Positions 1 through 64,000 of a stretch of 64,000 nt of DNA are shown here, in pieces. This DNA is from Neolewinella aurantiaca (GTDB lineage Bacteria > Bacteroidota > Bacteroidia > Chitinophagales > Saprospiraceae), in NCBI RefSeq assembly GCF_008014675.1, contig NZ_VOXD01000007.1:1-64000 (forward strand). The letters are read 5' to 3'. Under the pieces are notes generated by a model. It saw only the letters and a program-made list of their open reading frames with translations, searched no databases and was not told the origin of the DNA. Each line of letters opens with the position of its first letter. The first letter of the stretch is position 1. A program made the translations under genes and the position numbers.

Positions 1-127
1 GAGTATCAATTTACACGCTGATGGACCCAGTAAAGCTGGTGTTAAGCATAAACGAATGCGAGCGATGTGGTCCGATAAGGCCCGTGATAAAGTTTTTCTA
101 GATAGTATGCGTTAGCCCTGCCCCCGG

Positions 128-148
128 CCCCTCTCCTCGGGAGAGGGG
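128..148. repeat. CCCCTCTC hairpin
   Basis: Perfect 8-bp inverted arms CCCCTCTC (128-135) and GAGAGGGG (141-148) enclose a 5-nt loop. Similar CCTCTCC/GGAGAGG hairpins occur at 24594-24632 and 43822-43861, and a looser CCTCCC-type one near 36440-36474. Confidence 0.6.
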
Positions 149-350
149 AGACGTGACAAGCGGCAAGTTCGTGATAGTAGTGCATCTCGTGATACACACC
201 TCCTCGGCCAAACGGCTCTCCGAGCGAGAGCGGTCCGGGTATTCTCCGGGAGTGACCTGTCAAGATACGTCTGCGCCCGGAGCGCGCGTCGACCGTTTGC
301 AGCCGGAGACTGCTTCAACCGGGGAAGATACTTTGTCTTTCAACCATCTT

Positions 351-368
351 TGCACCTGCGTTCGCGCC
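351..368 (-). repeat. Dispersed 18-bp element, copy 1
   Basis: Reads TGCACCTGCGTTCGCGCC on the + strand, an exact match to the consensus GGCGCGNNCGCAGGTGCA in reverse. It lies 77 bp before the thioesterase start and is flanked on its left by the AT-richer tail seen at other copies. Confidence 0.85.
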
Positions 369-445
369 CTATTGTTGTTCTGATTCGTTAGTATGTTGGT
401 ATTTTGCGCCCAACGTTCCAATACTCCCAACGAACCAACATCCCA

Positions 446-862
446 ATGTATCAAACTTCCACCACCCATCGCGTACGCTACGGCGAAACCGACCAGATGG
501 CTTACCTTTATTACGGCAATTATGCGTTGCTCTACGAAATCGGTCGGGTAGAAATGCTGCGCGAACTCGGGCTTACGTACGCCAATATGGAGGCCGAGCA
601 CGGCATCATGCTGCCGGTAATGAGTCTCAACCAGCGCTTCGTTCGCCCCGGCCGTTACGACGAATTGCTTACCATAAACACTACCTTGCGCAAGCTGCCG
701 GTCGATACAATTACCTTCCACGTCGAAATTCACAACGAAAAAGGAAAGTTAGTCAACGGAGGGAGCGTAAAATTGTGTTTCGTCGACATGAGTACCGGAC
801 GGGCTGTTCCCGCTCCGGAATACCTTTTGGAAAAACTGCGCCCCTACTTTGAAGAAGCTTAA
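446..862 (+). CDS. Hotdog-fold acyl-CoA thioesterase (YbgC/FadM type)
   Basis: A 138-residue single hotdog domain of the 4-hydroxybenzoyl-CoA thioesterase family, predicted to hydrolyse acyl-CoA thioesters in the cytoplasm. The N-terminal signature RYGETDQM (residues 11-18) is followed by YYGNY, the arrangement that places the catalytic Asp (here Asp16) in YbgC-like enzymes. An in-frame ATG at 404 would add 14 residues without homology, so the ATG at 446 was chosen. The stop overlaps the start of the next gene by 14 bp, which indicates co-transcription. Family membership is clear; the acyl substrate cannot be told from sequence. Confidence 0.88.
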   Translation: MYQTSTTHRVRYGETDQMAYLYYGNYALLYEIGRVEMLRELGLTYANMEAEHGIMLPVMSLNQRFVRPGRYDELLTINTTLRKLPVDTITFHVEIHNEKGKLVNGGSVKLCFVDMSTGRAVPAPEYLLEKLRPYFEEA

Positions 863-1844
863 ACTGCCTTCAATTGCGGATATTAAAAATTACTTCACCC
901 AGCACCCGGTCTGGCTGGGAATGCTGAAGTACAGCAAGGAGAATTCCTTTATCGGCTTCCACGGCGTTCCTATTTACGACGTTATCGTATTCGTTTACCA
1001 CGAATCGCTGCGCGATGATTTGTTTACCCGCGCAAATAGCGTAGCGTTCAGCTTTTTCCTTTCGCTTTTTCCTTCTTTGCTCACCATCTTTACCCTCGTT
1101 CCCTTCGCCCTGAACGCACTGGAAACCTGGTACCCCGGCCTGAAGAATTTTCAAAGTACGCTGGACGAGGAAATCAGCCAGGTGATGCCCGGTCAGGCCG
1201 GAGAATTTGTGCTCGCTTTCGTTCAGGAGATCACCAATTCTCCCCGGTTGGGCTTGCTGAGTTTTGGTTTTCTGTTGGCCATCTATTTCAGTAGCAACGG
1301 CATGCTGGCCCTGATGCAGGCTTTCGACAAGAGCTACGTCAAAACCTTTAAGCGGCGCAATTGGGTGGCAAAGCGCCTCATTGGGGCGGGCCTGACGCTT
1401 CTGATCGGCCTGTTCATCGTGTCCAGTACCGTTTTTGTGATTATGGGTGACTACATCATCTACTGGGTGGCCGAAGCACTGAGTCTGGGAAGCCTTACGG
1501 CGTTCTTTATCGGTCTCTTGCGGTGGGTGATAATGCTCAGCCTGTACTACGTTACTATCGGTACGCTTTACCGTTACGGCGCGGCTACGCACAAAAAATT
1601 CAGCTACTTCAGCCCGGGCGTTACGCTCGCAACGGTGCTCTCCCTGACGACCTCCGTGGCGTTCAGTTTTTACATCGATGGCTTCGACCGTTATGATACT
1701 TACATCAAGTTCTACGGTTCTATCGCTACCATCATCATTGTTATGCTGTGGTTGCAACTCAACGCGCTTATCCTTATTATAGGGTTCGAACTCAACGCCG
1801 CAATTGCGGTACGCAGGGATCTGACGATGGTGGAAGAGGAGTAG
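849..1844 (+). CDS. YihY/BrkB-family inner membrane protein
   Basis: A 331-residue polytopic membrane protein of the YihY/virulence factor BrkB family, once mis-assigned as RNase BN. Family features are the early segment DDLFTRANSVAFSFFLSLFPSLL (a variant of the usual R..A.AlafyallslfP block), about six hydrophobic helices and the late LWLQLNALILIIGFELNA block near the C terminus. The start is TTG at 849, inside the thioesterase gene; it gives MKKLKLPS and fits the family's cytoplasmic N terminus. The function of this family is not settled, and transport or envelope roles have been proposed. Confidence 0.85.
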   Translation: MKKLKLPSIADIKNYFTQHPVWLGMLKYSKENSFIGFHGVPIYDVIVFVYHESLRDDLFTRANSVAFSFFLSLFPSLLTIFTLVPFALNALETWYPGLKNFQSTLDEEISQVMPGQAGEFVLAFVQEITNSPRLGLLSFGFLLAIYFSSNGMLALMQAFDKSYVKTFKRRNWVAKRLIGAGLTLLIGLFIVSSTVFVIMGDYIIYWVAEALSLGSLTAFFIGLLRWVIMLSLYYVTIGTLYRYGAATHKKFSYFSPGVTLATVLSLTTSVAFSFYIDGFDRYDTYIKFYGSIATIIIVMLWLQLNALILIIGFELNAAIAVRRDLTMVEEE

Positions 1845-1999
1845 TTAGAAGCTAGGAACTAGAAACTAGGAGCTAGGGGTTAGAAACTAGAAACTAGAGA
1901 ACTAGAAGCTAGCTCATAGCTCCCTAGCTCCTAGTTCCCTAGTTCCTAGCTCCCTAGTTTCTAGCTCCTAGTTCTCTAGTTTCTAGCTCCTAGCTCCTG
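1845..1999. repeat. CTAG-based 7/8-bp repeat tract forming a long inverted repeat
   Basis: About 155 bp made of 7- and 8-bp units of the type CTAGTTC, CTAGCTCC and CTAGTTT. The first half (1845-1912) reads with the purine-rich orientation (GAACTAGAAACTAGG), the second half (about 1913-1999) with the complementary orientation. The tract can therefore fold on itself as a long imperfect hairpin. It starts directly after the BrkB stop codon and lies before the NfeD gene. Confidence 0.9.
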
Positions 2000-2103
2000 G
2001 TAACCGACCAACCTAGCACCTTCCTCGACGAACGACTAACCCAAAACCGTGTGTTTGTGCGTTCTTGTGGCATAGTTACGAAACACCATAAAAGCAAACC
2101 GTC

Positions 2104-2607
2104 ATGATCTTGATTCTCACCTATATAGCACTGATTTGTGGCGGTCTGCTGCTGGTCTTGCTTTTGCTCTCCATCATCGGAGGTCTGGACCTCGACCTGG
2201 ACGTAGACTCCGACGGACTCGGAACTATGAAAAGCGTTCTGACCTTCTTTTCTATCGGATCGTGGGTGGTACGGTTGGTTCTCATTTCAGAAGCTAACCC
2301 GGTGCTTGCGTTTGTAGTGGGCGCGGCCGCAGGTGCAGTGGGCGTTTACCTGCTCAGTCTGATCCTGAAGTTCCTGCTCTCGCAGCAGGCTAACGTAAAC
2401 TGGACGGTGCACGACGCTATCATGGAGAAAGGAACGGTTTACCTGCGCATCCCCGCCGGTGGCGAGGGCATTGTCCGGGTAAACGTAAAAGGAACCAAAC
2501 GCGAGCTTAAAGCTCGCTCTGTCGCTACGGAAGACATCCCAACGGGGGCGCCGATCGTAGTGGACGAAATCGGGGGAGACGGCATTGTCGTCGTCAGCCC
2601 GGCATAA
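2104..2607 (+). CDS. NfeD-like membrane protein (OB-fold), flotillin partner
   Basis: A 167-residue protein with an N-terminal membrane helix (residues 1-26), a second hydrophobic stretch around 67-97 and a C-terminal soluble part of roughly 60 residues with the glycine/valine-rich beta pattern of NfeD/YqiJ OB-fold domains (GTVYLRIPAGGEGIVRVNV). NfeD proteins are typically encoded beside SPFH proteins and are thought to help assemble flotillin membrane domains. The flotillin gene follows 86 bp downstream on the same strand, which supports the assignment. Domain identity is inferred from pattern and context rather than from a strict motif. Confidence 0.75.
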   Translation: MILILTYIALICGGLLLVLLLLSIIGGLDLDLDVDSDGLGTMKSVLTFFSIGSWVVRLVLISEANPVLAFVVGAAAGAVGVYLLSLILKFLLSQQANVNWTVHDAIMEKGTVYLRIPAGGEGIVRVNVKGTKRELKARSVATEDIPTGAPIVVDEIGGDGIVVVSPA

Positions 2608-2693
2608 GGGTTACCGGCTCATCGGCCGGCAATCACGAAAAAATCACACATTCACCTCCCCGCGCAGCGGGGAAAATTAAACCCCATTATATC

Positions 2694-4253
2694 ATGCTAG
2701 AATTAATTGGAGGCGTTGCCTTATTAATCGTTCTTTTCGTCTTTTTTCTGGTCAGTCGCTACAAACGCTGTCCGTCGGATAAGATTCTGGTTGTCTATGG
2801 TAAAACCGGTGGCGGAGCATCCGCTAAGTGTTATGCCGGTGGTGCCGCTTTCGTCTGGCCGGTCATTCAGGACTACAAATTTCTCGATCTCACCCCGCTG
2901 AGCATCGACGTGAACCTGAAAGACGCACTCTCGAAGCAGAACATCCGCGTGAACGTCCCTTCTCAGTTCACCGTTGGTATCGGAGAAGATGAGAACCTGA
3001 TGCTGGCTGCTGCCAACCGTCTCCTTTCCCTAACCCGCGAGCAGGTTGCCCGCCTAAGTCAGGACATCATCATGGGCCAGATGCGCCTCGTGATCGCCAA
3101 TATGGACATCGAGGAGCTGAACACCGACCGCGACAAGTTCGTCTCCAGCGTTTACTCCAACGTAGGCGAAGAGCTTCACAAAGTAGGTCTGCGTCTCATC
3201 AACGTAAACGTAACCGATATTCAGGACGAGTCGGGCTACATCGCTGCCCTTGGTCAGGAAGCTGCCGCTCGTGCGATCAACGAAGCCGAAGTAAAGGTTG
3301 CGCAGGAGAAGCGTACCGGTAGCATCGGTCGTGCCGAAGCACAGCAGGAGCAGCGTACGAAAGTAGCCGCCCTTACCGCCCAGGCGGAGATCGGTGAAGC
3401 AGAAGCTGCTCAGCAGCAGCGCATCAAAATCGCCGACGCCAACGCCCGTGCGATGGTCGGTGAAGCTGAAGCGACCCAGGAGCAACGGATCAAGGTAGCC
3501 GACGCCAACTCCCGTGCCGAGATCGGAGAATCGAAGTTTAACGCCGAAGCCCAGGAGGGTAAGAACGAAGCGGCCATCAAGATCGCTGAGTCCAACGCCG
3601 CCCGCGACGTGGCCCTCGCAGAAGCCAACCGCCGCGCTGAAGCTGCCCGCAAGGTCGCCATCGCAAAGGCCCAGGAAGAATCCTACAAAGCCCAGGAAGC
3701 GGCGGAAAAAGCCCGCGCCCTGAAGGAGAAAGCCGAGAAGGAAGCCGAGCAGGTCGTTCAGGCCGACATCGAGAAGCAGAAGGCCATCATCGCCGCCCAG
3801 GCAGAAGCAGAGCGCCGTCGTGAGATCGCGAAGGGTGAAGCCGACGCAGCCCTCGCTAAGTACCAGGCAGAAGCCCAGGGTATGGAAGAGTTGCTGAAAA
3901 AGCAGGCTGAAGGTTTCCAGAAACTCGTTGCTGCTGCTGGCGGAGACGCCCAGAGCGCCATCAATTACCTGATGCTCGATAAGCTCGAAGCCCTCACGAA
4001 GATTCAGACCGACGCCATCAAAGACATCGAAATCGACAAGGTGGTGGTCTACGACAGTGGCAACGGACAGGGCGTAAGCAATTTCGTCTCCGGCCTCTAC
4101 GGGATGGTTCCTCAGCTCAATGACTTCCTGAGTCAGAGCGGAATGAGCCTGCCTGCCGGACTCGTGAAGCAGGAATCCGCTAAGGACGCCGAAACATCGG
4201 AGCCCGAAACGGTAAAGCCATCCGCTACCCGGCCCACGCCGCCAAAGAGTTAA
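2694..4253 (+). CDS. Flotillin-like SPFH/band 7 membrane scaffold protein
   Basis: A 519-residue flotillin. Residues 1-22 form a membrane anchor, then comes an SPFH/band 7 domain (about 30-200, including PSQFTVGIGEDENLMLAAANRLL and the GLRLINVNVTDIQDE segment). A long alanine- and glutamate-rich coiled coil follows, with repeated AEIGEAEA/IKIADANARA heptads (about 210-400). Flotillins oligomerise at the inner membrane and organise membrane microdomains. The last 60 residues contain a low-complexity tail rich in Ser, Pro and Thr. It probably forms an operon with the upstream NfeD-like gene. A terminator at 4278-4316 ends the unit. Confidence 0.92.
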   Translation: MLELIGGVALLIVLFVFFLVSRYKRCPSDKILVVYGKTGGGASAKCYAGGAAFVWPVIQDYKFLDLTPLSIDVNLKDALSKQNIRVNVPSQFTVGIGEDENLMLAAANRLLSLTREQVARLSQDIIMGQMRLVIANMDIEELNTDRDKFVSSVYSNVGEELHKVGLRLINVNVTDIQDESGYIAALGQEAAARAINEAEVKVAQEKRTGSIGRAEAQQEQRTKVAALTAQAEIGEAEAAQQQRIKIADANARAMVGEAEATQEQRIKVADANSRAEIGESKFNAEAQEGKNEAAIKIAESNAARDVALAEANRRAEAARKVAIAKAQEESYKAQEAAEKARALKEKAEKEAEQVVQADIEKQKAIIAAQAEAERRREIAKGEADAALAKYQAEAQGMEELLKKQAEGFQKLVAAAGGDAQSAINYLMLDKLEALTKIQTDAIKDIEIDKVVVYDSGNGQGVSNFVSGLYGMVPQLNDFLSQSGMSLPAGLVKQESAKDAETSEPETVKPSATRPTPPKS

Positions 4254-4277
4254 TGAGTAGTTTGATTCGTAGTTTTT

Positions 4278-4316
4278 GCCCGCCTCTTCGGTTTTACCGC
4301 AGGGGCGGGCTCTTTT
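4278..4316 (+). terminator. Intrinsic terminator after the flotillin gene
   Basis: Arms GCCCGCC (4278-4284) and GGCGGGC (4304-4310) are followed by TCTTTT. It begins 25 bp after the flotillin stop codon. Confidence 0.75.
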
Positions 4317-4545
4317 GGTTTAGGCCGGTCCGTAATCCGACACGACGCCCCGCCAACGCTGAATTTTATTGCCGCCGGAGGCCGGTTCTGCATAATTACC
4401 ATGTTCCGCGGCGGTGTAAACATTCACTCATCGAAGAAAACCTGCCTTCCGTCCAACAAACCTTCTTCCACGGCTTGGCGATAGTAAGTTTGTGAGCAAC
4501 AAATTAACCGTAGCCCTTGTGTGGGCTGCATTAACCAACAACACG

Positions 4546-5274
4546 ATGAAGAAGTTATTTACCCTGACCCTTATGCTGGTATTCGTTACCGGCCTGTTCG
4601 CGCAAAAAGCCCCGACAGCCGAAGAAATTGCCGCAACGTACATTGAAAACATTGGCGGTGCAGATGCCTGGAAGGCGCTGAAAGCCACTACCATGAAAGG
4701 CACCGCAAGCATGCAGGGAATGGAATTCCCCATCTCCATCACCGCCGCCGAAGGCGACATGCAGTACGTGGAAGTGAACGTGCAGGGGCAGAAGATCGTC
4801 CAGGCGTACGACGGCGAAACTGCGTGGCAGATCATGCCTTTTCAGGGCATCACCGAGCCTACGGAAATGCCGGAAGACCAGGCTGAGCAGTCTAAAGAAA
4901 TGCGCTTCCTTTCTGAGTTCATTGACTCAAAAGAGCGCGGCATCACGCTGGAAAGTGTAGAGGGTAAAGAAGTAGAAGGAACCCCTACCTACGGCGTGCG
5001 CGTGACCGATGAAAAAGGTATTGACCACACGTACTACTTCGATCAGGAATACATGATTCCGGTTATGATGGCCAGTTCCGTCAAGTCTGGTCCGCAGAAA
5101 GGTGCTGTTGTTGAAACTTACATGAGCGACTACCAGGAAGTAGAGGGTCTGGTGGTACCTATGTTCATGGAAGTGAAGTTCAACGGAAGTACTATGCAAA
5201 AAATGACCTTTTCCGAAGTAGTACTCAACCCGGAAATCGATAAGGCGATGTTCTCCATGCCCAAAAAAGACTAA
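4546..5274 (+). CDS. Secreted outer-membrane-lipoprotein-sorting-like protein
   Basis: A 242-residue protein with a clear signal peptide (MKKLFTLTLMLVFVTGLFAQ, cleavage after Ala19). The mature part resembles LolA/LolB-fold proteins found widely in Bacteroidota: AAEGDMQYVEVNVQGQKIVQAYDGETAWQI, then a conserved DHTYYFDQEYMIPVM block and a final MEVKFNGSTMQKMTFSEVVLNPEIDKAMFSMP strand series. A longer frame starts at 4492, but its extra 18 residues precede a normal signal peptide, so ATG 4546 is preferred. A TAAGTTTG box at 4485-4492 could be its -7 promoter element. The precise role is unknown. Confidence 0.75.
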   Translation: MKKLFTLTLMLVFVTGLFAQKAPTAEEIAATYIENIGGADAWKALKATTMKGTASMQGMEFPISITAAEGDMQYVEVNVQGQKIVQAYDGETAWQIMPFQGITEPTEMPEDQAEQSKEMRFLSEFIDSKERGITLESVEGKEVEGTPTYGVRVTDEKGIDHTYYFDQEYMIPVMMASSVKSGPQKGAVVETYMSDYQEVEGLVVPMFMEVKFNGSTMQKMTFSEVVLNPEIDKAMFSMPKKD

Positions 5275-5297
5275 TACAGCTCTTTAGGTATTCATTC

Positions 5298-5337
5298 CGG
5301 CCGGATTTTCCAGTACAGGAGAACCCGGCCGTTTTTT
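5298..5337 (+). terminator. Intrinsic terminator after the LolA-like gene
   Basis: Arms CGGCCGG (5298-5304) and CCGGCCG (5325-5331) are followed directly by a run of six T. Confidence 0.88.
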
Positions 5338-5338
5338 A

Positions 5339-5356
5339 GGCGCTGACGCAGGTGCA
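5339..5356 (+). repeat. Dispersed 18-bp element, copy 2
   Basis: GGCGCTGACGCAGGTGCA, directly after the T-run of the preceding terminator. It forms an inverted pair with the copy at 5414-5431. Confidence 0.8.
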
Positions 5357-5413
5357 GAGTAGGGAGTACGGTAACTGATGTACGGGGCGGAAACCCAGCC
5401 CTTCAACCTGCTT

Positions 5414-5431
5414 TGCACCTGCGGCCGCGCC
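5414..5431 (-). repeat. Dispersed 18-bp element, copy 3
   Basis: TGCACCTGCGGCCGCGCC, an exact consensus match on the minus strand, 63 bp before the start of the VPS10-like gene. Confidence 0.85.
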
Positions 5432-5494
5432 TGCTTTAAAGCCCGTTGCACTCAAGGCGGCACATCCACGAACTGCTACAACCCACTTACTATC

Positions 5495-8400
5495 ATGAGA
5501 CAAACGTTTACCCTCCTGCTGCTGGCCTTTGCTGCGGCACTGTCGGCCCAAAGCGAATTCAAAACCACTTCTGCTTTGTTCGGCGACCTGCGGGCCAGGC
5601 AAATCGGACCGGCCGTAATGAGCGGCCGCATCAGTTGCCTCGCCGTAAACCCTGAAGATGCCACCACCGTTTTCGTGGGCGCCGCCGGCGGCGGCGTCTG
5701 GCGGACCACCTCCGCCGGAGGGCAGGTCCAGCCCGTCTTCGATGACCACCCACAAAGTATCGGGGCGATAGCCATCGCGCCGTCCAATACCGATGTCGTG
5801 TACGTCGGTACCGGAGAACCGTGGACCCGCAACAGCATCAGCGTCGGAGCCGGTGTCTTCAAATCAACGAACAACGGTACGAAGTGGAAGTCCATCGGCC
5901 TTGAAAACACGGAGCGGATTGCCGACATTTCTGTGCATCCCGAAGACGAGAACGTTCTCTACGTCGCTGCGATGGGGCACCTCTGGGACAGCAACGAAGA
6001 GCGTGGCGTTTTTAAATCCGTTGATGGCGGCGCAAACTGGGAAAAGGTGTTGTACATCGATGAAGACACCGGTGCTGCCAACCTGGCCATGGACCCCAAT
6101 AACCCCGAAGTACTCTACGCCGCAATGTGGAGTCACCGTCGTCTACCCTGGACGTTCGACTCCGGCCTGCACGGAAAATCAGGTCTCTACAAAACAACCG
6201 ATGGCGGTAAAACCTGGAACAAACTGACCAATGGCCTGCCCGATGAAAAGCTGGGCCGTATTGGCGTCGAAGTCGCTCCGAGCAACAGCAACATCCTGTA
6301 CGCCAGCGTAGAAACCGGCACAAACGAAACCAAGGGAATGTACCGCAGCGAAGACGCCGGTGCCAGCTGGAAAATGATTGGCCGTAACCAAAACACGGGT
6401 ATTCGTCCGTTCTATTTCAGCGAACTGGAAATTGACCCGAACAACCCCGACATCGTGGCTAAATGCGGGCTCAACGGAATCATCAGTGAAGACAAGGGAA
6501 ACATCTGGCGTAGCTTCGACCCCGCCGTTCACTCAGATTTTCACGACATCTGGTTCGACCCCGCCAACAGCAAGCACATCCTGGTTGGTACCGACGGTGG
6601 CGTTTACGAAAGCTACGACCGGGGCTATACCTTCAAGATGTGGATGAACCTGCCGGTAAGTCAGTTCTACCACGTCAGCGTCGATAACGCGAAACCTTAC
6701 CGCGTCTACGGTGGGTTGCAGGACAACGGTTCCTGGTTCGCGCCCGCAACGAGCGCCGGAGGAATTACCAACTCCGACTGGAAAAAGACCTTCGGGGGTG
6801 ATGGCTTCTACAGCTTCCGGCACCCAACCAAAGAACACATCGTTTTCAGCGAATACCAGGGCGGAAAACTCGTTCGCTTCGACGAACGAACCGGGCAGGC
6901 GAAGTCGATCCCTCCCTACGCAACCACGGGGGAGGACCCGCTTCGCTTCAACTGGAACGCTCCCGTACACATCAGCAAAGATGGTAAGCGGCTCTACTTC
7001 GGCGCTCAGTACCTCTACCGCTCTTCAAACGACGGCGACAGCTGGGACCGCATCAGCCCTGACCTGACGACCAACGACCCGGAGAAACAAAAGCAACACC
7101 TCAGCGGAGGCCTCAGCATCGACAACTCCACCGCCGAGAACCATACCACTATTTATGTCATCGCCGAAAGCCCCCTGGACCAAAATACAGTGTGGGCCGG
7201 AACGGACGATGGTAACCTGCAGGTTACCCGCAACGGAGGGAAGACCTGGGCCAAGGTAAACGAAAACATCCCCGGGCTGCCGGCAAATACCTGGGTAACT
7301 TTCGTTGAGCCCAGCCCGCACGACGTCAATACCGCATTTGTGACCTTCGACGGCCACCGGACGGGAGATATGAAAACGTACCTCTACAAAACAACCGACG
7401 GAGGAAAGAGCTGGACGGACATCGCCGACCCTTACGCAAGCGGCTACTCCCTCAGCGTTCGCCAGGATACTGAAAACCCCGATTTGCTGTTTTTAGGTAC
7501 AGAGTTCGGTTTGTACATCAGTCTCGACGGCGGTGCCAGTTGGGCTCCTTTCAACAACAACCTGCCGATGGTTGGTATCCGCGCTATGGTGATTCAGGAG
7601 CGGGAGTCAGACCTTGTTATGGCTACGCACGGCCGTGGAATTATTATTCTGGACGATCTCGAAGCATTGCGTCAGCTGACGCCGGGAATAACCAGTAAGA
7701 AGTTCACTTTCCTGAAGGTGAAGCCTGCCTACCTGGGCAGCGGAACCGGTATGGGAATGGGAGATTTTGGCGGCAGTGGTACGTTCGTGGGGCCCAATCA
7801 GCCGCGTGCAGCGCGGATCATGTACTACAACCAGCGTCGTCACATGTTCGGCAAAATGTACGTGGAAGTCTGGAAGGATGGCGAATTGCTCCGCACCCTG
7901 CCCGCGGGTAAAGGCGCCGGCCTCAACGTGGTGGAATTACCCACTTCTATTGAAAAGCCGAAAGCTGCGCCGACCAACAACCGCATGGCTTTATTCGGCG
8001 CGCTCTCCGGTCCGAATCTTCCCGCCGGAGTCTACGATGTAAAACTCATCAAGGGAAAGGAAACTTTTGAAACTCAAATCGAACTAACCGTTGAGGAAGG
8101 AGACGTCTACGGCGTAGCGGAACGCGAAGCCCAGCGGAAGTTACTCATGCAGGTGTACAACGATACCGAAGAACTGGCCTGGATCTACGATACCTACGAG
8201 AAGGTGGAAAAGCAAGCCGAAGCACTGATGCCAGAGAAGAAAAAGGTGGCAGAAATGGCCAAAATGATCGCTGAGTCAGCCGCTAAAACGAAAGCAGGAC
8301 TCGTGTTTCTGGGTGGAGACTTTTACGTCGATGAAGGCGCGCGCCTCCGGGAAGAGATGGGCAACCTATACTTCGATATAAGCACCTTCCCCGGCAAACC

Positions 8401-8677
8401 CTCCGGAAGTCAGATGCAGGAAGCAAAGCGCATCCACGATGAAATGGCGAAAGTGAAAGCAGAGTTTGAAAGCATGCTCAATACCTCGGTTGCAGCATTG
8501 AACGAGAAGCTGCCAGAAGGGCAGCGTATCAGCTGGCCCTCAAAAGCAGACTTTCTGGCTGCGGAGTCCACCGGTTCCGACGCGGGCTCACAGCGCCAAC
8601 GTTGGAAAAGTAACACCCTTTGGAAGAGTGCCCTTGCCAATCCCCTTGGCGAAACCTGGGTGCAGTTGCTTCACTAA
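5495..8677 (+). CDS. Secreted VPS10/BNR-type beta-propeller protein
   Basis: A 1060-residue exported protein with a signal peptide (MRQTFTLLLLAFAAALSAQ). Residues about 30-750 are built from repeated sialidase-like Asp-box motifs (STNNGTKW, SVDGGANW, TTDGGKTW, SEDAGASW, SSNDGDSW, TRNGGKTW, SLDGGASW). These are typical of VPS10/sortilin-like and GH74-type double propellers. The remaining 300 residues contain a beta-rich segment and a helical region (YDTYEKVEKQAEALMPEKKK). No sorting domain of the type IX system is visible at the C terminus. Proteins of this architecture are often called glycosyl hydrolases, but the catalytic residues of GH74 cannot be assigned here. A frame open from 5378 runs through the dispersed element and is not the start. 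Confidence 0.82.
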   Translation: MRQTFTLLLLAFAAALSAQSEFKTTSALFGDLRARQIGPAVMSGRISCLAVNPEDATTVFVGAAGGGVWRTTSAGGQVQPVFDDHPQSIGAIAIAPSNTDVVYVGTGEPWTRNSISVGAGVFKSTNNGTKWKSIGLENTERIADISVHPEDENVLYVAAMGHLWDSNEERGVFKSVDGGANWEKVLYIDEDTGAANLAMDPNNPEVLYAAMWSHRRLPWTFDSGLHGKSGLYKTTDGGKTWNKLTNGLPDEKLGRIGVEVAPSNSNILYASVETGTNETKGMYRSEDAGASWKMIGRNQNTGIRPFYFSELEIDPNNPDIVAKCGLNGIISEDKGNIWRSFDPAVHSDFHDIWFDPANSKHILVGTDGGVYESYDRGYTFKMWMNLPVSQFYHVSVDNAKPYRVYGGLQDNGSWFAPATSAGGITNSDWKKTFGGDGFYSFRHPTKEHIVFSEYQGGKLVRFDERTGQAKSIPPYATTGEDPLRFNWNAPVHISKDGKRLYFGAQYLYRSSNDGDSWDRISPDLTTNDPEKQKQHLSGGLSIDNSTAENHTTIYVIAESPLDQNTVWAGTDDGNLQVTRNGGKTWAKVNENIPGLPANTWVTFVEPSPHDVNTAFVTFDGHRTGDMKTYLYKTTDGGKSWTDIADPYASGYSLSVRQDTENPDLLFLGTEFGLYISLDGGASWAPFNNNLPMVGIRAMVIQERESDLVMATHGRGIIILDDLEALRQLTPGITSKKFTFLKVKPAYLGSGTGMGMGDFGGSGTFVGPNQPRAARIMYYNQRRHMFGKMYVEVWKDGELLRTLPAGKGAGLNVVELPTSIEKPKAAPTNNRMALFGALSGPNLPAGVYDVKLIKGKETFETQIELTVEEGDVYGVAEREAQRKLLMQVYNDTEELAWIYDTYEKVEKQAEALMPEKKKVAEMAKMIAESAAKTKAGLVFLGGDFYVDEGARLREEMGNLYFDISTFPGKPSGSQMQEAKRIHDEMAKVKAEFESMLNTSVAALNEKLPEGQRISWPSKADFLAAESTGSDAGSQRQRWKSNTLWKSALANPLGETWVQLLH

Positions 8678-8695
8678 ATCCGGATGCTGAGATTG

Positions 8696-8735
8696 ACCGT
8701 CGCGGAGTGCAATTGCGCTCCGCGACGGTGTTTTA
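8696..8735. terminator. Strong terminator between convergent genes
   Basis: Arms ACCGTCGCGGAG (8696-8707) and CTCCGCGACGGT (8718-8729), 12 perfect base pairs, are followed by GTTTTA. It lies between the VPS10-like gene and the convergent methyltransferase gene and may serve both, though only the right side has a T-run. Confidence 0.88.
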
Positions 8736-8753
8736 TGCGGGAAACACTCCCGT

Positions 8754-10001
8754 TTATTCTTCTTCGCTTTTATGCTTCCGCGAGCCCGCGTAGAGGTCGT
8801 AACGGACATATCTCACTTCGATCGGCCCGTTCATCAGCGGAATCCGGCGGCTGGTTTTGAGCCCTACCGACTTCAAGCCTTCGGGGCTACCCGTGATCAA
8901 CCACGCAGAGTAACCTTTCCAGTTCGTTTTAAAGGTGTCGCCGATCATTTCGTACAGTTCTTCGATGTTGCCGGTTTTGAGGCGAACTTCGTAGGGCGGA
9001 TTGGTGACGAGGATTCCACCTTTTTCGGTCGCGGGCGCAGGTGCAGAGAGCTGGTTGAAAGGCAATGACTCGAAGTCGATGTGCTGAATCAGGCCGGTTC
9101 GCTCCAGAGAAACCTTGGCGAGGTGCAGCGTGAGTTCATCAATATCGTTGGCAAGAATAGGCTGGGGCGGGGTGCGAACCTTGTCGCGTGCTTCCTGGCG
9201 GATGGAAGCCCAAAGCCCGGCGTCGAAATCCGGCCAGCGCTCGAACCCGAATGACCGGTTGAGGCCCGGCGCTTGCCGGGCTGCAATCATTGCAGCTTCC
9301 GCTACGATGGTTCCGGACCCACACATCGGGTCGCAGAACGGAACTTCGCCGTCGTATCCGGAGAGGGTAACCAGGCCTGCTGCCAGTACCTCATTGATGG
9401 GCGCACCTCCGGTGCGCTTGCGGTAACCACGCCGGTGAAGGCTCTCGCCCGAGCTGTTGAGGCTTACGCTCACTTCGTCGTTGCGCGTTACGTGCAGGTT
9501 CAGGGTAAGGTCTGCGTTTTCTTTGCTTACGCTCGGGCGTTCACCCGTCTTTGCCCGGAACTGATCCACGATAGCGTCCTTGAACAACTGGCTGAGGTAA
9601 ACCGCGTTGCGGTGGTAGTCGGATTGTGTATTGGCGTCTATCCACAGGAAACCGTCTACTTTGAGGTAGGGGCTCCAGTCAATTGCTTTCAGTTGATCGT
9701 ACATCGCCTGCTCGTTGCGGGCCCGGAACGATGCAATTTCGGTAAGTACCCTGATGCCTGTCCGCAGGTTCAGGTTTGCGCGGTACATAAAGGCTTTATC
9801 GCCTTTACACATCACAACCCTGCGGCCTGGTTCGACGTCAGTTGCACCGAGGGCTGTAAGTTCGGCGGCCAGGATTTCTTCGAAGCCTTCGAAGGTAGTG
9901 ATTGCGTAAGTTTTGATGGCTGAATGTTTTTTTTCTCGGTTCGGGGTGAAGGTAGTGAACGGTAACGGGAAAACCCCGGACTTAAGCCTGATGGTGTGCA
10001 T
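8754..10001 (-). CDS. THUMP-domain class I SAM-dependent RNA methyltransferase (RlmL/YpsC type)
   Basis: Up to 415 residues. After a short unusual N terminus comes FEGFEEILAAELTALGA, the start of the ferredoxin-like/THUMP region (about 30-190). The methyltransferase core follows: DPMCGSGTIVAEAAMIA (motif I), then the substrate-binding motif TNPPYEVRL, the N-x-P-P-Y signature of N6-adenine or N2-guanine methyltransferases. RlmL and YpsC-like enzymes modify 23S rRNA. The start is uncertain: no ATG lies close to the conserved FEGFEE block, so the 10001 start may include about 25 extra residues. A near-match to the dispersed element is embedded at 9028-9045, in the alanine/proline stretch before TEKGG. 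Confidence 0.85.
   Translation of the reverse strand: MHTIRLKSGVFPLPFTTFTPNREKKHSAIKTYAITTFEGFEEILAAELTALGATDVEPGRRVVMCKGDKAFMYRANLNLRTGIRVLTEIASFRARNEQAMYDQLKAIDWSPYLKVDGFLWIDANTQSDYHRNAVYLSQLFKDAIVDQFRAKTGERPSVSKENADLTLNLHVTRNDEVSVSLNSSGESLHRRGYRKRTGGAPINEVLAAGLVTLSGYDGEVPFCDPMCGSGTIVAEAAMIAARQAPGLNRSFGFERWPDFDAGLWASIRQEARDKVRTPPQPILANDIDELTLHLAKVSLERTGLIQHIDFESLPFNQLSAPAPATEKGGILVTNPPYEVRLKTGNIEELYEMIGDTFKTNWKGYSAWLITGSPEGLKSVGLKTSRRIPLMNGPIEVRYVRYDLYAGSRKHKSEEE
9028..9045 (+). repeat. Dispersed-element near-match inside the methyltransferase gene
   Basis: GTCGCGGGCGCAGGTGCA differs from GGCGCGGCCGCAGGTGCA at two positions. It encodes part of an Ala/Pro-rich stretch (APAPAT) on the minus strand and could be chance. 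Confidence 0.4.
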
Positions 10002-10138
10002 TAGACCTTACAGGCCGGCCGGGGATGAGGCTCCTTTTGCTCAACAGACGTTGTTAAACGCACGGAGCACTGACCAGAATCCGACGCCTTCGTAAAAGCA
10101 GGTGCGCAAGGACCGGAATTCTATTTAAAAGCTTTTTT

Positions 10139-10156
10139 TGCACCCGCGTTCGCGCC
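10139..10156 (-). repeat. Dispersed 18-bp element, copy 4
   Basis: TGCACCCGCGTTCGCGCC, one mismatch from consensus, preceded on the left by a T-rich tail (TTTAAAAGCTTTTTTT). It lies 43 bp beyond the stop of the NlpC-like gene. Confidence 0.8.
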
Positions 10157-10199
10157 ATATGAACAACCTGAAAGCGCGACAGGGCTAATGCCGATCGTT

Positions 10200-11054
10200 C
10201 TAAAAGATTGCCATCTGGTTTTCGTTGGCTTCAACCTTTTTCTGCTTGCGCATTAAGACGTTCGGGATGTCCATATCAGGGAGCAGCCGCTTTACGATGC
10301 GCAGCCGGTGAGAATACCGTCCGGTTTCCTGGTTGAAAATTCCGTAATGGTCAACGCTATCGATTCTCACCCGGTCTCCGACGTGCAGGATTTTGCTGTC
10401 GGGCAGTAACAGCCCAACGTGTTCGATGTGGCCTTTTCGGTTGTCGAAGAAAGCAAGGTCTGCCGGTTGGGCCTGAATCACGAAGTCCACCATCCGGCCG
10501 TGATTGCTCATCGCGTCGGCGGTTCGGGGGAGTTTGATGTTGATCAGCCGGGCCACCAGTTGAATGAGTGCTGCGGGATCGATGCCGGTAGGCGTGCGGC
10601 CACCGGCGAGACCGGGGACAAAGAGCCAGCGCCGGGCAAAACGAATCATGAGGTCCGCTTCGGTACGGAGGTCTTCGGAAAGCGCGGCCTGGCCGGAGTA
10701 GTTGAAAACGTGCTGGCCGTGAAGCAGGCGCATTCCGTCGAAACCAGGTAAGCGTGCCCCGAAGGTAATCGGAACGGCCGCTTGCTCGCCCAGAATAGCC
10801 GACCACAAGTCAAGGGCAAAGGCAGGGTTGTCGCGTTGCAGCCGGAAGGTTCGCTCATCGGCAGTAAGGAGTTGATCGGTACGTACAAAACCCTCGAAAT
10901 CATCATCACAGCATCGGATACGGGAAAATGTTTTTCCCGGTTCCAAAATAGTAACCGGCTCTCCCAGCAGCAACTGGGACATCATTTCAGATTTAGCCTT
11001 GGCGTGGCTCCGGATGGCGGCAGCAGTAAAGCGACCGAGGGCAAAGTTTGACAT
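10200..11054 (-). CDS. NlpC/P60-like (C40) protein lacking the catalytic cysteine
   Basis: A 284-residue protein that follows the layout of Bacteroidota C40 peptidases: an N-terminal SH3-like region (LLLGEPVTILEP..FSRIRCCDDDFEGFVRTDQL, about 28-63) and a C-terminal NlpC/P60 fold (about 135-270) with the LPRTADAM, PADLAFFDN and HIEHVGLLL blocks. Active members cleave peptidoglycan stem peptides using Cys in a GIDCSG motif. Here the equivalent segment is GIDPAALIQ: Cys is Pro160, and the following Ser and Gly are Ala. His212 (HVG) remains. No signal peptide is visible. The start ATG at 11054 is chosen over 11141 because the upstream 29 residues look unrelated. It is probably a catalytically inactive relative. 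Confidence 0.75.
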   Translation of the reverse strand: MSNFALGRFTAAAIRSHAKAKSEMMSQLLLGEPVTILEPGKTFSRIRCCDDDFEGFVRTDQLLTADERTFRLQRDNPAFALDLWSAILGEQAAVPITFGARLPGFDGMRLLHGQHVFNYSGQAALSEDLRTEADLMIRFARRWLFVPGLAGGRTPTGIDPAALIQLVARLINIKLPRTADAMSNHGRMVDFVIQAQPADLAFFDNRKGHIEHVGLLLPDSKILHVGDRVRIDSVDHYGIFNQETGRYSHRLRIVKRLLPDMDIPNVLMRKQKKVEANENQMAIF

Positions 11055-11220
11055 ACGGCTGCAAGATAAAATAAATTGCCGGTTGTCGACGGTTCTGACG
11101 GCCGGATGCACCACAAGGGCGCCAGCCATACGGACATTCATGAGCCTCGCCTTTTGGTGAACTGCAATAAGCCGGGCCGAATTCCGTTGGTAAAAGTGAT
11201 GTGGCCGCCAAGGTCCGACG

Positions 11221-11228
11221 TACCTTTG
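11221..11228 (+). promoter_or_regulatory. TAnnTTTG -7 box before porP-like gene
   Basis: TACCTTTG matches the Bacteroidota -7 consensus TAnnTTTG and lies 20 bp before the start codon. No good -33 box is seen at the usual distance. Confidence 0.5.
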
Positions 11229-11248
11229 CGGCCTCCCAAAATTACCGT

Positions 11249-12307
11249 ATGAAGTTTCCTTTACTGGTCCTTACCTTTCTGTTGTGTGCAAGCGGACTTT
11301 CTGCCCAGGATTATCACTTTTCCCAGTTTTTTGCAGCACCTCTGACCCTGAACCCGGCCCTGACCGGGGCTTTCCCTGGTACTTATCGTGTCGCGTTGTC
11401 GCATCGCAGCCAGTGGGCACAAACCCTGGAAACACCGTTTTCTACTACCGCCTTCTCTGCCGACTTTAAGTATTTCGTCAACCCTAAGAAGCGGCGTTAC
11501 AAAGACGCCTTTGGCGTCGGCGTATCTTTTGCCAGCGACCGGTTGTCTGAATTTAATTACAGTGTCAACCAGATCATGGTCGGCGGAGCTTTTCACAAAG
11601 CCCTTGACCCCCGGAGCAACCAAACCCTTAGCCTTGGCTTTCAGCTGGGTGTGGTACAGCGCAACGTCAGTTACGATCAGCTTACCTTCGAGGACGCCTT
11701 CGACGGAACATCTGTATACGTAGATGGCGCTTCTGCCGAGGAACTCCCGGCCAATAATTACGCCTTCGGAGACTACCAATTGGGCTTGAATTATGCCTAC
11801 GCGCCCAAGAATAAAGTGGCCGTTTATCTCGGTGCAGCGGTCCATCACTTCAATCAGCCCGAGCAGAGCTTCTATGCTGAAATCACTCAGGGAGAAGACG
11901 TAGAGGTTACTCAAACGCTTTACCGTCGCTACAGCGGATACCTGAACCTCAGGCTTCCGATCGGGAGAGATGTGAGCCTCAGCCCCAGGGTTTACGCCTA
12001 CGCTCAGGGACCTCACCTTGTTACCAATGCGGGCAGTAACCTGCGTTTTTTGCTAAACGACAGCAACGGAGCTGCACTGCACCTTGGCGCTTATGTGCGG
12101 GGAGTTGGCAGCGATGTAGAGTACGGTATCGATAGCGCAGTTGGCATGTTCGGGGTCGAATTCAACAGCTTTCTCGTCGGGATGAGCTACGATGCCGGAC
12201 TGAACGGCCTGCAGACCAACCGCCGCCACCAGGGGGCTTTCGAACTCAACATCGCCTACCTCGGAAAGACAAACGATGACGAAGCGGTACCGTGTCCTAA
12301 ATTCTGA
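11249..12307 (+). CDS. PorP/SprF-family type IX secretion outer membrane protein
   Basis: A 352-residue protein with a signal peptide (MKFPLLVLTFLLCASGLSAQ) and the hallmark start of the PorP/SprF family, DYHFSQFFAAPLTLNPALTGAFPGTYR. It continues with alternating outer-membrane beta strands (SLGFQLGVVQRNVSYDQL, YQLGLNYAYAPKNKVAVYLGAAVHHFNQPEQSF) and ends in CPKF. PorP/SprF proteins are outer membrane barrels that work with the type IX machinery; many are paired with one large cargo protein. Here the neighbours are a thioredoxin and unrelated genes, so its cargo is not apparent. The second PorP/SprF protein in this window (17528-18622) ends in the same CPKF. Confidence 0.9.
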   Translation: MKFPLLVLTFLLCASGLSAQDYHFSQFFAAPLTLNPALTGAFPGTYRVALSHRSQWAQTLETPFSTTAFSADFKYFVNPKKRRYKDAFGVGVSFASDRLSEFNYSVNQIMVGGAFHKALDPRSNQTLSLGFQLGVVQRNVSYDQLTFEDAFDGTSVYVDGASAEELPANNYAFGDYQLGLNYAYAPKNKVAVYLGAAVHHFNQPEQSFYAEITQGEDVEVTQTLYRRYSGYLNLRLPIGRDVSLSPRVYAYAQGPHLVTNAGSNLRFLLNDSNGAALHLGAYVRGVGSDVEYGIDSAVGMFGVEFNSFLVGMSYDAGLNGLQTNRRHQGAFELNIAYLGKTNDDEAVPCPKF

Positions 12308-12412
12308 TGTTTCCTACACCATGGTACTTCTACCGTGTAAATAAGAAGGGGAATTGCCGTCATTTAACAGAGTGGTAGGTTTTTCAAAAGGTTAGTTAAC
12401 AGGGTGATTTCG

Positions 12413-12420
12413 TAGCTTTG
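12413..12420 (+). promoter_or_regulatory. TAnnTTTG -7 box before the thioredoxin gene
   Basis: TAGCTTTG lies 43 bp before the ATG and fits the Bacteroidota -7 consensus; a TTAG-like -33 region lies about 20 bp upstream but is weak. Confidence 0.5.
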
Positions 12421-12463
12421 TGTCCTCTCTGAAACAATTAACCAGAATAATAGAATCGTTCCT

Positions 12464-12982
12464 ATGTCGCTTTTACGCTTGACTCTGGCCTTTGTGGCCG
12501 TGCTTTCTTTTACGTCAACTACTTCCGCTCAGATTAAATGGATGAGCTGGGATGAAGCTATTACTGCCAACAAAAAAGAGCCCAAAAAACTGCTTGTCGA
12601 TGTCTACACCGAGTGGTGCGGCTGGTGCAAAAAGATGGACAAGGCTGTCTTTACGGATCCGGTAATTGAAGCTTACGTAAAGGAGAACTTCTACGCCGTA
12701 AAGTTCGACGCCGAGCAAAAAGGGGCCATCAAATACGATGGCTACACCTTCAACTTCAACCCCGAAGCCACCCGTCGTGGAGTTCACGATCTGGCCGTGG
12801 CTCTGCTGGACAGCCGGATGAGCTACCCGAGCATTGTTTACCTCGACGAGAACCGCGACCGCATTTCCATCAGCCCCGGTTTCAAGCCGGCCAATAAGTT
12901 CATCAACGAGCTCAACTTTATTCAGGGCGGTCACTATAAGACCAAGACTTATCAGGAATACCTGAAAACGATCGGTAAATAA
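12464..12982 (+). CDS. Secreted thioredoxin-fold protein (CGWC)
   Basis: A 172-residue protein with a signal peptide (MSLLRLTLAFVAVLSFTSTTSAQ) and a thioredoxin-like domain. The active site is WCGWC (Cys52 and Cys55), preceded by KKLLVDVYTE, and the helix KKMDKAVFTDPVIEAYVKENFYAVKFDAE resembles DUF255/thioredoxin_7 proteins. Later, YPSIVYLDE supplies the cis-proline loop region. It should act as a periplasmic or extracytoplasmic thiol-disulfide protein. An element copy lies 15 bp after its stop. Confidence 0.87.
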   Translation: MSLLRLTLAFVAVLSFTSTTSAQIKWMSWDEAITANKKEPKKLLVDVYTEWCGWCKKMDKAVFTDPVIEAYVKENFYAVKFDAEQKGAIKYDGYTFNFNPEATRRGVHDLAVALLDSRMSYPSIVYLDENRDRISISPGFKPANKFINELNFIQGGHYKTKTYQEYLKTIGK

Positions 12983-12997
12983 TAAAAGGAAGTTTCC

Positions 12998-13015
12998 GGC
13001 GCGGCCGCAGGTGAA
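12998..13015 (+). repeat. Dispersed 18-bp element, copy 5
   Basis: GGCGCGGCCGCAGGTGAA, one mismatch at the 3' end, 15 bp after the thioredoxin stop and 9 bp beyond the stop of the convergent futalosine hydrolase gene. An AT-rich tail (CGTTTTTAAGGAG) follows. Confidence 0.82.
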
Positions 13016-13024
13016 AGCCCGTTT

Positions 13025-13708
13025 TTAAGGAGCAATAAATGCACCCAGCAGTGCCTGTAATTGCTCGTTTAAGGCCAAAATCGCCTCTTTCATCTGCCAA
13101 CTGTCCCGATCACGGGGGGCAACGTAATTACTGACGGCCCTGAGTTGTAGCGGTTCGATTCCGTTCTGAAGACAGGCGTAAAAGAAGGCTGCTCCTTCCA
13201 TACTTTCAACCTGTGCTTCGGGGAAACGTGCTTTCATCATGGCGATGCTTTTTGCGGATCCGTTGACCCTGTTTACCGAGATGGCTGCCACATGGGGGAA
13301 GGGTAGGGAGGCCAATCCTGCGGGCGATTCCAATACTTCCTGCTGGTTAAAGGGCAGGCCGGGATGAAGACCGATTTCCGCCAGGCTCAGGTGCCGTCCG
13401 TCCTTGTCCTCGGCACCCAGATCTCCGAATCTTTCTGAGCTTACCCGGACAACCTGACCCAGTTCGAGGTTTTGATCTATTGCACCGCCTACTCCCGCCT
13501 GGATGGCCAGGGAGGGCAGGTTCCCCGCCCCAAACCTTGCGCCCAGCGCGTAAGCGGTCGCTGTGAGCCCAACTCCGGTAAAAACGACCTCGATGGTGAC
13601 CTGGCCAAAATTGAGGACGTTGCCGGTTTCCGTTTCTGCACGCGCCCGAAGCCAATTAACGGTCGGCTCTATCTCGAAGAGGGTCGCAGCGGTAAGAAGG
13701 ATATTCAT
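13025..13708 (-). CDS. mqnB: Futalosine hydrolase
   Basis: A 227-residue member of the MTA/SAH nucleosidase-like purine phosphorylase family. Key blocks are FTGVGLTATAYALG, the nucleoside-binding AGVGGAIDQNLELGQVVRVSSERFGDLGAEDKDG and VESMEGAAFFYACL near the C terminus, followed by RAVSNYVAPRDRDSW. This pattern fits MqnB, which removes hypoxanthine from futalosine in the alternative menaquinone pathway, better than MTA/SAH nucleosidase: the FGDLGAEDKDG segment is typical of MqnB. No other mqn gene lies in the window. It is downstream of and co-oriented with the rimK pair. Confidence 0.82.
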   Translation of the reverse strand: MNILLTAATLFEIEPTVNWLRARAETETGNVLNFGQVTIEVVFTGVGLTATAYALGARFGAGNLPSLAIQAGVGGAIDQNLELGQVVRVSSERFGDLGAEDKDGRHLSLAEIGLHPGLPFNQQEVLESPAGLASLPFPHVAAISVNRVNGSAKSIAMMKARFPEAQVESMEGAAFFYACLQNGIEPLQLRAVSNYVAPRDRDSWQMKEAILALNEQLQALLGAFIAP

Positions 13709-13728
13709 TTCTGAGGAGTTGAGGCTGT

Positions 13729-13746
13729 TGCACCTGCGGGTTTGCG
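13729..13746 (-). repeat. Degenerate dispersed element
   Basis: TGCACCTGCGGGTTTGCG matches the first ten bases of the reverse consensus exactly, then diverges. It lies 20 bp upstream of the futalosine hydrolase start. Confidence 0.4.
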
Positions 13747-13780
13747 ATTGTAAGTGCTGTTATCTGGCAGAGTAGCTCCG

Positions 13781-14746
13781 CTACTGCTTCCAGCCAATAT
13801 GAAAGAGTGCATCGCCTTGGCTTACGACCGCGGAGTTGGCGTGCCCGATGATGATACCGTCGCGGGGAGAGGCAATGCGCTTGTCTTTCCGGATAGCCTG
13901 CGGGTCTACGATTATGCCAATAACTTCCCCTTTCCGTACCGGGTAGCCCGACTTTTTTGTCCACTGAAACAATCCAGCCCGACTGGCCCTGATCCAGACA
14001 CTGCTGTTGAGATGAACAGTCTTGCGTACCGGGTCGGGTGGTTTTACCTGGATCATCTGTTGATCATACAAAAGGCGGTGGAGCCCGGCAACTCCAGCAT
14101 CGATACTGGTAGAGTCGTACCTCAGGTTTTCTCCGCCCTCAAAAGTGAGCACACTCACCTGATGGTTTTTAAGCGCCGACCGCCGGAGTGATTTAGCCGG
14201 AGCCTTTTTCCCCAGGATCAGGGGAGATGCAAAAGCCCGGGCTGCGCGTTCTGCTTCGGGGTCCTCGGGGTTATACCGTATTTGTGGGAAGTTGTACGTT
14301 CCCCGGCCACCCGTATGGAAGTCTACGGCCAGATTGAGGTGAGGCAGAATATTTTTACTTAGCCCGTTGGCAATCCGGCTGGCCAAGGAGCCGGTGGAGG
14401 TGCCGGGGAAGGCGCGGTTAACGTCTTTGCCGTCAGGAACGTCACGACTGAAGTTGTTGAAGCCGTAAACGTTCAACAGAGGGATTGCGATAACGGTCCC
14501 GGCGGTAATCTTATCGAACATTTTATTGCTCAGGCACCGCCGTACGATCTCAACTCCGTTGACCTCGTCTCCGTGAACACCAGCCAGAAACATCACCGTA
14601 GGCCCGGGCTGAAAAGCCCGGAAAACATGGGCGTTTATAGAGACCTGATTGCCGCTGGGCAGCTGCCCGGCTACAACTTCCACCGTGCCGGACTGGCCGG
14701 GGTAGAAGGTTCCCTCCGCAATGATCATTGGTTGGATATCTTTCAT
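13781..14746 (-). CDS. Succinylglutamate desuccinylase/aspartoacylase family protein
   Basis: A 321-residue zinc carboxypeptidase-like (M14/AstE-AspA) protein. The zinc site is shown by AGVHGDEVNGVEIV (His and Glu ligands) and AVDFHTGGRGTYNFPQIR (third ligand His); the C-terminal part is a beta-barrel-like segment (VRKTVHLNSSVWIRASRAGLF..IGIIVDP). Homologues encoded next to RimK are common, and a deacylase or protease role related to poly-glutamate modification has been suggested for such pairs. The gene overlaps the rimK stop by 4 bp (ATGA), a strong sign of translational coupling. The substrate is unknown. Confidence 0.85.
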   Translation of the reverse strand: MKDIQPMIIAEGTFYPGQSGTVEVVAGQLPSGNQVSINAHVFRAFQPGPTVMFLAGVHGDEVNGVEIVRRCLSNKMFDKITAGTVIAIPLLNVYGFNNFSRDVPDGKDVNRAFPGTSTGSLASRIANGLSKNILPHLNLAVDFHTGGRGTYNFPQIRYNPEDPEAERAARAFASPLILGKKAPAKSLRRSALKNHQVSVLTFEGGENLRYDSTSIDAGVAGLHRLLYDQQMIQVKPPDPVRKTVHLNSSVWIRASRAGLFQWTKKSGYPVRKGEVIGIIVDPQAIRKDKRIASPRDGIIIGHANSAVVSQGDALFHIGWKQ

Positions 14747-15636
14747 AGGTTGAGGTCGAGTTTAAAGGCTTTATTGACGGCGTACTCCACAATGACTCCG
14801 GCAATGTCTATACCCGTATGGGTCTCGATTCCTTCCAGCCCGGGGCTGGCGTTGACCTCCATGATCAAATGGCCACGGTTGCTGGGTATTAGGTCTACGC
14901 CCGCTACTTCAACGCCCACGATTTTGGCCGCCCGGATGGCAAGTGCTTCGTCTTCGGCGGAGAGTTCTACCTGGCGGGCTGTAGCCCCGCGGTGCATGTT
15001 GGCGCGGAACTCGTCTGGTCCGGCTTTGCGCTCCATCGCAGCAACCACTTCGTTGCCGACTACAAATGCCCGGATGTCTCTCCCGTCGCTTTCGGCTATG
15101 AATTCCTGCAGGATCACCCGGTCCTGAAGCCGGAGAAAACCTTCCGCGATCCGCTCTAATTGGTAAGGGGTGTGCGCCAGCGCAACTCCTACGCCATGCG
15201 TGCTTTCCAACAGCTTTACAACAATAGGATAGGAGCCCATCGTCTTCCCGGCCCGGCGAACTTCGTGGAGGGTGAAGCACAAAACCGTACCCGGCACCTG
15301 CACGCCGTTGCCCGCCAAAACCTGAAGGCACGACATCTTATCGCGCGCCAGCAAAAGACCATTCGCACTAATCGTCGTCGGTACTTTGAGTACTTCGAGC
15401 TGACGGATAATAGCCGCTCCACGGTTGGTGATATTGGCCCCAATGCGGGGAATGGAAACGTCCGGTTTAGGTATAGGTGTCCCATTCAGCAATAAAGAAG
15501 GGCCATGCTCCCCCAAACTGGGGCTACAAAGACCGTGGTCGACAACGGTCGTCTGATGCCCCCGCTCTACACCGGCTTCCACAAGTCGTTGAGTAGAATA
15601 AAGGGAAGGGCCGCGGGAAAAGATATTGATCGTCAT
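14743..15636 (-). CDS. rimK: RimK-family ATP-grasp ligase
   Basis: A 297-residue protein with an N-terminal preATP-grasp domain (about 1-95, containing PKPDVSIPRIGANIT) and a RimK ATP-grasp domain. Visible motifs are the RDKMSCLQVLAGNGVQVPGT segment, the ATP-binding VVKLLESTHGVGV loop, ILQEFIAESDGRDIRAFVVG, and the metal-binding IMEVNASPGLEGIE near the end. RimK adds glutamate residues to the C terminus of ribosomal protein S6 in Escherichia coli. It is about the same length (300 residues in E. coli). It forms a tight two-gene unit with the aspartoacylase-like gene. Confidence 0.87.
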   Translation of the reverse strand: MTINIFSRGPSLYSTQRLVEAGVERGHQTTVVDHGLCSPSLGEHGPSLLLNGTPIPKPDVSIPRIGANITNRGAAIIRQLEVLKVPTTISANGLLLARDKMSCLQVLAGNGVQVPGTVLCFTLHEVRRAGKTMGSYPIVVKLLESTHGVGVALAHTPYQLERIAEGFLRLQDRVILQEFIAESDGRDIRAFVVGNEVVAAMERKAGPDEFRANMHRGATARQVELSAEDEALAIRAAKIVGVEVAGVDLIPSNRGHLIMEVNASPGLEGIETHTGIDIAGVIVEYAVNKAFKLDLNL

Positions 15637-15798
15637 GGTTGAAACTGGTAGGAAAGCGTAAAGCTAAGTCTTAGGATGGGGAATGGTATAATTTGTATTG
15701 TATCTTGCGGGTTCAACAACGACCCCAGGCAACGAAACGACACAAATCAACCGTTTTAGTTCAGCTGCTTCTTTTATAAAAACTTTCCCAACGAAACG

Positions 15799-15830
15799 TT
15801 TGGTAATGATAAATGAAAGAAGTACCTTTG
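15799..15830 (+). promoter_or_regulatory. Promoter of rpmE
   Basis: A TTTGG box (15799-15803) and TACCTTTG (15823-15830), about 19-20 bp apart, match the Bacteroidota -33/-7 promoter. The L31 start codon is 21 bp downstream. Confidence 0.75.
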
Positions 15831-15851
15831 CGGTCCGAAAATATAAAGGAA

Positions 15852-16148
15852 ATGAAAAAGGAACTTCATCCCGAGTCTTACCGTACTGTAATCTTCCGTG
15901 ACATCAACGCCGACGTAAGCTGGCTTGGTCGGAGCTGTGCTAAGACACGCGACAGCGATACATTTGAAGATGGTAACGAGTACCCGCTGATCAAACTGGA
16001 GATTTCCAGTGAGTCGCACCCGTTCTTTACCGGTAAGATGCAGTTTGTTGATACCGCTGGTCGTATCGACAAGTTCAACAAGAAATTTGGCAAGAGCCGC
16101 TTCGCTAAGAAATTGGGTGAAGAGGAAGCTCCTGCAACCGAAGCCTAA
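15852..16148 (+). CDS. rpmE2: 50S ribosomal protein L31 type B
   Basis: A 98-residue protein. MKKELHPESYRTVIFRDINADVSWLGRS is the characteristic start of type B L31, followed by YPLIKLEISSESHPFFTGKM and the FNKKFGKSRFAKK tail. The zinc-binding CxxC of classical L31 is absent, as in zinc-independent paralogues. An alternative upstream start at 15813 would place the -7 promoter box inside the gene, so ATG 15852 is right. Confidence 0.96.
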   Translation: MKKELHPESYRTVIFRDINADVSWLGRSCAKTRDSDTFEDGNEYPLIKLEISSESHPFFTGKMQFVDTAGRIDKFNKKFGKSRFAKKLGEEEAPATEA

Positions 16149-16176
16149 ATTTTCCATCTGCGTGAAAACGTGGCTG

Positions 16177-16212
16177 AAGCCCGAAGTGAACCCGTGTTTA
16201 CTTCGGGCTTTT
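16177..16212 (+). terminator. Intrinsic terminator of rpmE
   Basis: Perfect 11-bp arms AAGCCCGAAGT (16177-16187) and ACTTCGGGCTT (16200-16210) run into a short T-tract. Confidence 0.88.
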
Positions 16213-16258
16213 CCTGTTGCCCCTGCCTGATACAGAAAGCCAATAAGTACTCATTCCT

Positions 16259-17458
16259 ATGTCCCACATTATCCTCTTCGACGCTGAGGTTCGTATTCAT
16301 CTGTTGCCGCTTACTTACGCCCGCCCCGTTGGAGATTTACGCGTCGGAATCCTGACCATTGCTGAAAAATGGGAGCGCCACCTGCGCATGCCGGTATCTT
16401 ATCTGACCCAGGATTATCTGCAAGAACTTTTTCCCCTGGCTTACGGCGAACAAAACCTGCTGGTTAACGGCAGTATCTTACCTACCCCTGAAATCGTAGC
16501 ACTAATTCTCGATCTTTCTCCCGGAGAAGCTTACATCAAGGACGGCGAGTTGATTGCTGCCTGCCTCGATGAAGCTGCGGTAGCAGCTTTGGCCGAAGAC
16601 CAGGATTTTGATGAACTGGATGCTTTTGATTTGGGTGATCAGCCGCTGCTTCGCATCAGCCGGCCGGCCGATGTCTTCGGTATGAATGACCTGGCCCTAC
16701 GGGAAGACTTTGCACTCCTTACGGCTGGTCGGACTTCTGAGGAGCCCTCTGCGACGAACACCATCATTGGCCCCCGGGAGAACCTTTTTCTGGAAGAAGG
16801 AGTGAAGATGGAGGCGTGTATTCTGAATGTGGAAGACGGCCCGGTTTATATCGGTAAAAATGCCGTTGTCCTGGAGGGAAGTTTGCTGCGCTCGCCGTTG
16901 GCCCTTGGCGAAAGCAGCGTGGTGAAGATGGGAGCCAAAGTTTACGGAGGTACCACCATCGGGCCAAAATGTAAGGTGGGCGGCGAGGTCAATAATGTCG
17001 TTTTTCAGGCCAACAGCAACAAGGGCCACGATGGCTTTCTGGGCAACGCTGCCATCGGCGAGTGGTGCAACATAGGCGCCGACACCAATGCCTCTAACCT
17101 TAAGAATGATTACGGAGAAGTACGCGTTTGGTCTTATCCGGAGGGGCGTTTCGCCAAGACCGGTTTGCAGTTCCACGGGTTGGTGCTGGGCGATCATTCT
17201 AAAGCCGGAATCAATACGATGTTCAACACCGGTACGGTGGTTGGTTTCTCTTCCAACGTCTACGGAGAGGGCTTTCCCCGCACTTTCCTGCCCAGCTTCA
17301 TCTGGGGCGGTGCTGGCGGAGTGATGACCTACAAAATCGAAAAAGCCAAGGCCACGGCAGAACGTGTAATGGCAAGACGGAAGGTAGAGTTTACCGACGC
17401 GCACAGCCGTATGTTCGACGCTATTTTCGATGAAAGTAGTCAGTACCGAAAAAGCTAA
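16259..17458 (+). CDS. GlmU-like sugar nucleotidyltransferase/acetyltransferase
   Basis: A 399-residue protein of the GlmU family variant common in Bacteroidota. The N-terminal part (about 1-190) starts SHIILFDAEVRIHLLPLTYARPVGDLRVGILTIAEKW, equivalent to the nucleotidyltransferase Rossmann region. The C-terminal part (about 195-370) is a left-handed beta-helix with hexapeptide repeats (VYIGKNAVVLEGSLLRSPLALGESSVVKMGAKVYGGTTIGPKCKVGGEV) and NIGADTNASNLKNDYGEV, the GlmU acetyl-CoA site region. It probably makes an activated amino sugar for envelope polymers. The N-terminal GxGTRM loop of canonical GlmU is not present, so nucleotide chemistry may differ. Confidence 0.85.
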   Translation: MSHIILFDAEVRIHLLPLTYARPVGDLRVGILTIAEKWERHLRMPVSYLTQDYLQELFPLAYGEQNLLVNGSILPTPEIVALILDLSPGEAYIKDGELIAACLDEAAVAALAEDQDFDELDAFDLGDQPLLRISRPADVFGMNDLALREDFALLTAGRTSEEPSATNTIIGPRENLFLEEGVKMEACILNVEDGPVYIGKNAVVLEGSLLRSPLALGESSVVKMGAKVYGGTTIGPKCKVGGEVNNVVFQANSNKGHDGFLGNAAIGEWCNIGADTNASNLKNDYGEVRVWSYPEGRFAKTGLQFHGLVLGDHSKAGINTMFNTGTVVGFSSNVYGEGFPRTFLPSFIWGGAGGVMTYKIEKAKATAERVMARRKVEFTDAHSRMFDAIFDESSQYRKS

Positions 17459-17468
17459 ATCCTTTGCT

Positions 17469-17486
17469 GGCGCGGCCGCAGGTGCA
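17469..17486 (+). repeat. Dispersed 18-bp element, copy 6
   Basis: GGCGCGGCCGCAGGTGCA, an exact consensus copy with the NotI-type GCGGCCGC core, 10 bp after the GlmU-like stop codon. Confidence 0.88.
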
Positions 17487-17527
17487 GAACCAGGATAAAA
17501 TGGCCCGGTCCCACCCGTTAACTCTTG

Positions 17528-18622
17528 CTAGAACTTCGGACAAATAACCCGGCTGCGGTATTTGGCGGGTTGGGTATAGATGATGCCAAGCTCCCAGCCG
17601 CCACGGCTGTTGGTGATTGTACCGACTTCCCCCGCGGAGATATCGTAGCTGACGGCAAATTGTACCTTTTCTGTTTCCAGGCCTACTGAGACAATGATCG
17701 CATTCAGGCCGGGGCTGTCTTCGAGTTGGTTACTCATTTGGGCCCAGAGGCCGGCACGGAGGGCTACTTCACGCCAGTTGCGTTCGGTGTACCTGATGTT
17801 GGTACCGAAGAGTGCTTCGTAAGACGGTCCCTGGGTCATAAACCGGGCAGCGGGCAAGAGACTCATGTCTCCGCTACCGAGCGGAAGCTCACCACCACCG
17901 TGAACGACATAACGCTGATCCAGCGGATCAGTGTTGCCGGTGATGGGAGAAACGTCGGGACTGTTGAGGTGGTAGGCCGCAAGACCAAAGTAAGCCCCGC
18001 GCCGGTCACCGAGGTTGGCAAACCAGCCCAGCCCGGCGTTCACGTCAAGGTAGAGGCTGTTGCCGCTTCCGGATACGCCCTCTCCGGTGGGGAGGTTAGA
18101 ATCGATGTAGGCTTCCCGGGTGGCATCGTTGACAAAGTATTGGTTGGAGAACCAAAGTTTGTTGATATCCAGGCCCCGGGTGCCGAAGCCGACGGATGCT
18201 CCGCCGGCAAGAAAGTGTCCGGTTCCTCGTCCGGCAAGTCTTCCCAGGTCCTGTTGGTAGCTGAAACTGACGAGGCCCTGGTTGCGCTGAAAATCGCTGG
18301 TGCCCGCTTCGTCTTGCTGGAGTTGAAAACCAATGCCTACAAAATTGCCGTTTCCAGCCTTTCGACGCAGCTCGAGGCCGGCGCCGTAACTTTTAAAACC
18401 TTCATTACTCAGCTGGCTGGAATACAGGTCGCGGAAGTTGGCCGTGAGCCGTAGCTGACCGTTCATGAGGCCCGTCATTGCCGGGTTGGTCAGTTGGGGC
18501 GAAGCAGCGATCTGACTGTACCTTGCATCCTGCGTCCGCGCCAGAGAAGGCGTAAGGAATGCGATTGTTAGCGGTAGGACGAAGAAAAAGGCAATGCGCT
18601 GGAGGGTAGAAAAAAAGGTCAT
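17528..18622 (-). CDS. PorP/SprF-family protein, partner of the SprB-like adhesin
   Basis: A 364-residue outer membrane protein. After a signal peptide (...ITPSLARTQDARYSQ with the cleavage region near residue 30) comes the family start ARYSQIAASPQLTNPAMTGLMNGQLRL, followed by beta-strand repeats and the terminal VICPKF. It is encoded 35 bp downstream of the giant SprB-repeat protein on the same strand. That is the usual layout for a cargo adhesin with its dedicated PorP/SprF partner in the type IX secretion system. The two genes almost certainly form one transcription unit. Confidence 0.9.
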   Translation of the reverse strand: MTFFSTLQRIAFFFVLPLTIAFLTPSLARTQDARYSQIAASPQLTNPAMTGLMNGQLRLTANFRDLYSSQLSNEGFKSYGAGLELRRKAGNGNFVGIGFQLQQDEAGTSDFQRNQGLVSFSYQQDLGRLAGRGTGHFLAGGASVGFGTRGLDINKLWFSNQYFVNDATREAYIDSNLPTGEGVSGSGNSLYLDVNAGLGWFANLGDRRGAYFGLAAYHLNSPDVSPITGNTDPLDQRYVVHGGGELPLGSGDMSLLPAARFMTQGPSYEALFGTNIRYTERNWREVALRAGLWAQMSNQLEDSPGLNAIIVSVGLETEKVQFAVSYDISAGEVGTITNSRGGWELGIIYTQPAKYRSRVICPKF

Positions 18623-18657
18623 ATTAACGTGGAATTCCGGAAGCGATTGAATAGGGT

Positions 18658-21600
18658 TTAGCGGATCAAGGTAGTTTCTCCGGAGAGCACTTCTTCGGAA
18701 TCGTCGTCGTAGCGGACTACGATTTTGTACAGGTAAACGCCAGCATTGACCGGTTCCATATTAACCGTTCCGTCCCAGCCCATTGAGGCATCGTTGACGG
18801 CAAAGTCACTCGCTTCGTAGAGGACGTTGGCCCAGCGGTCAAATACGGTGAAACTGACAACCTGGGTGCCCGGACGGCCATGAACGATAAGTACATCGTT
18901 GGATGCATCTCCGTTAGGAGAAAATCCGGTAGGCACGGCTACTTCACGAATCTTTCTTACGCTTACCCGGAAACGATCTTCGGCGGTACAGCCGTTGGCG
19001 TCCGCAACCACGAGGCTGTAATCGATCTCATATTCCGGCATCGCGTTGGGAGTCGGGCAATCCTCGCAGTCCAGGGTTCCTCCGTAGGAGCCCGTCCAGT
19101 TGTAAATCAGAGAGTCGATACCGCCAACGATGGTGGGGATGAGATCAATACTGTCACCGAAGATTATGGTCGTGTCGGCAGGGAGCATCAGGCTGAATTC
19201 AGGCCCGTCACTTACCTGAACCACCGAACTGGTCTGGCAACCTGAACTGTCACGCACGAAAGCGATGTACTCGCCGGCCTGCAGGCCAATGAACATTGAA
19301 TTGCGGGTGAATCCCTGGTTCTCGAGGCCGTAAACGTATGGTTGTCGTCCACCACCACCGGTTATGTTGATGGTGCCCGTAGCTTCACCTTCGCAAATAG
19401 CAGCGGTACTGGTAGCTGAGATAGAAATAGCTGAGGGTTGGACGATCTCGACGGTCGAAATGTCCTCACATTGATTACCATCCGTGACGGTTAGCTCGTA
19501 GCTGCCGGCTGGCAGGCTCACGATTTGGTTCTGGCCGCTGCCGGTGCTCCATTCGTAGATATAGCCACCCGCTCCGCCGTTGCCCAGGGCTGAGATGCGG
19601 CCGTCCGTTTCGCCGAAGCAGCTAACGTCGAATTTGTTGATGCTTGTGGTTAATTCTGTGGGCTCCGTAATCCGGAGGACAGTGTCGATCGTACAGCCAT
19701 CCACATCGGTGATCCGGAGGGTGTAGTTGTCTCCCGCGGGTAAACCGGACACCATTGCTGCGGTGCTGTTGCCAGCTTCAGGTCCCCATTGCAGGTCATA
19801 GTTGCCCGGGTTTGGTCCGGAAATGTTGGCAATGGTAAGCGCTCCGTTGGATTCACCGAAACAGGTTACGGGAGTCTCGTCTGCCGTAAAAGTAATGGGA
19901 GGCGGAGCATTGAGGAAACGCTCACCTTCTCCTGTACAGCCTCTTGGGCCAGTGACGGTAACACGATAAAGCAAATCGCCGGGCAGGTTGGAAATGGCTA
20001 CGCCTGATTGCCCGTTAGACCATTGGTAGGTGTAATCAGACTCTACGGTGCCCGCTCCACCCATTGGTATGGCACCAAGACGGCCATCGGTACGGTCGTT
20101 ACAACTGGGGAGATTCGCAATGATGTTTACGGTGATTTCAGGTAAGTCTTCAAGGGTGACGGAGAAGGTCTCGACACATCCGCCATCGTCGGTTACCATA
20201 ACTGTATTTAATCCCGACGGTAAAGCGAGTGCCGTGGCGGTCGTTTCGCCGTTGCTCCACAAGTAAGAATACCCGGGAGTACCTCCGGATGGGGTAACGG
20301 TAGCCTGGTTTGCAGAAGCTTCGAAACAGCCCTGACGATCCTGTACAACAGTTGCCGTCAGCGGTGTTGCGGGCTGGTCGATGGTCACGGTATTTGATGC
20401 GGTACAGCCGTTTGAATCGGTTACTGTTACCTCATAAGTTCCTGCTGTCAGGTTGAAAACACTGTCTTGGTCGGATCCAGTTTGCCACATATAGGAGTAA
20501 ATCCCATTGCCACCCGTAGGCAGAGCGACGGCGTTGCCATCGTCTCCGTCGCGGCAGGTAACGTCGCTGGAGCGGAAAGTAATGGCGAGCTGATCGGGCT
20601 GATCAACAACGGCCTGCAGGGTCGTGGTACACCCGAGAGCGTCAGTAACCAGCAAGTTGTAGGTTCCCGTTGTCAGTGCGCCGGCATCTTCGTCTACCTG
20701 GGCGTTGGGGTCGTCCCAGGAGAAGGTATAGGGCGGGGTACCTCCGGTGGTTGTTACACGAATTTCACCGTTGGAAGCCCCGAAACAACTGGCATCGATA
20801 ACTTCATCGAGGGTAGCCACCAGCGCCGGACGTTCGGTGAGCATGTATGAAAATGTTTCTTCACAGCCCTGGTCGTTAGAGATCGTAAGCGTGTAAGTAC
20901 CGGCTCCGACGAAAGTACGGTCTTCAGTGATTACGCCATCGTTCCAAATGTAGTTGTAACTCGGGGCACTGCCAGTAACGGTTACGTCTATAGCTCCGGT
21001 CATAGTACCGGGGCATGAGGGATTGGTGAGGACTTCAGTCACGGAAATATCCAGCGTACTGATGCTGACGTTTACTGTTGCCATGTCCGTACAACCTGCT
21101 GCGGTCATCACGTTCAGGGTGTAGGTAGCGGGGCCATCCGGGGTAATGGTAGGATTTGGACAGTCGGTACAGGAGAGGTTGCCATCGTTGGGCAACCATT
21201 CGTAAGTAAAACCACGGTCGTAGTTGAGGGACAGAGACCAGCCTATCAGCTCGCCGAGGTCGTTGCCCTGGCGGTCAAAAGCCAACAGTTGCCAGGTACC
21301 GTTGATGGGGGAGTTGTTGAAGGCTGTCCAGTTGCCGCCAATCGGGGCAAAAGTACCTGTGTACGGAGCCGTGCCACTGCTCAGAGGAGTTGTTGCGGTA
21401 GGACTGAAACAGGTTTGCGTAAGGTCTTCTCCGTTGCCGCCAAAGTTCTCCACCAGCGTCAGCACCCTTCCGTTGGGAGCAATGATCTGAATAGTGACAT
21501 CGTCGAGATCGCCGGTGTTTTCCAGATTGACACAAATTGAGCTCAGGTCGGCGGCTACGTTCGTGATCCGGTCTGGGGTAAAGTCGGTGATTACAATATC

Positions 21601-23406
21601 ATTCAGGAAAGCCGTCATGTCATCCGGATAGAAAGCGTTGCCGAAGGGAGCATTCGCAAAAGATTCGAAAGTGATGAAGGTGTCGGTGGCCATCGCTCCG
21701 ATGACGTCGGGAGTAAAGGATTCTCCGAGGCAGATTGAGGTGTCGAGTACTTCCCGGTCTACCAGCGGGCCACAATTAGCACATGCAGGGTCATACGGAG
21801 GAAGAATGTTGATCGTGACGCTGGTGTCGTACACACAGCCGTAATCATCGGTGGAAACGATCCGGATGGAGTTCGGGCCGGGGTTCTGACCGGCAAAGAT
21901 TACGCTGTCGGTGCCGTAAAAGCTGAAGTTGTCGAAATCCTCAAACCTGAAATCATTGACCGGTACAACGAAGGTCTCCTGATTGGGGTACAGGGAGTTT
22001 ACGAACTCGATGGACCACTCGTAGATGTACCCGTTGTCGTTGGTAAGGTTATCACGGATATTCAGAGCCCATTCTCCGTTCAGCGGACAACCGACAAGGG
22101 TGTTGAAGCTTTCCTCAGCGGCGTAGTCGATTTCCGGCATGGTCTGATCGGATCCGATGTTGAACTGGCTGACGTGCTGGGCCATGGTCCTTGGGGCTGT
22201 GGCGGTCCAGCAGTACCGTCCGGGCGGGTCAGGAGTATTGGTGTCCTGATCACCCTGGCCGAGAAGTTGGCGCTGAACATCATCGGAGGTAGAGTACCGG
22301 TGAAGGTCGAGGATGCTGCCGTCGGGGCAGGTAATCCAGATATCCAGGTCGCCGAGGTAACTGTGCTCCATGGTGGCACAAATACGGACGAGGTCACTGG
22401 CCTGACCCAGGGTCTGGCCCGGGTTGAAGTTGGAGAATACCAGCGGGCTGGAATATTCCGATCCGTTGCCATCAGGCAGGAAGGTAAGTTCGGTGAAGCT
22501 CTGGCTGGTGTTGAACGAGAACTCTACCGGAGTCGGGTTATAATCAATGGAATTAGGGCTGCCATCACGGCCAACGGTTAGGATCACTTCCTCGCCGACG
22601 CAAAGGGAGGAGGGAAGATTATCCGGGGAAGAAAAAACGGGAGGCGGTGCAACCCGCACGCGCTGGCTGATACGGGTGCTGTTTTCGCACCCGTCGGCAT
22701 CCCTGATGGTGAGCTGGGCAAGGTAGCCCCCGGGGTCGTCGTAGATGTGGGATATTGAAGTAAGGCCGAAACCTTCTTCGATGGTGCCATCCTGAAAGTT
22801 CCAGGAAAAGAAAGACGTGGCGTCGCTTTGGGTGTAGCGCAGGTTGTTCTCGGCGTAAACCCCTTCGGCGGTAAAGATGATCTCATCGCCGGGGCAGATG
22901 TCGACATAGCCGTTCGTTGCGGGCATCTGGGCCGGTACCGTTGTGATTATTCCGTCGATGGACTGACAGGACCGGACACAACTGATGGAGGCGGACCAGC
23001 CCGCTCCCGTTCCGGTACTGGTAAATACGAAAGTGAGGCAACCCGTTGGGTTGCTCTGGGTTGCGGTTACGTTGAAACCGGGAGAATCTCCGGAGTTGAT
23101 GGTAGTTTGTACGGGAGCGGAAGTATCGTCTCCGCCGTAGACGGTCAGTTCTCCGTCTATATTCAGTTCTGTGAAGTCTACCCTGATGTGGCTCAGGGCG
23201 CCACCGTCGTCTGAGCAGATCGTGATCTGATGCGTCGTGCCGTTGGCGGCGTGGTCTCCTCCCGCGCCTCCGGAATCGAAAAGTACCCCCGTGCAGGTAT
23301 TAATCCGGCCACCCTGAGATATCCGGATGTTTTGAGCATCCACTGCCGAAGACAGGGTGAAAAGGCCAAGAAAGAAAAAAAGGAGACGAGCGTAGAATTG
23401 GGGCAT
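18658..23406 (-). CDS. Giant SprB-repeat cell-surface adhesin, type IX secreted
   Basis: A 1582-residue protein. Order seen: signal peptide (MPQFYARLLFFFLGLFTLSSAVDAQ), CUB-like domain (about 25-150), PKD-like domain, two proprotein-convertase P-like domains (SFTELTFLPDGNGSEY..LGDLDIWITCPDG and DIVITDFTPDRITNVAADLSSICVNLENTGDLDDVTIQIIAPNG), then eight SprB repeats of roughly 75-80 residues (each opening like SCFGxxxG and ending GTYxLxVTDxxGC). The protein closes with an Ig-like segment and a gliding-motility-associated C-terminal domain (VPTGFSPNGDASNDVLIV..NAGVYLYKIVV..GETTLIR). Such adhesins are exported by the type IX system with PorP/SprF partners. Start ATG 23406 gives a proper signal peptide; 23433 and 23595 would add implausible N termini. 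Confidence 0.9.
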   Translation of the reverse strand: MPQFYARLLFFFLGLFTLSSAVDAQNIRISQGGRINTCTGVLFDSGGAGGDHAANGTTHQITICSDDGGALSHIRVDFTELNIDGELTVYGGDDTSAPVQTTINSGDSPGFNVTATQSNPTGCLTFVFTSTGTGAGWSASISCVRSCQSIDGIITTVPAQMPATNGYVDICPGDEIIFTAEGVYAENNLRYTQSDATSFFSWNFQDGTIEEGFGLTSISHIYDDPGGYLAQLTIRDADGCENSTRISQRVRVAPPPVFSSPDNLPSSLCVGEEVILTVGRDGSPNSIDYNPTPVEFSFNTSQSFTELTFLPDGNGSEYSSPLVFSNFNPGQTLGQASDLVRICATMEHSYLGDLDIWITCPDGSILDLHRYSTSDDVQRQLLGQGDQDTNTPDPPGRYCWTATAPRTMAQHVSQFNIGSDQTMPEIDYAAEESFNTLVGCPLNGEWALNIRDNLTNDNGYIYEWSIEFVNSLYPNQETFVVPVNDFRFEDFDNFSFYGTDSVIFAGQNPGPNSIRIVSTDDYGCVYDTSVTINILPPYDPACANCGPLVDREVLDTSICLGESFTPDVIGAMATDTFITFESFANAPFGNAFYPDDMTAFLNDIVITDFTPDRITNVAADLSSICVNLENTGDLDDVTIQIIAPNGRVLTLVENFGGNGEDLTQTCFSPTATTPLSSGTAPYTGTFAPIGGNWTAFNNSPINGTWQLLAFDRQGNDLGELIGWSLSLNYDRGFTYEWLPNDGNLSCTDCPNPTITPDGPATYTLNVMTAAGCTDMATVNVSISTLDISVTEVLTNPSCPGTMTGAIDVTVTGSAPSYNYIWNDGVITEDRTFVGAGTYTLTISNDQGCEETFSYMLTERPALVATLDEVIDASCFGASNGEIRVTTTGGTPPYTFSWDDPNAQVDEDAGALTTGTYNLLVTDALGCTTTLQAVVDQPDQLAITFRSSDVTCRDGDDGNAVALPTGGNGIYSYMWQTGSDQDSVFNLTAGTYEVTVTDSNGCTASNTVTIDQPATPLTATVVQDRQGCFEASANQATVTPSGGTPGYSYLWSNGETTATALALPSGLNTVMVTDDGGCVETFSVTLEDLPEITVNIIANLPSCNDRTDGRLGAIPMGGAGTVESDYTYQWSNGQSGVAISNLPGDLLYRVTVTGPRGCTGEGERFLNAPPPITFTADETPVTCFGESNGALTIANISGPNPGNYDLQWGPEAGNSTAAMVSGLPAGDNYTLRITDVDGCTIDTVLRITEPTELTTSINKFDVSCFGETDGRISALGNGGAGGYIYEWSTGSGQNQIVSLPAGSYELTVTDGNQCEDISTVEIVQPSAISISATSTAAICEGEATGTINITGGGGRQPYVYGLENQGFTRNSMFIGLQAGEYIAFVRDSSGCQTSSVVQVSDGPEFSLMLPADTTIIFGDSIDLIPTIVGGIDSLIYNWTGSYGGTLDCEDCPTPNAMPEYEIDYSLVVADANGCTAEDRFRVSVRKIREVAVPTGFSPNGDASNDVLIVHGRPGTQVVSFTVFDRWANVLYEASDFAVNDASMGWDGTVNMEPVNAGVYLYKIVVRYDDDSEEVLSGETTLIR

Positions 23407-23433
23407 CGGAGAGATGTTAGATCGGTCATTCAT

Positions 23434-23451
23434 TGCACCTGCGGCCTCGCC
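23434..23451 (-). repeat. Dispersed 18-bp element, copy 7
   Basis: TGCACCTGCGGCCTCGCC, one mismatch, 27 bp upstream of the adhesin start. Confidence 0.8.
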
Positions 23452-23598
23452 TGAAAATGCTCGTATCGTAAAGAGGATCATCAGGGAACAGCAAATAGTG
23501 CCGGGAGACAAAGGTAATTTATGAGAGCTGAAGCCACGGACGCGCTGGCGACAAAACCCAAGGGCTGTTAGGGGAGCTTGCCCGTCATTGAACATCCC

Positions 23599-23633
23599 GT
23601 TGGACGAAACTTTGAACGGACGTACTATCTTTG
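23599..23633 (+). promoter_or_regulatory. Promoter of folD
   Basis: GTTGG (23599-23603) and TATCTTTG (23626-23633), 22 bp apart, match the Bacteroidota -33/-7 pattern. The start codon follows 19 bp later. Confidence 0.6.
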
Positions 23634-23652
23634 GCGGAAAACGAAATTTAGT

Positions 23653-24522
23653 ATGAAAGTATTGGACGGTAAGGCGCTCGCGGCCACAATTAAAGAAGAA
23701 TTAAAGCAAGAAGTTGATACTATTCGCCTTGCGGGCGGAAAAATCCCTCATTTGGCTGCTGTTTTGGTTGGCGAAGATCCGGCCTCTCAGGTGTACGTGC
23801 GCAACAAAGTGAAGAGTTGCGAGATGGTGGGGTTCCAGTCGAGCCTGATTCGCCGGCCCGCGGAGATTACACAGACGGAGTTGCTGGAAATCGTGGACGA
23901 ACTCAACAAGAACCCGGACATTGATGGCTTCATCGTGCAGCTTCCGCTGCCCAAACACCTGGACGAAAACACGATCAACCTCGCCATCGATCCGAAAAAA
24001 GACGTCGATGGCTTCACGCCCGTAAACATCGGCATGATGACGCTGGGGCTGCCTTCTTACCTGCCTGCTACGCCAAACGGCATCGTAACGATGCTCGACC
24101 GTTACGGCATCGAAACCAGCGGTAAAGAAGTGGTCGTACTCGGTCGCTCTAACATCGTAGGAACCCCGATGACGATCCTTCTGAGCCGCAAAGGGAACCC
24201 CGGAAATGCCACCGTTACTATGTGCCACAGCCGCACGAAAGACCTCGCCTTCCACACCAAACGCGCCGACATCCTGATTGCCGCCATCGGCATCCCCGAA
24301 ATGGTGACCGCCGATATGGTCAAAGAAGGCGCTGTAATTATTGACGTCGGGATTAACCGCGTCGAGGACGCTTCGCGCAAAAGAGGATACCGCCTTTGTG
24401 GTGACGTCGATTATGCCGGGCTCGAAGGGAAAGTGGCCGCCATGACTCCCGTGCCGGGTGGGGTAGGGCCAATGACGATCGTTTCTCTGATGATGAATAC
24501 CCTGGCGGCGTCTAAACGCTAA
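23653..24522 (+). CDS. folD: Bifunctional methylenetetrahydrofolate dehydrogenase/cyclohydrolase
   Basis: A 289-residue FolD. Signature segments are AAVLVGEDPASQVYVRNKVKSCEMVGFQS (catalytic Lys region), QLPLPKHLDENTINLAIDPKKDVDGFTPVNIG, the NADP-binding VVVLGRSNIVGTPMTILLSRKG and the terminal MTPVPGGVGPMTIVSLMMNT. It interconverts methylene-, methenyl- and formyl-tetrahydrofolate for purine and formyl-methionine supply. Fmt, which uses formyl-THF, is also in this window at 55520. The ATG at 23653 is right, since the -7 box overlaps the longer frame. Confidence 0.96.
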   Translation: MKVLDGKALAATIKEELKQEVDTIRLAGGKIPHLAAVLVGEDPASQVYVRNKVKSCEMVGFQSSLIRRPAEITQTELLEIVDELNKNPDIDGFIVQLPLPKHLDENTINLAIDPKKDVDGFTPVNIGMMTLGLPSYLPATPNGIVTMLDRYGIETSGKEVVVLGRSNIVGTPMTILLSRKGNPGNATVTMCHSRTKDLAFHTKRADILIAAIGIPEMVTADMVKEGAVIIDVGINRVEDASRKRGYRLCGDVDYAGLEGKVAAMTPVPGGVGPMTIVSLMMNTLAASKR

Positions 24523-24536
24523 GGGGGGAAACACCG

Positions 24537-24554
24537 GGCGCGGCCGCAGGTGCA
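24537..24554 (+). repeat. Dispersed 18-bp element, copy 8
   Basis: Exact GGCGCGGCCGCAGGTGCA, 14 bp after the folD stop, followed by an AT-rich tail (GCGTTTTTATAA). Confidence 0.88.
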
Positions 24555-24593
24555 ATGAGCGTTTTTATAAAGTACGTAACCTGCAATTTAGTT

Positions 24594-24632
24594 ACCTCTC
24601 CGCGGGCTCATTAGCGGGCCTTGCGGAGAGGT
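24594..24632. repeat. ACCTCTCCGC hairpin
   Basis: Arms ACCTCTCCGC (24594-24603) and GCGGAGAGGT (24623-24632), 10 perfect base pairs, around a 19-nt loop. No T-run follows on the + strand, so it is not a classic terminator. Confidence 0.6.
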
Positions 24633-24757
24633 GCCCGGAACGCTGGTGCAAGTTTTTTGGCGGACAGGCGACCGACACGGAGAAATAACTTATCCGTTAA
24701 CCGGCCTGCCCAACATTTTCCCGGCTCGACACATCTACAAATTAAAACCTGAACCCG

Positions 24758-25825
24758 ATGCGTATTCTCTCTCTCATTTCCTTTTTCTTACTGCTAAGTT
24801 TTGCGCTCCCGGCCCAGAACGAAGAAGCGCTGGAAATGGCCAAAGCCGCCATCACTAAAATGGACGATGGTGATATAAGCGAAGCACTGGAGCTTCTGGA
24901 AAAGGCCTGGAAGATGGATCCGGGAAACCAGTTGTATCCTTACGAGATAGGCTACGCTCACTACCTCAACGAAGACTACGCAGCGGCCGTTAAGGTGCTG
25001 AAGAAACTCTCGAAAAAGCAAGGAGCGGGCAAACAGGTGTTCAGCCTGCTGGGCAATGCTTATGACAACCTTGACAACCAGAAGAAGGCGGTAAAGGCGT
25101 ACAAAACAGGTATAAAGAATTATCCGGAGTCTGGCATATTCTACGTCGAACTAGGCATTCTGGAAGGCCGGCGCAACAACTGGAACGAAGCCGGAAAGTA
25201 CTGGGAGCAAGGCATCGTTACCGAACCGAACTATCCTTCCAATTACTTTCATCTCGCCAACCTGTTTGCTCAGACCGATAACCGCATCTGGGCGTTACTC
25301 TACGGTGAAATCTTCATGAATCTGGAGCGCAACTCGAGGCGGACGCCGCTGATGAGCGAGAGCCTCTATGTTACCTGGCGCGAATCCGTAAAACTGGAAA
25401 AGGACAGTGCTACGGTAGACCTTTACCAGTCCATCAATTGGAGTATGACGGACGCAATGGAGCTCAAGTTTCCTGCCCCGCTGATCTATTCCACCGCCGT
25501 TACTTTTGGTACTACGGCGGTGACGGGCAAAACGGACCTGAACAGCACAACCCTGCACGAACTCCGGGCTCAAACCCTTAGTTACTGGGAAGACAAGGGG
25601 TACTTCAGTGAATACCCGAATATTCTGCTGGACTACCAGAAAACGGTGCGCGATGCCGGCCACTTCGAAACTTACAACTACTGGCTTATGAGCCAGGGAG
25701 ATCCGGTTGGCTGGGAGTTTTGGCTCGATGGGCACCAGGAAGAATTCGATGCCTTCGTGAGTTGGTTCAACGCCAACCCGCTGGAAATCCCCAAAGAGAA
25801 AGTAATGGTTCGCTCAACTTTCTAG
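24758..25825 (+). CDS. Exported tetratricopeptide-repeat protein
   Basis: A 355-residue protein with a signal peptide (MRILSLISFFLLLSFALPAQ). TPR motifs occupy about residues 20-170 (DISEALELLEKAWKMDPGNQLYPYEIGYAHYLNEDYAAAVKVL; QKKAVKAYKTGIKNYPES; NEAGKYWEQGIVTEPNYPSNYFHLA). The C-terminal 180 residues contain no motif I recognise (WEFWLDGHQEEFDAFVSWFNANP). It probably acts as a periplasmic scaffold. Related TPR proteins are abundant in Bacteroidota but their partners are usually unknown. Confidence 0.8.
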   Translation: MRILSLISFFLLLSFALPAQNEEALEMAKAAITKMDDGDISEALELLEKAWKMDPGNQLYPYEIGYAHYLNEDYAAAVKVLKKLSKKQGAGKQVFSLLGNAYDNLDNQKKAVKAYKTGIKNYPESGIFYVELGILEGRRNNWNEAGKYWEQGIVTEPNYPSNYFHLANLFAQTDNRIWALLYGEIFMNLERNSRRTPLMSESLYVTWRESVKLEKDSATVDLYQSINWSMTDAMELKFPAPLIYSTAVTFGTTAVTGKTDLNSTTLHELRAQTLSYWEDKGYFSEYPNILLDYQKTVRDAGHFETYNYWLMSQGDPVGWEFWLDGHQEEFDAFVSWFNANPLEIPKEKVMVRSTF

Positions 25826-25879
25826 CAAAGCGGCCTTCTGTTTCCGGACATGGTGATTCGCAGAGAGTTCCCTTTGCCG

Positions 25880-26911
25880 TTAGTAGCGGTAAGCCTTCAC
25901 GGTGTCGACAAAGGCTTTCACGCCGTCGAGCGGTGTATCGGGGTATACGCCGTGACCGAGGTTGACGATGTGGTTTCCTCCGAAGGTGTCGATCATGCTG
26001 TTGGTTGCAGCGATGATTTCGTTGTGCGGAGCGTAAAGCTGAACGGGGTCGAGATTACCCTGAAGCACCTTGCCCTGCACCTGCGTGCGCGCCTGAACGG
26101 GGTCGGCAATCCAGTCCAACTGCACGACATCGCAATTTAGCTGACCAATCTGAGGGAGTGCGTGACGGGCATCTTTCGCAAAAACGGTGACGGGGACCTC
26201 GCCACCCAACTCATCGATAATGAGTTTGATGTAGCGAAGGCTGAATTCTTTGTAGTGTGCGGGAGGCAGGACGCCGGCCCAGCTGTCGAAAATCTGAATC
26301 AGGTCGGCTCCGTGGTGGATTTTACCTTTCAGGTAGGCAGCCGTTGCTATGGCAATTTTTTCCAGCAGGGCATGGGCAAGCTTGGGGTCGCGGTAGAGCA
26401 TGGCGCGGGCCTTGCTGAATGTTTTGCTACCGCCGCCTTCGGTCATGTAGGCGAAAAGCGTCCACGGAGCGCCGGCGAAGCCGATGAGTGGAACGCGGTT
26501 GTTGAGTAACTTCTTTGTGGCATCCAGTGCATCGTACACGTACCCCAGGTGGCTGGGAGCGTCGTGGGCCGGGCGTAGTTTTTCTACATCGGCCATTGAT
26601 TTGATCACTTCCGGGAAGCGGGGCCCCACTTTCTCGACCATTGTATAGTTAAGGCCCAGGGCTTCGGGGATGACGAGAATGTCACTAAAGATAATTGCGG
26701 CATCGACGCCCAGTTCGTCGACAGGCTGAACGGTTACCTCGGCTGCGAGATCGGGCGTGGTTACCAGTTCGATGAATCCACTTAGTTGGGCCCGCAGGGC
26801 ACGGTATTGAGGCAGAATGCGGCCGGCCTGGCGCATCAGCCATACTGGTGGGCGTTCTACTTGTTCGCCGCGAGCGGCCCGGAGGAATAGGTCGTTGTCG
26901 TAATTAGTCAT
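25880..26911 (-). CDS. hemE: Uroporphyrinogen decarboxylase
   Basis: A 343-residue HemE. It opens with [29 protein letters not shown], the conserved substrate-binding Arg motif, has [16 protein letters not shown] (catalytic Asp), [19 protein letters not shown] and [16 protein letters not shown], and ends with [22 protein letters not shown]. It converts uroporphyrinogen III to coproporphyrinogen III in heme synthesis. No other heme gene lies nearby. A copy of the dispersed element (26076-26093) sits in the coding frame at a variable loop. Confidence 0.96.
26076..26093 (-). repeat. Dispersed-element match within hemE
   Basis: TGCACCTGCGTGCGCGCC matches consensus exactly and encodes ARTQVQ on the minus strand. 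From memory of the family, the loop there is variable (E. coli ARARVGNK); the protein appears to keep the same length. Confidence 0.6.
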
Positions 26912-27161
26912 CGGCCGCGAAGGTAGCAGATAAGAGGGAGTGTTAGTAGGGGAGGAGGTAAAGTTGACAATTCTGGGACGTTTGTCTTCGGAATATGATT
27001 CCGGGCGCGGAGCGCAGGTGCAGGGGAAGCTTTGATAAATTGCTCTTCAGGAATGAGTCCGTCACTGCCGATACGGGGACCTTTAGGTCACCGAAAGCGG
27101 TGTAAAATCGTGGTTCGGTATAAAAAATTGCGTGTTGAGGCTCTTTAAGAATTAAAAAAGA
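26912..27161. other. Intergenic region between hemE and the susC promoter
   Basis: The region between the divergent hemE and susC genes; no ORF is convincing. It contains one element copy (27004-27022) and an A/T-rich stretch before the promoter that starts at 27162. Confidence 0.5.
27004..27022 (+). repeat. Dispersed 18-bp element, copy 9 (19-bp variant)
   Basis: GGCGCGGAGCGCAGGTGCA carries one extra base in the spacer compared with the consensus. An AT-rich tail (AAGCTTTGATAAAT) follows. Confidence 0.75.
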
Positions 27162-27191
27162 TTGGAATTGTCAGAGTTGGGTGTATATTTG
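27162..27191 (+). promoter_or_regulatory. Promoter of the susC-susD operon
   Basis: TTGG (27162-27165), an 18-bp spacer and TATATTTG (27184-27191) are a very good match to the Bacteroidota consensus TTTG/TTGG - N17-23 - TAnnTTTG. The transcript should start near 27197, just before two TGGTNNACCA palindromes. A second -7-like box, TAGCTTTG, lies at 27312-27319 without a clear -33 partner. Confidence 0.75.
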
Positions 27192-27202
27192 GCGAACCAA
27201 AC

Positions 27203-27225
27203 TGGTGCACCAATTTGGTTTACCA
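27203..27225. promoter_or_regulatory. Tandem TGGTNNACCA operator pair
   Basis: TGGTGCACCA (27203-27212) and TGGTTTACCA (27216-27225) are two perfect palindromes with centres 13 bp apart. They resemble operators of FadR/FCD-type GntR regulators (TGGTnnnACCA family). They lie just downstream of the predicted transcription start. The GntR/FCD gene at 32491 is the obvious candidate binder. Confidence 0.7.
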
Positions 27226-27370
27226 GTTTAATTTTCGATCATAGCTGCCTTAAAGGATAGAACGTAAAAGTTGTAGTGGATTTTCCAGAGAGGGCTCGTT
27301 CCCTTTCCCCATAGCTTTGATCATGCAAAACTTGATTCTTTACTCACTACAAATTCAAAATTCATTACGA

Positions 27371-30300
27371 ATGATTTTAAGGACCAAACTGATGTTGGTT
27401 GGACTGTTGTTCCTCAACATTTCACTATTCGCGCAGGATACACGCGTTTTAACCGGAACGGTTTCGGATGCTGACGATTTTACACTGATCGGCGTCAATA
27501 TTCTCGTTACCGGTACATCCCGGGGTACTTCTACAGACTTTGACGGGAATTACGAATTGGAGGTAAGCACCGGAGACGTGCTTCAGTTCTCCTACACGGG
27601 CTATGTTTCTCAAACGATCACCGTCGGGAACCAGACTGAACTGAACGTGACGTTGGCCGGAGACGCTGCGGTACTTGAAGAAGTTGTAGTTGTTGGTTAC
27701 GGCTCCCGGAAGAAGAGTGATATCACGGGCGCTGTATCCTCGGTCAAGTCCGAAGAACTCAACGCTTTCCCCGTACTGGATGCTGCTCAGGCACTTCAGG
27801 GACGCGCGGCCGGTGTGGTTGTTCAGTCTAACAATGGTGGTGAGCCAGGTGCTCCGATCAACATTAAAATTCGTGGTAACACCTCTATCAGTGCCAACAG
27901 CTCACCGCTGATTGTTGTTGATGGATTTGTTGGTGCTACTATGCCACAGGCGAACGATATCGCTTCCATGGAAGTACTGAAGGATGCATCTGCGACCGCT
28001 ATTTATGGTTCCAGAGGATCGAACGGTGTAATTCTGGTAACGACCAAAAAAGGTAAGAGCGGACGTTTGTCTATTGAGCTTAATTCAACTTATGCAACAC
28101 AGAACACTGCAAACGAGCTTGACCTCCTGAATGCAGACGAATTTGCCGACTACCAGAACCAGATCAGAGCAAACAACGGCATTTCTACGCCTTATCCACA
28201 AGGCCCTGCCGATACAGACTGGCAAGACCTGATCTACCAGTCGGGTAACACCCAGAACCACCAGCTTTCACTCTCCGGTGGATCAGATAAAGTGAACTTC
28301 TACGCCTCCGGTAACTTCTTCGATCAGCAAGGAATTGTGGTGAACTCCGGTTTCGAAAGAGCTACCTTCCTGTCTAACATCGACGCGCAGGTGAATGATA
28401 AATTCAAGCTGGGGCTCAATCTTTTTGGTAGCCGTGGCACCAAGGACGGAGTAACAACTCAGTCTGACGGTTCGGTAACGGTTGGTGGTGATGATGTTAT
28501 CTCACTTGCGATGCGGTTTGCACCGGACAAGCCCGTACAGGACGAAGACGGGAACTTTACTACCAACGACGTAATTGGTGACGAAGTAGACAACCCGTTT
28601 GCTGTTGCCACTCAGCGCGTTGATGAGACCGTTACGGATAACTTCCGGGCTAACGTTTACGCTAACTACGACATCTTAAAGAACCTGTCGTTTAAGACCA
28701 CTTTCGGTCTGAGCAGCGAGAACGTATCCCGCGGAGTTTACCAGCCTTCTTCGCTTCAGATTACTGCCTCGGCAGTAGGCGGAAGAGCCAGCGTGGTTAA
28801 TACTAAAAGAACCAGCGTACTCAGCGAAAACTACCTGACTTACACAAAAGAGATCGGCAAAGGTGCTTTAACATTGTTGGGTGGATACTCTTACCAGAAA
28901 AACAAAAACGAGGCATTCGCTGCTGCCGGTACCGGCTTCCTGTCTGACGCATTCTCTTACTACGCCCTGAGTACTGCTACCGGTCTGCTCCAGCCAGCAT
29001 CTTCTCTTTCCGAAACAGAGATTCAGTCTCAGTTCGGACGACTCAACTACGACTACGACAACCGTTACCTCGTTACCGCTACGGTAAGAAGAGACGGAGC
29101 TTCGAACTTCGCTGCGAACAACAAATACGCTGTTTTCCCATCTGCTGCATTGGGGTGGAAAATCTCTAATGAAGACTTCCTGATCGACAACGAAACCATT
29201 TCCAGCCTCAAACTGAGAGTGAGCTACGGTGTTACGGGTAACCCTTCCATCAGCCCCTACCAGTCACTTGCCCGCTTTGCGAGCCTTTACGCTTCCAGAA
29301 ACGGACAGACTGTATTCGCCATCACACCAGACCAGCCAGCTAACCCTGACCTGAAATGGGAATCTTCTTACCAGACTAACATTGGTGTAGACTTAGGCTT
29401 GATTGACAACCGCGTTAACCTGTCGGTAGACTACTACAACATCGATACCAAAGACCTGATCCTCGGAAACAACGGTATTCCTGAGTACTTCGGCTTCCAG
29501 AACGATGAGATCCTGACCAACCTCGGTGAGATCAACAACAGAGGTTTTGAAATCTCCCTTAACACCAAAAACATCGTGAAAGGTGATTTCCGGTGGAGTA
29601 CCGATTTCAACCTGTCTGCTAACAAGAACGAGGTTGCGGCGTTGATCAACGATGCTGACCTGTTCGGCAACGCAGCACCGAGTTACTTCAGCCATGACCG
29701 TAGCTACGTTCTCCGCGTTGGAGAAGAAGTAGGTCTTTTCTGGGGATACGAGTACAGCGGTGTTTACCAGGGAGGCGACCTGCCTGCCGGAACACAAACA
29801 CTTACCGGCGGTGTAGCCGGCGATCCACTGTTTGTAGATACTGATGGTAACGGTGAGATTACTGAAGCCGATAGAACCATCATTGGTAACCCGAACCCTG
29901 ATTTCACTTTCGGTTTCACGAACAACTTCACGTACAAAAACTTCGACCTCAATATCTTCTTCCAGGGGGCTCAGGGAGGTGATATTTTTAACATGACCAA
30001 CGTTCAGCTGAACAACGGTGATGCAAATACCACCCGTGACTACTTCAACAACGCATGGACTCCAACCAACACCGACACCGACCAGCCTCGCGTTGGTAAC
30101 AACAGCAACCGGGAGATCTCTTCCCGTTTCGTTGAGGACGGTAGCTACATCCGCCTGAAGAACATCGCTCTTGGTTACAACCTGCCTACAGCAACTGTAG
30201 AGAAACTGGGTATTGGTGGCATCCGCCTGTCGGTAAGCGCTCAGAACCTGCTGACTATTACAGACTACTCCGGCCTTGATCCTGAGGTAAACTACTTCGG

Positions 30301-30406
30301 TGCCAGTGGCGACAACAACACTTCCAGTAACACGGTACAAGGTTTTGACTTTGGTAACTACCCAACGGTAAAATCATTCAATTTCAGCCTCAACGTTCAG
30401 TTTTAA
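27371..30406 (+). CDS. SusC/RagA-family TonB-dependent outer membrane transporter
   Basis: A 1011-residue SusC-like protein. Signal peptide (MILRTKLMLVGLLFLNISLFAQ), then a CarboxypepD_reg-like domain (about 25-105: TGTVSDADDFTLIGVNILVTGTSRGTSTDFDGNYELEV), a TonB-box region (EEVVVVGYGSRKKSDITGAVSSV), plug domain (about 115-230, with NIKIRGNTSISANSSPLIVVDG and ATAIYGSRGSNGVILVTTKKG) and a large barrel to the end. SusC proteins import glycans or other nutrients with a SusD lipoprotein lid, encoded 200 bp downstream. The frame is open from 27317, but the ATG at 27371 gives the correct signal peptide. Confidence 0.95.
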   Translation: MILRTKLMLVGLLFLNISLFAQDTRVLTGTVSDADDFTLIGVNILVTGTSRGTSTDFDGNYELEVSTGDVLQFSYTGYVSQTITVGNQTELNVTLAGDAAVLEEVVVVGYGSRKKSDITGAVSSVKSEELNAFPVLDAAQALQGRAAGVVVQSNNGGEPGAPINIKIRGNTSISANSSPLIVVDGFVGATMPQANDIASMEVLKDASATAIYGSRGSNGVILVTTKKGKSGRLSIELNSTYATQNTANELDLLNADEFADYQNQIRANNGISTPYPQGPADTDWQDLIYQSGNTQNHQLSLSGGSDKVNFYASGNFFDQQGIVVNSGFERATFLSNIDAQVNDKFKLGLNLFGSRGTKDGVTTQSDGSVTVGGDDVISLAMRFAPDKPVQDEDGNFTTNDVIGDEVDNPFAVATQRVDETVTDNFRANVYANYDILKNLSFKTTFGLSSENVSRGVYQPSSLQITASAVGGRASVVNTKRTSVLSENYLTYTKEIGKGALTLLGGYSYQKNKNEAFAAAGTGFLSDAFSYYALSTATGLLQPASSLSETEIQSQFGRLNYDYDNRYLVTATVRRDGASNFAANNKYAVFPSAALGWKISNEDFLIDNETISSLKLRVSYGVTGNPSISPYQSLARFASLYASRNGQTVFAITPDQPANPDLKWESSYQTNIGVDLGLIDNRVNLSVDYYNIDTKDLILGNNGIPEYFGFQNDEILTNLGEINNRGFEISLNTKNIVKGDFRWSTDFNLSANKNEVAALINDADLFGNAAPSYFSHDRSYVLRVGEEVGLFWGYEYSGVYQGGDLPAGTQTLTGGVAGDPLFVDTDGNGEITEADRTIIGNPNPDFTFGFTNNFTYKNFDLNIFFQGAQGGDIFNMTNVQLNNGDANTTRDYFNNAWTPTNTDTDQPRVGNNSNREISSRFVEDGSYIRLKNIALGYNLPTATVEKLGIGGIRLSVSAQNLLTITDYSGLDPEVNYFGASGDNNTSSNTVQGFDFGNYPTVKSFNFSLNVQF

Positions 30407-30412
30407 CTCCAT

Positions 30413-30482
30413 CGGGCGAAGACCAAATCATCCCCTTTCAGGCTCCGCAGGAGTACGAAGCGGGTGATTTGGCTTACGCCCG
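30413..30482 (+). promoter_or_regulatory. Long hairpin between susC and susD
   Basis: Nested inverted repeats: CGGGCG (30413-30418) with CGCCCG (30477-30482), and CCAAATCATCCC (30423-30434) with GGGTGATTTGG (30462-30472). No T-run follows, so it is unlikely to be a full terminator. It may stabilise the susC transcript or lower read-through into susD. Confidence 0.55.
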
Positions 30483-30605
30483 GTGTAATCCGAAAAAGAA
30501 CTTAAACCGTAACTGTGTTAATGCATTAGTCAACATCAACAACCCTTTCGGGGGGTAGAGAATGGAGGCTATTCTAACTTATTATCATTTTTTAAATAAA
30601 AAAGC

Positions 30606-32114
30606 ATGCAAAACTTGAAATATTTAATCCTGTTGGTGGGATTTGCAATGGTCGGGTGTTCCGACCTGGTTGAAGAGCCGGTGGGCCTGTTAGCTCCGGA
30701 TGGTTTCTTCAAATCTACAGACGATATTCAGACAGCCGTTGATGGCTCTTTTACCCACGCTATCAATGAGAAGTTTTGGGGACGGAAGTTGTCCATCGCA
30801 CTCATGTTACGTTCTGACATGGTAGACCTTGCTTCAAACGAAACAAGAAGAGTGGAGAATAACGAATTCACCACACTTGCCAGCAACGGAATGATCAGCG
30901 AGTTTTGGCCTAAAACATACCAGGGCATCGCTGCCGCCAATCAGGCAATCGCGGGTGCTGAAAATGTTGATGTAGCGGAAGAACTCAAAAACCCGGTAAC
31001 AGCTCAGGCTTACTTTATCCGTGCATTTTACTACTTCCATTTGGTACGTCTTTTCGGAGATGTTCCTTACATCGATGCACCCATCGCTGATGCCGCTGCG
31101 GCAGCATCGATCAGCAAAACTCCTGCTGCTGAAGTTTACCAGAACATCATTTCCGACCTGGAGTACGCAAAGACCTGGTTGCCTAACACCCAGTCTTCAC
31201 GTGCTATTCCTGCCAAGTCAGCAGCGAGTTCTTACCTGGCTTTAGTTCATCTGACAATGGGGAACTACGATCAGGCATTCGCTGAAGCCAAAGAGGTTAT
31301 CGACAATGCGGCAACGTATGACCTGGCCCTTGAACCAGATTTTCAGGTTCTGTTCGACGCTAATCAGATTGATGGTTCTAAAGAGCCGATTTTTGCACTG
31401 GACTACAACAACGTTGAAGCTCCTAACAATGCTTACGATCAGATTGCTCCCATGACCGGTATCCGGGGTGATGACAGAAATTCAGGTGGCGGATGGTCCG
31501 TTGCTGTTCCTACCCTCGAAGTTTACACGACCTGGCCCGCAGGTGACTACCGCAGAGCCGTTAGTCTGGACGAAGAGGTTTCAATTGGTGGTACTCAGGT
31601 TAGCTTCACTAACTTCGACATCAGCGGTCACCAGTTCGCTAAGAACAATCCGTACATCGCTAAGTACACTCGCTTCCCCGGCCCTTTCGCCCGCGGAAAC
31701 GCACGGGCAACGAGCCATAACTACTCAATGATTCGCTACGCAGAGGTACTCCTGATTGCTGCCGAGGCCGCAGTTGAACTCAACGATAATGCATCTGCAA
31801 CCAACTACATCAACCAGGTCCGGGCTCGTGCACGCTCTGGTGGCTCGTGGAATGATACTGAACCAAGTGCTGTTCCTGCAGACATTACCGGAACCGTTAC
31901 CGTAGATGACGTCCTGGAAGAACGTCGTTACGAACTCGCTTTTGAGTGTAAGAGATGGTACGATATTGTACGTCGCCGCATCGGGGACGAAGTTTTCAGC
32001 GCATCAGGTCTTGAAGGTGAAAAAGAGTTCTTTACTGCCGATGATTACCTGCTGCCACTTCCTGCTGATGAGCTGGAGCGTAACCCTAATCTGACCCAGA
32101 ACCCAGGGTACTAG
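30606..32114 (+). CDS. SusD/RagB-family outer membrane lipoprotein
   Basis: A 502-residue SusD-like protein. The lipobox ends at Cys18 (FAMVGCSD), giving a lipid anchor. The TPR-rich N-terminal half (YQGIAAANQAIAGAENVD; AQAYFIRAFYYFHLVRLFGDVPYID; SYLALVHLTMGNYDQAFAEAKEVIDNAATYDL) and the C-terminal segment MIRYAEVLLIAAEAAVELNDNASATNYINQVRARAR and VLEERRYELAFECKRWYDIVRR are signature SusD features. It forms the substrate-binding lid on SusC. No polysaccharide lyase or glycoside hydrolase gene is nearby, so the substrate is unclear. Confidence 0.95.
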   Translation: MQNLKYLILLVGFAMVGCSDLVEEPVGLLAPDGFFKSTDDIQTAVDGSFTHAINEKFWGRKLSIALMLRSDMVDLASNETRRVENNEFTTLASNGMISEFWPKTYQGIAAANQAIAGAENVDVAEELKNPVTAQAYFIRAFYYFHLVRLFGDVPYIDAPIADAAAAASISKTPAAEVYQNIISDLEYAKTWLPNTQSSRAIPAKSAASSYLALVHLTMGNYDQAFAEAKEVIDNAATYDLALEPDFQVLFDANQIDGSKEPIFALDYNNVEAPNNAYDQIAPMTGIRGDDRNSGGGWSVAVPTLEVYTTWPAGDYRRAVSLDEEVSIGGTQVSFTNFDISGHQFAKNNPYIAKYTRFPGPFARGNARATSHNYSMIRYAEVLLIAAEAAVELNDNASATNYINQVRARARSGGSWNDTEPSAVPADITGTVTVDDVLEERRYELAFECKRWYDIVRRRIGDEVFSASGLEGEKEFFTADDYLLPLPADELERNPNLTQNPGY

Positions 32115-32204
32115 GAAATCAACGTCGTCTAGGCGGGCAATTCGTATTCTGTAAACAGAGTATAGCTGCTTCAACAGCACTTCCTCTTCTTAGCACGTTT
32201 TATT

Positions 32205-32250
32205 AAGAGGCGTTTTATTGGCCTGTCTGGCTTGTAGAACGCCTCTTTAC
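32205..32250 (+). terminator. Terminator of the susCD operon
   Basis: Arms AAGAGGCGTT (32205-32214) and AACGCCTCTT (32238-32247) close a stem-loop followed by TACTT. It is 91 bp after the susD stop. Confidence 0.7.
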
Positions 32251-32490
32251 TTAGAGATCGATTGATCTGAGTCTTGTATCTTGCGCGATATTTGCAGGTT
32301 GAAAAGTAAGTCTGAAGGGTTGTTTGCTCTTATTGCTTCTTCAACCTCAGAGTTGAGCAAACTGCAGTTGTCCCAGGAAGCAATTGTCTCTGCTATAAGT
32401 AAAACGGATCATCCGGTTATGTGAAATATGAGCAGATAATCGCTTTCGGGTATATGAGCTAATTATTTAAAATTGAATAGATTGCCTTCA
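32251..32490. other. Intergenic region upstream of the GntR gene
   Basis: A/T-rich. A TTG-initiated frame at 32299-32424 encodes 41 residues beginning KSKSEGLFALIASS, which faintly resembles the start of a group of Bacteroidota proteins (SEALFELIxSL). It may be a remnant or chance. A TTGCTC/GAGCAA inverted repeat lies within it. Confidence 0.35.
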
Positions 32491-33216
32491 ATGATGAAAC
32501 TGGACTTAAATACAAAAAATGATAACCACGATATCCAAAACCTTATTATATCGAAAATAAGGAATTTAATTAATCACAAAAATCTGGAGCCAGGAGACAA
32601 GCTTCCATCGGAACGGGTATTATCGGAAAAATTTGGTGTCAGCAGAAGACACGTCAGAGAAGCGATACAAAAGCTTGAGCTTTATGAATTGGTAGAATCA
32701 ATTCCTCAGTCCGGTACATTTGTCGCAAATATTGGCCAAACAGCATTGAATGGAATAATTAACGATATTCTACGATTAAGAAGACATGATTTCAAATCAT
32801 TGGTGGAAACCAGGATTTTGTTAGAGCTGAGAATGGTCGAATTAGCAGCTAAAAGAAGAACGGAAGAAGATTTGAAGGCAATTGAAACAACATTTGACGC
32901 ATATAAAGCAAAAGTGGTAAATCGGGAGGATGCATTACAGGAAGATTTGTTGTTTCACCTGGCCATCGCAAGGGCTAGCGGGAACACAACAATGAATGCA
33001 TTGCTACTACAGATTACACCTAATATTATTAATGTTTTTGAAACGAACCGAGTATGTAAATTCGATGATAATATTTTGGAGCTTCAGAAGCACCAAGCTA
33101 TCTTTGAGGCTATTGCAAAAAGAGATTCAGCCATGGCAATCGAAAGTATGGAAACTCATTTTGACCGTTTAATGGAGTTTTGCAATAGATTTGAAAATCA
33201 AGTAATAAACGATTAA
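32491..33216 (+). CDS. GntR-family (FadR/FCD) transcriptional regulator
   Basis: A 241-residue regulator. The winged helix (about 15-80) has the GntR signature EPGDKLPSERVLSEKFGVSRRHVREAIQKLELYELVE. The FCD ligand domain (about 105-230) carries the usual metal-binding set, Asp152/His156 (EDLLFHLAIARASGN), His201 and His223. FCD regulators respond to sugar acids and other organic acids. It sits between susCD and the SDR gene. Two TGGTNNACCA palindromes in the susC promoter are plausible targets. The gene is visibly A/T-richer than its neighbours, which suggests different origin or codon use. The start was taken at the first ATG (32491) over a TTG at 32473. Confidence 0.93.
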   Translation: MMKLDLNTKNDNHDIQNLIISKIRNLINHKNLEPGDKLPSERVLSEKFGVSRRHVREAIQKLELYELVESIPQSGTFVANIGQTALNGIINDILRLRRHDFKSLVETRILLELRMVELAAKRRTEEDLKAIETTFDAYKAKVVNREDALQEDLLFHLAIARASGNTTMNALLLQITPNIINVFETNRVCKFDDNILELQKHQAIFEAIAKRDSAMAIESMETHFDRLMEFCNRFENQVIND

Positions 33217-33236
33217 ATAGTACGCAGTGTACTATT
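33216..33236. promoter_or_regulatory. AATAGTAC/GTACTATT palindrome
   Basis: An 8-bp inverted repeat (AATAGTAC, 33216-33223; GTACTATT, 33229-33236) lies directly after the GntR stop and 92 bp before the SDR start. It could be an operator or a short terminator stem; no T-run is visible. Confidence 0.4.
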
Positions 33237-33328
33237 ACACAATTTATTTCCAATTGTCGCCGGTTTATCATCCCTACCGGTTGAGTTTTTGGAAATATCA
33301 CTAAACCATCAATCAAAACATCACATCA

Positions 33329-34093
33329 ATGATTAATTTAAATGGAAAAGTGGCCATCGTAACTGGTGCCACCGGAGGAATCGGTTTTGCAGTAGCTAAA
33401 AGATTAGGCCAGGACGGATACACCGTTATTTTGAACGGCATTCGGGATGAGGTTGGAGCTGAAAGAGTTCAGGAACTGGTAGCAGAAGGCATCAAAGCCG
33501 AGTACTACGGTTTCGACGTTACGAATGAAGAAGCAGTAACCGAAAACATCACCAAAATCGGCGAGAAGTACGGCCGTATCGACGTGCTGGTGAACAACGC
33601 CGGTGGACTGGGAGGACGGTCCCGTTTCGAAGACATGACCACTGAGTTCTACCGGTTTGTTATGGCCCTGAACCTGGATTCCGTTTTCTTCGCATCACGT
33701 GCAGCCATTCCTTTCCTCAAGAAAGGAGAGAACCCGACCATCATCAACTACACCTCTAACGCTGCATGGAATGCAGGAGGTCCGGGAGCTGGTATCTACG
33801 GTACTTCTAAAGCTGGCGTTCAGACCATCACACGCGCCCTGGCCAAAGACCTGGCCGAGTACGGTATTCGGGTGAACGCAGTATCTCCGGGTACTATCGA
33901 CACTCCTTTCCACCAGCAGATCAAATCCACCAAGCCTGAAGTATTTGCTTCGTGGGCAAACAACATCATGTTGGGCCGACTCGGTCAGCCAGATGACGTT
34001 GCCGGAGTTGTGGCTTTCCTGGCAAGCAAAGATGCTGCCTTCCTCACCGCCGAAACCGTACAGGTCGGAGGTGGCCAGGCACTGGGAATCTAA
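33329..34093 (+). CDS. Short-chain dehydrogenase/reductase (SDR)
   Basis: A 254-residue classical SDR. The cofactor motif TGATGGIG (residues 12-19) is followed by NNAGG (89-93). The catalytic triad is Ser143, Tyr157 and Lys161 (NYTS..YGTSK), and the PGTI segment comes after. SDRs of this shape reduce or oxidise sugar acids or 3-oxoacyl compounds. Being next to a SusCD pair and FCD regulator, it may be a uronate-type reductase, but there is no adjacent kinase or aldolase to show this. Confidence 0.9.
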   Translation: MINLNGKVAIVTGATGGIGFAVAKRLGQDGYTVILNGIRDEVGAERVQELVAEGIKAEYYGFDVTNEEAVTENITKIGEKYGRIDVLVNNAGGLGGRSRFEDMTTEFYRFVMALNLDSVFFASRAAIPFLKKGENPTIINYTSNAAWNAGGPGAGIYGTSKAGVQTITRALAKDLAEYGIRVNAVSPGTIDTPFHQQIKSTKPEVFASWANNIMLGRLGQPDDVAGVVAFLASKDAAFLTAETVQVGGGQALGI

Positions 34094-34165
34094 AAGCGTA
34101 ACCGATTACGTTTCAACCTCAGGTTGATAGGGTTTTCCTTTATCTATAAAATTTACGGAAAATAG

Positions 34166-34214
34166 CAAGTGGACCATACCAGGGATTTCTTCCAGGTTGG
34201 TCCACTTGTGTTTT
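34166..34214 (+). terminator. Strong hairpin/terminator between SDR and Nramp-like genes
   Basis: Perfect 11-bp arms CAAGTGGACCA (34166-34176) and TGGTCCACTTG (34198-34208) are followed by TGTTTT. It ends 13 bp before the start of the transporter gene and may act as an attenuator between the two genes. Confidence 0.7.
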
Positions 34215-34226
34215 AATAAGAGTCGA

Positions 34227-35483
34227 ATGGCAACTACAAAAGACAAAATTTTATCGGGCCTGGCAGCTTTTCTCCCCGGTATTTTCCTCTTAGGATTCAA
34301 CATCGGTACCGGCAGCGTTACCGCAATGGCAAAAGCAGGGGCAACCTACGGTATGTCTCTCCTCTGGACGATTGTTGCTTCCTGTCTGACGACTTACTTC
34401 ATGATCAATCTTTACAGTCGCTATACTCTGGTGACGGGGGAGACTGCTCTTCATGCCTTCCGAAAACACATCCATCCGGCGGTTGGTATTTTCTTTATCG
34501 TTGCCCTTACCGCCGGTGTGATGGGAAGCGTAATGGGGGTAATGGGGATTGTGGCAGACATCAGTTTTGAATGGTCCAAGAGTTTCGTGGAGGGAGGAAT
34601 CGCTCCGGTTTACTTCGCGCTTGCTTTCATTTCTTTGGTGATTGTCATTTTCTGGAATGGTAAAACGCAGTTCTTTGAACGAGCCTTAGCGGTGATTGTC
34701 GCTATCATGTCCGCCTGCTTTGTCGCTAACTTCTTCATTCTGATGCCTCCGCCGCTGGAAATTGTCAAAGGTTTGATTCCTAACATCCCTGAAGTACCGG
34801 CGGATCAGGGGAAAGGACCGTTTCTGGTCATCGCTTCCCTGGTGGGAACTACCGTTTTTTCAGGCCTGTTTATCATTCGGACCACTTTGGTTAAGGAAGC
34901 TGGCTGGACGCTGAAAGACATGAAAGTGCAGCGTAAAGACGCAATCGTGTCGGTAACCTTGATGTTTCTGATCAGCATGTCGATCATGGCTGCTGCTGCC
35001 GGAACACTTTACGTAGCCGATATCGGTCTTACCAAAGCATCACAAATGATTGGTTTGCTGGAGCCTCTGGCCGGCCCGCTGGCCACCGCAATATTCGCCT
35101 TCGGAATTATTGCTGCCGGCGTCTCCTCCCAGATCCCCAATGTACTCATGCTGCCATGGTTGCTCTGCGACTACAATCAGTCGGAGCGCGAAATGACCCG
35201 TCCTAAATACCGGATAATGGTGGTTCTGATTTCTCTGTTGGGCCTGGTGGTCCCAATCTTTAATGCTCCTCCTGTATTCGTGATGATTGCTTCTCAGGCG
35301 TTTAACGCTGTGATTCTTCCAGCCACGGTGGCTGGGATTTTCTACCTGGGCAACAGGAAAGACCTCATGGGGGTACACAAAAACAGTACAGCTACAAATG
35401 TAATCCTGTTTCTGATTCTTCTGTTCTCCATTTTTACCTCAGCGGTAGGAATCAGGGGAGTATGGCAGCTGGTAGCGGGCTAA
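34227..35483 (+). CDS. Nramp-like transporter without the canonical metal-site motifs
   Basis: A 418-residue polytopic protein with about eleven membrane helices. The first block is FLPGIFLLGFNIGTGSVTAMAKAGATYGMSLLW, equivalent to the Nramp helix-1 region. In true Nramp transporters this helix contains the metal-binding DPGN motif; here the segment is NIGTGSV. The equivalent of the helix-6 MPH motif also reads differently (IASLVGTTVFSGLFIIRTTL). The LeuT-like fold is thus likely but divalent metal binding is not supported. Located in a catabolic cluster, it could carry an organic acid. A gene encoding a bicupin lies convergently 31 bp away. Confidence 0.72.
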   Translation: MATTKDKILSGLAAFLPGIFLLGFNIGTGSVTAMAKAGATYGMSLLWTIVASCLTTYFMINLYSRYTLVTGETALHAFRKHIHPAVGIFFIVALTAGVMGSVMGVMGIVADISFEWSKSFVEGGIAPVYFALAFISLVIVIFWNGKTQFFERALAVIVAIMSACFVANFFILMPPPLEIVKGLIPNIPEVPADQGKGPFLVIASLVGTTVFSGLFIIRTTLVKEAGWTLKDMKVQRKDAIVSVTLMFLISMSIMAAAAGTLYVADIGLTKASQMIGLLEPLAGPLATAIFAFGIIAAGVSSQIPNVLMLPWLLCDYNQSEREMTRPKYRIMVVLISLLGLVVPIFNAPPVFVMIASQAFNAVILPATVAGIFYLGNRKDLMGVHKNSTATNVILFLILLFSIFTSAVGIRGVWQLVAG

Positions 35484-35514
35484 AGCATTCTGCCTGAAAT
35501 CTCGGATATGCCGG

Positions 35515-36285
35515 TTAACTCTCTTCGTCAACGATGTGGGTCTTCAGCCATTCTTCCCCTTTGCTGTCCATGAAGAAGTCCATCCATACGTAGTGGAGGG
35601 TTTCTCCTTCGTCTACGGTGACGGAGTGTCGGGAGCCAAGCGGGATGTGGAGCAAGCTGTGTTCCGGGAATTCAACCTGAGCATCGTCGGCGTAAACGGT
35701 ACATTTATTGCCCGCGAGGCCTAAGAACAATTGCTCCAGCATGGGGTGCTCGTGCGCCCCAACTTCATCAGGTCCTTTCGTTTGTACAGTACCCATTGCT
35801 ACCCGGGGAATAATTTTATTGGGAAGAATGGTCCTGCTGATCGTGCCCGGACTTTTGATGGGTTCGGTGTACGATTGACAGTCGCTGAACTTGGCGTAAT
35901 AGACGTTCTGCGTGTCTTCCGCGGGGAAATCCTCCAGTTCTTTCTGGTCCTGTTCCGATAGCTTACTTGTGATTTTCAGGTAATGAAGGGGAGCGGCTTC
36001 ATCTGCTTTGATTTCAATGCTCTGAATAATATTAGGGAGGAAAATCGTTTCCGGAACAATCTCATAATTTTTGTCCTCCGCAATAATGCTTCCCGTGCCT
36101 TTTGTGAATATGTAAATTGATTTGTAACCTTCTTTGGTTGAGTCGGTTATGGTTAATCCTGCTGTATTCGAAATGTGTTCGATTTCAATGTCCTTAATTT
36201 CATTTTCCATAATTAATATGGAAGATGAAAGATCATTTTTAGCGTTTAAATTGACAATTGGAATTTCCTGCTTAGACATATTCAA
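35515..36285 (-). CDS. Bicupin protein of unknown function
   Basis: A 256-residue protein with two cupin-like halves. The C-terminal half carries GAHEHPMLEQLFLGLAGNKCTVYADDAQVEFPEHSLLHIPLGSRHSV, with a cupin metal site of the HxH..E..H type (His in HEHP, Glu in EQLF, His in SRHSV). The N-terminal half shows only the fold pattern (KGTGSIIAEDKNYEIVPETIFLPNIIQSI). It is not similar enough to KduI or KdgF to name. It probably works with the neighbouring genes on the substrate imported by SusCD. Confidence 0.7.
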   Translation of the reverse strand: MNMSKQEIPIVNLNAKNDLSSSILIMENEIKDIEIEHISNTAGLTITDSTKEGYKSIYIFTKGTGSIIAEDKNYEIVPETIFLPNIIQSIEIKADEAAPLHYLKITSKLSEQDQKELEDFPAEDTQNVYYAKFSDCQSYTEPIKSPGTISRTILPNKIIPRVAMGTVQTKGPDEVGAHEHPMLEQLFLGLAGNKCTVYADDAQVEFPEHSLLHIPLGSRHSVTVDEGETLHYVWMDFFMDSKGEEWLKTHIVDEES

Positions 36286-36554
36286 TAGTTTTGGACAAGG
36301 TACTGATTTTGCGCTTTCCCGATACTAAGGCGGTGGTCTTTTTCTTAACAAGAATGCACCTTCCGGAGATGGTTCCGAAAGGTGCATTTATGAAATTTAG
36401 ATACGGTTTGCGGAGGCGCAACAGTTTGTCGCTCACCCCCCTCCCAGCCTCTCCATATCGCTACGCTGGGGGAGGAGCAGTCGCGACAATCTGGTTTGCG
36501 CCCGTAAGCGAAGCGCTTTGTTATCAGCTTCTTCGTTACAACAATATCCCTCAT
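36286..36554. other. Intergenic region with two hairpins
   Basis: No gene. One hairpin at 36353-36388 has arms AATGCACCTTCCGGA and TCCGAAAGGTGCATT (one mismatch); a second at about 36440-36474 has arms CCTCCCAGC and GCTGGGGGAGG and is flanked by GTCGC/GCGAC. Neither has a clear T-run. Confidence 0.5.
36353..36388. repeat. Inverted repeat AATGCACCTTCCGGA
   Basis: Almost perfect 15-bp arms with a 6-nt loop lie between the divergent ends of the VOC gene and the start of the cupin gene. It could be a weak terminator for the minus-strand VOC transcript. Confidence 0.55.
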
Positions 36555-37064
36555 TTAGTCCTGGTAAGCTCCTGAAGAGTAAGTCAGTTCGTAGCTATGG
36601 GTATAGATTTCGAATACGATACCGAAGGGGTCCTGAACGTAGACCATTTTGTAGGGCTTGTCGTTCGGGTAATACTCCCGGATGGGCATCCTTTGCTTGC
36701 CTCCGTGATCCACAATTTTCTGGGTGAGCCCCTCGATGTCCGGATCCTGAACACAGAAGTGAAAAAGGCCGGTGTTGAAGGGATTGAACTCTGGTGCTTC
36801 CTTTACGCCGTGAGGGAAGGAAAAAAGTTCGATGCCAATTCCATCGGAAGTTGACATATGAGCGATTTCGAATTCTTCCCAGTCGTCTCCGAAGACATCG
36901 ATACACATCTGACCGATGGCCGTGTCTTTCTCCTTTTTGATTTTGGAAGGCTTCATGATGACGTACCAGCCCATCACATTTTCGTAGAAATCCACGGCTT
37001 TTTCCAAGTCAGGAACGGTTATGCCGATGTGTGAGAAGGATCTGGGGTATTTTACTTTTTCCAT
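36555..37064 (-). CDS. VOC-fold protein (glyoxalase/dioxygenase superfamily)
   Basis: A 169-residue protein with two beta-alpha-beta-beta-beta modules of the vicinal oxygen chelate fold. Likely metal ligands are His in SHIGITVPDLEKAVDFYENVMGW, Glu in GIGIELFSFPHGVKEAP, His in TGLFHFCVQDPDIEGL and Glu in GIVFEIYTHSYE. This set is typical of glyoxalase I and extradiol dioxygenases. Given its position 270 bp upstream of the cupin gene and on the same strand, it may act in the same pathway. Start ATG 37064 is preferred to 37076. The substrate is unknown. Confidence 0.83.
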   Translation of the reverse strand: MEKVKYPRSFSHIGITVPDLEKAVDFYENVMGWYVIMKPSKIKKEKDTAIGQMCIDVFGDDWEEFEIAHMSTSDGIGIELFSFPHGVKEAPEFNPFNTGLFHFCVQDPDIEGLTQKIVDHGGKQRMPIREYYPNDKPYKMVYVQDPFGIVFEIYTHSYELTYSSGAYQD

Positions 37065-37188
37065 TTCGAGTCGCAATTATTGTTTGATTGAATAGAATGT
37101 CGACGGGAACAATATTAGATGGGGAATAGATGCACCGTCGATCTATTCCCCGTGTTAAATATTGATCCGTCTTGTTTCAAACGGACTC

Positions 37189-37206
37189 TGCACCTGCGTG
37201 CGCGCC
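37189..37206 (-). repeat. Dispersed 18-bp element, copy 10
   Basis: TGCACCTGCGTGCGCGCC, an exact consensus copy, 39 bp beyond the stop of the carboxylase gene. Confidence 0.85.
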
Positions 37207-37245
37207 GGAAAATATTAGTTGCTCCACAGAGTTCTTCCGGTAGCA

Positions 37246-38877
37246 TTAGGTTTGCAGAACCCCCATTTTCCACTCTTCGAGCGGAGCAAACTGGGCGGCT
37301 TCTACTCCGGTCGAGATCCAGTCTCGGGTTGTCCGGGGATCAATGATCTCGTCTATCCACAGTCGGGCAGCGGCGTAGTACGGGCTCGTTTGAGCATCGT
37401 AGCGGTCGGTGATTTTCTTAAGCAGGGCTTCTTCTTCGGCGGCGGAAACCACTTCTCCTTTAGCCTTGCGGCTACCCACCTGAATCTGCAGGAGTACTTT
37501 TGCTGCCTGGGCTCCGCCCATTACGGCGAGGCGGGCGCTGGGCCAGCTGAGCATCAGGCGTGGATCGTAGGCACGGCCACACATGGCGTAGTTGCCGGCA
37601 CCGTAGCTGTTGCCGACTACAATGCTGAACTTAGGCACCACGCTGTTGGCCATTGCGTTTACCATTTTTGCTCCGTCTTTAATGATTCCGCCCTGTTCGG
37701 AGCGGCTGCCCACCATGAAACCCGATACGTCGTGCAGGAACACGAGAGGGATTTTCTTCTGGTTGCAGATCATGATGAAGCGCGCGGCTTTGTCGGCAGA
37801 ATCCGAGTAGATCACTCCGCCGAATTGCATTTCTCCTTTGCCGGACTTTACGACCAGGCGGTTATTGGCCACGATGCCGACGCTCCAGCCATCGATGCGA
37901 GCATAGCCGCAGAGCAGGGTCTGGCCGTATTCTTCTTTGAATTCGGTAAACTCTCCGTTATCTACCATTGCCTTGATGAGGTCGATGCCTGCGTAAGGTT
38001 TTGCCCGGTCTTCGGGGAGCACCTTCATGATGGCGTCGGAGGTTTCCGGCAATGCGGGTTCGGCACGGTTGAAGTTGGTGAGTATGGTTTCCGGCATCCG
38101 GCCCACCAGGTCGCGGATGGTGGAAAGGCATTCGTGGTCGTCTTTGCATTTGTAGTCGATCACCCCGGAAACGGAAGCGTGCATTTCGGCTCCGCCGAGG
38201 TCTTCGGCGTCTACTTTTTCGCCGATGGCTGCGCGGACGAGGTAAGGCCCGGCCAGGAAAATACTTCCGGTGCCTTCAACGATCAACGACTCATCAGACA
38301 TGATCGGGAGGTACGCGCCTCCGGCTACACATGAGCCCATCACGGCCGCAATCTGCGGCACCCCCATTGCGCTCATTTTTGCGTTGTTACGGAAGATGCG
38401 TCCGAAGTGCTCCTTGTCGGGGAAAATCTCGTCCTGCAACGGAAGGAAAACGCCTGCGGAGTCAACGAGGTAGATGATCGGCACCCGGTTTTCCATGGCG
38501 ATTTCCTGAGCGCGGAGGTTCTTTTTGCCCGTGATCGGAAACCAGGCTCCGGCCTTCACGGTGGCATCGTTGGCAACGATGACGCACAGTCGGCCCTGAA
38601 CACGGCCGTATCCGGTTACGACACCGGCTGCCGGGCAGCCGCCGTACTCCTTGTACATTTCGTAGCCGGCAAAGGCCCCGAATTCCATAAACGTGGTGTC
38701 GGGGTCGATGAGTTGAGCAACACGTTCTCTGGCGGTCAGTTTGCCTTTGTCGTGCTGTTTCATGATGCGTTTCTTACCGCCTCCTTCTTTTATTTTCTCC
38801 AGCCGGTGATTGAGGCGGGAAAGAGAGAGTTGCATGGCGTCTTCGTGCTCCAGGGCAGCTTGTTCTTGTTTAGTCAT
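37246..38877 (-). CDS. Acyl-CoA carboxylase carboxyltransferase subunit (MCC-beta/PCC-beta type)
   Basis: A 543-residue carboxyltransferase. Blocks that match 3-methylcrotonyl-CoA carboxylase beta are LPLQDEIFPDKEHFGRIFRNNAKMSAMGVPQIAAVMGSCVAGGAYLPIMSDES, GTGSIFLAGPYLVRAAIGEKVDAEDLGGAEMHASVSGV, RSEQGGIIKDGAKMVNAMANSVVPKFSIVVGNSYGAGNYAMCGRAYDPR and YYAAARLWIDEIIDPRTTR. It transfers carboxyl from biotin to an acyl-CoA. The biotin carboxylase (alpha) subunit is not encoded in this window, so the acyl-CoA cannot be named with confidence; leucine degradation or propionate metabolism are the usual roles. Confidence 0.9.
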   Translation of the reverse strand: MTKQEQAALEHEDAMQLSLSRLNHRLEKIKEGGGKKRIMKQHDKGKLTARERVAQLIDPDTTFMEFGAFAGYEMYKEYGGCPAAGVVTGYGRVQGRLCVIVANDATVKAGAWFPITGKKNLRAQEIAMENRVPIIYLVDSAGVFLPLQDEIFPDKEHFGRIFRNNAKMSAMGVPQIAAVMGSCVAGGAYLPIMSDESLIVEGTGSIFLAGPYLVRAAIGEKVDAEDLGGAEMHASVSGVIDYKCKDDHECLSTIRDLVGRMPETILTNFNRAEPALPETSDAIMKVLPEDRAKPYAGIDLIKAMVDNGEFTEFKEEYGQTLLCGYARIDGWSVGIVANNRLVVKSGKGEMQFGGVIYSDSADKAARFIMICNQKKIPLVFLHDVSGFMVGSRSEQGGIIKDGAKMVNAMANSVVPKFSIVVGNSYGAGNYAMCGRAYDPRLMLSWPSARLAVMGGAQAAKVLLQIQVGSRKAKGEVVSAAEEEALLKKITDRYDAQTSPYYAAARLWIDEIIDPRTTRDWISTGVEAAQFAPLEEWKMGVLQT

Positions 38878-39015
38878 TTCGTGGTGGTGGTGGTTAGGGT
38901 AGGGGAGTGCGCAGCGGTTGGTGCTTTACGTCCGGGCCACGTCATGTTCAGCAGCCAGAACCTAAACTACAATCGCTTAACACTACCAAAGGTCGCCAAG
39001 ATAGAGCGCATACCT

Positions 39016-39023
39016 TACATTTG
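39016..39023 (+). promoter_or_regulatory. TAnnTTTG box immediately before a start codon
   Basis: TACATTTG ends only 4 bp before the ATG at 39028, so transcription would begin at or within a few bases of the start codon. The message could be leaderless. Confidence 0.4.
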
Positions 39024-39027
39024 CCGT

Positions 39028-39255
39028 ATGACTTCCAGTACTATCAGCTTAATCATCGAAATTGCCCTCTTGGCGATTGGTATATATATCTACTTGTTCG
39101 CTCGCGGACTTGTTCGCATGGGCAAGCCGGAAGCCCGGGCTCGGGCCGAGGCTTTCCGGCAGGAAAACGGTACCTGGCTGCGTTTACTGGGGCTGGCGCT
39201 TGCCGCCATCATGGCGATGAACGTGATGTTTCACGTCCGGGAACTAATGGGATGA
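39028..39255 (+). CDS. Small two-helix membrane protein
   Basis: A 75-residue protein. Helix 1 (about 6-24, SLIIEIALLAIGIYIYLFA) and helix 2 (about 50-66, LLGLALAAIMAMNVMF) enclose a charged loop (VRMGKPEARARAEAFRQENGTWLR). It is conserved-looking and not a shadow of another gene, although a longer frame reads through it from 38407 antisense to the carboxylase. The function is unknown. A dispersed-element copy follows the stop by 13 bp. Confidence 0.7.
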   Translation: MTSSTISLIIEIALLAIGIYIYLFARGLVRMGKPEARARAEAFRQENGTWLRLLGLALAAIMAMNVMFHVRELMG

Positions 39256-39268
39256 TGGACGGTTTTCG

Positions 39269-39286
39269 GGCGCAGCCGCAGGTGCA
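39269..39286 (+). repeat. Dispersed 18-bp element, copy 11
   Basis: GGCGCAGCCGCAGGTGCA, one substitution, 13 bp after the stop of the small membrane protein gene. The tail CGGGCTTTAAGGAG follows, as at copy 5. Confidence 0.82.
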
Positions 39287-39300
39287 TACCGGGCTTTAAG

Positions 39301-39450
39301 GAGCAAAGTGGCTTTGCGGTCCGCCGCTATCCAAAACGGATACATGCCCTCAGGTTCCGCATGCGCTCTCACTGGCGCGGCACCTGAATTGCCTCAACTT
39401 ATGGCTGAAGGCATCTCCACGGGAGCGCGGTAGTCATAACCCCTCAGGTA
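39301..39450. other. Structured intergenic region upstream of a small membrane protein gene
   Basis: Contains a GCAAAG/CTTTGC stem around 39303-39317, then TCAGGT-t-CCGC (39350-39360) pairing with GCGG-c-ACCTGA (39377-39387), then GCCT/AGGC pairing at 39391-39412. CCTCAGGT recurs at 39348-39355 and 39442-39449. It could be a 5' UTR structure of the gene at 39470, but no known riboswitch class is recognised. Confidence 0.4.
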
Positions 39451-39469
39451 AACTCAAACCACACCCCGA

Positions 39470-39733
39470 ATGAAACTTAAAATCACCCGTATCTTCTGTG
39501 TATTTCTGCTGATGATCGCTCTGATCGCTTTTGGATTACTGTTTACCCTCGTTGCGGAAGAACAGGCCTTTAGCCAACTGATGTGGTTCGGGCTGGCGAG
39601 CAGTACTTTGGTCAGTATCGGGTATGGTTACTTACTGCTGCGGTACTGGGCTAAGCCTGATAAATTGCTGGTTTTTGCTGGCGTTTATGCGGTTGTTTTG
39701 CTCCTCTTACTCAACACGCTCGGGCTAACCTGA
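39470..39733 (+). CDS. Small three-helix membrane protein
   Basis: An 87-residue hydrophobic protein with helices at about 8-30 (FCVFLLMIALIAFGLLFTLVAEE), 37-59 and 66-85, and a basic N terminus (MKLKITR). A strong terminator follows at 39790-39813. No family is recognised; composition and terminator make it a probable real gene. Confidence 0.62.
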   Translation: MKLKITRIFCVFLLMIALIAFGLLFTLVAEEQAFSQLMWFGLASSTLVSIGYGYLLLRYWAKPDKLLVFAGVYAVVLLLLLNTLGLT

Positions 39734-39789
39734 CCGGCACTTTATCAATCTGATCCTTCACTTTGTGAAGCTGACCGGTCACTGGGCAG

Positions 39790-39813
39790 AGGTGGCCAAA
39801 GGCCACCTTTTTT
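39790..39813 (+). terminator. Intrinsic terminator after the small membrane protein gene
   Basis: Arms AGGTGGCC (39790-39797) and GGCCACCT (39801-39808), 8 perfect pairs, are followed by TTTTT. Confidence 0.85.
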
Positions 39814-39923
39814 GGCTGTCCCGCGGTGATGGCCTCAGGTTTTGCACCCTAGTTTTGCTGGCAGAAGCAATGGATTTTCAGCGCTTCTTTCCTTTACCAA
39901 ACTGTTCAAAACCAGATTGCACC

Positions 39924-40925
39924 ATGCGCACCTTTATCCTTCTGCTCAGCTTTGTCCTCACCGCCGGCCTCTCCGCTCAGGTGATGGGCAACTACCAGTC
40001 TCAAAACCAGAATGTCCGGATCCAGAACTACCAGCCAAAGTTTCGCGGGGTTCAGACGGCGGCCAACCTGAACCCCAACGCAAACGTCATCGAAATGACG
40101 GTCAACGCCCTAAGCAACCAGCCAGCAGATTCTTACAACGCCCTCTTCAGCGTTTTTCAATCGGGTAAAACCGCACGTGAAGTAAACGAAGCCATGAACC
40201 AGCGGCTGAATGCGGTCAAAGCCGGGCTGAAAAAACTGGGCATCGCCCCGGAAGACATTTACATCGACATGGTCAATTTCCTGCCGACTTACGCTTTCAA
40301 CACCGAAAAGAAGATCTTCTCGAAGAAAACACTGACGGAGGTGCCAACCGGGTTTAACCTCCAGAAGAACATCCACGTTCGTTACCGTAAAGCGGAGCTG
40401 CTCGATGAAATCATCACGGTTGCAGCCGAGGAAGAAATCTACGACATCATCAAGGTCGATTATGCGGTCAGCGAGCCTCAGAATGTGTACCGGGAATTGC
40501 GCGAGATGGCATTTACCTACCTCGACGGGATCAAGGAACTGTACGCCGAAAACGGAATCGCACTCGATACGGCCCAACAGCACGTGGGCGAAAGCGCCTG
40601 GGTCGTCTACCCCGGTGACCGGTACGAAAGTTACTCAGCCCATGCATCGCAGAAACTAAGCAAGCAGGATATGGAAAATGCCCTGGTCAGCAAGGTCGAT
40701 AAGCCGACACTCCGGTTCTATCAGGCGATCCCCGCCAATGATTACGACCTGGTGATCAATCCTGATTTGCTGGAGCCGGCAGCTCAGTTTTCTTACAGTC
40801 TCAAGGTCCGGTTTACGCTTTATCCGCCTAAAGCTCCGGCAAAACCACGAACAATCACTGAAGTGAAAAAACAGTTTATGTACCTTACTCCTGATGGTAA
40901 AGTTGTGCCGCTCGTCCTGCAGTAG
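39924..40925 (+). CDS. Exported SIMPL-domain (DUF541) protein
   Basis: A 333-residue protein with a signal peptide (MRTFILLLSFVLTAGLSAQ). The mature part matches the SIMPL/DUF541 layout: VIEMTVNALSNQPADSYNALFSVFQSGKTAREVNEAMNQRLNAVKAGLKKLGIAPEDIYIDMVNFLPTY, then KNIHVRYRKAELLDEIITVAAEEEIYDIIKVDYAV. Members of the family occur in the periplasm or at the surface, and their function is mostly unknown. The open frame reaches back to 39765 through the terminator of the previous gene, so ATG 39924 is preferred. Confidence 0.78.
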   Translation: MRTFILLLSFVLTAGLSAQVMGNYQSQNQNVRIQNYQPKFRGVQTAANLNPNANVIEMTVNALSNQPADSYNALFSVFQSGKTAREVNEAMNQRLNAVKAGLKKLGIAPEDIYIDMVNFLPTYAFNTEKKIFSKKTLTEVPTGFNLQKNIHVRYRKAELLDEIITVAAEEEIYDIIKVDYAVSEPQNVYRELREMAFTYLDGIKELYAENGIALDTAQQHVGESAWVVYPGDRYESYSAHASQKLSKQDMENALVSKVDKPTLRFYQAIPANDYDLVINPDLLEPAAQFSYSLKVRFTLYPPKAPAKPRTITEVKKQFMYLTPDGKVVPLVLQ

Positions 40926-40968
40926 GCGCTGTGCGTCAAAGCTTCGTTTTCGGGTTGGTGCGCTAAGC

Positions 40969-41069
40969 GACTCCCGACTCCCGACTCCGAACTCCCGACT
41001 CCCGAACTCCCGACTCCCGACTCCCGACTCCCGACTCCCGACTCCCGAACTCCCGACTCCAGAACTCCT
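40969..41069. repeat. CTCCCGA 7/8-bp tandem repeat tract
   Basis: About 100 bp built of the 7-bp unit CTCCCGA and an 8-bp variant CTCCCGAA, around a dozen copies, ending 17 bp before the histidine kinase start. The unit size matches the CTAG-based tract at 1845-1999. Confidence 0.92.
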
Positions 41070-41085
41070 TATCTTACCTCCCGTA

Positions 41086-42939
41086 ATGTCAATTCGCCTC
41101 TTCATCCTTGCTTTTCTTTTCAGCGTGGCCTCTGCGCTGACTGGGCAATCTGTGGAGTCATCGCTGAAAACGAGGACTAAGAAGGTGAGCCGGCTTCAGC
41201 AGGCAACTGACCTGAGAGAAAAAGACCCGGCTGAAGCGATCCGCCTGCTGAATCAGGTTATTCAGCAAAAGCCGGGGGCTGACGAACTGACCGATGCATT
41301 CATCCTGCTGGGAGACATCTACGCAGACATCGGTCAGGAGGACCTCGCTGTCGGGCGTTACGACCGGGCGCTGGAGGTGATATCGGTAAAGGACCAGGAG
41401 ACCCAGGCCCTGGTGATGCTTCGGCGGGGTACGGCTTACCTCCGGCAGGAGAACTTTGCTGCTGCGCGCGAGAACTTTGCCCGTTGTCTCGACCTTGCAC
41501 CTGCGTCCGGCGCCCTGCACGCTGAATGTACCGAAGGACTGGCGGACCTCGAGTCGCGTCTGAACAACATTTCGGTCAGTAACAGCTACTATGAGCAGGT
41601 GAAATTTGCTGCACCCGATAGCCTGACGCAATCACGCGTCAACATCAAACAGGCAAGTAATTATCTGCAGCAAAACAACATCGAAGAGGCCAACAACAGC
41701 CTTAACGAGGCGCTGACGCAGGTGCCGAAGAACGCTAAAATGAGCAAGGAGGATGCCGAGGGACTCTACGCGGTGAACTCAAAAGTACGTAGCGCGGTGA
41801 TCAAGGAAGCTCCTAACCTCGACGTCGACGTTGTGGAGGCGCTGCCCGCGGCTCCGCTCGACCTCGTCACTGCCGATAACCTGACCCGTTTCAAGGCCCT
41901 GCGCGATGTCGGCAAAGTCAGAGAAGCTGAGGACAAACTGGAGATCGCTCTGAAAACGGTCGACAGTGAAACACCCGCCACGATTGCATCCGAACTCTAC
42001 GCTGCCGGCGCTGATTTTTACCTCGATCGCCGTCAGCCCGGCCGCGCAGCGGAGGTTTACCGCAACTATACCACCGCCAACGATCAGCTGCTGGCCGAGC
42101 GCCGCAAAGAAATTGATCAGCAGGTAGCCGTGCTGCGCGAGCAGCAAAAGATAGACCTTGGCCTGAAAGACCTCCGCGCAGCGGAGGTGGAAGGAGCACT
42201 GCTGAACGACCGGGTAAACCTGCAACGCTGGCTGATTTATCTGCTGGGGGCATTGCTGATTGGCGCGCTGCTCTCCGTGTTCCTGATTCTCCGCAACGTC
42301 GGTAAACGCCGCCGCGCTAATCAGGCTTTGTTGCTCCGCAACCTGCAAACCCGGATGAACCCTCACTTCATCTTCAACAGCCTCAACAGCATCAACAATT
42401 ACATCGCGCAGCAGGATGAGCGGAGTGCCAACCGCTACCTGGGCCGCTTCGCAAAACTGATGCGCAACGTGCTTGATCAATCGGGCAAAGACTTCGTTTC
42501 CCTGAGCGAGGAACTGGAACAACTCGCGCTGTACCTCGAACTGGAAAAGGAGCGGTTCACCGGGAAGTTCGATTACCTGCTCCCCGATGCATCCGGTCTG
42601 GAAGACGTTCAGCTGCCACCGATGATTCTGCAGCCTTTTGTCGAAAATGCCATCTGGCACGGTTTACGCTACCGCCCCTCGGGAGGCCAGCTTTCCGTAG
42701 ATGTTGAGCGTGACGCCGAAAGTGTGTTGATCCGGATTACGGATAATGGAATCGGCCGAAACCAATCCGCTAAACTGAAAACGAAAAACCAGCTCAGTCA
42801 TAAGAGCACAGGGATGGAAACGACCGCTCAGCGCCTGGACCTCATCAACGCATATTACGGAAAGAACTTTTCCGTGGAGGTGGAGGATGCCTTCCCCGGA
42901 ACAGAATTTCCCGGAACCCTGGTCCGGTTGAGGGTATAA
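41086..42939 (+). CDS. TPR-containing LytS-family sensor histidine kinase
   Basis: A 617-residue sensor. A signal-peptide-like N terminus (MSIRLFILAFLFSVASALTG), a TPR-rich extracytoplasmic region (about 30-340: QEDLAVGRYDRALEV; NIEEANNSLNEALTQVPKNAK; VREAEDKLEIALKTV), a membrane helix (about 379-402) and a His_kinase domain. The H-box is LQTRMNPHFIFNSLNSINNYI (His427), and LQPFVENAIWHGL is the N-box of the LytS type; ITDNGIGR follows. With the response regulator 11 bp downstream it forms a two-component pair. Starts upstream of 41086 pass through the tandem repeat tract. Confidence 0.92.
   Translation: MSIRLFILAFLFSVASALTGQSVESSLKTRTKKVSRLQQATDLREKDPAEAIRLLNQVIQQKPGADELTDAFILLGDIYADIGQEDLAVGRYDRALEVISVKDQETQALVMLRRGTAYLRQENFAAARENFARCLDLAPASGALHAECTEGLADLESRLNNISVSNSYYEQVKFAAPDSLTQSRVNIKQASNYLQQNNIEEANNSLNEALTQVPKNAKMSKEDAEGLYAVNSKVRSAVIKEAPNLDVDVVEALPAAPLDLVTADNLTRFKALRDVGKVREAEDKLEIALKTVDSETPATIASELYAAGADFYLDRRQPGRAAEVYRNYTTANDQLLAERRKEIDQQVAVLREQQKIDLGLKDLRAAEVEGALLNDRVNLQRWLIYLLGALLIGALLSVFLILRNVGKRRRANQALLLRNLQTRMNPHFIFNSLNSINNYIAQQDERSANRYLGRFAKLMRNVLDQSGKDFVSLSEELEQLALYLELEKERFTGKFDYLLPDASGLEDVQLPPMILQPFVENAIWHGLRYRPSGGQLSVDVERDAESVLIRITDNGIGRNQSAKLKTKNQLSHKSTGMETTAQRLDLINAYYGKNFSVEVEDAFPGTEFPGTLVRLRV
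41496..41514 (-). repeat. Element-like sequence inside the kinase gene
   Basis: TGCACCTGCGTCCGGCGCC resembles the dispersed element with an extra base, in frame as LAPASGA. Another near copy (GGCGCTGACGCAGGTGCC) lies at 41709-41726. Both could be coincidence. Confidence 0.35.
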
Positions 42940-42950
42940 TACAAGCAAGC

Positions 42951-43697
42951 ATGAAAACCCTGATAATCGATGATGAACAGCCAAGTCGGGAAGCCCTGCG
43001 CCATTACCTGGGGAAGTACTGCCCGGGCGTCGAGGTGGTCGGAGAAGCCCAAAGCGTCGAAACTGCTCTGGAAGCCATCCGTAAGCTCCAACCAGAACTT
43101 CTGTTTCTGGACATCGAAATGCCCTTCGGCAATGGCTTCGACCTCCTCGAAAAACTTCCGCCCGATCATAAGCTGGAAGTCGTCTTCGTAACGGCCTACG
43201 AGCAGTACGCCTTGCGGGCGCTCCGGCTCTCCGCCGCCCACTACCTCCTCAAACCGGTAGATATCGACGATCTGATCGGAGCCGTGGCCAGGGTGAAGGA
43301 ACGTCTTGGTCTGCGGGAGCAGGGCCGGGTCACCCGGGCGCTGTTGGACAACCTCAAAACCGGTGGACAGGAAGCGCCCAAGCGCCTGGCGCTGCCCCTG
43401 ATAGACGGGCTGGAAATCATCACTCCCGAAGAAATCCGTTACCTCGAAGCAGCCGACAATTTTACTTCGTTCCACCTCACCGACGGACGCAAACTCCTCA
43501 TCTGTCGTAAGCTGAAATTCTACGACGCTTTACTGTCTGTCGCTGGTTTTTGCCGCATTCACCGGTCTACGGTGGTCAACCTGGCGTTGGTCCGCCGTTA
43601 TCACCGTGGCAAAGGAGGGTCTGTAACGTTAGAGGATGGGACGGAATTGATCGTTGCTGCTGCACGGAAGCAGGCCTTGCTGGAGGCACTGGTGTGA
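42951..43697 (+). CDS. LytTR response regulator
   Basis: A 248-residue regulator. The receiver domain (1-118) carries the acidic pair Asp7/Asp8, the phosphorylation site Asp54 (FLDIEMP), Thr81 and Lys101 (LLKPVD). A LytTR DNA-binding domain (about 145-245) follows, with EEIRYLEAADNFTSFHLTDGRKLLICRKL and FCRIHRSTVVNLALVRRYHRG. It is encoded directly after the kinase and should be activated by it. Target genes are unknown. Confidence 0.95.
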   Translation: MKTLIIDDEQPSREALRHYLGKYCPGVEVVGEAQSVETALEAIRKLQPELLFLDIEMPFGNGFDLLEKLPPDHKLEVVFVTAYEQYALRALRLSAAHYLLKPVDIDDLIGAVARVKERLGLREQGRVTRALLDNLKTGGQEAPKRLALPLIDGLEIITPEEIRYLEAADNFTSFHLTDGRKLLICRKLKFYDALLSVAGFCRIHRSTVVNLALVRRYHRGKGGSVTLEDGTELIVAAARKQALLEALV

Positions 43698-43821
43698 TAT
43701 CCTTTATTGCCCGAATCTTCTGACCTGTGTGAACAGGAAACCCTCTTTTATTGGCCCTTCATGTTCATTAACGGAAATCCTTGAGGTATTCTCTCATTCA
43801 CAGTACATTACATTTTTGGCT

Positions 43822-43861
43822 CCCTCTCCGCTGAGCCTTAGGCGAAGCTTGTTGGAGAGGG
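43822..43861. repeat. CCCTCTCC hairpin
   Basis: Arms CCCTCTCC (43822-43829) and GGAGAGGG (43854-43861) enclose a 24-nt loop in the convergent gap between the regulator and the ACT-domain gene. It belongs to the same loose family as 128-148. Confidence 0.55.
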
Positions 43862-43908
43862 CGGGGGGAGAGGGGGGAAATCAAAAATGTAGAGTAGCAT
43901 ATCTCTCA

Positions 43909-44292
43909 TTATAAATTTTGGAGCACATCCATTGCCAGAGCGGCATCCTTTTTCGCAACGAATAAATGGTCGTGGTGAAAAGCCGCTACAACGTTGCAAC
44001 TGATGTTGTGCCGGCCCAAAGCAGTAGCGAAGGCGGCCGTGAAGCCTACAGCGTCCAGCGCGGAATTAACTTCCATAGTGATCCAGGCGGCAACGTATTC
44101 GTACTGCAAACCAAGCTGATCGGCGACGCTTTGCCTCAGGATGAAGGTCATACCTTCGTCTTCCTGAAAGGACATCAGAACGTCCTTCAGGGGCAGGTCC
44201 GGCCAGTCCGGGAGGCTGACGAAGACGAAAGCTCCCGGTTGGAGCTTTGGTTGTGCGTGCTGCAACAGTTCGTTGAGGTCGTGAATGGGCAT
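43909..44292 (-). CDS. ACT-domain protein (DUF2241-like)
   Basis: A 127-residue protein. The segment MTFILRQSVADQLGLQYEYVAAWITMEVNSALDAVGFTAAFATALGRHNISCNVVAAFHHDHLFVAKKDAALAMDVL fits the two-part ACT_3/ACT_7 architecture of small uncharacterised ACT proteins. These often bind amino acids. It lies 2 bp after the esterase gene on the same strand and is very likely co-transcribed. Confidence 0.8.
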   Translation of the reverse strand: MPIHDLNELLQHAQPKLQPGAFVFVSLPDWPDLPLKDVLMSFQEDEGMTFILRQSVADQLGLQYEYVAAWITMEVNSALDAVGFTAAFATALGRHNISCNVVAAFHHDHLFVAKKDAALAMDVLQNL

Positions 44293-44294
44293 TG

Positions 44295-45866
44295 TTATTG
44301 TTCGCCGTGGTACATCCGGTTGAGGAAGCGGTAACGCGCATCATTCTTAGCAGGAACAGCTTTGCTCTCCACGTCGATGACCATCACCGGTGGACTATCA
44401 TCACCGGGGGCGACCTTAGGCCACCCGGGGAGATCTTCACCGTTGGGGTCTCCGGTTTTGATGAAGTTAGCGAAGTAACTCTTCATGGTCGAGGAGACTT
44501 TGTAATCGTCCTCGGTCCATTGCCAGCCAGGGACAAGGTGCAGGTTGCCCAGGGCGTACTCGATCTCGCACGCATGGGGAGCCCCGATGGCTGCCGGACG
44601 CTCTCCGGCGGCGTTGGCGGGGCGGAGCTTAGAGTATAGGTAGCGGTAAACCGGCTGGTTGCTGTTTTTCCGGTGTAGATCGAACCATTTCCAGGTGCTG
44701 AAAACAATCCAGTTGTCGGAGCCGAAGTCGGAGATGGTTTGTTCCAGCTCGGTACCGGACTGGCCGGCGTAGAGTTTGAGTGCCTCATCGGAGCTTTCGC
44801 TGATTCGCTGCTTTACAATTTCTTCGAAACCGGCACGGGTGAAGGGCGGCCGCAGGAAGGCCGCGGCTGGGAGTTCGGCAGAGTTCCAACCGAGCAAGAG
44901 GGGAACCATTGCTTGCTCCCTGGCTTCAAATATAGCCGGGAGCGTCTTTGGCAACAGGTAACCGTCGAGGACCATCGGCAATTGAGGCCGGTATTCATTG
45001 TACAATTCGAAAAGCTCAGCGGTGCTGAGCTTGCGAAACTCATCCCAGGAGTAGCCGGTTTGGGCTACGAATGCTGCTCCGGTCTGCTCGGCCTCCTTGA
45101 GGGGGACGGGCGTTCCGGTAGGATTGATGAGGGCTCCGCTTTCTCCGATGGCCCCGGCGATGTTGTCGCGTGAGAGTGGAGAAGCCATGTGCAGGCTGGT
45201 GGACATAGATCCGGCCGATTCTCCGGCTATGGTGATGTGGTCGGGGTCGCCGCCGAAGGCGGCGATGTTGTCTTTTACCCACTGCAGGCTGGCGGATTGA
45301 TCGAGCGCTCCGTAGTTGCCGGATGCACTGTAAGGGGCTTCTTTAGAGAGTTCCGGATGGGCGAAGTAACCGAAGAGATTGAGGCGGTAGTTTACGGTAA
45401 CGACAACGATGCCTTCTTTGGCCATGCTTTCGCCGTCGTAGCGGTATTCTGATCCGTCGCCGGCAACGTGGCCTCCGCCGTAGAAGTAAAGGAGAACCGG
45501 AAGCCCTGTTTCTTTCTGTTTCCGGGGCGTCCAGACGTTGAGGTAGAGGCAGTCTTCGCTCAGGCCGTCAGAACGGAAGAGCATGTCGTCCCACATGTGT
45601 TTCTGGATGGCGCGCGGACCAAAATTCTTCGCCATTTTCTTTCCGGACCACGGCTTCATGGGCTGCGGTGCCTTCCAGCGGAGCGGGCCCACCGGTGGCT
45701 GGGCGTAAGGAATCCCCAGGTAGGTCTGGATGCCCGTTTTGTTGTCATAATCTCCCTCAAGGATACCGCCCTGAACGGTGGTGTGAACGGGAAAACCATT
45801 TGGGTTTTGAGCAAAGAGCGCACTGGCGATAGCTACGATCGCCAGGGTAAGAAAGAATGTTTTCAC
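44295..45866 (-). CDS. Exported type B carboxylesterase
   Basis: A 523-residue alpha/beta hydrolase of the type B carboxylesterase family. A signal peptide (MKTFFLTLAIVAIASALFAQ) is followed by the family markers YLGIPYAQPPVGPLRWKAPQP, SEDCLYLNVWTP and the nucleophile elbow GESAGS (Ser217). The acidic triad residue lies in the middle region and the His in GAPHACEIEYALGN. The enzyme should hydrolyse an ester outside the cytoplasm. The downstream ACT-domain gene does not suggest a substrate. Confidence 0.92.
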   Translation of the reverse strand: MKTFFLTLAIVAIASALFAQNPNGFPVHTTVQGGILEGDYDNKTGIQTYLGIPYAQPPVGPLRWKAPQPMKPWSGKKMAKNFGPRAIQKHMWDDMLFRSDGLSEDCLYLNVWTPRKQKETGLPVLLYFYGGGHVAGDGSEYRYDGESMAKEGIVVVTVNYRLNLFGYFAHPELSKEAPYSASGNYGALDQSASLQWVKDNIAAFGGDPDHITIAGESAGSMSTSLHMASPLSRDNIAGAIGESGALINPTGTPVPLKEAEQTGAAFVAQTGYSWDEFRKLSTAELFELYNEYRPQLPMVLDGYLLPKTLPAIFEAREQAMVPLLLGWNSAELPAAAFLRPPFTRAGFEEIVKQRISESSDEALKLYAGQSGTELEQTISDFGSDNWIVFSTWKWFDLHRKNSNQPVYRYLYSKLRPANAAGERPAAIGAPHACEIEYALGNLHLVPGWQWTEDDYKVSSTMKSYFANFIKTGDPNGEDLPGWPKVAPGDDSPPVMVIDVESKAVPAKNDARYRFLNRMYHGEQ

Positions 45867-45894
45867 GACTTTAAATTTTGGGGAAGATACAAAG

Positions 45895-45912
45895 GGCGCG
45901 GTCGCAGGTGCA
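45895..45912 (+). repeat. Dispersed 18-bp element, copy 12
   Basis: GGCGCGGTCGCAGGTGCA, exact consensus, 28 bp upstream of the esterase start. It forms an inverted pair with the copy at 45958-45975. Confidence 0.85.
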
Positions 45913-45957
45913 ATATAAGCTCTTCAAATAACAGAAACCGGACCAATAACTCACCCT

Positions 45958-45975
45958 GTATCCTGCGGCCGCGCC
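45958..45975 (-). repeat. Dispersed element, copy 13 (partial)
   Basis: The core CCTGCGGCCGCGCC (45962-45975) is intact; the outer TGCA part has diverged. It lies 65 bp before the lipoprotein gene. Confidence 0.65.
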
Positions 45976-46040
45976 ACAAATATGGACACATCGCGTAACG
46001 CTACCGTATCCCGGCGTATAGAAAGGTACAAACGCAATTT

Positions 46041-46613
46041 ATGAAATCTCTCTCATTGGCTCTCCTTTTCTTTGTCTCCCTATCCTGCGGCGATAAGAAT
46101 GCCCAGACAGCAGCTGTTGCTGCTCCCGCCACCGCCCAGCCCGCCATCGCCGTTTCTGTGCAGGAACCGATCGATCCTCCCTGTAAAACATTTTCGCACG
46201 ATCTCGTTGCGGAAACCTTCGGCTGGGCGGGTTCTGGCGAAGGCCAGCCCAATAGCATGAGCGACGGGCGCGTTCAGAACTGTACGTTTATGTCTACCGA
46301 CAATTCCGGACTTGCTCACATCACCATCAGTAAAAGCGATGAACGCACGATTGAAATGAAATACGTGGAGCGTGCTTTTATCAGAGACTTAGAGCGTGAA
46401 GATGATCGCATTTCCTCGATAGAACTGCCCGCTGAACTGGGGGACCAAACTATCTACACTACCGGGCAAAAAGGGCCGCATTACCTCTACGTTTTGCGTT
46501 GGAGGGTCGGTAATCTGATCGATTACAACATCACGCTGAGGACGAACAAACGGCAGGAAAAAGATGCGGTACTGAAACAATTGAAGTCGCTCGCCGCGAA
46601 GTTGACGGCATAA
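46041..46613 (+). CDS. Predicted lipoprotein
   Basis: A 190-residue protein with a lipobox ending at Cys16 (LLFFVSLSCGDKN), so it should be lipid-anchored. The body has an Ala/Pro-rich linker, two cysteines (PPCKTF and QNCTF) that may pair, and no recognised domain. It lies upstream of carB on the opposite strand, separated by a long bidirectional hairpin. Confidence 0.72.
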   Translation: MKSLSLALLFFVSLSCGDKNAQTAAVAAPATAQPAIAVSVQEPIDPPCKTFSHDLVAETFGWAGSGEGQPNSMSDGRVQNCTFMSTDNSGLAHITISKSDERTIEMKYVERAFIRDLEREDDRISSIELPAELGDQTIYTTGQKGPHYLYVLRWRVGNLIDYNITLRTNKRQEKDAVLKQLKSLAAKLTA

Positions 46614-46617
46614 AAAA

Positions 46618-46683
46618 ACTGCGCCGTTGTGTTCGTAATCAGCCCGGGGGCTACTTTACGGAACACAACGACGCAGTTGTTTT
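46618..46683. terminator. Bidirectional terminator between the lipoprotein gene and carB
   Basis: Arms of about 21 bp (46618-46638; 46656-46677, near perfect) are flanked by AAAAAAA on the left and TTGTTTT on the right, so they could end transcription from both sides. Confidence 0.85.
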
Positions 46684-46691
46684 GCCGGGCG

Positions 46692-49529
46692 TTACCGGGT
46701 AAGGTAGACGCTGCGGTTACGGTCGAGTTCGCGGAAGAACGGATCGGTCATGTCCTTCACGAAGCGGATGGCTTCTCCGGTTGATTTCATCTCAGGGCCG
46801 AGTTGTTTGTCCACGTTCGGGAACTTATTGAAACTGAAGACGGGAACCTTGATCGCGTAGCCACTTGGCTGCGGATTGATGACAAAGTCTTTGAGTTTGT
46901 GGCTTCCGAGCATCACCTTAGTAGCGATGTTGAGGTAAGGTACCTTGTACGCTTTCGCGATGAAAGGTGTCGTCCGGGAAGCCCGTGGGTTGGCTTCGAT
47001 AACATACACATTTTCCTCTCCGGTTTCCTTGTCGGTCTTGATGGCAAACTGTACGTTGATCAGGCCCTTGGTCTTGAGGGCGAAGGCTAGCTTTTCGGTG
47101 TACTCCCGCATCTTGTTGACAGCGTTGACGCTGAGAGAATAGGTAGGAAGCACCGCAGAGCTGTCTCCGGAGTGAATACCAGCGGGTTCGATGTGCTCCA
47201 TGATGCCCATAATGTGGACTTCGTCGCCGTCGCAGATGGCATCTACTTCTGCTTCCTTGGCCCGGTCGAGGAAGTGATCCACCAGCACCACCATGTTAGG
47301 GTCTTTTTTGAAGATGCTCAGTACGTGGCGCTCCAGTTCGTCGTCGTTGATAACGATCCGCATGTCCTGACCGCCGAGTACGTAGCTGGGGCGAACAAGC
47401 ACGGGGTATCCAACCCGCTTGGCAACATCGAGCGCTTCGTCTGCATCTTTAGCTGTGCCAAAGTTAGGGTAGGGGATGTCGAGTTCTTTGAGGAGGTTAC
47501 TGAACCGACCCCGGTCTTCGGCAAGGTCGAGGCTTTCGTAGCTCGAGCCGATGATCTTGATGCCACGGTTGTGGAATTCCTCGGCAAGTTTCAGGGCGGT
47601 TTGGCCACCGAGCTGAACGATCACGCCTTCGGGTTTTTCCAGTTCGATGATTTCCCGGATGTGCTCCCAGTAAACGGGCTCGAAGTAGAGCTTGTCGGCC
47701 TGGTCGAAATCGGTGGAAACGGTTTCCGGGTTACAGTTCACCATGATGGCTTCGTACCCGGCTTCCTGTACTGCCCTCAGGCCGTGGACACAACAGTAAT
47801 CGAATTCGATACCCTGGCCAATCCGGTTGGGCCCGGAACCAAGGACGATGACTTTCTTCTTATCGGTAACAATGCTTTCGTTTTCGCTGTCGAAGGTAGA
47901 GTAGAAGTAAGGCGTCTGTGCTTCGAACTCTGCGGCACAGGTGTCTACCATTTTGTAGGTCCGCTTGATACCGAGTTCATAGCGGCGGTTGGTAACGGCT
48001 TCTTCGTCTACGCGCAGCAGGTAGGCAATTTGTGCGTCGGAGTAACCGAGCTCTTTGAGCTCGCGGAAGAAATCAGCGGGGATGTCTTCGGGAACATTGT
48101 ACCGTTGTACGCGGAGATCGTAATCTACGAGGCGTTTGATCTGGTTGATGAACCAGGGGTCGATCTTCGTGAGTTTGTGGATCGTTTTGCGGGGAACACC
48201 GAGGCGAAGGGCATCCTTTAGGCGGAAGAGCCGGTCATCGGAGACGTTCTCGAGACGGTTGAGAATGTCGTCGGTTTTGATCCATTCCTTCTTGTCTGAT
48301 CCCAATCCGGCGCGTCCGTTTTCGAGGCTTTGACAAGCCTTTTGCAGTGCTTCGAGGAAGTTGCGGCCGATGCCCATAACTTCTCCTACCGACTTCATCT
48401 GAAGACCGAGTTTGTGGTCAGCTCCGGGGAATTTATTGAAGTTCCAACGTGGAATCTTAACGATCACGTAGTCGAGAGTAGGCTCAAAGAAGGCCGAGGT
48501 CGTTTTGGTGATCTGGTTTTTGAGTTCGTCGAGGTTGTACCCCAGGGCCAGTTTTGCGGCGATTTTCGCGATCGGGTATCCGGTTGCTTTAGAGGCCAGT
48601 GCCGAAGACCGGGAAACACGGGGGTTGATCTCGATAACGATGAGTTCTTCGGTCTCAGGGTTTTGGCTGAACTGGATGTTACATCCACCAGCGAAGTTGC
48701 CCATGCCCCGCATAGCGATGATGGCCTGGTTACGCATATCCTGGTATGCTTTGTCGGACAGGGTCATTGCGGGAGCAACGGTGATGGAGTCTCCGGTGTG
48801 GATACCCATCGGGTCGAAGTTCTCGACGGTACAGATGATAACAACGTTATTAGCGGAGTCACGCAGTAGTTCGAGTTCGAATTCTTTCCAGCCCAGAACA
48901 GCTTTATCGATCAGTACTTCGTGGGTCGGGCTGGCGTCGAGGCCGCGCCGGAGCATGTCGGCGTAGTCTTCCTGCTTGAAGCAAAAGCCGCCTCCGAAGC
49001 CGCCAAGGGTGTAACTTGGGCGGATAACGAGGGGGAAACCAATTTCCTGGGCCGCTTCCATTCCTTCGAGGAAAGAGTTGGCAATCATGGCCGGAGCACA
49101 GGCGAGGCCGAGTTTTTCCATGTGCAACCGGAAGAGCTCCCGGTTTTCTGCCAGGTCGATAGCGTCCAGATCTACCCCGATCATTCGGATGTCGTACTTT
49201 TCCCAGAGGCCTACCTCACCACATTCGATGGCAAGATTAAGTGCGGTCTGACCTCCCATAGTAGGAAGGACGGCGTCGATCTGGGGTTGTTCGCGTAAGA
49301 CTTGTTCAACGGACTCAGGAGTAAGGGGGAGAAGATAGACGTTCTCCGCAGTGGAGGGGTCAGTCATAATCGTTGCCGGGTTAGGGTTGATTATGGTGAC
49401 TTCAATGCCTTCTTCCCGAAGACTGTGGCTGGCCTGAGTGCCGGAATAGTCAAATTCGCAAGCCTGACCAATGATGATCGGGCCTGAACCGATAATGAGG
49501 ACTGATTTGATGGATGTATCCTTTGGCAT
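46692..49529 (-). CDS. carB: Carbamoyl-phosphate synthase large subunit lacking the MGS-like domain
   Basis: A 945-residue CarB. It starts with IKSVLIIGSGPIIIGQACEFDYSGTQASHSLREEG and has two ATP-grasp halves (first VIRPSYTLGGFGGG, second VLVRPSYVLGGQDMRIV) with the typical repeats (IEINPRVSRSSALASKATGYPIAKIAAKLALGYNLDELKN and VIEANPRASRTTPFIAKAYKVPYLNIATKVMLG). Canonical CarB is about 1070 residues; this one stops just after GPEMKSTGEAIRF, so the C-terminal MGS-like allosteric domain (roughly 130 residues) is absent. A short CarB is, as far as I recall, usual in Bacteroidota. It supplies carbamoyl phosphate for pyrimidine and arginine synthesis. carA is not in the window. Confidence 0.95.
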   Translation of the reverse strand: MPKDTSIKSVLIIGSGPIIIGQACEFDYSGTQASHSLREEGIEVTIINPNPATIMTDPSTAENVYLLPLTPESVEQVLREQPQIDAVLPTMGGQTALNLAIECGEVGLWEKYDIRMIGVDLDAIDLAENRELFRLHMEKLGLACAPAMIANSFLEGMEAAQEIGFPLVIRPSYTLGGFGGGFCFKQEDYADMLRRGLDASPTHEVLIDKAVLGWKEFELELLRDSANNVVIICTVENFDPMGIHTGDSITVAPAMTLSDKAYQDMRNQAIIAMRGMGNFAGGCNIQFSQNPETEELIVIEINPRVSRSSALASKATGYPIAKIAAKLALGYNLDELKNQITKTTSAFFEPTLDYVIVKIPRWNFNKFPGADHKLGLQMKSVGEVMGIGRNFLEALQKACQSLENGRAGLGSDKKEWIKTDDILNRLENVSDDRLFRLKDALRLGVPRKTIHKLTKIDPWFINQIKRLVDYDLRVQRYNVPEDIPADFFRELKELGYSDAQIAYLLRVDEEAVTNRRYELGIKRTYKMVDTCAAEFEAQTPYFYSTFDSENESIVTDKKKVIVLGSGPNRIGQGIEFDYCCVHGLRAVQEAGYEAIMVNCNPETVSTDFDQADKLYFEPVYWEHIREIIELEKPEGVIVQLGGQTALKLAEEFHNRGIKIIGSSYESLDLAEDRGRFSNLLKELDIPYPNFGTAKDADEALDVAKRVGYPVLVRPSYVLGGQDMRIVINDDELERHVLSIFKKDPNMVVLVDHFLDRAKEAEVDAICDGDEVHIMGIMEHIEPAGIHSGDSSAVLPTYSLSVNAVNKMREYTEKLAFALKTKGLINVQFAIKTDKETGEENVYVIEANPRASRTTPFIAKAYKVPYLNIATKVMLGSHKLKDFVINPQPSGYAIKVPVFSFNKFPNVDKQLGPEMKSTGEAIRFVKDMTDPFFRELDRNRSVYLTR

Positions 49530-49731
49530 GCCTGTGGGGTAAGTTAAAATTCGCGCAAAGATAAGCGATCAGAGGCAGTAGGACCGAAGCTTTGGCCTAA
49601 GGTTTTGCACAAAAAATCATCTCTTCGGATCATAAATGCCACTGGAAGATGTCAGCGCTCAAGTGAAGAAATTTTCGACTTTTGCTGGAATTTAATGATC
49701 TTTATACTGTTTTGGTGTTTATAATGTTATC

Positions 49732-50574
49732 ATGAAAAATAATCTTTTCAGCCAATCATACACGTTGCTGTTTGAGGATACGGGTGATCCTACCTTGAAG
49801 TCTAGTGCAGAACTACGCACTATACAAAGGAACTGTGTGGCCCGCAATAACCCGAATACTTTCTATGCAACGGTCGATCCAAGGCCTGAACCAAAAGTTG
49901 TGTGGAGCAGCAATACCAGAGCTCACTTTGGCCCTAAGGAGTTTACCTATAGCAGGTTCTTTGATGCGATTCATCCTTTCTGGCTGCCCATCTACGTGGG
50001 CATGGTGGAATCAACCTACCGTCTTGTCAAGCCTACTGTGAACATAGATGGAGTACGGGAACTCATCATGACCGGGAACTTCCCATTAAGAATTGAGAAC
50101 GGGAAGTATTTCTGGTATAACCAGGTCTCGATGGCCGGAACTTTTGATGAGAAAGGAGCGCTGGTAGAATACTTTAACGAGTTTCATCGCCTGTCGGAGT
50201 TCGACCGTATGGTCCCGGATAAGCCGTCTCTTACTTACCAGGGAAATACGTTGGAAGCTTATGAAGTGCAATTCAAACTGGACGTAGGACCTGTTCTGGA
50301 ACAATGCCTGAAAGACCACTTTTCACCCGCTTCTTATAAGATTTTACGGGCATACCGAACCCTGAAGTTCGAGGGTAGGGGAACAAGCCGGGAGGAAGTT
50401 GCTGATTTCCTTGGTATAAATGTCCAGGCCCTGGATAAAGGAAATGGACGTCTTCTCTCTCAGGCGAGGCTTGTTTTTCCCAAAGCAGTACTTACTACTG
50501 TCTGCAATCTGGCATCCTTTCTCAACGACACTTTCGGTATGCCACTAAAGAGTACAAGCAGAAGAACGCTTTAG
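49732..50574 (+). CDS. PAS-like/HTH regulator, first of a tandem paralogous pair
   Basis: A 280-residue protein. Residues about 40-190 are predicted to form a PAS-like sensor fold (PNTFYATVDPRPEPKVVWSSN; FTYSRFFDAIHPFWLPIYVGM; YFWYNQVSMAGTFDEKGALVEYFNEFHRLSEFD). The C-terminal part (FSPASYKILRAYRTL..TSREEVADFLGINVQALDKGNGRLL) looks like a LuxR-type helix-turn-helix. It resembles the next gene over its whole length. I do not recognise a named family, and the ligand is unknown. Confidence 0.65.
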   Translation: MKNNLFSQSYTLLFEDTGDPTLKSSAELRTIQRNCVARNNPNTFYATVDPRPEPKVVWSSNTRAHFGPKEFTYSRFFDAIHPFWLPIYVGMVESTYRLVKPTVNIDGVRELIMTGNFPLRIENGKYFWYNQVSMAGTFDEKGALVEYFNEFHRLSEFDRMVPDKPSLTYQGNTLEAYEVQFKLDVGPVLEQCLKDHFSPASYKILRAYRTLKFEGRGTSREEVADFLGINVQALDKGNGRLLSQARLVFPKAVLTTVCNLASFLNDTFGMPLKSTSRRTL

Positions 50575-50677
50575 TGTTCTGACGCAGAAAATTATTACCT
50601 TGGATAGGAAATCCTGAAGACTCTGTGAGTGCTGTCAAAATAGAAACTGATTCTTGGCTTTACAACATAACACACGG

Positions 50678-51496
50678 ATGATTGACGTAAATGAATTCAT
50701 GGATTTCCTTCAGAAAATAGGTCCGCCAACCCAGGATTCGGTTGAGAATCTTCTGGCTTTGGAAAGAGATTGTGAGAATAGGAAAGATCCTAACTCCTTT
50801 TATCTCACGTTCAACATAAGCAGTCCTCCATCGATAAGCTGGGACTATAACGTAGATCATCTTCTGGGGGTGCCTACGCTTACGTATGACTTATATACCT
50901 CTCTCATTCACCCTGATTGGGTCCCGCTGCACGTAAGTTTTGGTGCCGCCGCCTACCTTGTTGCCCGAAGATTTGCACAAAAGAGGTTCAATAAGTTAAC
51001 CGTTTATACCACAAATGTGCCAATCAGGCACCAGAGCGGTAAGTATCACTGGTACAAACAAGTTTCTTTCCCAGCAGCGGTCGATAGTAACGGATACATA
51101 ATTAATCACCTTAATCAGTATCACCGCCTGTGTGATTATGATAAACTGATCCCCATCAGGCCGAAAATTACAGTAGATGATGTTTGGCTAAGTGAATATG
51201 ATCTCGATTTTGTCCAGGCCGGGAACTTCGCTTTGGAGGGAATGCTGAAGGGAATACTGACGCCAGCAAACCACCTGATCCTTAATACCTACCGTACGCT
51301 GACGACATCGCGTGATGGGAAGTGGATCTCTCCGTCAAAAAAAGCCGTCCGGGAACGACTTTCTTCGTCGGCGAGTGCAGTCAATAAAGCAAATGTGCGG
51401 ATAATTCAGGCTGTAAAAGGCAGATTTCCTGATAGTGTAACCCACGATGTGGCAACTTTTTCTGCTTTTTTAAACGACCTCTGCGGGCTCCCTTAG
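50678..51496 (+). CDS. PAS-like/HTH regulator, second of a tandem paralogous pair
   Basis: A 272-residue paralogue of the previous gene. Shared points include RKDPNSFYLTF, the IHPDWVPLHVSF segment, GKYHWYKQVSFPAAVDSNGYIINHLNQYHRLCDYDKLIPIRP and LTPANHLILNTYRTL. The C terminus (KKAVRERLSSSASAVNKANVRIIQAV) is again HTH-like. The start ATG 50678 is chosen over a TTG at 50654. The two genes are separated by 103 bp and presumably arose by duplication. Confidence 0.65.
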   Translation: MIDVNEFMDFLQKIGPPTQDSVENLLALERDCENRKDPNSFYLTFNISSPPSISWDYNVDHLLGVPTLTYDLYTSLIHPDWVPLHVSFGAAAYLVARRFAQKRFNKLTVYTTNVPIRHQSGKYHWYKQVSFPAAVDSNGYIINHLNQYHRLCDYDKLIPIRPKITVDDVWLSEYDLDFVQAGNFALEGMLKGILTPANHLILNTYRTLTTSRDGKWISPSKKAVRERLSSSASAVNKANVRIIQAVKGRFPDSVTHDVATFSAFLNDLCGLP

Positions 51497-51642
51497 CTGA
51501 AATAACCAGGCGGATCTCTGCGGGCGCAAGTGCAATATGTTGTTTTTCAGTTACTTGTGGGTTTGCTTGAACTGAGTTAACGTGGAGTTTACAATAGTCT
51601 CACTTAGGACATTTTTCTCGTTTCATGAAAAACACACGATTG
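51497..51642. other. Intergenic stretch before the candidate ncRNA
   Basis: No convincing gene. It holds a degenerate copy of the dispersed element at 51517-51534 (TGCGGGCGCAAGTGCA) and a T-rich stretch leading to the -7 box at 51643-51650. Confidence 0.5.
51517..51534 (+). repeat. Degenerate dispersed element
   Basis: TGCGGGCGCAAGTGCA (51519-51534) matches the 3' half of the consensus with two changes; it follows the stop of the second PAS/HTH gene by 20 bp and has an AT-rich tail. Confidence 0.5.
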
Positions 51643-51650
51643 TATCTTTG
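51643..51650 (+). promoter_or_regulatory. TAnnTTTG -7 box of a possible ncRNA
   Basis: TATCTTTG is preceded 18 bp upstream by TTTC (51621-51624). The spacing fits the Bacteroidota promoter although the -33 box is weak. Confidence 0.5.
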
Positions 51651-51655
51651 TACTG

Positions 51656-51795
51656 TTCATAGTGTTTGTCATTGTTCAGCAGCAACGTCTCTCATCCATT
51701 AAGCCACCCTGTTGGTGGTAGTTTTAATTTAAGTGCTGTTCAAGTTTTAAGTGTATGAATCGTACAGTCAGTTTATGACTGTACGATTTTTTTTT
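51656..51795 (+). ncRNA. Candidate small RNA
   Basis: The sequence from just after the -7 box to the terminator is about 140 nt with no credible reading frame. It holds a CCACC-CTGTT-GGTGG stem at 51704-51718 and ends in a very strong terminator (51758-51795). The nearest upstream gene stops 160 bp before the promoter and the next starts 89 bp after the terminator. This is a prediction from promoter plus terminator, with no family match. Confidence 0.4.
51758..51795 (+). terminator. Very strong intrinsic terminator
   Basis: Perfect 13-bp arms AATCGTACAGTCA (51758-51770) and TGACTGTACGATT (51776-51788) with a 5-nt loop, followed by a long T-run. Confidence 0.92.
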
Positions 51796-51883
51796 GGTGT
51801 TAATTCATCCTTAAAGGCAGTGATAGAGATGACCTTTCTTCGGCCTCATCCGTCCTAATAGCGTCAACACCAATGATTTAGTT

Positions 51884-52411
51884 ATGCGCTACACCTTACT
51901 GGTTTTTCTTGCTTCGTTTGCGTCCCTGGCCTTTTGCCAAACACCAGCCGCGATTCCTCATGACTCGATATTTACCACCCCTGATTGGGTGGAAGTCTCT
52001 GAAGGAGAGCGAAAAGGCTACGTACTCAGACTGACCAAAGAAGGAAATTTTGAAGAAGATGCCGGTGAAGACCGCCAAAGACCATACCGGTACCTGATGG
52101 GGCGCTGGAAGGTTGACTCTGCCGCCCAGACGTTTACCCTGTCCGTAGACGGGCAGATGGGGAAGTCGGGAGTCCACCGTCGGTACCTTCAGGGAAGGGA
52201 CTTTTACCTGATCTATGATTTCAATTCGCTCGAAGACGGAAAACTGGTGTTGACCGATCAGCTCACCGGCGATCAGCGCGTTTTTATGGCTACCGAGCGT
52301 AAAGAATACGAAGAACCCGCAATGCGCCGTCTTCCGAAGCCAGGGAAAAAACAAGGGGGCTTCAAACTACCCGATGGTTGGGGTGGATTTACGGGAAGAG
52401 CGTCTTTTTAA
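51884..52411 (+). CDS. Hypothetical exported protein
   Basis: A 175-residue protein with a signal peptide (MRYTLLVFLASFASLAFCQ, Cys18 or Ala16 region). The mature part is charged, with a lipocalin-like alternation (GYVLRLTKEGNFEEDAGEDRQRPYRYLMGRWKVDSAAQTFTLSVDGQ; RDFYLIYDFNSLEDGKLVLTD) and a basic, Gly-rich tail. No known domain can be named. An element copy follows 10 bp after the stop. Confidence 0.68.
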   Translation: MRYTLLVFLASFASLAFCQTPAAIPHDSIFTTPDWVEVSEGERKGYVLRLTKEGNFEEDAGEDRQRPYRYLMGRWKVDSAAQTFTLSVDGQMGKSGVHRRYLQGRDFYLIYDFNSLEDGKLVLTDQLTGDQRVFMATERKEYEEPAMRRLPKPGKKQGGFKLPDGWGGFTGRASF

Positions 52412-52421
52412 AAACCTTCTT

Positions 52422-52439
52422 TGCACCAGCGTTCGCGCC
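52422..52439 (-). repeat. Dispersed 18-bp element, copy 14
   Basis: TGCACCAGCGTTCGCGCC, one mismatch; T-rich tail on the left (CTTTTTAAAAACCTTC). Inverted pair with 52453-52470. Confidence 0.82.
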
Positions 52440-52452
52440 ATAATTATTTCAG

Positions 52453-52470
52453 GGCGCTGCCGCAGGTGCA
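52453..52470 (+). repeat. Dispersed 18-bp element, copy 15
   Basis: GGCGCTGCCGCAGGTGCA, one mismatch; 13 bp from copy 14, in the opposite orientation. Confidence 0.82.
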
Positions 52471-52495
52471 GTGAAAAGGACGGAAGAGCAATGAT

Positions 52496-52750
52496 CTAAG
52501 CGTCGTTTTTATTCGCGTTCCGGCGCTGAAAGTAGCTTTGTGCCCACCAGGCTGTAAAATGTGACCCGGCGCCAATCATGAACCACACGGCGAAATTTAC
52601 CAGCCAGTTCTCCGAAGGAGGTGAGCCTTTACCACTGTATTCAACCAACCAGTAGACTCCACACATCAGCAGACTAAAGGCCAACCCATTGATAAGGATC
52701 AGTTTCCAGGGAGCGGATTCTCCGGAGGTGGTATGCTCGTTTTTTATCAT
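52496..52750 (-). CDS. Small two-helix membrane protein
   Basis: An 84-residue protein. Helices lie at about 16-34 (LILINGLAFSLLMCGVYWLV) and 49-68 (FAVWFMIGAGSHFTAWWAQSY), with a polar C-terminal tail. The start ATG 52750 is preferred to 52804, which would add an uncharacteristic segment. No family is recognised. It is divergently oriented from the metal permease gene. Confidence 0.6.
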   Translation of the reverse strand: MIKNEHTTSGESAPWKLILINGLAFSLLMCGVYWLVEYSGKGSPPSENWLVNFAVWFMIGAGSHFTAWWAQSYFQRRNANKNDA

Positions 52751-52813
52751 GGGGCGTATAGCTAGACGGGATCTCAACCCCTGGTAAGCACAATAAACAA
52801 TCAACAGGAATAA

Positions 52814-52850
52814 TTTGTTGGAGGTTAATTGTTAGATTAGTCTAACTTTG
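52814..52850 (+). promoter_or_regulatory. Promoter and DtxR-box-like operator of the metal permease gene
   Basis: A -33-type TTTG/TTGG (52814-52821) and -7 box TAACTTTG (52843-52850) are separated by about 21 bp. Between and overlapping them lies GTTAGATTAGTCTAAC (52831-52846), with arms GTTAGA and TCTAAC. This closely resembles the DtxR/MntR box (TTAGGTTAGNCTAA). A bound metal-responsive regulator would block the promoter. Confidence 0.72.
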
Positions 52851-52869
52851 TGCCAATTATCCACCTGCT

Positions 52870-54135
52870 ATGACTGAAGCCAGTTTATTTGAAATTCTCT
52901 CTGAAGTTTGGGCCATCCGCGCCATCGTTGCCTCCAGCATGGTAGGGCTGATGTGTGGTGTGCTGGGGTGTTTTATCGTACTCCGCAATATGTCTCTGGT
53001 GGGCGATGCTTTGGCCCACGCCATTCTTCCGGGAGTGGTGATTGCATTTCTACTGGTAGGGTACAGTGCGCTTGCCTTCTTTGCCGGTGCGGTGGTTGCC
53101 GGACTGGTAACGGCCTTTCTGATCACCTGGATTCAGCAGCGGGTGAAGACCAAAAACGACGCGGCGGTAGGGATTGTCTTTACATCCATGTTTTCTCTGG
53201 GGGTAATTCTGATCAGCCGGATCGCCCGCAACGACGGGGTTCATCTCGACCTCAAGGACTTCCTCTTCGGCTATGCGTTGGGTGTTTCGGATACGGACTT
53301 ACTGCTGACGGGCCTCGTGATGTGTTATGTGTTGCTTTCGGTTGCGGTCTTTTACCGTTACCTGTTTGCCTCTACTTTTCAGGACGTAGTGGCCCAAACT
53401 ATGGGGATCCCCGTAAAACTCCTGCACTACTTCCTGATGTTGCTTCTTAGTTTCGCGGTAGTGGCCAGCCTGCAAACCGTTGGTGTTATTTTGGTTGTAG
53501 CTATGCTGATCACGCCCGCTGCTACGGCTTTGCTTATCTCTCAACGACTCAGTCGGGTGCTCTGGATCGCTGGCTTTGTGGGCATGCTTTCGGCCATTAT
53601 CGGTATGGTTGTCGCGGTATGGCTCAATACACCTCCGGGGCCGGCAATGGCTCTGGTGGCAACGATGTTTTATCTGCTCACAGTGGTGTTTGCGCCCCGT
53701 CGTGGTCTGGTAGCAAAAGCCTGGTATCGCCTGCAACGTCGCCGGCTTACGATGAAAGAAGACATCCTGAAACGTGTTTTTCGCCAAAACCAGAAACATG
53801 GTTCTGCCGATGGCAAACAGATCCGGGAAGAACTCGACCTGGGGCGTACAACCTGGAACCGGCAAATCACCGCATTACGGTCTAAGGGCCTAATGGAGAA
53901 GTCGGAACTTCGCCTCACGGATGGCGGAAAACTATTGGCCATCAAAATGGTTCGTGCTCACCGCTTATGGGAGACCTATCTTTATCAGGAAGTAGGTCTG
54001 ACTCCTGATCAGATCCACGCCGAAGCCGAGCGCCTGGAACACCTCCTGACCGACGACATGCTCGACCGGGTAGACGAAGAACTGGGCTATCCGGAAATGG
54101 ACCCCCACGGTTCGGTAATTCCCTCTAAACAGTAA
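52870..54135 (+). CDS. Metal ABC transporter permease fused to a DtxR-like regulator
   Basis: A 421-residue fusion. Residues about 1-285 form an ABC-3 family permease (MVGLMCGVLGCFIVLRNMSLVGDALAHAILPGVVIAFLL; VKTKNDAAVGIVFTSMFSLGVIL; LLLSFAVVASLQTVGVILVVAMLITPAATALLI) as in ZnuB/MntB. After a basic linker, about 298-421 resemble a DtxR/MntR winged helix and dimerisation segment (SADGKQIREELDLGRTTWNRQITALRSKGLMEKSELRLTDGGKLLAIKMVRAHRLWETYLYQEVGLTPDQIHAEAERLEHLLTDDMLDRVDEELGYPEMDPHG). This matches the plan of Chlamydia YtgCR. ATPase and binding-protein genes are not seen alongside. A DtxR-type operator sits in its promoter. Confidence 0.9.
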   Translation: MTEASLFEILSEVWAIRAIVASSMVGLMCGVLGCFIVLRNMSLVGDALAHAILPGVVIAFLLVGYSALAFFAGAVVAGLVTAFLITWIQQRVKTKNDAAVGIVFTSMFSLGVILISRIARNDGVHLDLKDFLFGYALGVSDTDLLLTGLVMCYVLLSVAVFYRYLFASTFQDVVAQTMGIPVKLLHYFLMLLLSFAVVASLQTVGVILVVAMLITPAATALLISQRLSRVLWIAGFVGMLSAIIGMVVAVWLNTPPGPAMALVATMFYLLTVVFAPRRGLVAKAWYRLQRRRLTMKEDILKRVFRQNQKHGSADGKQIREELDLGRTTWNRQITALRSKGLMEKSELRLTDGGKLLAIKMVRAHRLWETYLYQEVGLTPDQIHAEAERLEHLLTDDMLDRVDEELGYPEMDPHGSVIPSKQ

Positions 54136-54137
54136 CT

Positions 54138-54995
54138 TTACACTGACTTGGGCACCCGATAAACCGCGTCCATATTTTCTTCTAACCAACTGAGAACGTA
54201 GCGGAACACATCTTCTCTTTCCGGCTCGTTATGGAGTTCATGGTAGAGTTCCGGCCACGATTTAAAAGTTAGCCCTTCCGGGTTACGGGCGGCAAAATCT
54301 TTACTGCCGTCGTGGCTGGTGAGGCCATCGGCCTCGCCGTGCATCAGAAGTACCGGAACATCGATACCTTCATCGTATTGGTTCAGTTCGTCGGCGTTTT
54401 CGAGGATGTCAATACCGGTGCGGCTGGTGATTTTTGCGTGGACGTAAGGATCGGCTTCATATGTTGCTTTTACGCCCGGGGTTCTGCTTAGCATATTGGT
54501 GTCCAGCTTGTTTTCCTGCGTGAAAGTAGGGTAGAGGTTACGCAGGATTTTTCCTATCCCCACCAAGACCGGATTAGGCTGGAAAGAAAGGCGGATGTGC
54601 GGCGCAGAAACTACCGCTCCGCTGATGTTTGGATGGCGGCGGATCAGGTAGCGCAGCAGCAGGTGACCGCCCATGCTGTGGCCGTACAGAAATACGGGAA
54701 GATCGGGGTAGCGTCGTTCGCATTCGATAAGCAGATGAGCTATTTCGTCGATGTACTCTTTATAGTTTTCGGCGTAACCTTTGCGCCCTTCGCTGCGTCC
54801 GTAGCCCTGCCGGTCGTAGCCCACCATAGCGATGCCGTGGGCGTTGTACCATGCGGCCATTTCATCGTAGCGCCGGCAGTGTTCGCCTACGCCGTGCACC
54901 AGGCCAATGACGGCGCGGGCTTGAGGTACCGGCCATTCCACGGCGTAGATCTGGTTTCCGTTATCGTTCTTCCAACTGAATTCGGCTGCTTGCAT
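54138..54995 (-). CDS. Lysophospholipase-like alpha/beta hydrolase
   Basis: A 285-residue protein similar to monoglyceride lipase/lysophospholipase enzymes. The oxyanion loop is VHGVGEHCRRY, the nucleophile elbow GHSMGG (Ser107), the acid VPVLLMHGEADGLTSHDGS and the His in YHELHNEPEREDVF. It probably cleaves a monoacylglycerol or lysophospholipid in the cytoplasm. The frame runs back to 55256, but ATG 54995 gives the family-like start. The convergent permease gene ends only 2 bp away. Confidence 0.88.
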   Translation of the reverse strand: MQAAEFSWKNDNGNQIYAVEWPVPQARAVIGLVHGVGEHCRRYDEMAAWYNAHGIAMVGYDRQGYGRSEGRKGYAENYKEYIDEIAHLLIECERRYPDLPVFLYGHSMGGHLLLRYLIRRHPNISGAVVSAPHIRLSFQPNPVLVGIGKILRNLYPTFTQENKLDTNMLSRTPGVKATYEADPYVHAKITSRTGIDILENADELNQYDEGIDVPVLLMHGEADGLTSHDGSKDFAARNPEGLTFKSWPELYHELHNEPEREDVFRYVLSWLEENMDAVYRVPKSV

Positions 54996-55519
54996 ACTGG
55001 TAAATGTACGGGCTGTTGATGGGATTTTTAAGGGGTAGTTTAACGTTGTCTGTTTGAGTATGGTATGGCGGCGCGTACGCAGGTGAAAAGATCGTTTGAG
55101 GCAAGGGAGACGATAAATACCAGTCCTGCTCATGGTCTGCGCTTCTTCCCGTTTTGCCTGTTCATTTTTTTGATGAACAACGAACCAAAAAATCAAGACT
55201 ACGCCACCGGCTGATCGTGAAATCCGATTTCCGAAGCCTGAAGTGGAAAAATTCACGTCGGCGTTGGGTTGCTTCTGGATTCTGTGGTCGGTTGAAGTCT
55301 GGGGTAGCCGCTCTTTGTGCTTTGGAAACGCTCAGACCGCTTCCATTTTTTTACGGCTTCGGACAGTGAATTTCACTGCCGGTACCGAGGCCGAAGGGAC
55401 TGCATTCTGTGCTCTGCGTTCTGGTTGCGACTCCTGAGGAGCTGAGCGAATGCCTGGGCTCCATATCCAAACTGATTCATCCCACTTCGATAATCCGCCC
55501 TGTTCTCTATCTTCGGCCC
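54996..55519. other. Intergenic region upstream of fmt
   Basis: A 524-bp gap with no convincing gene. It holds an element copy (55070-55087) and a palindrome CAGTGAATTTCACTG (55364-55378). A stretch with TTTTTTGATGAAC and CCAAAAAATCAAG around 55167-55198 looks like a remnant of an intergenic dispersed sequence, but the family is not certain. Confidence 0.4.
55070..55087 (+). repeat. Dispersed 18-bp element, copy 16
   Basis: GGCGCGTACGCAGGTGAA, one mismatch at the 3' end; 74 bp upstream of the lipase start. Confidence 0.78.
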
Positions 55520-56458
55520 ATGGAAAAACCCCGAATTGTCTTTATGGGCACGCCCGATTTTGCAGTGCCCAGCCTTGAAATCCTGATTGCTGCTGGCTAT
55601 CCGGTGGTCGGCGTTATCACCGCTACCGATAAGATGGGCGGGCGCGGCGGAAAGCAATTGCTGGAATCTGCCGTAAAGAAGTGTGCCGTGAAGCACGGAA
55701 TCCCCGTTTTGCAACCGCAAAAATTCAGAAATGAAGAATTCCTCGCCGAGCTACGCGCCCTGAAAGCGGACCTCCAAATCGTTGTCGCCTTCCGGATGCT
55801 GCCCGCCGTGGTATGGGATATGCCCAAAATGGGCACATTCAACCTTCACGGATCTCTCCTGCCAAAGTACCGGGGCGCAGCCCCGATCAACTGGGCCGTC
55901 ATCAAAGGTGAAAAGGAGACCGGATGTACCACCTTCTTCCTTACGCACGAGATCGATACGGGCGATGTCCTCCTCCGGCACCGCATCCCCGTAGGACCAA
56001 ACGACACCGCCGGTGTCGTTCATGACCGGATGATGCTGGAGGGCGCAGAACTTGTCTTAGACACGGTGAAACTCATCCAGTCCGGGAATTATGAATTGCA
56101 GGCGCAGGACGACAGCCTGGCCACCCCGGCACCTAAAATTCATCGCGATACCTGCAGAATCGACTGGGATCAGCCGGTGCAAACTGTGCATGACTTTGTG
56201 CGCGGGCTGAGCCCGTGGCCCGCATCGTGGACGACACTGGACGGAGCTACGCTCAAAATTATCCGGGGCGCAGCCGAGAAAACTGAGCACGACAAGGTTC
56301 CCGGAACCGTTGTCTGCGATGGAAAAGACGTCCTGAAGGTTGCCTGTAAAGGCGGTTACCTCAGCATTCTGGAGCTCCAGGTAGCCGGCCGGAAGCGAAT
56401 GGACGTAAAAACCTTCTTGTTGGGTAGCGGCATTGAGTCCGGAACGGTTCTTGCCTGA
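55520..56458 (+). CDS. fmt: Methionyl-tRNA formyltransferase
   Basis: A 312-residue Fmt. It starts RIVFMGTPDFAVPSLEILIAAGYPVVGVITATDK and carries the formyl-transferase signature VVAFRMLPAVVWDMPKMGTFNLHGSLLPKYRGAAPINWAVIKGEKETGCTTFFLTHEIDTGDVL (His in NLHGSLLP). A C-terminal OB-like domain (about 205-312) contains HDFVRGLSPWPASWTTL. It formylates initiator Met-tRNA using 10-formyl-THF, which FolD (23653) helps to supply. Start ATG 55520 was chosen over 55409. Confidence 0.96.
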   Translation: MEKPRIVFMGTPDFAVPSLEILIAAGYPVVGVITATDKMGGRGGKQLLESAVKKCAVKHGIPVLQPQKFRNEEFLAELRALKADLQIVVAFRMLPAVVWDMPKMGTFNLHGSLLPKYRGAAPINWAVIKGEKETGCTTFFLTHEIDTGDVLLRHRIPVGPNDTAGVVHDRMMLEGAELVLDTVKLIQSGNYELQAQDDSLATPAPKIHRDTCRIDWDQPVQTVHDFVRGLSPWPASWTTLDGATLKIIRGAAEKTEHDKVPGTVVCDGKDVLKVACKGGYLSILELQVAGRKRMDVKTFLLGSGIESGTVLA

Positions 56459-56536
56459 TCAACGCCAGCTGTACTCAGCGGGTGCCAACCAATATTTGCT
56501 ACCTTACGCCTCCTCCTTTATCACCAAATTTTTCCA

Positions 56537-57442
56537 GTGTCCATTCTCCACTACGATGTTTGCCCCCTATGTAAGTCCAGTGCCATCGCTGAAGAGCGAA
56601 AGGTGAAAGACCACAGTATAACCAAGGAGGTTTTTGCCCTTTGGCGCTGTGCCGCCTGTGATTTTCTCTTTACCCAGGATCCTCCTGTGGCCGAAGAAGC
56701 GGGCCGCTACTATAAAGGAGAGGAATACATCAGTCATTCCGACAACCAGGAAGGTTTAGTCAACAAACTGTACCACAAAGCCCGTGATTTTATGCTGGCC
56801 CAGAAGTACCGGCTGGTAAACCGTGTAGCTAACGGGAAGCGCCTCCTTGATTACGGAACCGGAACCGGCTACTTTACCGATTTTATGGTTCGGAAAGGGT
56901 ACTCCGCCGAAGGGATTGAAATCGACACCGAGGCCCGCAAGTACGGTGCTGACAAATTTGGTATCACCATCCGCCCTCCGGGCGCCCTGTTCAATGTGCT
57001 GCCCGCCGATTCGCTGGATGTGATCACCCTGTGGCACGTGCTCGAGCACCTTTATGAGCCGCAAACGTACCTGGCCCGCTTCCGGGAATTACTCAGTGAT
57101 CAGGGCAAGTTGATCGTTGCGGTACCCAACCACAAGAGTAAGGATGCCAAAGCCTACGGGGCTTACTGGGCGGCGTACGACGTCCCTCGCCATTTGTGGC
57201 ACTTCAGCCCGGCGACCATGCGCCGGATGATGGAAAGCTCCGGCTTCCGCGTGGTGGAAACCCACCACATGCCATTGGATCCCTTTTATGTCTCTATCAT
57301 GAGCCAGAAGTACAAAACCGGCGGTGGTCTAGTGTCGGGTGGATTAAAGGGGCTGGGCTCTTTCTTCTCCAGTTCTGCCGATGCGGAGCGGGGCAGCTCG
57401 GTCATTTACGTAATTGAGAAAGGAGACCTTAGCCCGGCATAG
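56537..57442 (+). CDS. Class I SAM-dependent methyltransferase with zinc-ribbon-like N terminus
   Basis: A 301-residue protein starting with GTG. The N terminus holds a four-cysteine zinc-ribbon-like motif (CPLCKSSAI..WRCAACDFLF). The core follows: LLDYGTGTGYFTDFMVRKGYSAEGIEID (motif I) and LDVITLWHVLEHLYEPQTYLARFRELLSDQGKLIVAVPNHKS (motifs III-V). YDVPRHLWHFSP is typical of a Bacteroidota methyltransferase group (Methyltransf_23). The target is unknown. Confidence 0.85.
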   Translation: MSILHYDVCPLCKSSAIAEERKVKDHSITKEVFALWRCAACDFLFTQDPPVAEEAGRYYKGEEYISHSDNQEGLVNKLYHKARDFMLAQKYRLVNRVANGKRLLDYGTGTGYFTDFMVRKGYSAEGIEIDTEARKYGADKFGITIRPPGALFNVLPADSLDVITLWHVLEHLYEPQTYLARFRELLSDQGKLIVAVPNHKSKDAKAYGAYWAAYDVPRHLWHFSPATMRRMMESSGFRVVETHHMPLDPFYVSIMSQKYKTGGGLVSGGLKGLGSFFSSSADAERGSSVIYVIEKGDLSPA

Positions 57443-57491
57443 TTTCGGGAAACGATGCTTTCTTTCCGAACCGGGCCTTTTAACAGCCCTT

Positions 57492-57509
57492 GGCACCTGC
57501 GACCGCGCC
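57492..57509 (-). repeat. Dispersed 18-bp element, copy 17
   Basis: GGCACCTGCGACCGCGCC differs from the consensus only at the outermost T. Confidence 0.83.
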
Positions 57510-57627
57510 CCTTTTGCCGCCATTGAACGCATAAAAACCGTCGGCATTTGTGCAATACACAGCCTTAGCTGCATCTATCTGGCAACAATCACCCCTGCCA
57601 GCCGTTTTTTTGGAAAGATCGTTATTT

Positions 57628-59607
57628 ATGCGCCACCTCTGCCTGCTTCTCTTGTTGTGCTGCTCCATCAGCTGCACTTATACCGCTAAAATTACTGACG
57701 GCGCAACTGCTGTGGACCGGAAGCAATACGACGTAGCTGTTCCGATGCTGGAACGCGAATATAAAAAAGCAAAAACCCGTAAGGCAAAGGGCGAAATTGC
57801 GCTGAACCTCGGTAAATCGTACGTCGAAACCAGTAACGATGAGGCGGCGATTGAATGGTACCAGAAAGCTTACGATAACAACGCAGGTCCGGAAGCACTG
57901 CGGGAAAAAGCCGCTGCGCTGAAACGGTTAGAGCGCTACGACGAAGCAATTCAGGTCTATACCGATGCTGGTTTCGAGATCGGGTCTAAATACGAGTTCC
58001 GCAAGGACATCAGCGGAGCAGAACTTGCGCAGAAATGGCTCGCGGAGGAAGCTGAAGGCAAGGAGCGGGAATTTACCGTTGCTCCGGCTGGTTTCAATAG
58101 CCGGCAGGCAGATTATGCCCCCGTGCCGTTTGAGGAAAGGCTGGTGTTTACCTCCGACCGCGCTGCCGCTGCCGGCGAGGAAAAATTCAACTGGACGGGC
58201 CGTGGCTTCACCGACCTATTTGTAACCGATCTTGAGGGCAGTTCTTCGGTCGATGCTTTTGACAGCCGTGTAAACACCCCCGATCATGAAGGAACCCCGG
58301 CCTTCAGTGCCGACGGCCAGGAAATGATCTTCACCCGCTGTTCTTCTCCCGGTAAGCGCGAAGACGCTTACTGCGGACTTTACCGATCCGAACGGGTAGG
58401 GGAAGGCTGGGGGCCTGCAAGCCTGTTGTCTTTTGTCCGGCCGGGAGCCAATTACATGCATCCGGCACTCTCCGAAGACGGACAGCAACTCTTTTTCAGC
58501 GCGCTGCTCGAAGATGGCTGGGGAGGGTACGATATCTACCTTAGTAACCGCCAGGAGGACGGTAGCTGGAGTGACCCGATCCTGATGAACCGCGCCATAA
58601 ACACCCAGGGCAACGAGCAATTTCCCACCCTCGATGCCGACACGCTCTACTTCAGCAGCGATGGCCTGGAAGGAATGGGCGGCCTGGATATCTTCCGTAC
58701 ATGGCCAACGAATAACGGCCGCTACGCTGCACCCAAAAATCTGAAGATGCCCGTAAACAGCGGCGCAGACGATTTTGCCTTCTCGGTCGTACGGAGACAG
58801 GGAAGTGGATTGGACCATACCACAACGGGCTACTTCAGCAGCAACAGGCCCGGTGGAGAAGGCAGCGATGACATCTATATGTACACCAAAAAAGTGCTGC
58901 CACCGCCGCCACCGGACCCTACTCCTGTAGTGTACAAAAACATTCTGGACGTAACCGTCGTCGAGAAAATCTACGAAGACCCAACGGACAATAGCAGCCG
59001 GATTCTGGGCGTCAAGCCTGTTCCGAATGCGACCATCATTGCCAGCATCGGAGACCAGTCGCGAACGGTAAATACCGATGAGGAAGGAAGACTGAGCCTG
59101 GTGTTGGTAGACGACCAGAACTACCAGTTCCGTGCCGAAAGGGACGAATACCTGGCCGATGAAGGTAGTTTCTCAAGCAGGAACCTGCCCAAAGACCCGG
59201 AAGCCCCCGAACAGCGGTACGAACTGGAACTGGAGCTCGATAAGATTTTCCGTAATCAGGAAATCGTTCTGAAGAATATCTACTACGATTATAACGAAAG
59301 CTTCATCCGCGCCGATGCTCAACCTACCCTGAACAACCTCACAACTATTCTGGAACGGAACCCAACCATTAGGATCGAGATGGGCTCGCACACCGACTGC
59401 CGGGGCAAACCCGGGTACAATCAGGAGCTTTCTCAGGCGCGGGCGCAGGCTGCAGTGGACTACCTTGTGGAGCAGGGTGTCGACAGAGCTCGTCTCGAGG
59501 CTAAAGGCTACGGTGAAGAAAGCCCGATCGAAAGTTGTATCTGTGAGCGTTGCACTGAGGATCAACACCAGAGAAACCGACGGACTACCTTCCGGATTCT
59601 GGAATAA
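57628..59607 (+). CDS. PorE-like outer membrane lipoprotein (TPR, PD40 propeller, CRD, OmpA)
   Basis: A 659-residue lipoprotein (lipobox ends at Cys16, SISC). Domain order: TPR (about 25-135, ALNLGKSYVETSNDEAAIEWYQKAYDNN), PD40/WD40-type propeller (about 155-430, LVFTSDRAA; ALSEDGQQLFFSALLEDGWGGYDIYLS; NEQFPTLDADTLYFSSDGLEGMGGLDIF; YFSSNRPGGEGSDDIYMY), a Pro-rich linker, a carboxypeptidase-regulatory-like domain (about 455-520), and an OmpA domain (about 545-655, RIEMGSHTDCRGKPGYNQELSQARAQAAVDYLVEQGVDRARLEAKGYGE). This is the plan of PorE from Porphyromonas gingivalis, a type IX component that binds peptidoglycan. Start ATG 57628 gives the lipobox. Several paralogues with this plan exist in Bacteroidota, so the exact identity is uncertain. 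Confidence 0.8.
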   Translation: MRHLCLLLLLCCSISCTYTAKITDGATAVDRKQYDVAVPMLEREYKKAKTRKAKGEIALNLGKSYVETSNDEAAIEWYQKAYDNNAGPEALREKAAALKRLERYDEAIQVYTDAGFEIGSKYEFRKDISGAELAQKWLAEEAEGKEREFTVAPAGFNSRQADYAPVPFEERLVFTSDRAAAAGEEKFNWTGRGFTDLFVTDLEGSSSVDAFDSRVNTPDHEGTPAFSADGQEMIFTRCSSPGKREDAYCGLYRSERVGEGWGPASLLSFVRPGANYMHPALSEDGQQLFFSALLEDGWGGYDIYLSNRQEDGSWSDPILMNRAINTQGNEQFPTLDADTLYFSSDGLEGMGGLDIFRTWPTNNGRYAAPKNLKMPVNSGADDFAFSVVRRQGSGLDHTTTGYFSSNRPGGEGSDDIYMYTKKVLPPPPPDPTPVVYKNILDVTVVEKIYEDPTDNSSRILGVKPVPNATIIASIGDQSRTVNTDEEGRLSLVLVDDQNYQFRAERDEYLADEGSFSSRNLPKDPEAPEQRYELELELDKIFRNQEIVLKNIYYDYNESFIRADAQPTLNNLTTILERNPTIRIEMGSHTDCRGKPGYNQELSQARAQAAVDYLVEQGVDRARLEAKGYGEESPIESCICERCTEDQHQRNRRTTFRILE

Positions 59608-59651
59608 GAAACGGCGCTCCGCCCCCCCTGTCAGGGGCAGCGCGCCGTTTC
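59608..59651. terminator. Convergent hairpin between the PorE-like and glycine-rich protein genes
   Basis: Arms GAAACGGCGC (59608-59617) and GCGCCGTTTC (59642-59651) with an inner GCCCC/GGGGC pairing. It starts right after the PorE-like stop and ends 4 bp before the opposite stop. No strong T-run is present. Confidence 0.65.
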
Positions 59652-59655
59652 GCAT

Positions 59656-62151
59656 TTACCGCCTGATGACCCGAACCCAATGGGTTCGCCCTTCGGCAGT
59701 TACCCCCACCATGTAGGTGCCCGAAGGTAAATGAGAGAGGTCGGTATTCCGTTGTCCTCCTTCAAGTACTCTCCGCCCCGAAACATCGAACACACCGAAG
59801 ATGGTTGCCGGGCCGGTTAGGTTCAATTGGCCTGAAGTAGGATTAGGGTACAACCGGACACCCAGCTGTTCGAGGTCGGCCAGGCCGCTTAGAACATCGA
59901 TAACGACGTCAAAACGGATACTGTCGGTACACGGCGAGTTGTCTGCGATCAGGGTTACGGTATAAGTTCCGGTTGCTTCGTAGGTGTGTACCGGCTCGGC
60001 CTCAGTGCTTGTATTGTTGTCTCCGAAGTCCCACAAGTAATCAGTTGCGTCGGTTGAGTTATTCGTGAAAGTCGCAGTAGAAGTATCTACTGAAACACTT
60101 ACGTCCGCAGCAGGCTGTGCAAAAACGGCAACAGGAACTATGCGGATGGTGTCCGGGCCAAATGCGCCCAGTAAGGTTAGGGTTGCGTCGTATTCACCCG
60201 GCTCGGAGTAGGTTACCGTCGGCTGTACTGCATTGGACGTCGCGGGGGTTCCTCCGGGAAAGTTCCAGCGGCGGTCTTCGTAGTAGCCGGTGCTCACATC
60301 TGTGATAGTAAAGGTAAGTGGAGCACATCCTTCGGCAAACTTCAGGTCGGTGTTTACTGCCGCAAATTCACGTACGATGAATGGCCTGCTCACTACAATT
60401 TCGTTTCCGCAGTTTTCGCTGAGTAAGGTGACGAAGATCTGATAATCGCCGATTTCGTCATAAACGTGGCTTAGGCTGGTTACTGTAGTATCTACGCTGT
60501 AACCGTCTCCAAAATCGTACCGGATGGAGTCGAAGCCGATGGCATCCTGAAGAGTAACAGTTACCATTTCGCCGTTGTTGACCACCGAAGCTGAGGTTAT
60601 CGAGGGGGAGGGAGATACAGTGAAGTAGGCGGTGTCACCGGGGAAGGAGATACCGTCGACGATCAGCATTTGAACGGCGCGGAAGGCGCCCCCGGCCTCC
60701 GGCGCAGTGATTACGCGCAGGCTTTGACCGATAACGTCTACGCGCAGGTCACTGCTTTGTGGGGTTACTTCCCATTCTACGCTGTTAGCACCATTTGAGG
60801 CATCGGTAAGCAAAAGGATTTCGCCGCCACAGAGTACATCGGTGTTTTGTACGAAGCCACCACTGGGGATGATTGGGGCAATAAGTTCCTCTTCGCCGTC
60901 TTCGCCAACTCCTCCGGGTTCATCGTTTGGGCCACATTCATTGGAGGTGAGTCGTTTGCCGAATTCTCCGCCTTCAAGTGATGCGTCCGGACTATAATCG
61001 TCGGTTACTCTGGCGGCGTTGAGCAGACGACCTCCGCCTCCTCCGCCGCCGGGTCCGAAGCAGCGGGAAGGCTGGTTGGTAACGTCTCCGCCGTTTCCGC
61101 CCCGGAGGGACAGGTCCGGAGAGCCCACCAACGTGTCGGCGATCAGCAGTATTGATCCTGCGGCACCGCCGCCGCCGCCGCCGTCTCCGTCTACATCCGC
61201 ACCATCCTGGCCGTTGACCGTGAGTGTTGAGGACGCTCCGAAATCAATAGTTGGAGCCCAAAGGACGATGAGCCCACCGCCATTACCGCCGTGGGCATTG
61301 GTTGTATTGTTGGCGTGGCCGGCTCCGCCGCCGCCACCGAAGTATACCCTTTGATCGTCGTTGTCGAGGCCGGACCCCGCCAGCCCGGGGTAATTCCCGC
61401 GGCAGGCGTTGTTGAACAGTCCCATCACCACGTTGCGTGCTCCAACACCACCCTCGGTGACGTTGCCGCCGCCGCCACCGCCGGCGTTGTGGTCATTACC
61501 GCCACCGCCGCCGTTGGCGGCGGCCGCACGACCGAAAGGCTGGCTGGCCGGCACACCGGCAATGCCTTCTCCGCGCGAAGAACCCCGCCAGTTGCCGGGG
61601 CCGTAGGTCAGTGAGCTGGCAATGGTTAGTCGGTTACAGTCACTGTCCGATTCGGTGCCTTGCCCGCCCCTGAAACCAGCATCGGAAGCGTCCAAAGACG
61701 CGCCGGGACGAAAGAGAATTCGTTCTTCAGCCGCAATGAAGGCAACACCTCCCAGGGCACCATCAAACGGCTGGCTGACAACCTGGTCTCCGTTGACAGA
61801 AACGGTGGGAGAAGTTTCGAAAAGGACTACCTGGGTATGCAGGAAGCTGTAAGTATGCCGGATGGGGAGCGTCAGGAAAACAGTATCGCCGTTGACCCGG
61901 TCTACCCGGTTGAGGTCGTAGTGGCCTGCACCATTATAGTTAGTAACCTGACCGGTGTTGCCTCCTGAGGTAGATATACTCGCTCCGCCATGTTGGTAGA
62001 TCAGCAGGCTTGTGCCCGGGGCTGAGGCCTGAGCGGCAGCGCTCCGGAGCCACTGCTGTCCACTGTTCAGTTCAGTAACCTGATGGTAAGTGTTCTGAGC
62101 AAAAAGAAACGAAAAGCTCATTATAAACAGGCCGGTAACAAATATTTTCAT
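59656..62151 (-). CDS. Type IX-secreted glycine-rich PKD protein
   Basis: An 831-residue protein with a signal peptide (MKIFVTGLFIMSFSFLFAQ). Residues about 195-420 are a glycine-rich region with blocks such as NGGGGGNDHNAGGGGGG, FGGGGGAGH and FGPGGGGGGG. After DVLCGGEILLLTDASNG come three PKD-like units (FDSIRYDFGDGYSVDTTVTSLSHVYDEIGDYQIFV; RRWNFPGGTPATSNAVQPTVTYSEPGEYDATLTLLG; YLWDFGDNNTSTEAEPVHTYEATGTYTVTLI). A type A sorting domain ends the protein (VRLYPNPTSGQLNLTGP..GVFDVSGRRVLEGGQRNTDLSHLPSGTYMVGV). The sorting domain marks it as a type IX cargo attached to or released from the cell surface. Its role is unknown. Confidence 0.87.
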   Translation of the reverse strand: MKIFVTGLFIMSFSFLFAQNTYHQVTELNSGQQWLRSAAAQASAPGTSLLIYQHGGASISTSGGNTGQVTNYNGAGHYDLNRVDRVNGDTVFLTLPIRHTYSFLHTQVVLFETSPTVSVNGDQVVSQPFDGALGGVAFIAAEERILFRPGASLDASDAGFRGGQGTESDSDCNRLTIASSLTYGPGNWRGSSRGEGIAGVPASQPFGRAAAANGGGGGNDHNAGGGGGGNVTEGGVGARNVVMGLFNNACRGNYPGLAGSGLDNDDQRVYFGGGGGAGHANNTTNAHGGNGGGLIVLWAPTIDFGASSTLTVNGQDGADVDGDGGGGGGAAGSILLIADTLVGSPDLSLRGGNGGDVTNQPSRCFGPGGGGGGGRLLNAARVTDDYSPDASLEGGEFGKRLTSNECGPNDEPGGVGEDGEEELIAPIIPSGGFVQNTDVLCGGEILLLTDASNGANSVEWEVTPQSSDLRVDVIGQSLRVITAPEAGGAFRAVQMLIVDGISFPGDTAYFTVSPSPSITSASVVNNGEMVTVTLQDAIGFDSIRYDFGDGYSVDTTVTSLSHVYDEIGDYQIFVTLLSENCGNEIVVSRPFIVREFAAVNTDLKFAEGCAPLTFTITDVSTGYYEDRRWNFPGGTPATSNAVQPTVTYSEPGEYDATLTLLGAFGPDTIRIVPVAVFAQPAADVSVSVDTSTATFTNNSTDATDYLWDFGDNNTSTEAEPVHTYEATGTYTVTLIADNSPCTDSIRFDVVIDVLSGLADLEQLGVRLYPNPTSGQLNLTGPATIFGVFDVSGRRVLEGGQRNTDLSHLPSGTYMVGVTAEGRTHWVRVIRR

Positions 62152-62338
62152 TCAAGGATTACTTTGAGTAGGGAGCAATATTCGGGCAAAGATAAGTCTT
62201 GAAAGCACACAACTAAGCAATCGGGCCGCTACAACAAAGATTTGAAAGCCTTGCCAACTTCAGTTAAATCCCTGAATCTCAAAATACTCAAGCCTGCTCG
62301 CTGCTACACGCAATCCTGCTACCGAGGGATTTCCGGCC

Positions 62339-62869
62339 CTAAAGCGGGGACAGCTGGAAGCTGACCGTTAGTTCTGCGGTTTTAGGCTGATCATCGCTGA
62401 TTCGGCGGAGCTCATATGTGCCACTAGCGTCAATGGTTCCGTCTTCATTGATGGTGATCTCATCCAGTTGGTAGACTTCCGCATTCTGGTGGCTTATCAT
62501 CTCCATCTGGCCGTCATCGAACGTCCAGCTTCCCTGGCCGATGCCGGAGGCCTCGACCGAGACGCTGGAGGTCACTTCGTTTGCGGTGTAGACATAATTA
62601 ACGGTATAGGTGCCTTCGGAGTAGTAACTGGCCGGGTTGTCGGTAAAGGTGATTTCCAAATCGTTGTTGGTCACCGTTGTGGTGACCGCTCGTTCGCTGA
62701 ATGTCCCATCGTTGTTCAGAGTGGTTTCGGTTCCGCTGGTGGTGAAGTCATTGACTCGCCAGCGTCCGGGGAGGTCCGAGCGAAAAGCTTTTTCGGATTC
62801 ATTTTCGCAGCCCGAAAGGCAAAGGGAGGTAAAGCTTAAAAGAAGGAAGTAAGTCAGCACGTTTCTCAT
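62339..62869 (-). CDS. Predicted lipoprotein, lipocalin-like
   Basis: A 176-residue protein with a lipobox ending at Cys21 (SLCLSGCENESEK). The start of the mature chain, LPGRWRVNDFTTSGTETTLNNDGTFSERAV, resembles lipocalin-like domains that are common in Bacteroidota. The following strands (DLEITFTDNPASYYSEGTYTVNYVY; SWTFDDGQMEMIS; ITINEDGTIDASGTYELRRI) support a beta-barrel. The ligand is unknown. It is in the same orientation as the glycine-rich protein and RlmH genes but spaced well apart. Confidence 0.75.
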   Translation of the reverse strand: MRNVLTYFLLLSFTSLCLSGCENESEKAFRSDLPGRWRVNDFTTSGTETTLNNDGTFSERAVTTTVTNNDLEITFTDNPASYYSEGTYTVNYVYTANEVTSSVSVEASGIGQGSWTFDDGQMEMISHQNAEVYQLDEITINEDGTIDASGTYELRRISDDQPKTAELTVSFQLSPL

Positions 62870-63000
62870 GGGTCCGAGGATTTTTATGTTTCCTCAGAGA
62901 CCTTCGGTCTGATGTTTCAGGTTGGTTGGGGGGCAGATTTTTAATTTCGGGCGGGTCGGAAGGCTAGGGAGGGGGGGGCATCGTAAAAGTACTGGTCGCC

Positions 63001-63474
63001 TTACTCGTTGTGGTATTTTTCTCCTCTCAGAATCGTCATTCCCCGGTAGAGTTGTTCGGCAAAGAAAAGGCGGATCATCTGGTGGCTGAAGGTCATTTTG
63101 CTCAGCGATAGCTTGCCGTTGGCACGTTCGTAGACAGCGGGAGGAAATCCGAAAGCACCGCCTACCAGAAAGACGAGCCGGCGGTACGGTCTTTGCAATT
63201 GTTTGTCGAGCCAGTGAGCAAAATCGACGCTGCCAAACTGCTTGCCTCCTTCGTCGAGCAGGATCAATCCGTCCGAATTTTGCAGGCGGGAGAGGACCAT
63301 TTCTCCCTCTTTTTCTTTCAGTTGTTCGGGGCTCATTTTTCCGGCTCCCTTCACGTCGGGGAGGACCTCGAAGGTGACGGGCAGGTAGTGTTTGAGGCGT
63401 TTGGCGTAGATGGCTTCTCCCTCCCGCAGGTAAGCTTCGGATGTTTTACCGATGTAGTATACGTGTACCTTCAT
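63001..63474 (-). CDS. rlmH: 23S rRNA (pseudouridine1915-N3)-methyltransferase
   Basis: A 157-residue SPOUT methyltransferase. Characteristic stretches are EEGxK-equivalent LILLDEGGKQFGSVDFAHWL, the knot loop LVFLVGGAFGFPPAVYERANGKLSLSKMTFSHQMIRLFFAEQLYRGMTILRGEKYHN. RlmH methylates pseudouridine 1915 in helix 69 of 23S rRNA. The length (about 155 residues in E. coli) agrees. Start ATG 63474 (MKVHVYYIGKT) is preferred to 63483. Confidence 0.95.
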   Translation of the reverse strand: MKVHVYYIGKTSEAYLREGEAIYAKRLKHYLPVTFEVLPDVKGAGKMSPEQLKEKEGEMVLSRLQNSDGLILLDEGGKQFGSVDFAHWLDKQLQRPYRRLVFLVGGAFGFPPAVYERANGKLSLSKMTFSHQMIRLFFAEQLYRGMTILRGEKYHNE

Positions 63475-63590
63475 ATCCGGCAAATATAGGCGTGGCAGAT
63501 CAATGGCTCTCCGGGCGACGGAGCGCAGGATGCAAAGTTAGTTGTGAGGCTGTGTTTGTGCAGCTGGCAACCTATTCGTGTACCTTGCCC

Positions 63591-63608
63591 TGCACCTGCG
63601 GCCGCGCC
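63591..63608 (-). repeat. Dispersed 18-bp element, copy 18
   Basis: Exact TGCACCTGCGGCCGCGCC, 25 bp before the prmA start, immediately followed by a -7-like TATCTTCG (63611-63618). A TTGC at 63585-63588 could be the -33 box, so the element would fill the spacer of this promoter. Confidence 0.82.
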
Positions 63609-63633
63609 CTTATCTTCGTGCAAATTTTCGACC

Positions 63634-64000
63634 ATGATCTTTCAGCAATATACCCTTGATAATGACCCTGCACTGAACGAAGTTCTGGTGGCTTTTCTCT
63701 CGGAGGCGGGGTTCGACTCTTTCCAGGAAACCGATGAGGGCCTGTTGGCTTTTGCTCCCGCCGAAGACCACGCCCGCTGGGTGCGGGAACTGGACGAACT
63801 CTCAGGCCAGTTCCCTTTCACTTATACCTCCCATCCGCTGGAGGATAAAAACTGGAATGAAGAATGGGAAAAGCAATTTCAGCCCCTGCAGATTGGTGAC
63901 CGGCTTTACATCCGAGCTGATTTTCATCCGCCTCACCCAAACATCGAACAGGAGCTCGTAATTACACCGAAGATGGCCTTCGGTACGGGCCATCACCCCA
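63634..64000 (+). CDS. prmA: Ribosomal protein L11 methyltransferase (5' part)
   Basis: The frame is open to the window end, giving 122 residues of the N-terminal part. It begins MIFQQYTLDNDPALNEVLVAFLSEAGFDSFQE and reaches NWNEEWEKQFQPLQIGDRLYI and LVITPKMAFGTGHHP. The NWNxxWxxxFxPxxIG segment and xPxMAFGTGHHxT loop are standard in PrmA, which trimethylates L11. It is truncated only by the window edge. Start ATG 63634 follows the element and -7 box. Confidence 0.93.
   Translation, partial: MIFQQYTLDNDPALNEVLVAFLSEAGFDSFQETDEGLLAFAPAEDHARWVRELDELSGQFPFTYTSHPLEDKNWNEEWEKQFQPLQIGDRLYIRADFHPPHPNIEQELVITPKMAFGTGHHP

Follow-up and report, generated by a model that had tools for sequence, protein, structure and literature searches.

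An Nramp-related protein with a replaced metal site is a candidate importer of alginate-released uronate in Neolewinella aurantiaca

Introduction

Proteins of the family PF01566 are usually annotated as metal transporters. The family also includes the Nramp-related proteins, which a 2026 preprint describes as a paraphyletic group without DPGN, MPH and the proton-pathway residues (PMC12873925). In the passages of that preprint considered here, a substrate is known or hypothesised for EleNRMT and B. subtilis MntG/YcsG, and the other groups are called entirely uncharacterised. EleNRMT transports Mg2+ (PMC12873925). YcsG, placed among the Nramp-related proteins (PMC12873925), has been reported as a Mn2+ importer (PMC10448178). 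Its relative PxpT is needed for growth of C. glutamicum on 5-oxoproline, so a non-metal substrate has precedent in the NRAMP family; the authors do not exclude metal transport (PMC13274462). The substrate of PxpT/YcsG is thus disputed between 5-oxoproline and Mn2+.

The inner-membrane systems named in passages of PMC13390454 are MFS, SSS, TTT and ABC, and a term search of that paper found no Nramp. A 2019 figure legend on Alteromonas alginate systems labels one gene ‘Nramp, metal-ion transporter’ (PMC6431674). UxuA, UxuB and UxaC are listed among the alginate-utilisation genes of a verrucomicrobium (PMC13274419), so UxuA in an alginate setting is not new. A PL17 lyase is described as yielding equimolar unsaturated and saturated monomer (PMC12336832), and the UxuB and UxuA steps to KDG are given in PMC6353982.

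Here we describe P0001, an Nramp-related protein encoded within a 64,000-nucleotide stretch of the Neolewinella aurantiaca genome (the window). P0001 is like other Nramp-related proteins in its LeuT-type Nramp fold and in having neither DPGN nor MPH. This lack is already known for the group; the alginate context is new. What sets P0001 apart is that its clade, with the GTGS motif and R218, is tied to alginate catabolism. We propose that P0001 is a LeuT-fold inner-membrane importer that takes up a uronate derived from alginate, with saturated D-mannuronate the most likely one, and give this reading a probability of about 0.6.

The transporter and its predicted fold

The P0001 gene (Table 1) has a translation free of internal stops, with TTG 34197 as a possible alternative start. 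The protein matches PF01566 over its full length (356 of 357 profile positions, E = 4.9e-56), and its 190.8 bits against a curated cut-off of 29.8 make it a member of the family. It scores 82.9 bits with the NCBIfam MntH model, far under the cut-off of 430. The NCBIfam equivalog Nramp_1, ‘divalent metal transporter’, gives 78.6 bits, above its cut-off of 50, so automatic annotation would call P0001 a metal transporter.

The closest PDB sequence in a phmmer search is the Mg2+ transporter EleNRMT (E = 2e-14). An AlphaFold2 model (pLDDT 87.7, pTM 0.86) predicts a LeuT fold of the Nramp kind in which TM1 and TM6 are broken; the helix breaks at 26-27 and 210-211 coincide with the substituted motifs. 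In a structure comparison of the model, Nramp-family structures fill the first 26 of 50 listed rows, with 6d91 (Nramp, Z = 44.0, RMSD = 2.6 over 389) at the top; EleNRMT (7qji) follows with Z = 41.8 (RMSD = 3.0 over 385) and a YcsG model (9a52) with Z = 40.0 (RMSD = 3.6 over 394). Non-Nramp folds trail at a distance, including the auxin carrier LAX3 (Z = 28.9), AdiC (27.0) and ApcT (26.9). These APC-superfamily carriers (AdiC, ApcT, LAX3/AUX1) are the next best folds and form families separate from that of P0001, and the shared fold shows no function. We conclude from the family match, the predicted fold and the absence of DPGN and MPH that P0001 belongs to the Nramp-related group of PF01566.

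Table 1. Positions in the window of the P0001 gene, its substituted motifs and the surrounding cluster.
Feature	Positions	Strand	Basis or remark
Three overlapping palindromes, 13-bp spacing, TGGT-N2-ACCA type; candidate GntR operator upstream of susC	27186..27229	.	pattern match
SusC/RagA TonB-linked outer membrane transporter	27317..30406	+	TIGR04056, E 1.5e-273
SusD/RagB lipoprotein	30606..32114	+	PF07980, E 2.3e-34
GntR/FCD transcriptional regulator, presumed cluster regulator	32473..33216	+	PF00392 + PF07729
SDR oxidoreductase, probably DEH reductase (DehR)	33329..34093	+	PF13561; orthologues in alginate operons
Perfect inverted repeat, 11-nt arms, 21 nt apart, upstream of transporter gene	34166..34208	.	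sequence
Nramp-related transporter P0001, candidate alginate-uronate importer	34227..35483	+	418 aa, PF01566
GTGS in place of DPGN (TM1 break), codons 27-30	34305..34316	+	alignments; model helix break 26-27
TTVFSGLFIIR for TM6 A..MPH....H, codons 208-218, R218 invariant	34848..34880	+	alignments; model break 210-211
Cupin protein beside some clade members	35515..36285	-	PF02311, weak

Replacement of the metal site

Motif positions were counted by hand from phmmer and HMM alignments of P0001 to solved Nramps. Conservation was read from an alignment of P0001 and 57 relatives (A2, 58 rows), whose profile was aligned to the solved Nramps. A sequence-only reading of this gene had reported NIGTGSV where helix 1 should carry DPGN, and no MPH in helix 6. 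The alignments agree on both points. NIGTGSV corresponds to residues 25-31, and D-P-G-N of the solved Nramps falls on G27-T28-G29-S30, a GTGS kept in 58/58 rows. The TM6 motif A..M-P-H....H falls on T208..F211-S212-G213....R218, which puts F211-S212-G213 at the place of MPH (kept in 53, 56 and 53 of the 58 rows, respectively) and R218 at the place of the second TM6 histidine. BfraNramp has a TM3 glutamate in contact with metal; HMM alignments to this protein and to DraNramp, read by hand, place G104 at its position. Like G27, T28, G29 and S30, the residues G104, T208 and R218 are invariant (58/58). D or E at position 111 is kept in 55/58 rows and is counted against the uronate reading.

The predicted fold of P0001 is that of canonical MntH/Nramp proteins (DraNramp, BfraNramp), with every ligand position checked replaced; of the canonical SLC11/MntH features, the protein has neither the DPGN of TM1, the MPH of TM6 nor the TM3 glutamate. 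EleNRMT shares the fold and is the best PDB match, but it has an Asp in the DAGG segment of TM1 where P0001 has G27. The sequence-only reading had named an alignment placing conserved metal ligands at the equivalent positions as the result that would speak against it, and the alignments found none. Because the substituted residues are invariant in all 58 rows, the site is a conserved replacement rather than an error; chance or a frameshift as the source of the altered motifs is excluded on the same grounds.

In APC carriers, a small GSG/GTG-type motif in TM1 binds the carboxylate of the substrate. The GTGS of P0001 appears to resemble this small-residue motif. It is plausible that GTGS and R218 would together bind a uronate carboxylate, with R218 as its partner.

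Gene neighbourhood in the window

The sequence-only reading had placed the protein in a catabolic cluster, and the neighbours bear this out. SusC, SusD, a GntR/FCD regulator, an SDR and the Nramp gene follow one another, with a cupin gene next on the opposite strand; the link to alginate is added here. SusC is 69-73 % identical to the SusC proteins of three loci of P0001 relatives (L078, L082, L085; L numbers denote such loci), and alginate lyases are present in L078 and L082. SDRs beside KdgF, MFS, PL6 and PL17 in L071 and L131 share 78 and 86 % identity with that of the window, and an SDR between MFS and PfkB in L077 shares 84 %. Given these orthologues within alginate operons, the window SDR probably is a DEH reductase (DehR). 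The same cluster recurs in Neolewinella persica (L053, 87 %), where MFS, KdgF and PL17 come after it on the other strand. Cupin homologues occur in 3 of the 80 loci described below (L053, L127, L131), and further ones in L034 and L047.

The window cluster has no UxuA or ManA-like gene and, among the genes scanned, no MFS gene. Like P0001, PxpT and YcsG are NRAMP members encoded in an operon for organic-acid catabolism, together with a regulator of the GntR type, PxpR (PMC13274462, PMC10448178). The P0001 cluster differs in that the 7 other proteins scanned around the gene gave no Pfam or NCBIfam match to PxpA, PxpB or PxpC.

Elsewhere in the window, a marine glyoxalase-like protein (36555-37076, minus strand) scores above the cut-off of TIGR03645, a hypothetical equivalog, and its gene adjoins one for a carboxyltransferase-domain protein (37246-38877, minus strand). 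A 1645-aa SprB-repeat protein with a CHU_C type IX secretion signal (18658-23595, minus strand) adjoins PorP/SprF.

Relatives of P0001

In 60 related genomes, the long matches to P0001 are orthologues at 77-87 % identity, a second group at 36-41 % and other Nramps at about 22-32 %, with a few fragments besides. We refer to the orthologue group as type I and to the second group, about 37 % identical, as type II. In a tree of 48 proteins, type I groups as a clade (100/99), and a larger clade (100/98) unites types I and II, separate from 20 rows of other Nramps of the related genomes; the tree carries a warning of long branches meeting, and one gene appears twice among the 20 other rows. Type II as labelled here is not a strict clade, as L038 lies beside type I on a long branch (91/80). 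Both types share GTGS and the TM6 arginine in the rows displayed, in which the L131 type II row is cut before TM1. The other Nramps show DPGN/MPH, IGPGT/VVPYN and further motifs; the one further PF01566 match in the N. aurantiaca genome has IGPGT. Hosts of the clade among the matches listed are Bacteroidetes, Gammaproteobacteria, Planctomycetes, Lentisphaerales, Neomarinimicrobiota and an Erythrobacter, many of them MAGs.

Types I and II occur together in one alginate locus in L112, L113, L115 and L131. The type II gene of L112 (L112:13778-16898 region) adjoins a GntK/IdnK-type gluconokinase (NCBIfam 152.1 against a cut-off of 113.75), and BLAST finds gluconokinase homologues next to type II in L113 and L115 as well. 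In these three loci, type II is accompanied by an SDR, a short unnamed protein and the GntK-type gluconokinase, a possible L-guluronate route.

A scan of GTDB genomes gave at least 573 confirmed relatives. The best 80 (57-88 % identity) were used as loci that extend up to 10 kb on each side of the Nramp gene, less at contig ends. Their ORFs, called simply as the longest ones, were compared by BLAST with anchor proteins, most of which were identified by Pfam or NCBIfam. Among these best 80 of at least 573 relatives, UxuA (mannonate dehydratase) occurs in 40 loci at 54-100 % identity to an anchor. A ManA-like isomerase also occurs in 40 (31-100 %), 14 of them at 69 % or more and 26 at 31-36 %. 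Alginate lyases are represented by PL17 (26 loci), PL6 (20) and PL7 (12). An SDR related to that of the window is found in 23 loci (5 at 78-95 %, 18 at 31-42 %), an MFS homologue in 15 (14 at 44 % or more, one at 26 %) and UxuB, a fructuronate reductase-like protein of the mannitol-dehydrogenase family, in 14. GntR (18), PfkB (16), KdgF (12) and KDPG aldolase (9) are further anchors.

Any alginate lyase is present in 33 of the 80 loci, UxuA, ManA-like or UxuB in 58 and both sets in 29. Neither is present in 18, some of them on short contigs; by identity to P0001, these are 9 of the 54 loci with at least 70 %, 2 of the 6 with 65-70 % and 7 of the 20 with less than 65 %. The gene immediately next to Nramp is ManA-like in 29 loci, UxuA in 26 (19 on the same strand, 7 on the opposite one) and UxuB in 6, and the same-strand run of the Nramp gene includes UxuA, ManA-like, UxuB or a fructuronate-reductase-like SDR in 51/80. 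In 16 control loci of 20 kb, each holding another Nramp of a related genome, no anchor besides Nramp was present (0/16). Fisher tests that treat related loci as independent and use this control from other genomes give P = 5.5e-4 for lyases (33/80 vs 0/16) and P = 3.4e-8 for UxuA/ManA/UxuB (58/80 vs 0/16).

The ManA-like proteins (L058:6674-7771 and 39 other loci) are a mannose-6-phosphate isomerase-like family that scores under the TIGR00218 cut-off and in many loci adjoins the genes for UxuA, fructuronate reductase and Nramp. The family is a candidate D-mannuronate isomerase; a search of the open-access literature for the name ‘mannuronate isomerase’ found no paper.

Other neighbours are mannosidase-like. 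GH38 genes lie in the Nramp loci L072, L074 and L093 (Pfam) and in L086, L098 and L120 (BLAST only), and a GH2 gene with a Mannosidase_ig domain lies in L080 (Pfam), with a BLAST homologue in L083. These proteins might be mannuronidases, or they might point to mannose. Type I relatives at about 57-62 % in L118, L122, L123, L125, L127, L129, L130 and L165-L167 have no lyase, UxuA or ManA-like neighbours. L118 has an esterase next to the transporter and L123 a 2-hydroxyacid dehydrogenase, and the substrate of these relatives may differ.

A shared operator-like palindrome

Of the three palindromes upstream of susC, copies 2 and 3 are exact and copy 1 has 3 mismatches. The window contains 6 matches at up to 3 mismatches against 2.63 expected, a count reached by 6 of 100 shuffles, and its only two exact matches are both in this group. 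The pattern WYTGGTNNACCARW was picked after viewing the window palindromes, one C28 site and the shared 8-mers of L033 and L035, and was then counted. Chosen thus after some of the counted loci had been looked at, it gives 60 sites in 1.776 Mb (18 further clade loci, the 80 loci and the organism's own C28 alginate PUL), of which 51 lie outside called ORFs, 4 are duplicates and 3 are from C28. In 0.379 Mb of control loci there are 0 sites. Intergenic sites precede genes for GntR, SusC, PL6, PL7, PL17, UxuA, UxuB and ManA-like proteins, and the site precedes the Nramp gene itself in L076, L079, L096 (27 bp before the ORF) and L097.

The N. aurantiaca genome (6.0 Mb) has 7 exact sites of this shorter pattern. 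Two are those before susC in the window, three belong to the GntR of the C28 alginate PUL, one on C8 is directly upstream of a PL6-like ORF, and one on C61 is without evident link. A reversed control pattern occurs 8 times in the same genome against 7, so the places of the sites carry the weight, not their number. The 134 bp before the Nramp gene of the window contain no exact operator, only the inverted repeat (Table 1). An operator-like site is therefore common to the window cluster and the alginate genes of this genome, with the window sites preceding susC and not the transporter gene. The GntR/FCD regulator presumably acts at these palindromes, and the window cluster would be part of an alginate regulon.

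Alginate genes elsewhere in the genome and in the class

The organism's own alginate lyases lie outside the window. The C28 locus encodes GntR, SusC, SusD, PL7, PL6, PL17, KdgF and MFS; C30 carries another PL7, and C8 a distant member of the PL6 family. The only UxuA match is on C83, away from the window cluster. One query, used without a positive control genome, found no ManA-like protein, and a member of the distant 31-36 % subgroup could escape it; the isomerase step thus cannot be claimed for N. aurantiaca. A UxuA gene elsewhere and no ManA-like match are a real gap in the mannuronate version of the proposal for this organism.

In 149 genomes of the class (own genome included), types I/II at E up to 1e-40 occur in 6, PF14592 (PL6) at E up to 1e-20 in 6 and both in 4. 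Leaving out the own genome, PF14592 is found in 3 of 5 genomes with types I/II against 5 of 148 overall (hypergeometric P = 1.8e-4), a thin statistic with types I/II in 6/149 genomes only. Two of the three co-occurring genomes, G060 and G143, carry type II, and in G060 a PL6 lies within the same 20 kb. Both type II loci of the class sample (2/2) hold anchors besides Nramp. Within 20 kb, none of the three type I loci of the sample (G068, G112, G104; 58-61 %) shows an anchor other than Nramp. The type I protein of G104 is at 58 % and the PF14592 match of this genome lies on another contig, and G068 and G112 have type I at 60-61 % and no PL6. Below about 62 % identity, these three loci argue against tying type I to alginate in general. 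The nearer relatives, together with the gammaproteobacterial loci at 60-63 % and with type II, carry the link; the 57-65 % range as a whole does not.

Discussion

In the proposed route, alginate oligomers would enter through SusC/SusD. Exolytic lyases would release DEH from every residue but the last, so that each chain end would leave one saturated monomer (M or G). P0001, its Nramp metal site replaced by a small-residue, arginine-containing pocket, would take up saturated M. D-mannuronate can reach KDG by way of fructuronate and mannonate. In many related loci, a ManA-like enzyme of presumed activity would convert D-mannuronate to D-fructuronate, UxuB or an SDR would reduce this to D-mannonate, and dehydration by UxuA would yield KDG, which would join the KDG kinase/aldolase route.

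The sequence itself provides the loss of the metal ligands, the predicted fold, the clustering and the shared operator-like sites; uronate transport by P0001, its substrate and any coupling ion are inferred. Import of an alginate uronate of some kind appears likely; D-mannuronate in particular is a tentative choice, at somewhat less than even odds. The three type I loci of the class sample that lack anchors led us to lower both estimates a little. The organic-anion substrate suggested by the sequence-only reading gains support from the neighbourhoods and the shared operator and is narrowed to an alginate uronate; the class-wide co-occurrence, thin as it is, agrees. The same reading had warned that annotation as a manganese transporter would mislead. 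With the ligands replaced and the neighbourhoods and operator pointing to alginate, it likely would; a figure legend in PMC6431674 already reads ‘metal-ion transporter’.

ManA-like, UxuB or SDR and UxuA genes, the set that this route would require, recur beside the Nramp gene and 15/80 loci also encode an MFS homologue, which favours D-mannuronate and puts DEH second. Import of DEH, with P0001 as a second carrier beside or instead of the MFS protein, would fit the SDR next to P0001, which is 78-86 % identical to the probable DEH reductases of L071, L077 and L131, and the window cluster with no MFS gene among the genes scanned. We consider it unlikely because those MFS homologues accompany the clade, the alginate PUL of the same genome has its own MFS and the commonest neighbours, UxuA and ManA-like, are not required for DEH as its pathway is outlined in PMC6353982.

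It is also unlikely that the P0001 clade instead transports mannose, a neutral sugar of manno configuration, or various sugar acids, with mannuronate as only one case and members that differ. The GH38 and GH2 genes, the 18/80 loci and the 3/3 class-sample type I loci without lyase, UxuA or ManA anchors all lean that way, but mannonate dehydratase is encoded in 40/80 loci, including L080 beside its GH2 gene, and R218 is invariant.

UxuA-type enzymes require a divalent metal, which gives some reason to think of P0001 as an importer of Mn2+, Mg2+ or Ca2+ for the metalloenzymes of the cluster or from Ca-alginate. The PF01566 membership, the Nramp_1 score, the Mg2+ transport by EleNRMT (PMC12873925) and the reported Mn2+ import by YcsG (PMC10448178) also lean that way. 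Such a substrate is nonetheless unlikely, since the ligand positions of P0001 hold no carboxylate, Asn, Met or His, TM6 has an invariant Arg, the clade is associated with alginate genes and EleNRMT retains the TM1 Asp that aligns with G27.

Returning to uronate import, the two types could divide the work. L-guluronate reduced at C1 is D-gluconate. With a gluconokinase adjoining type II, this leads to the hypothesis, drawn from three loci of similar make-up, that type II may import L-guluronate, which would be reduced at C1 to D-gluconate and phosphorylated by the adjoining gluconokinase-type enzyme. D-mannuronate imported by type I would pass through the ManA-like isomerase, UxuB or an SDR, and UxuA. 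That types I and II are sister clades and the missing importers of the saturated alginate monomers, D-mannuronate and L-guluronate, is a rather speculative idea that we would not yet bet on. If it is true, some members of the family would hold a carboxylate-sugar site where a metal-transporter fold has its metal site.

If the clade imports alginate uronates, metal-transporter annotations across its hosts would be corrected. A substrate would be at hand for an Nramp-related group of the kind described as uncharacterised in the passages considered of PMC12873925, and the finding would bear on the question whether metals or organic acids were the first cargo of the Nramp fold. A gap in alginate metabolism would be closed as well: the published pathway passages considered here follow DEH and not the saturated end residue.
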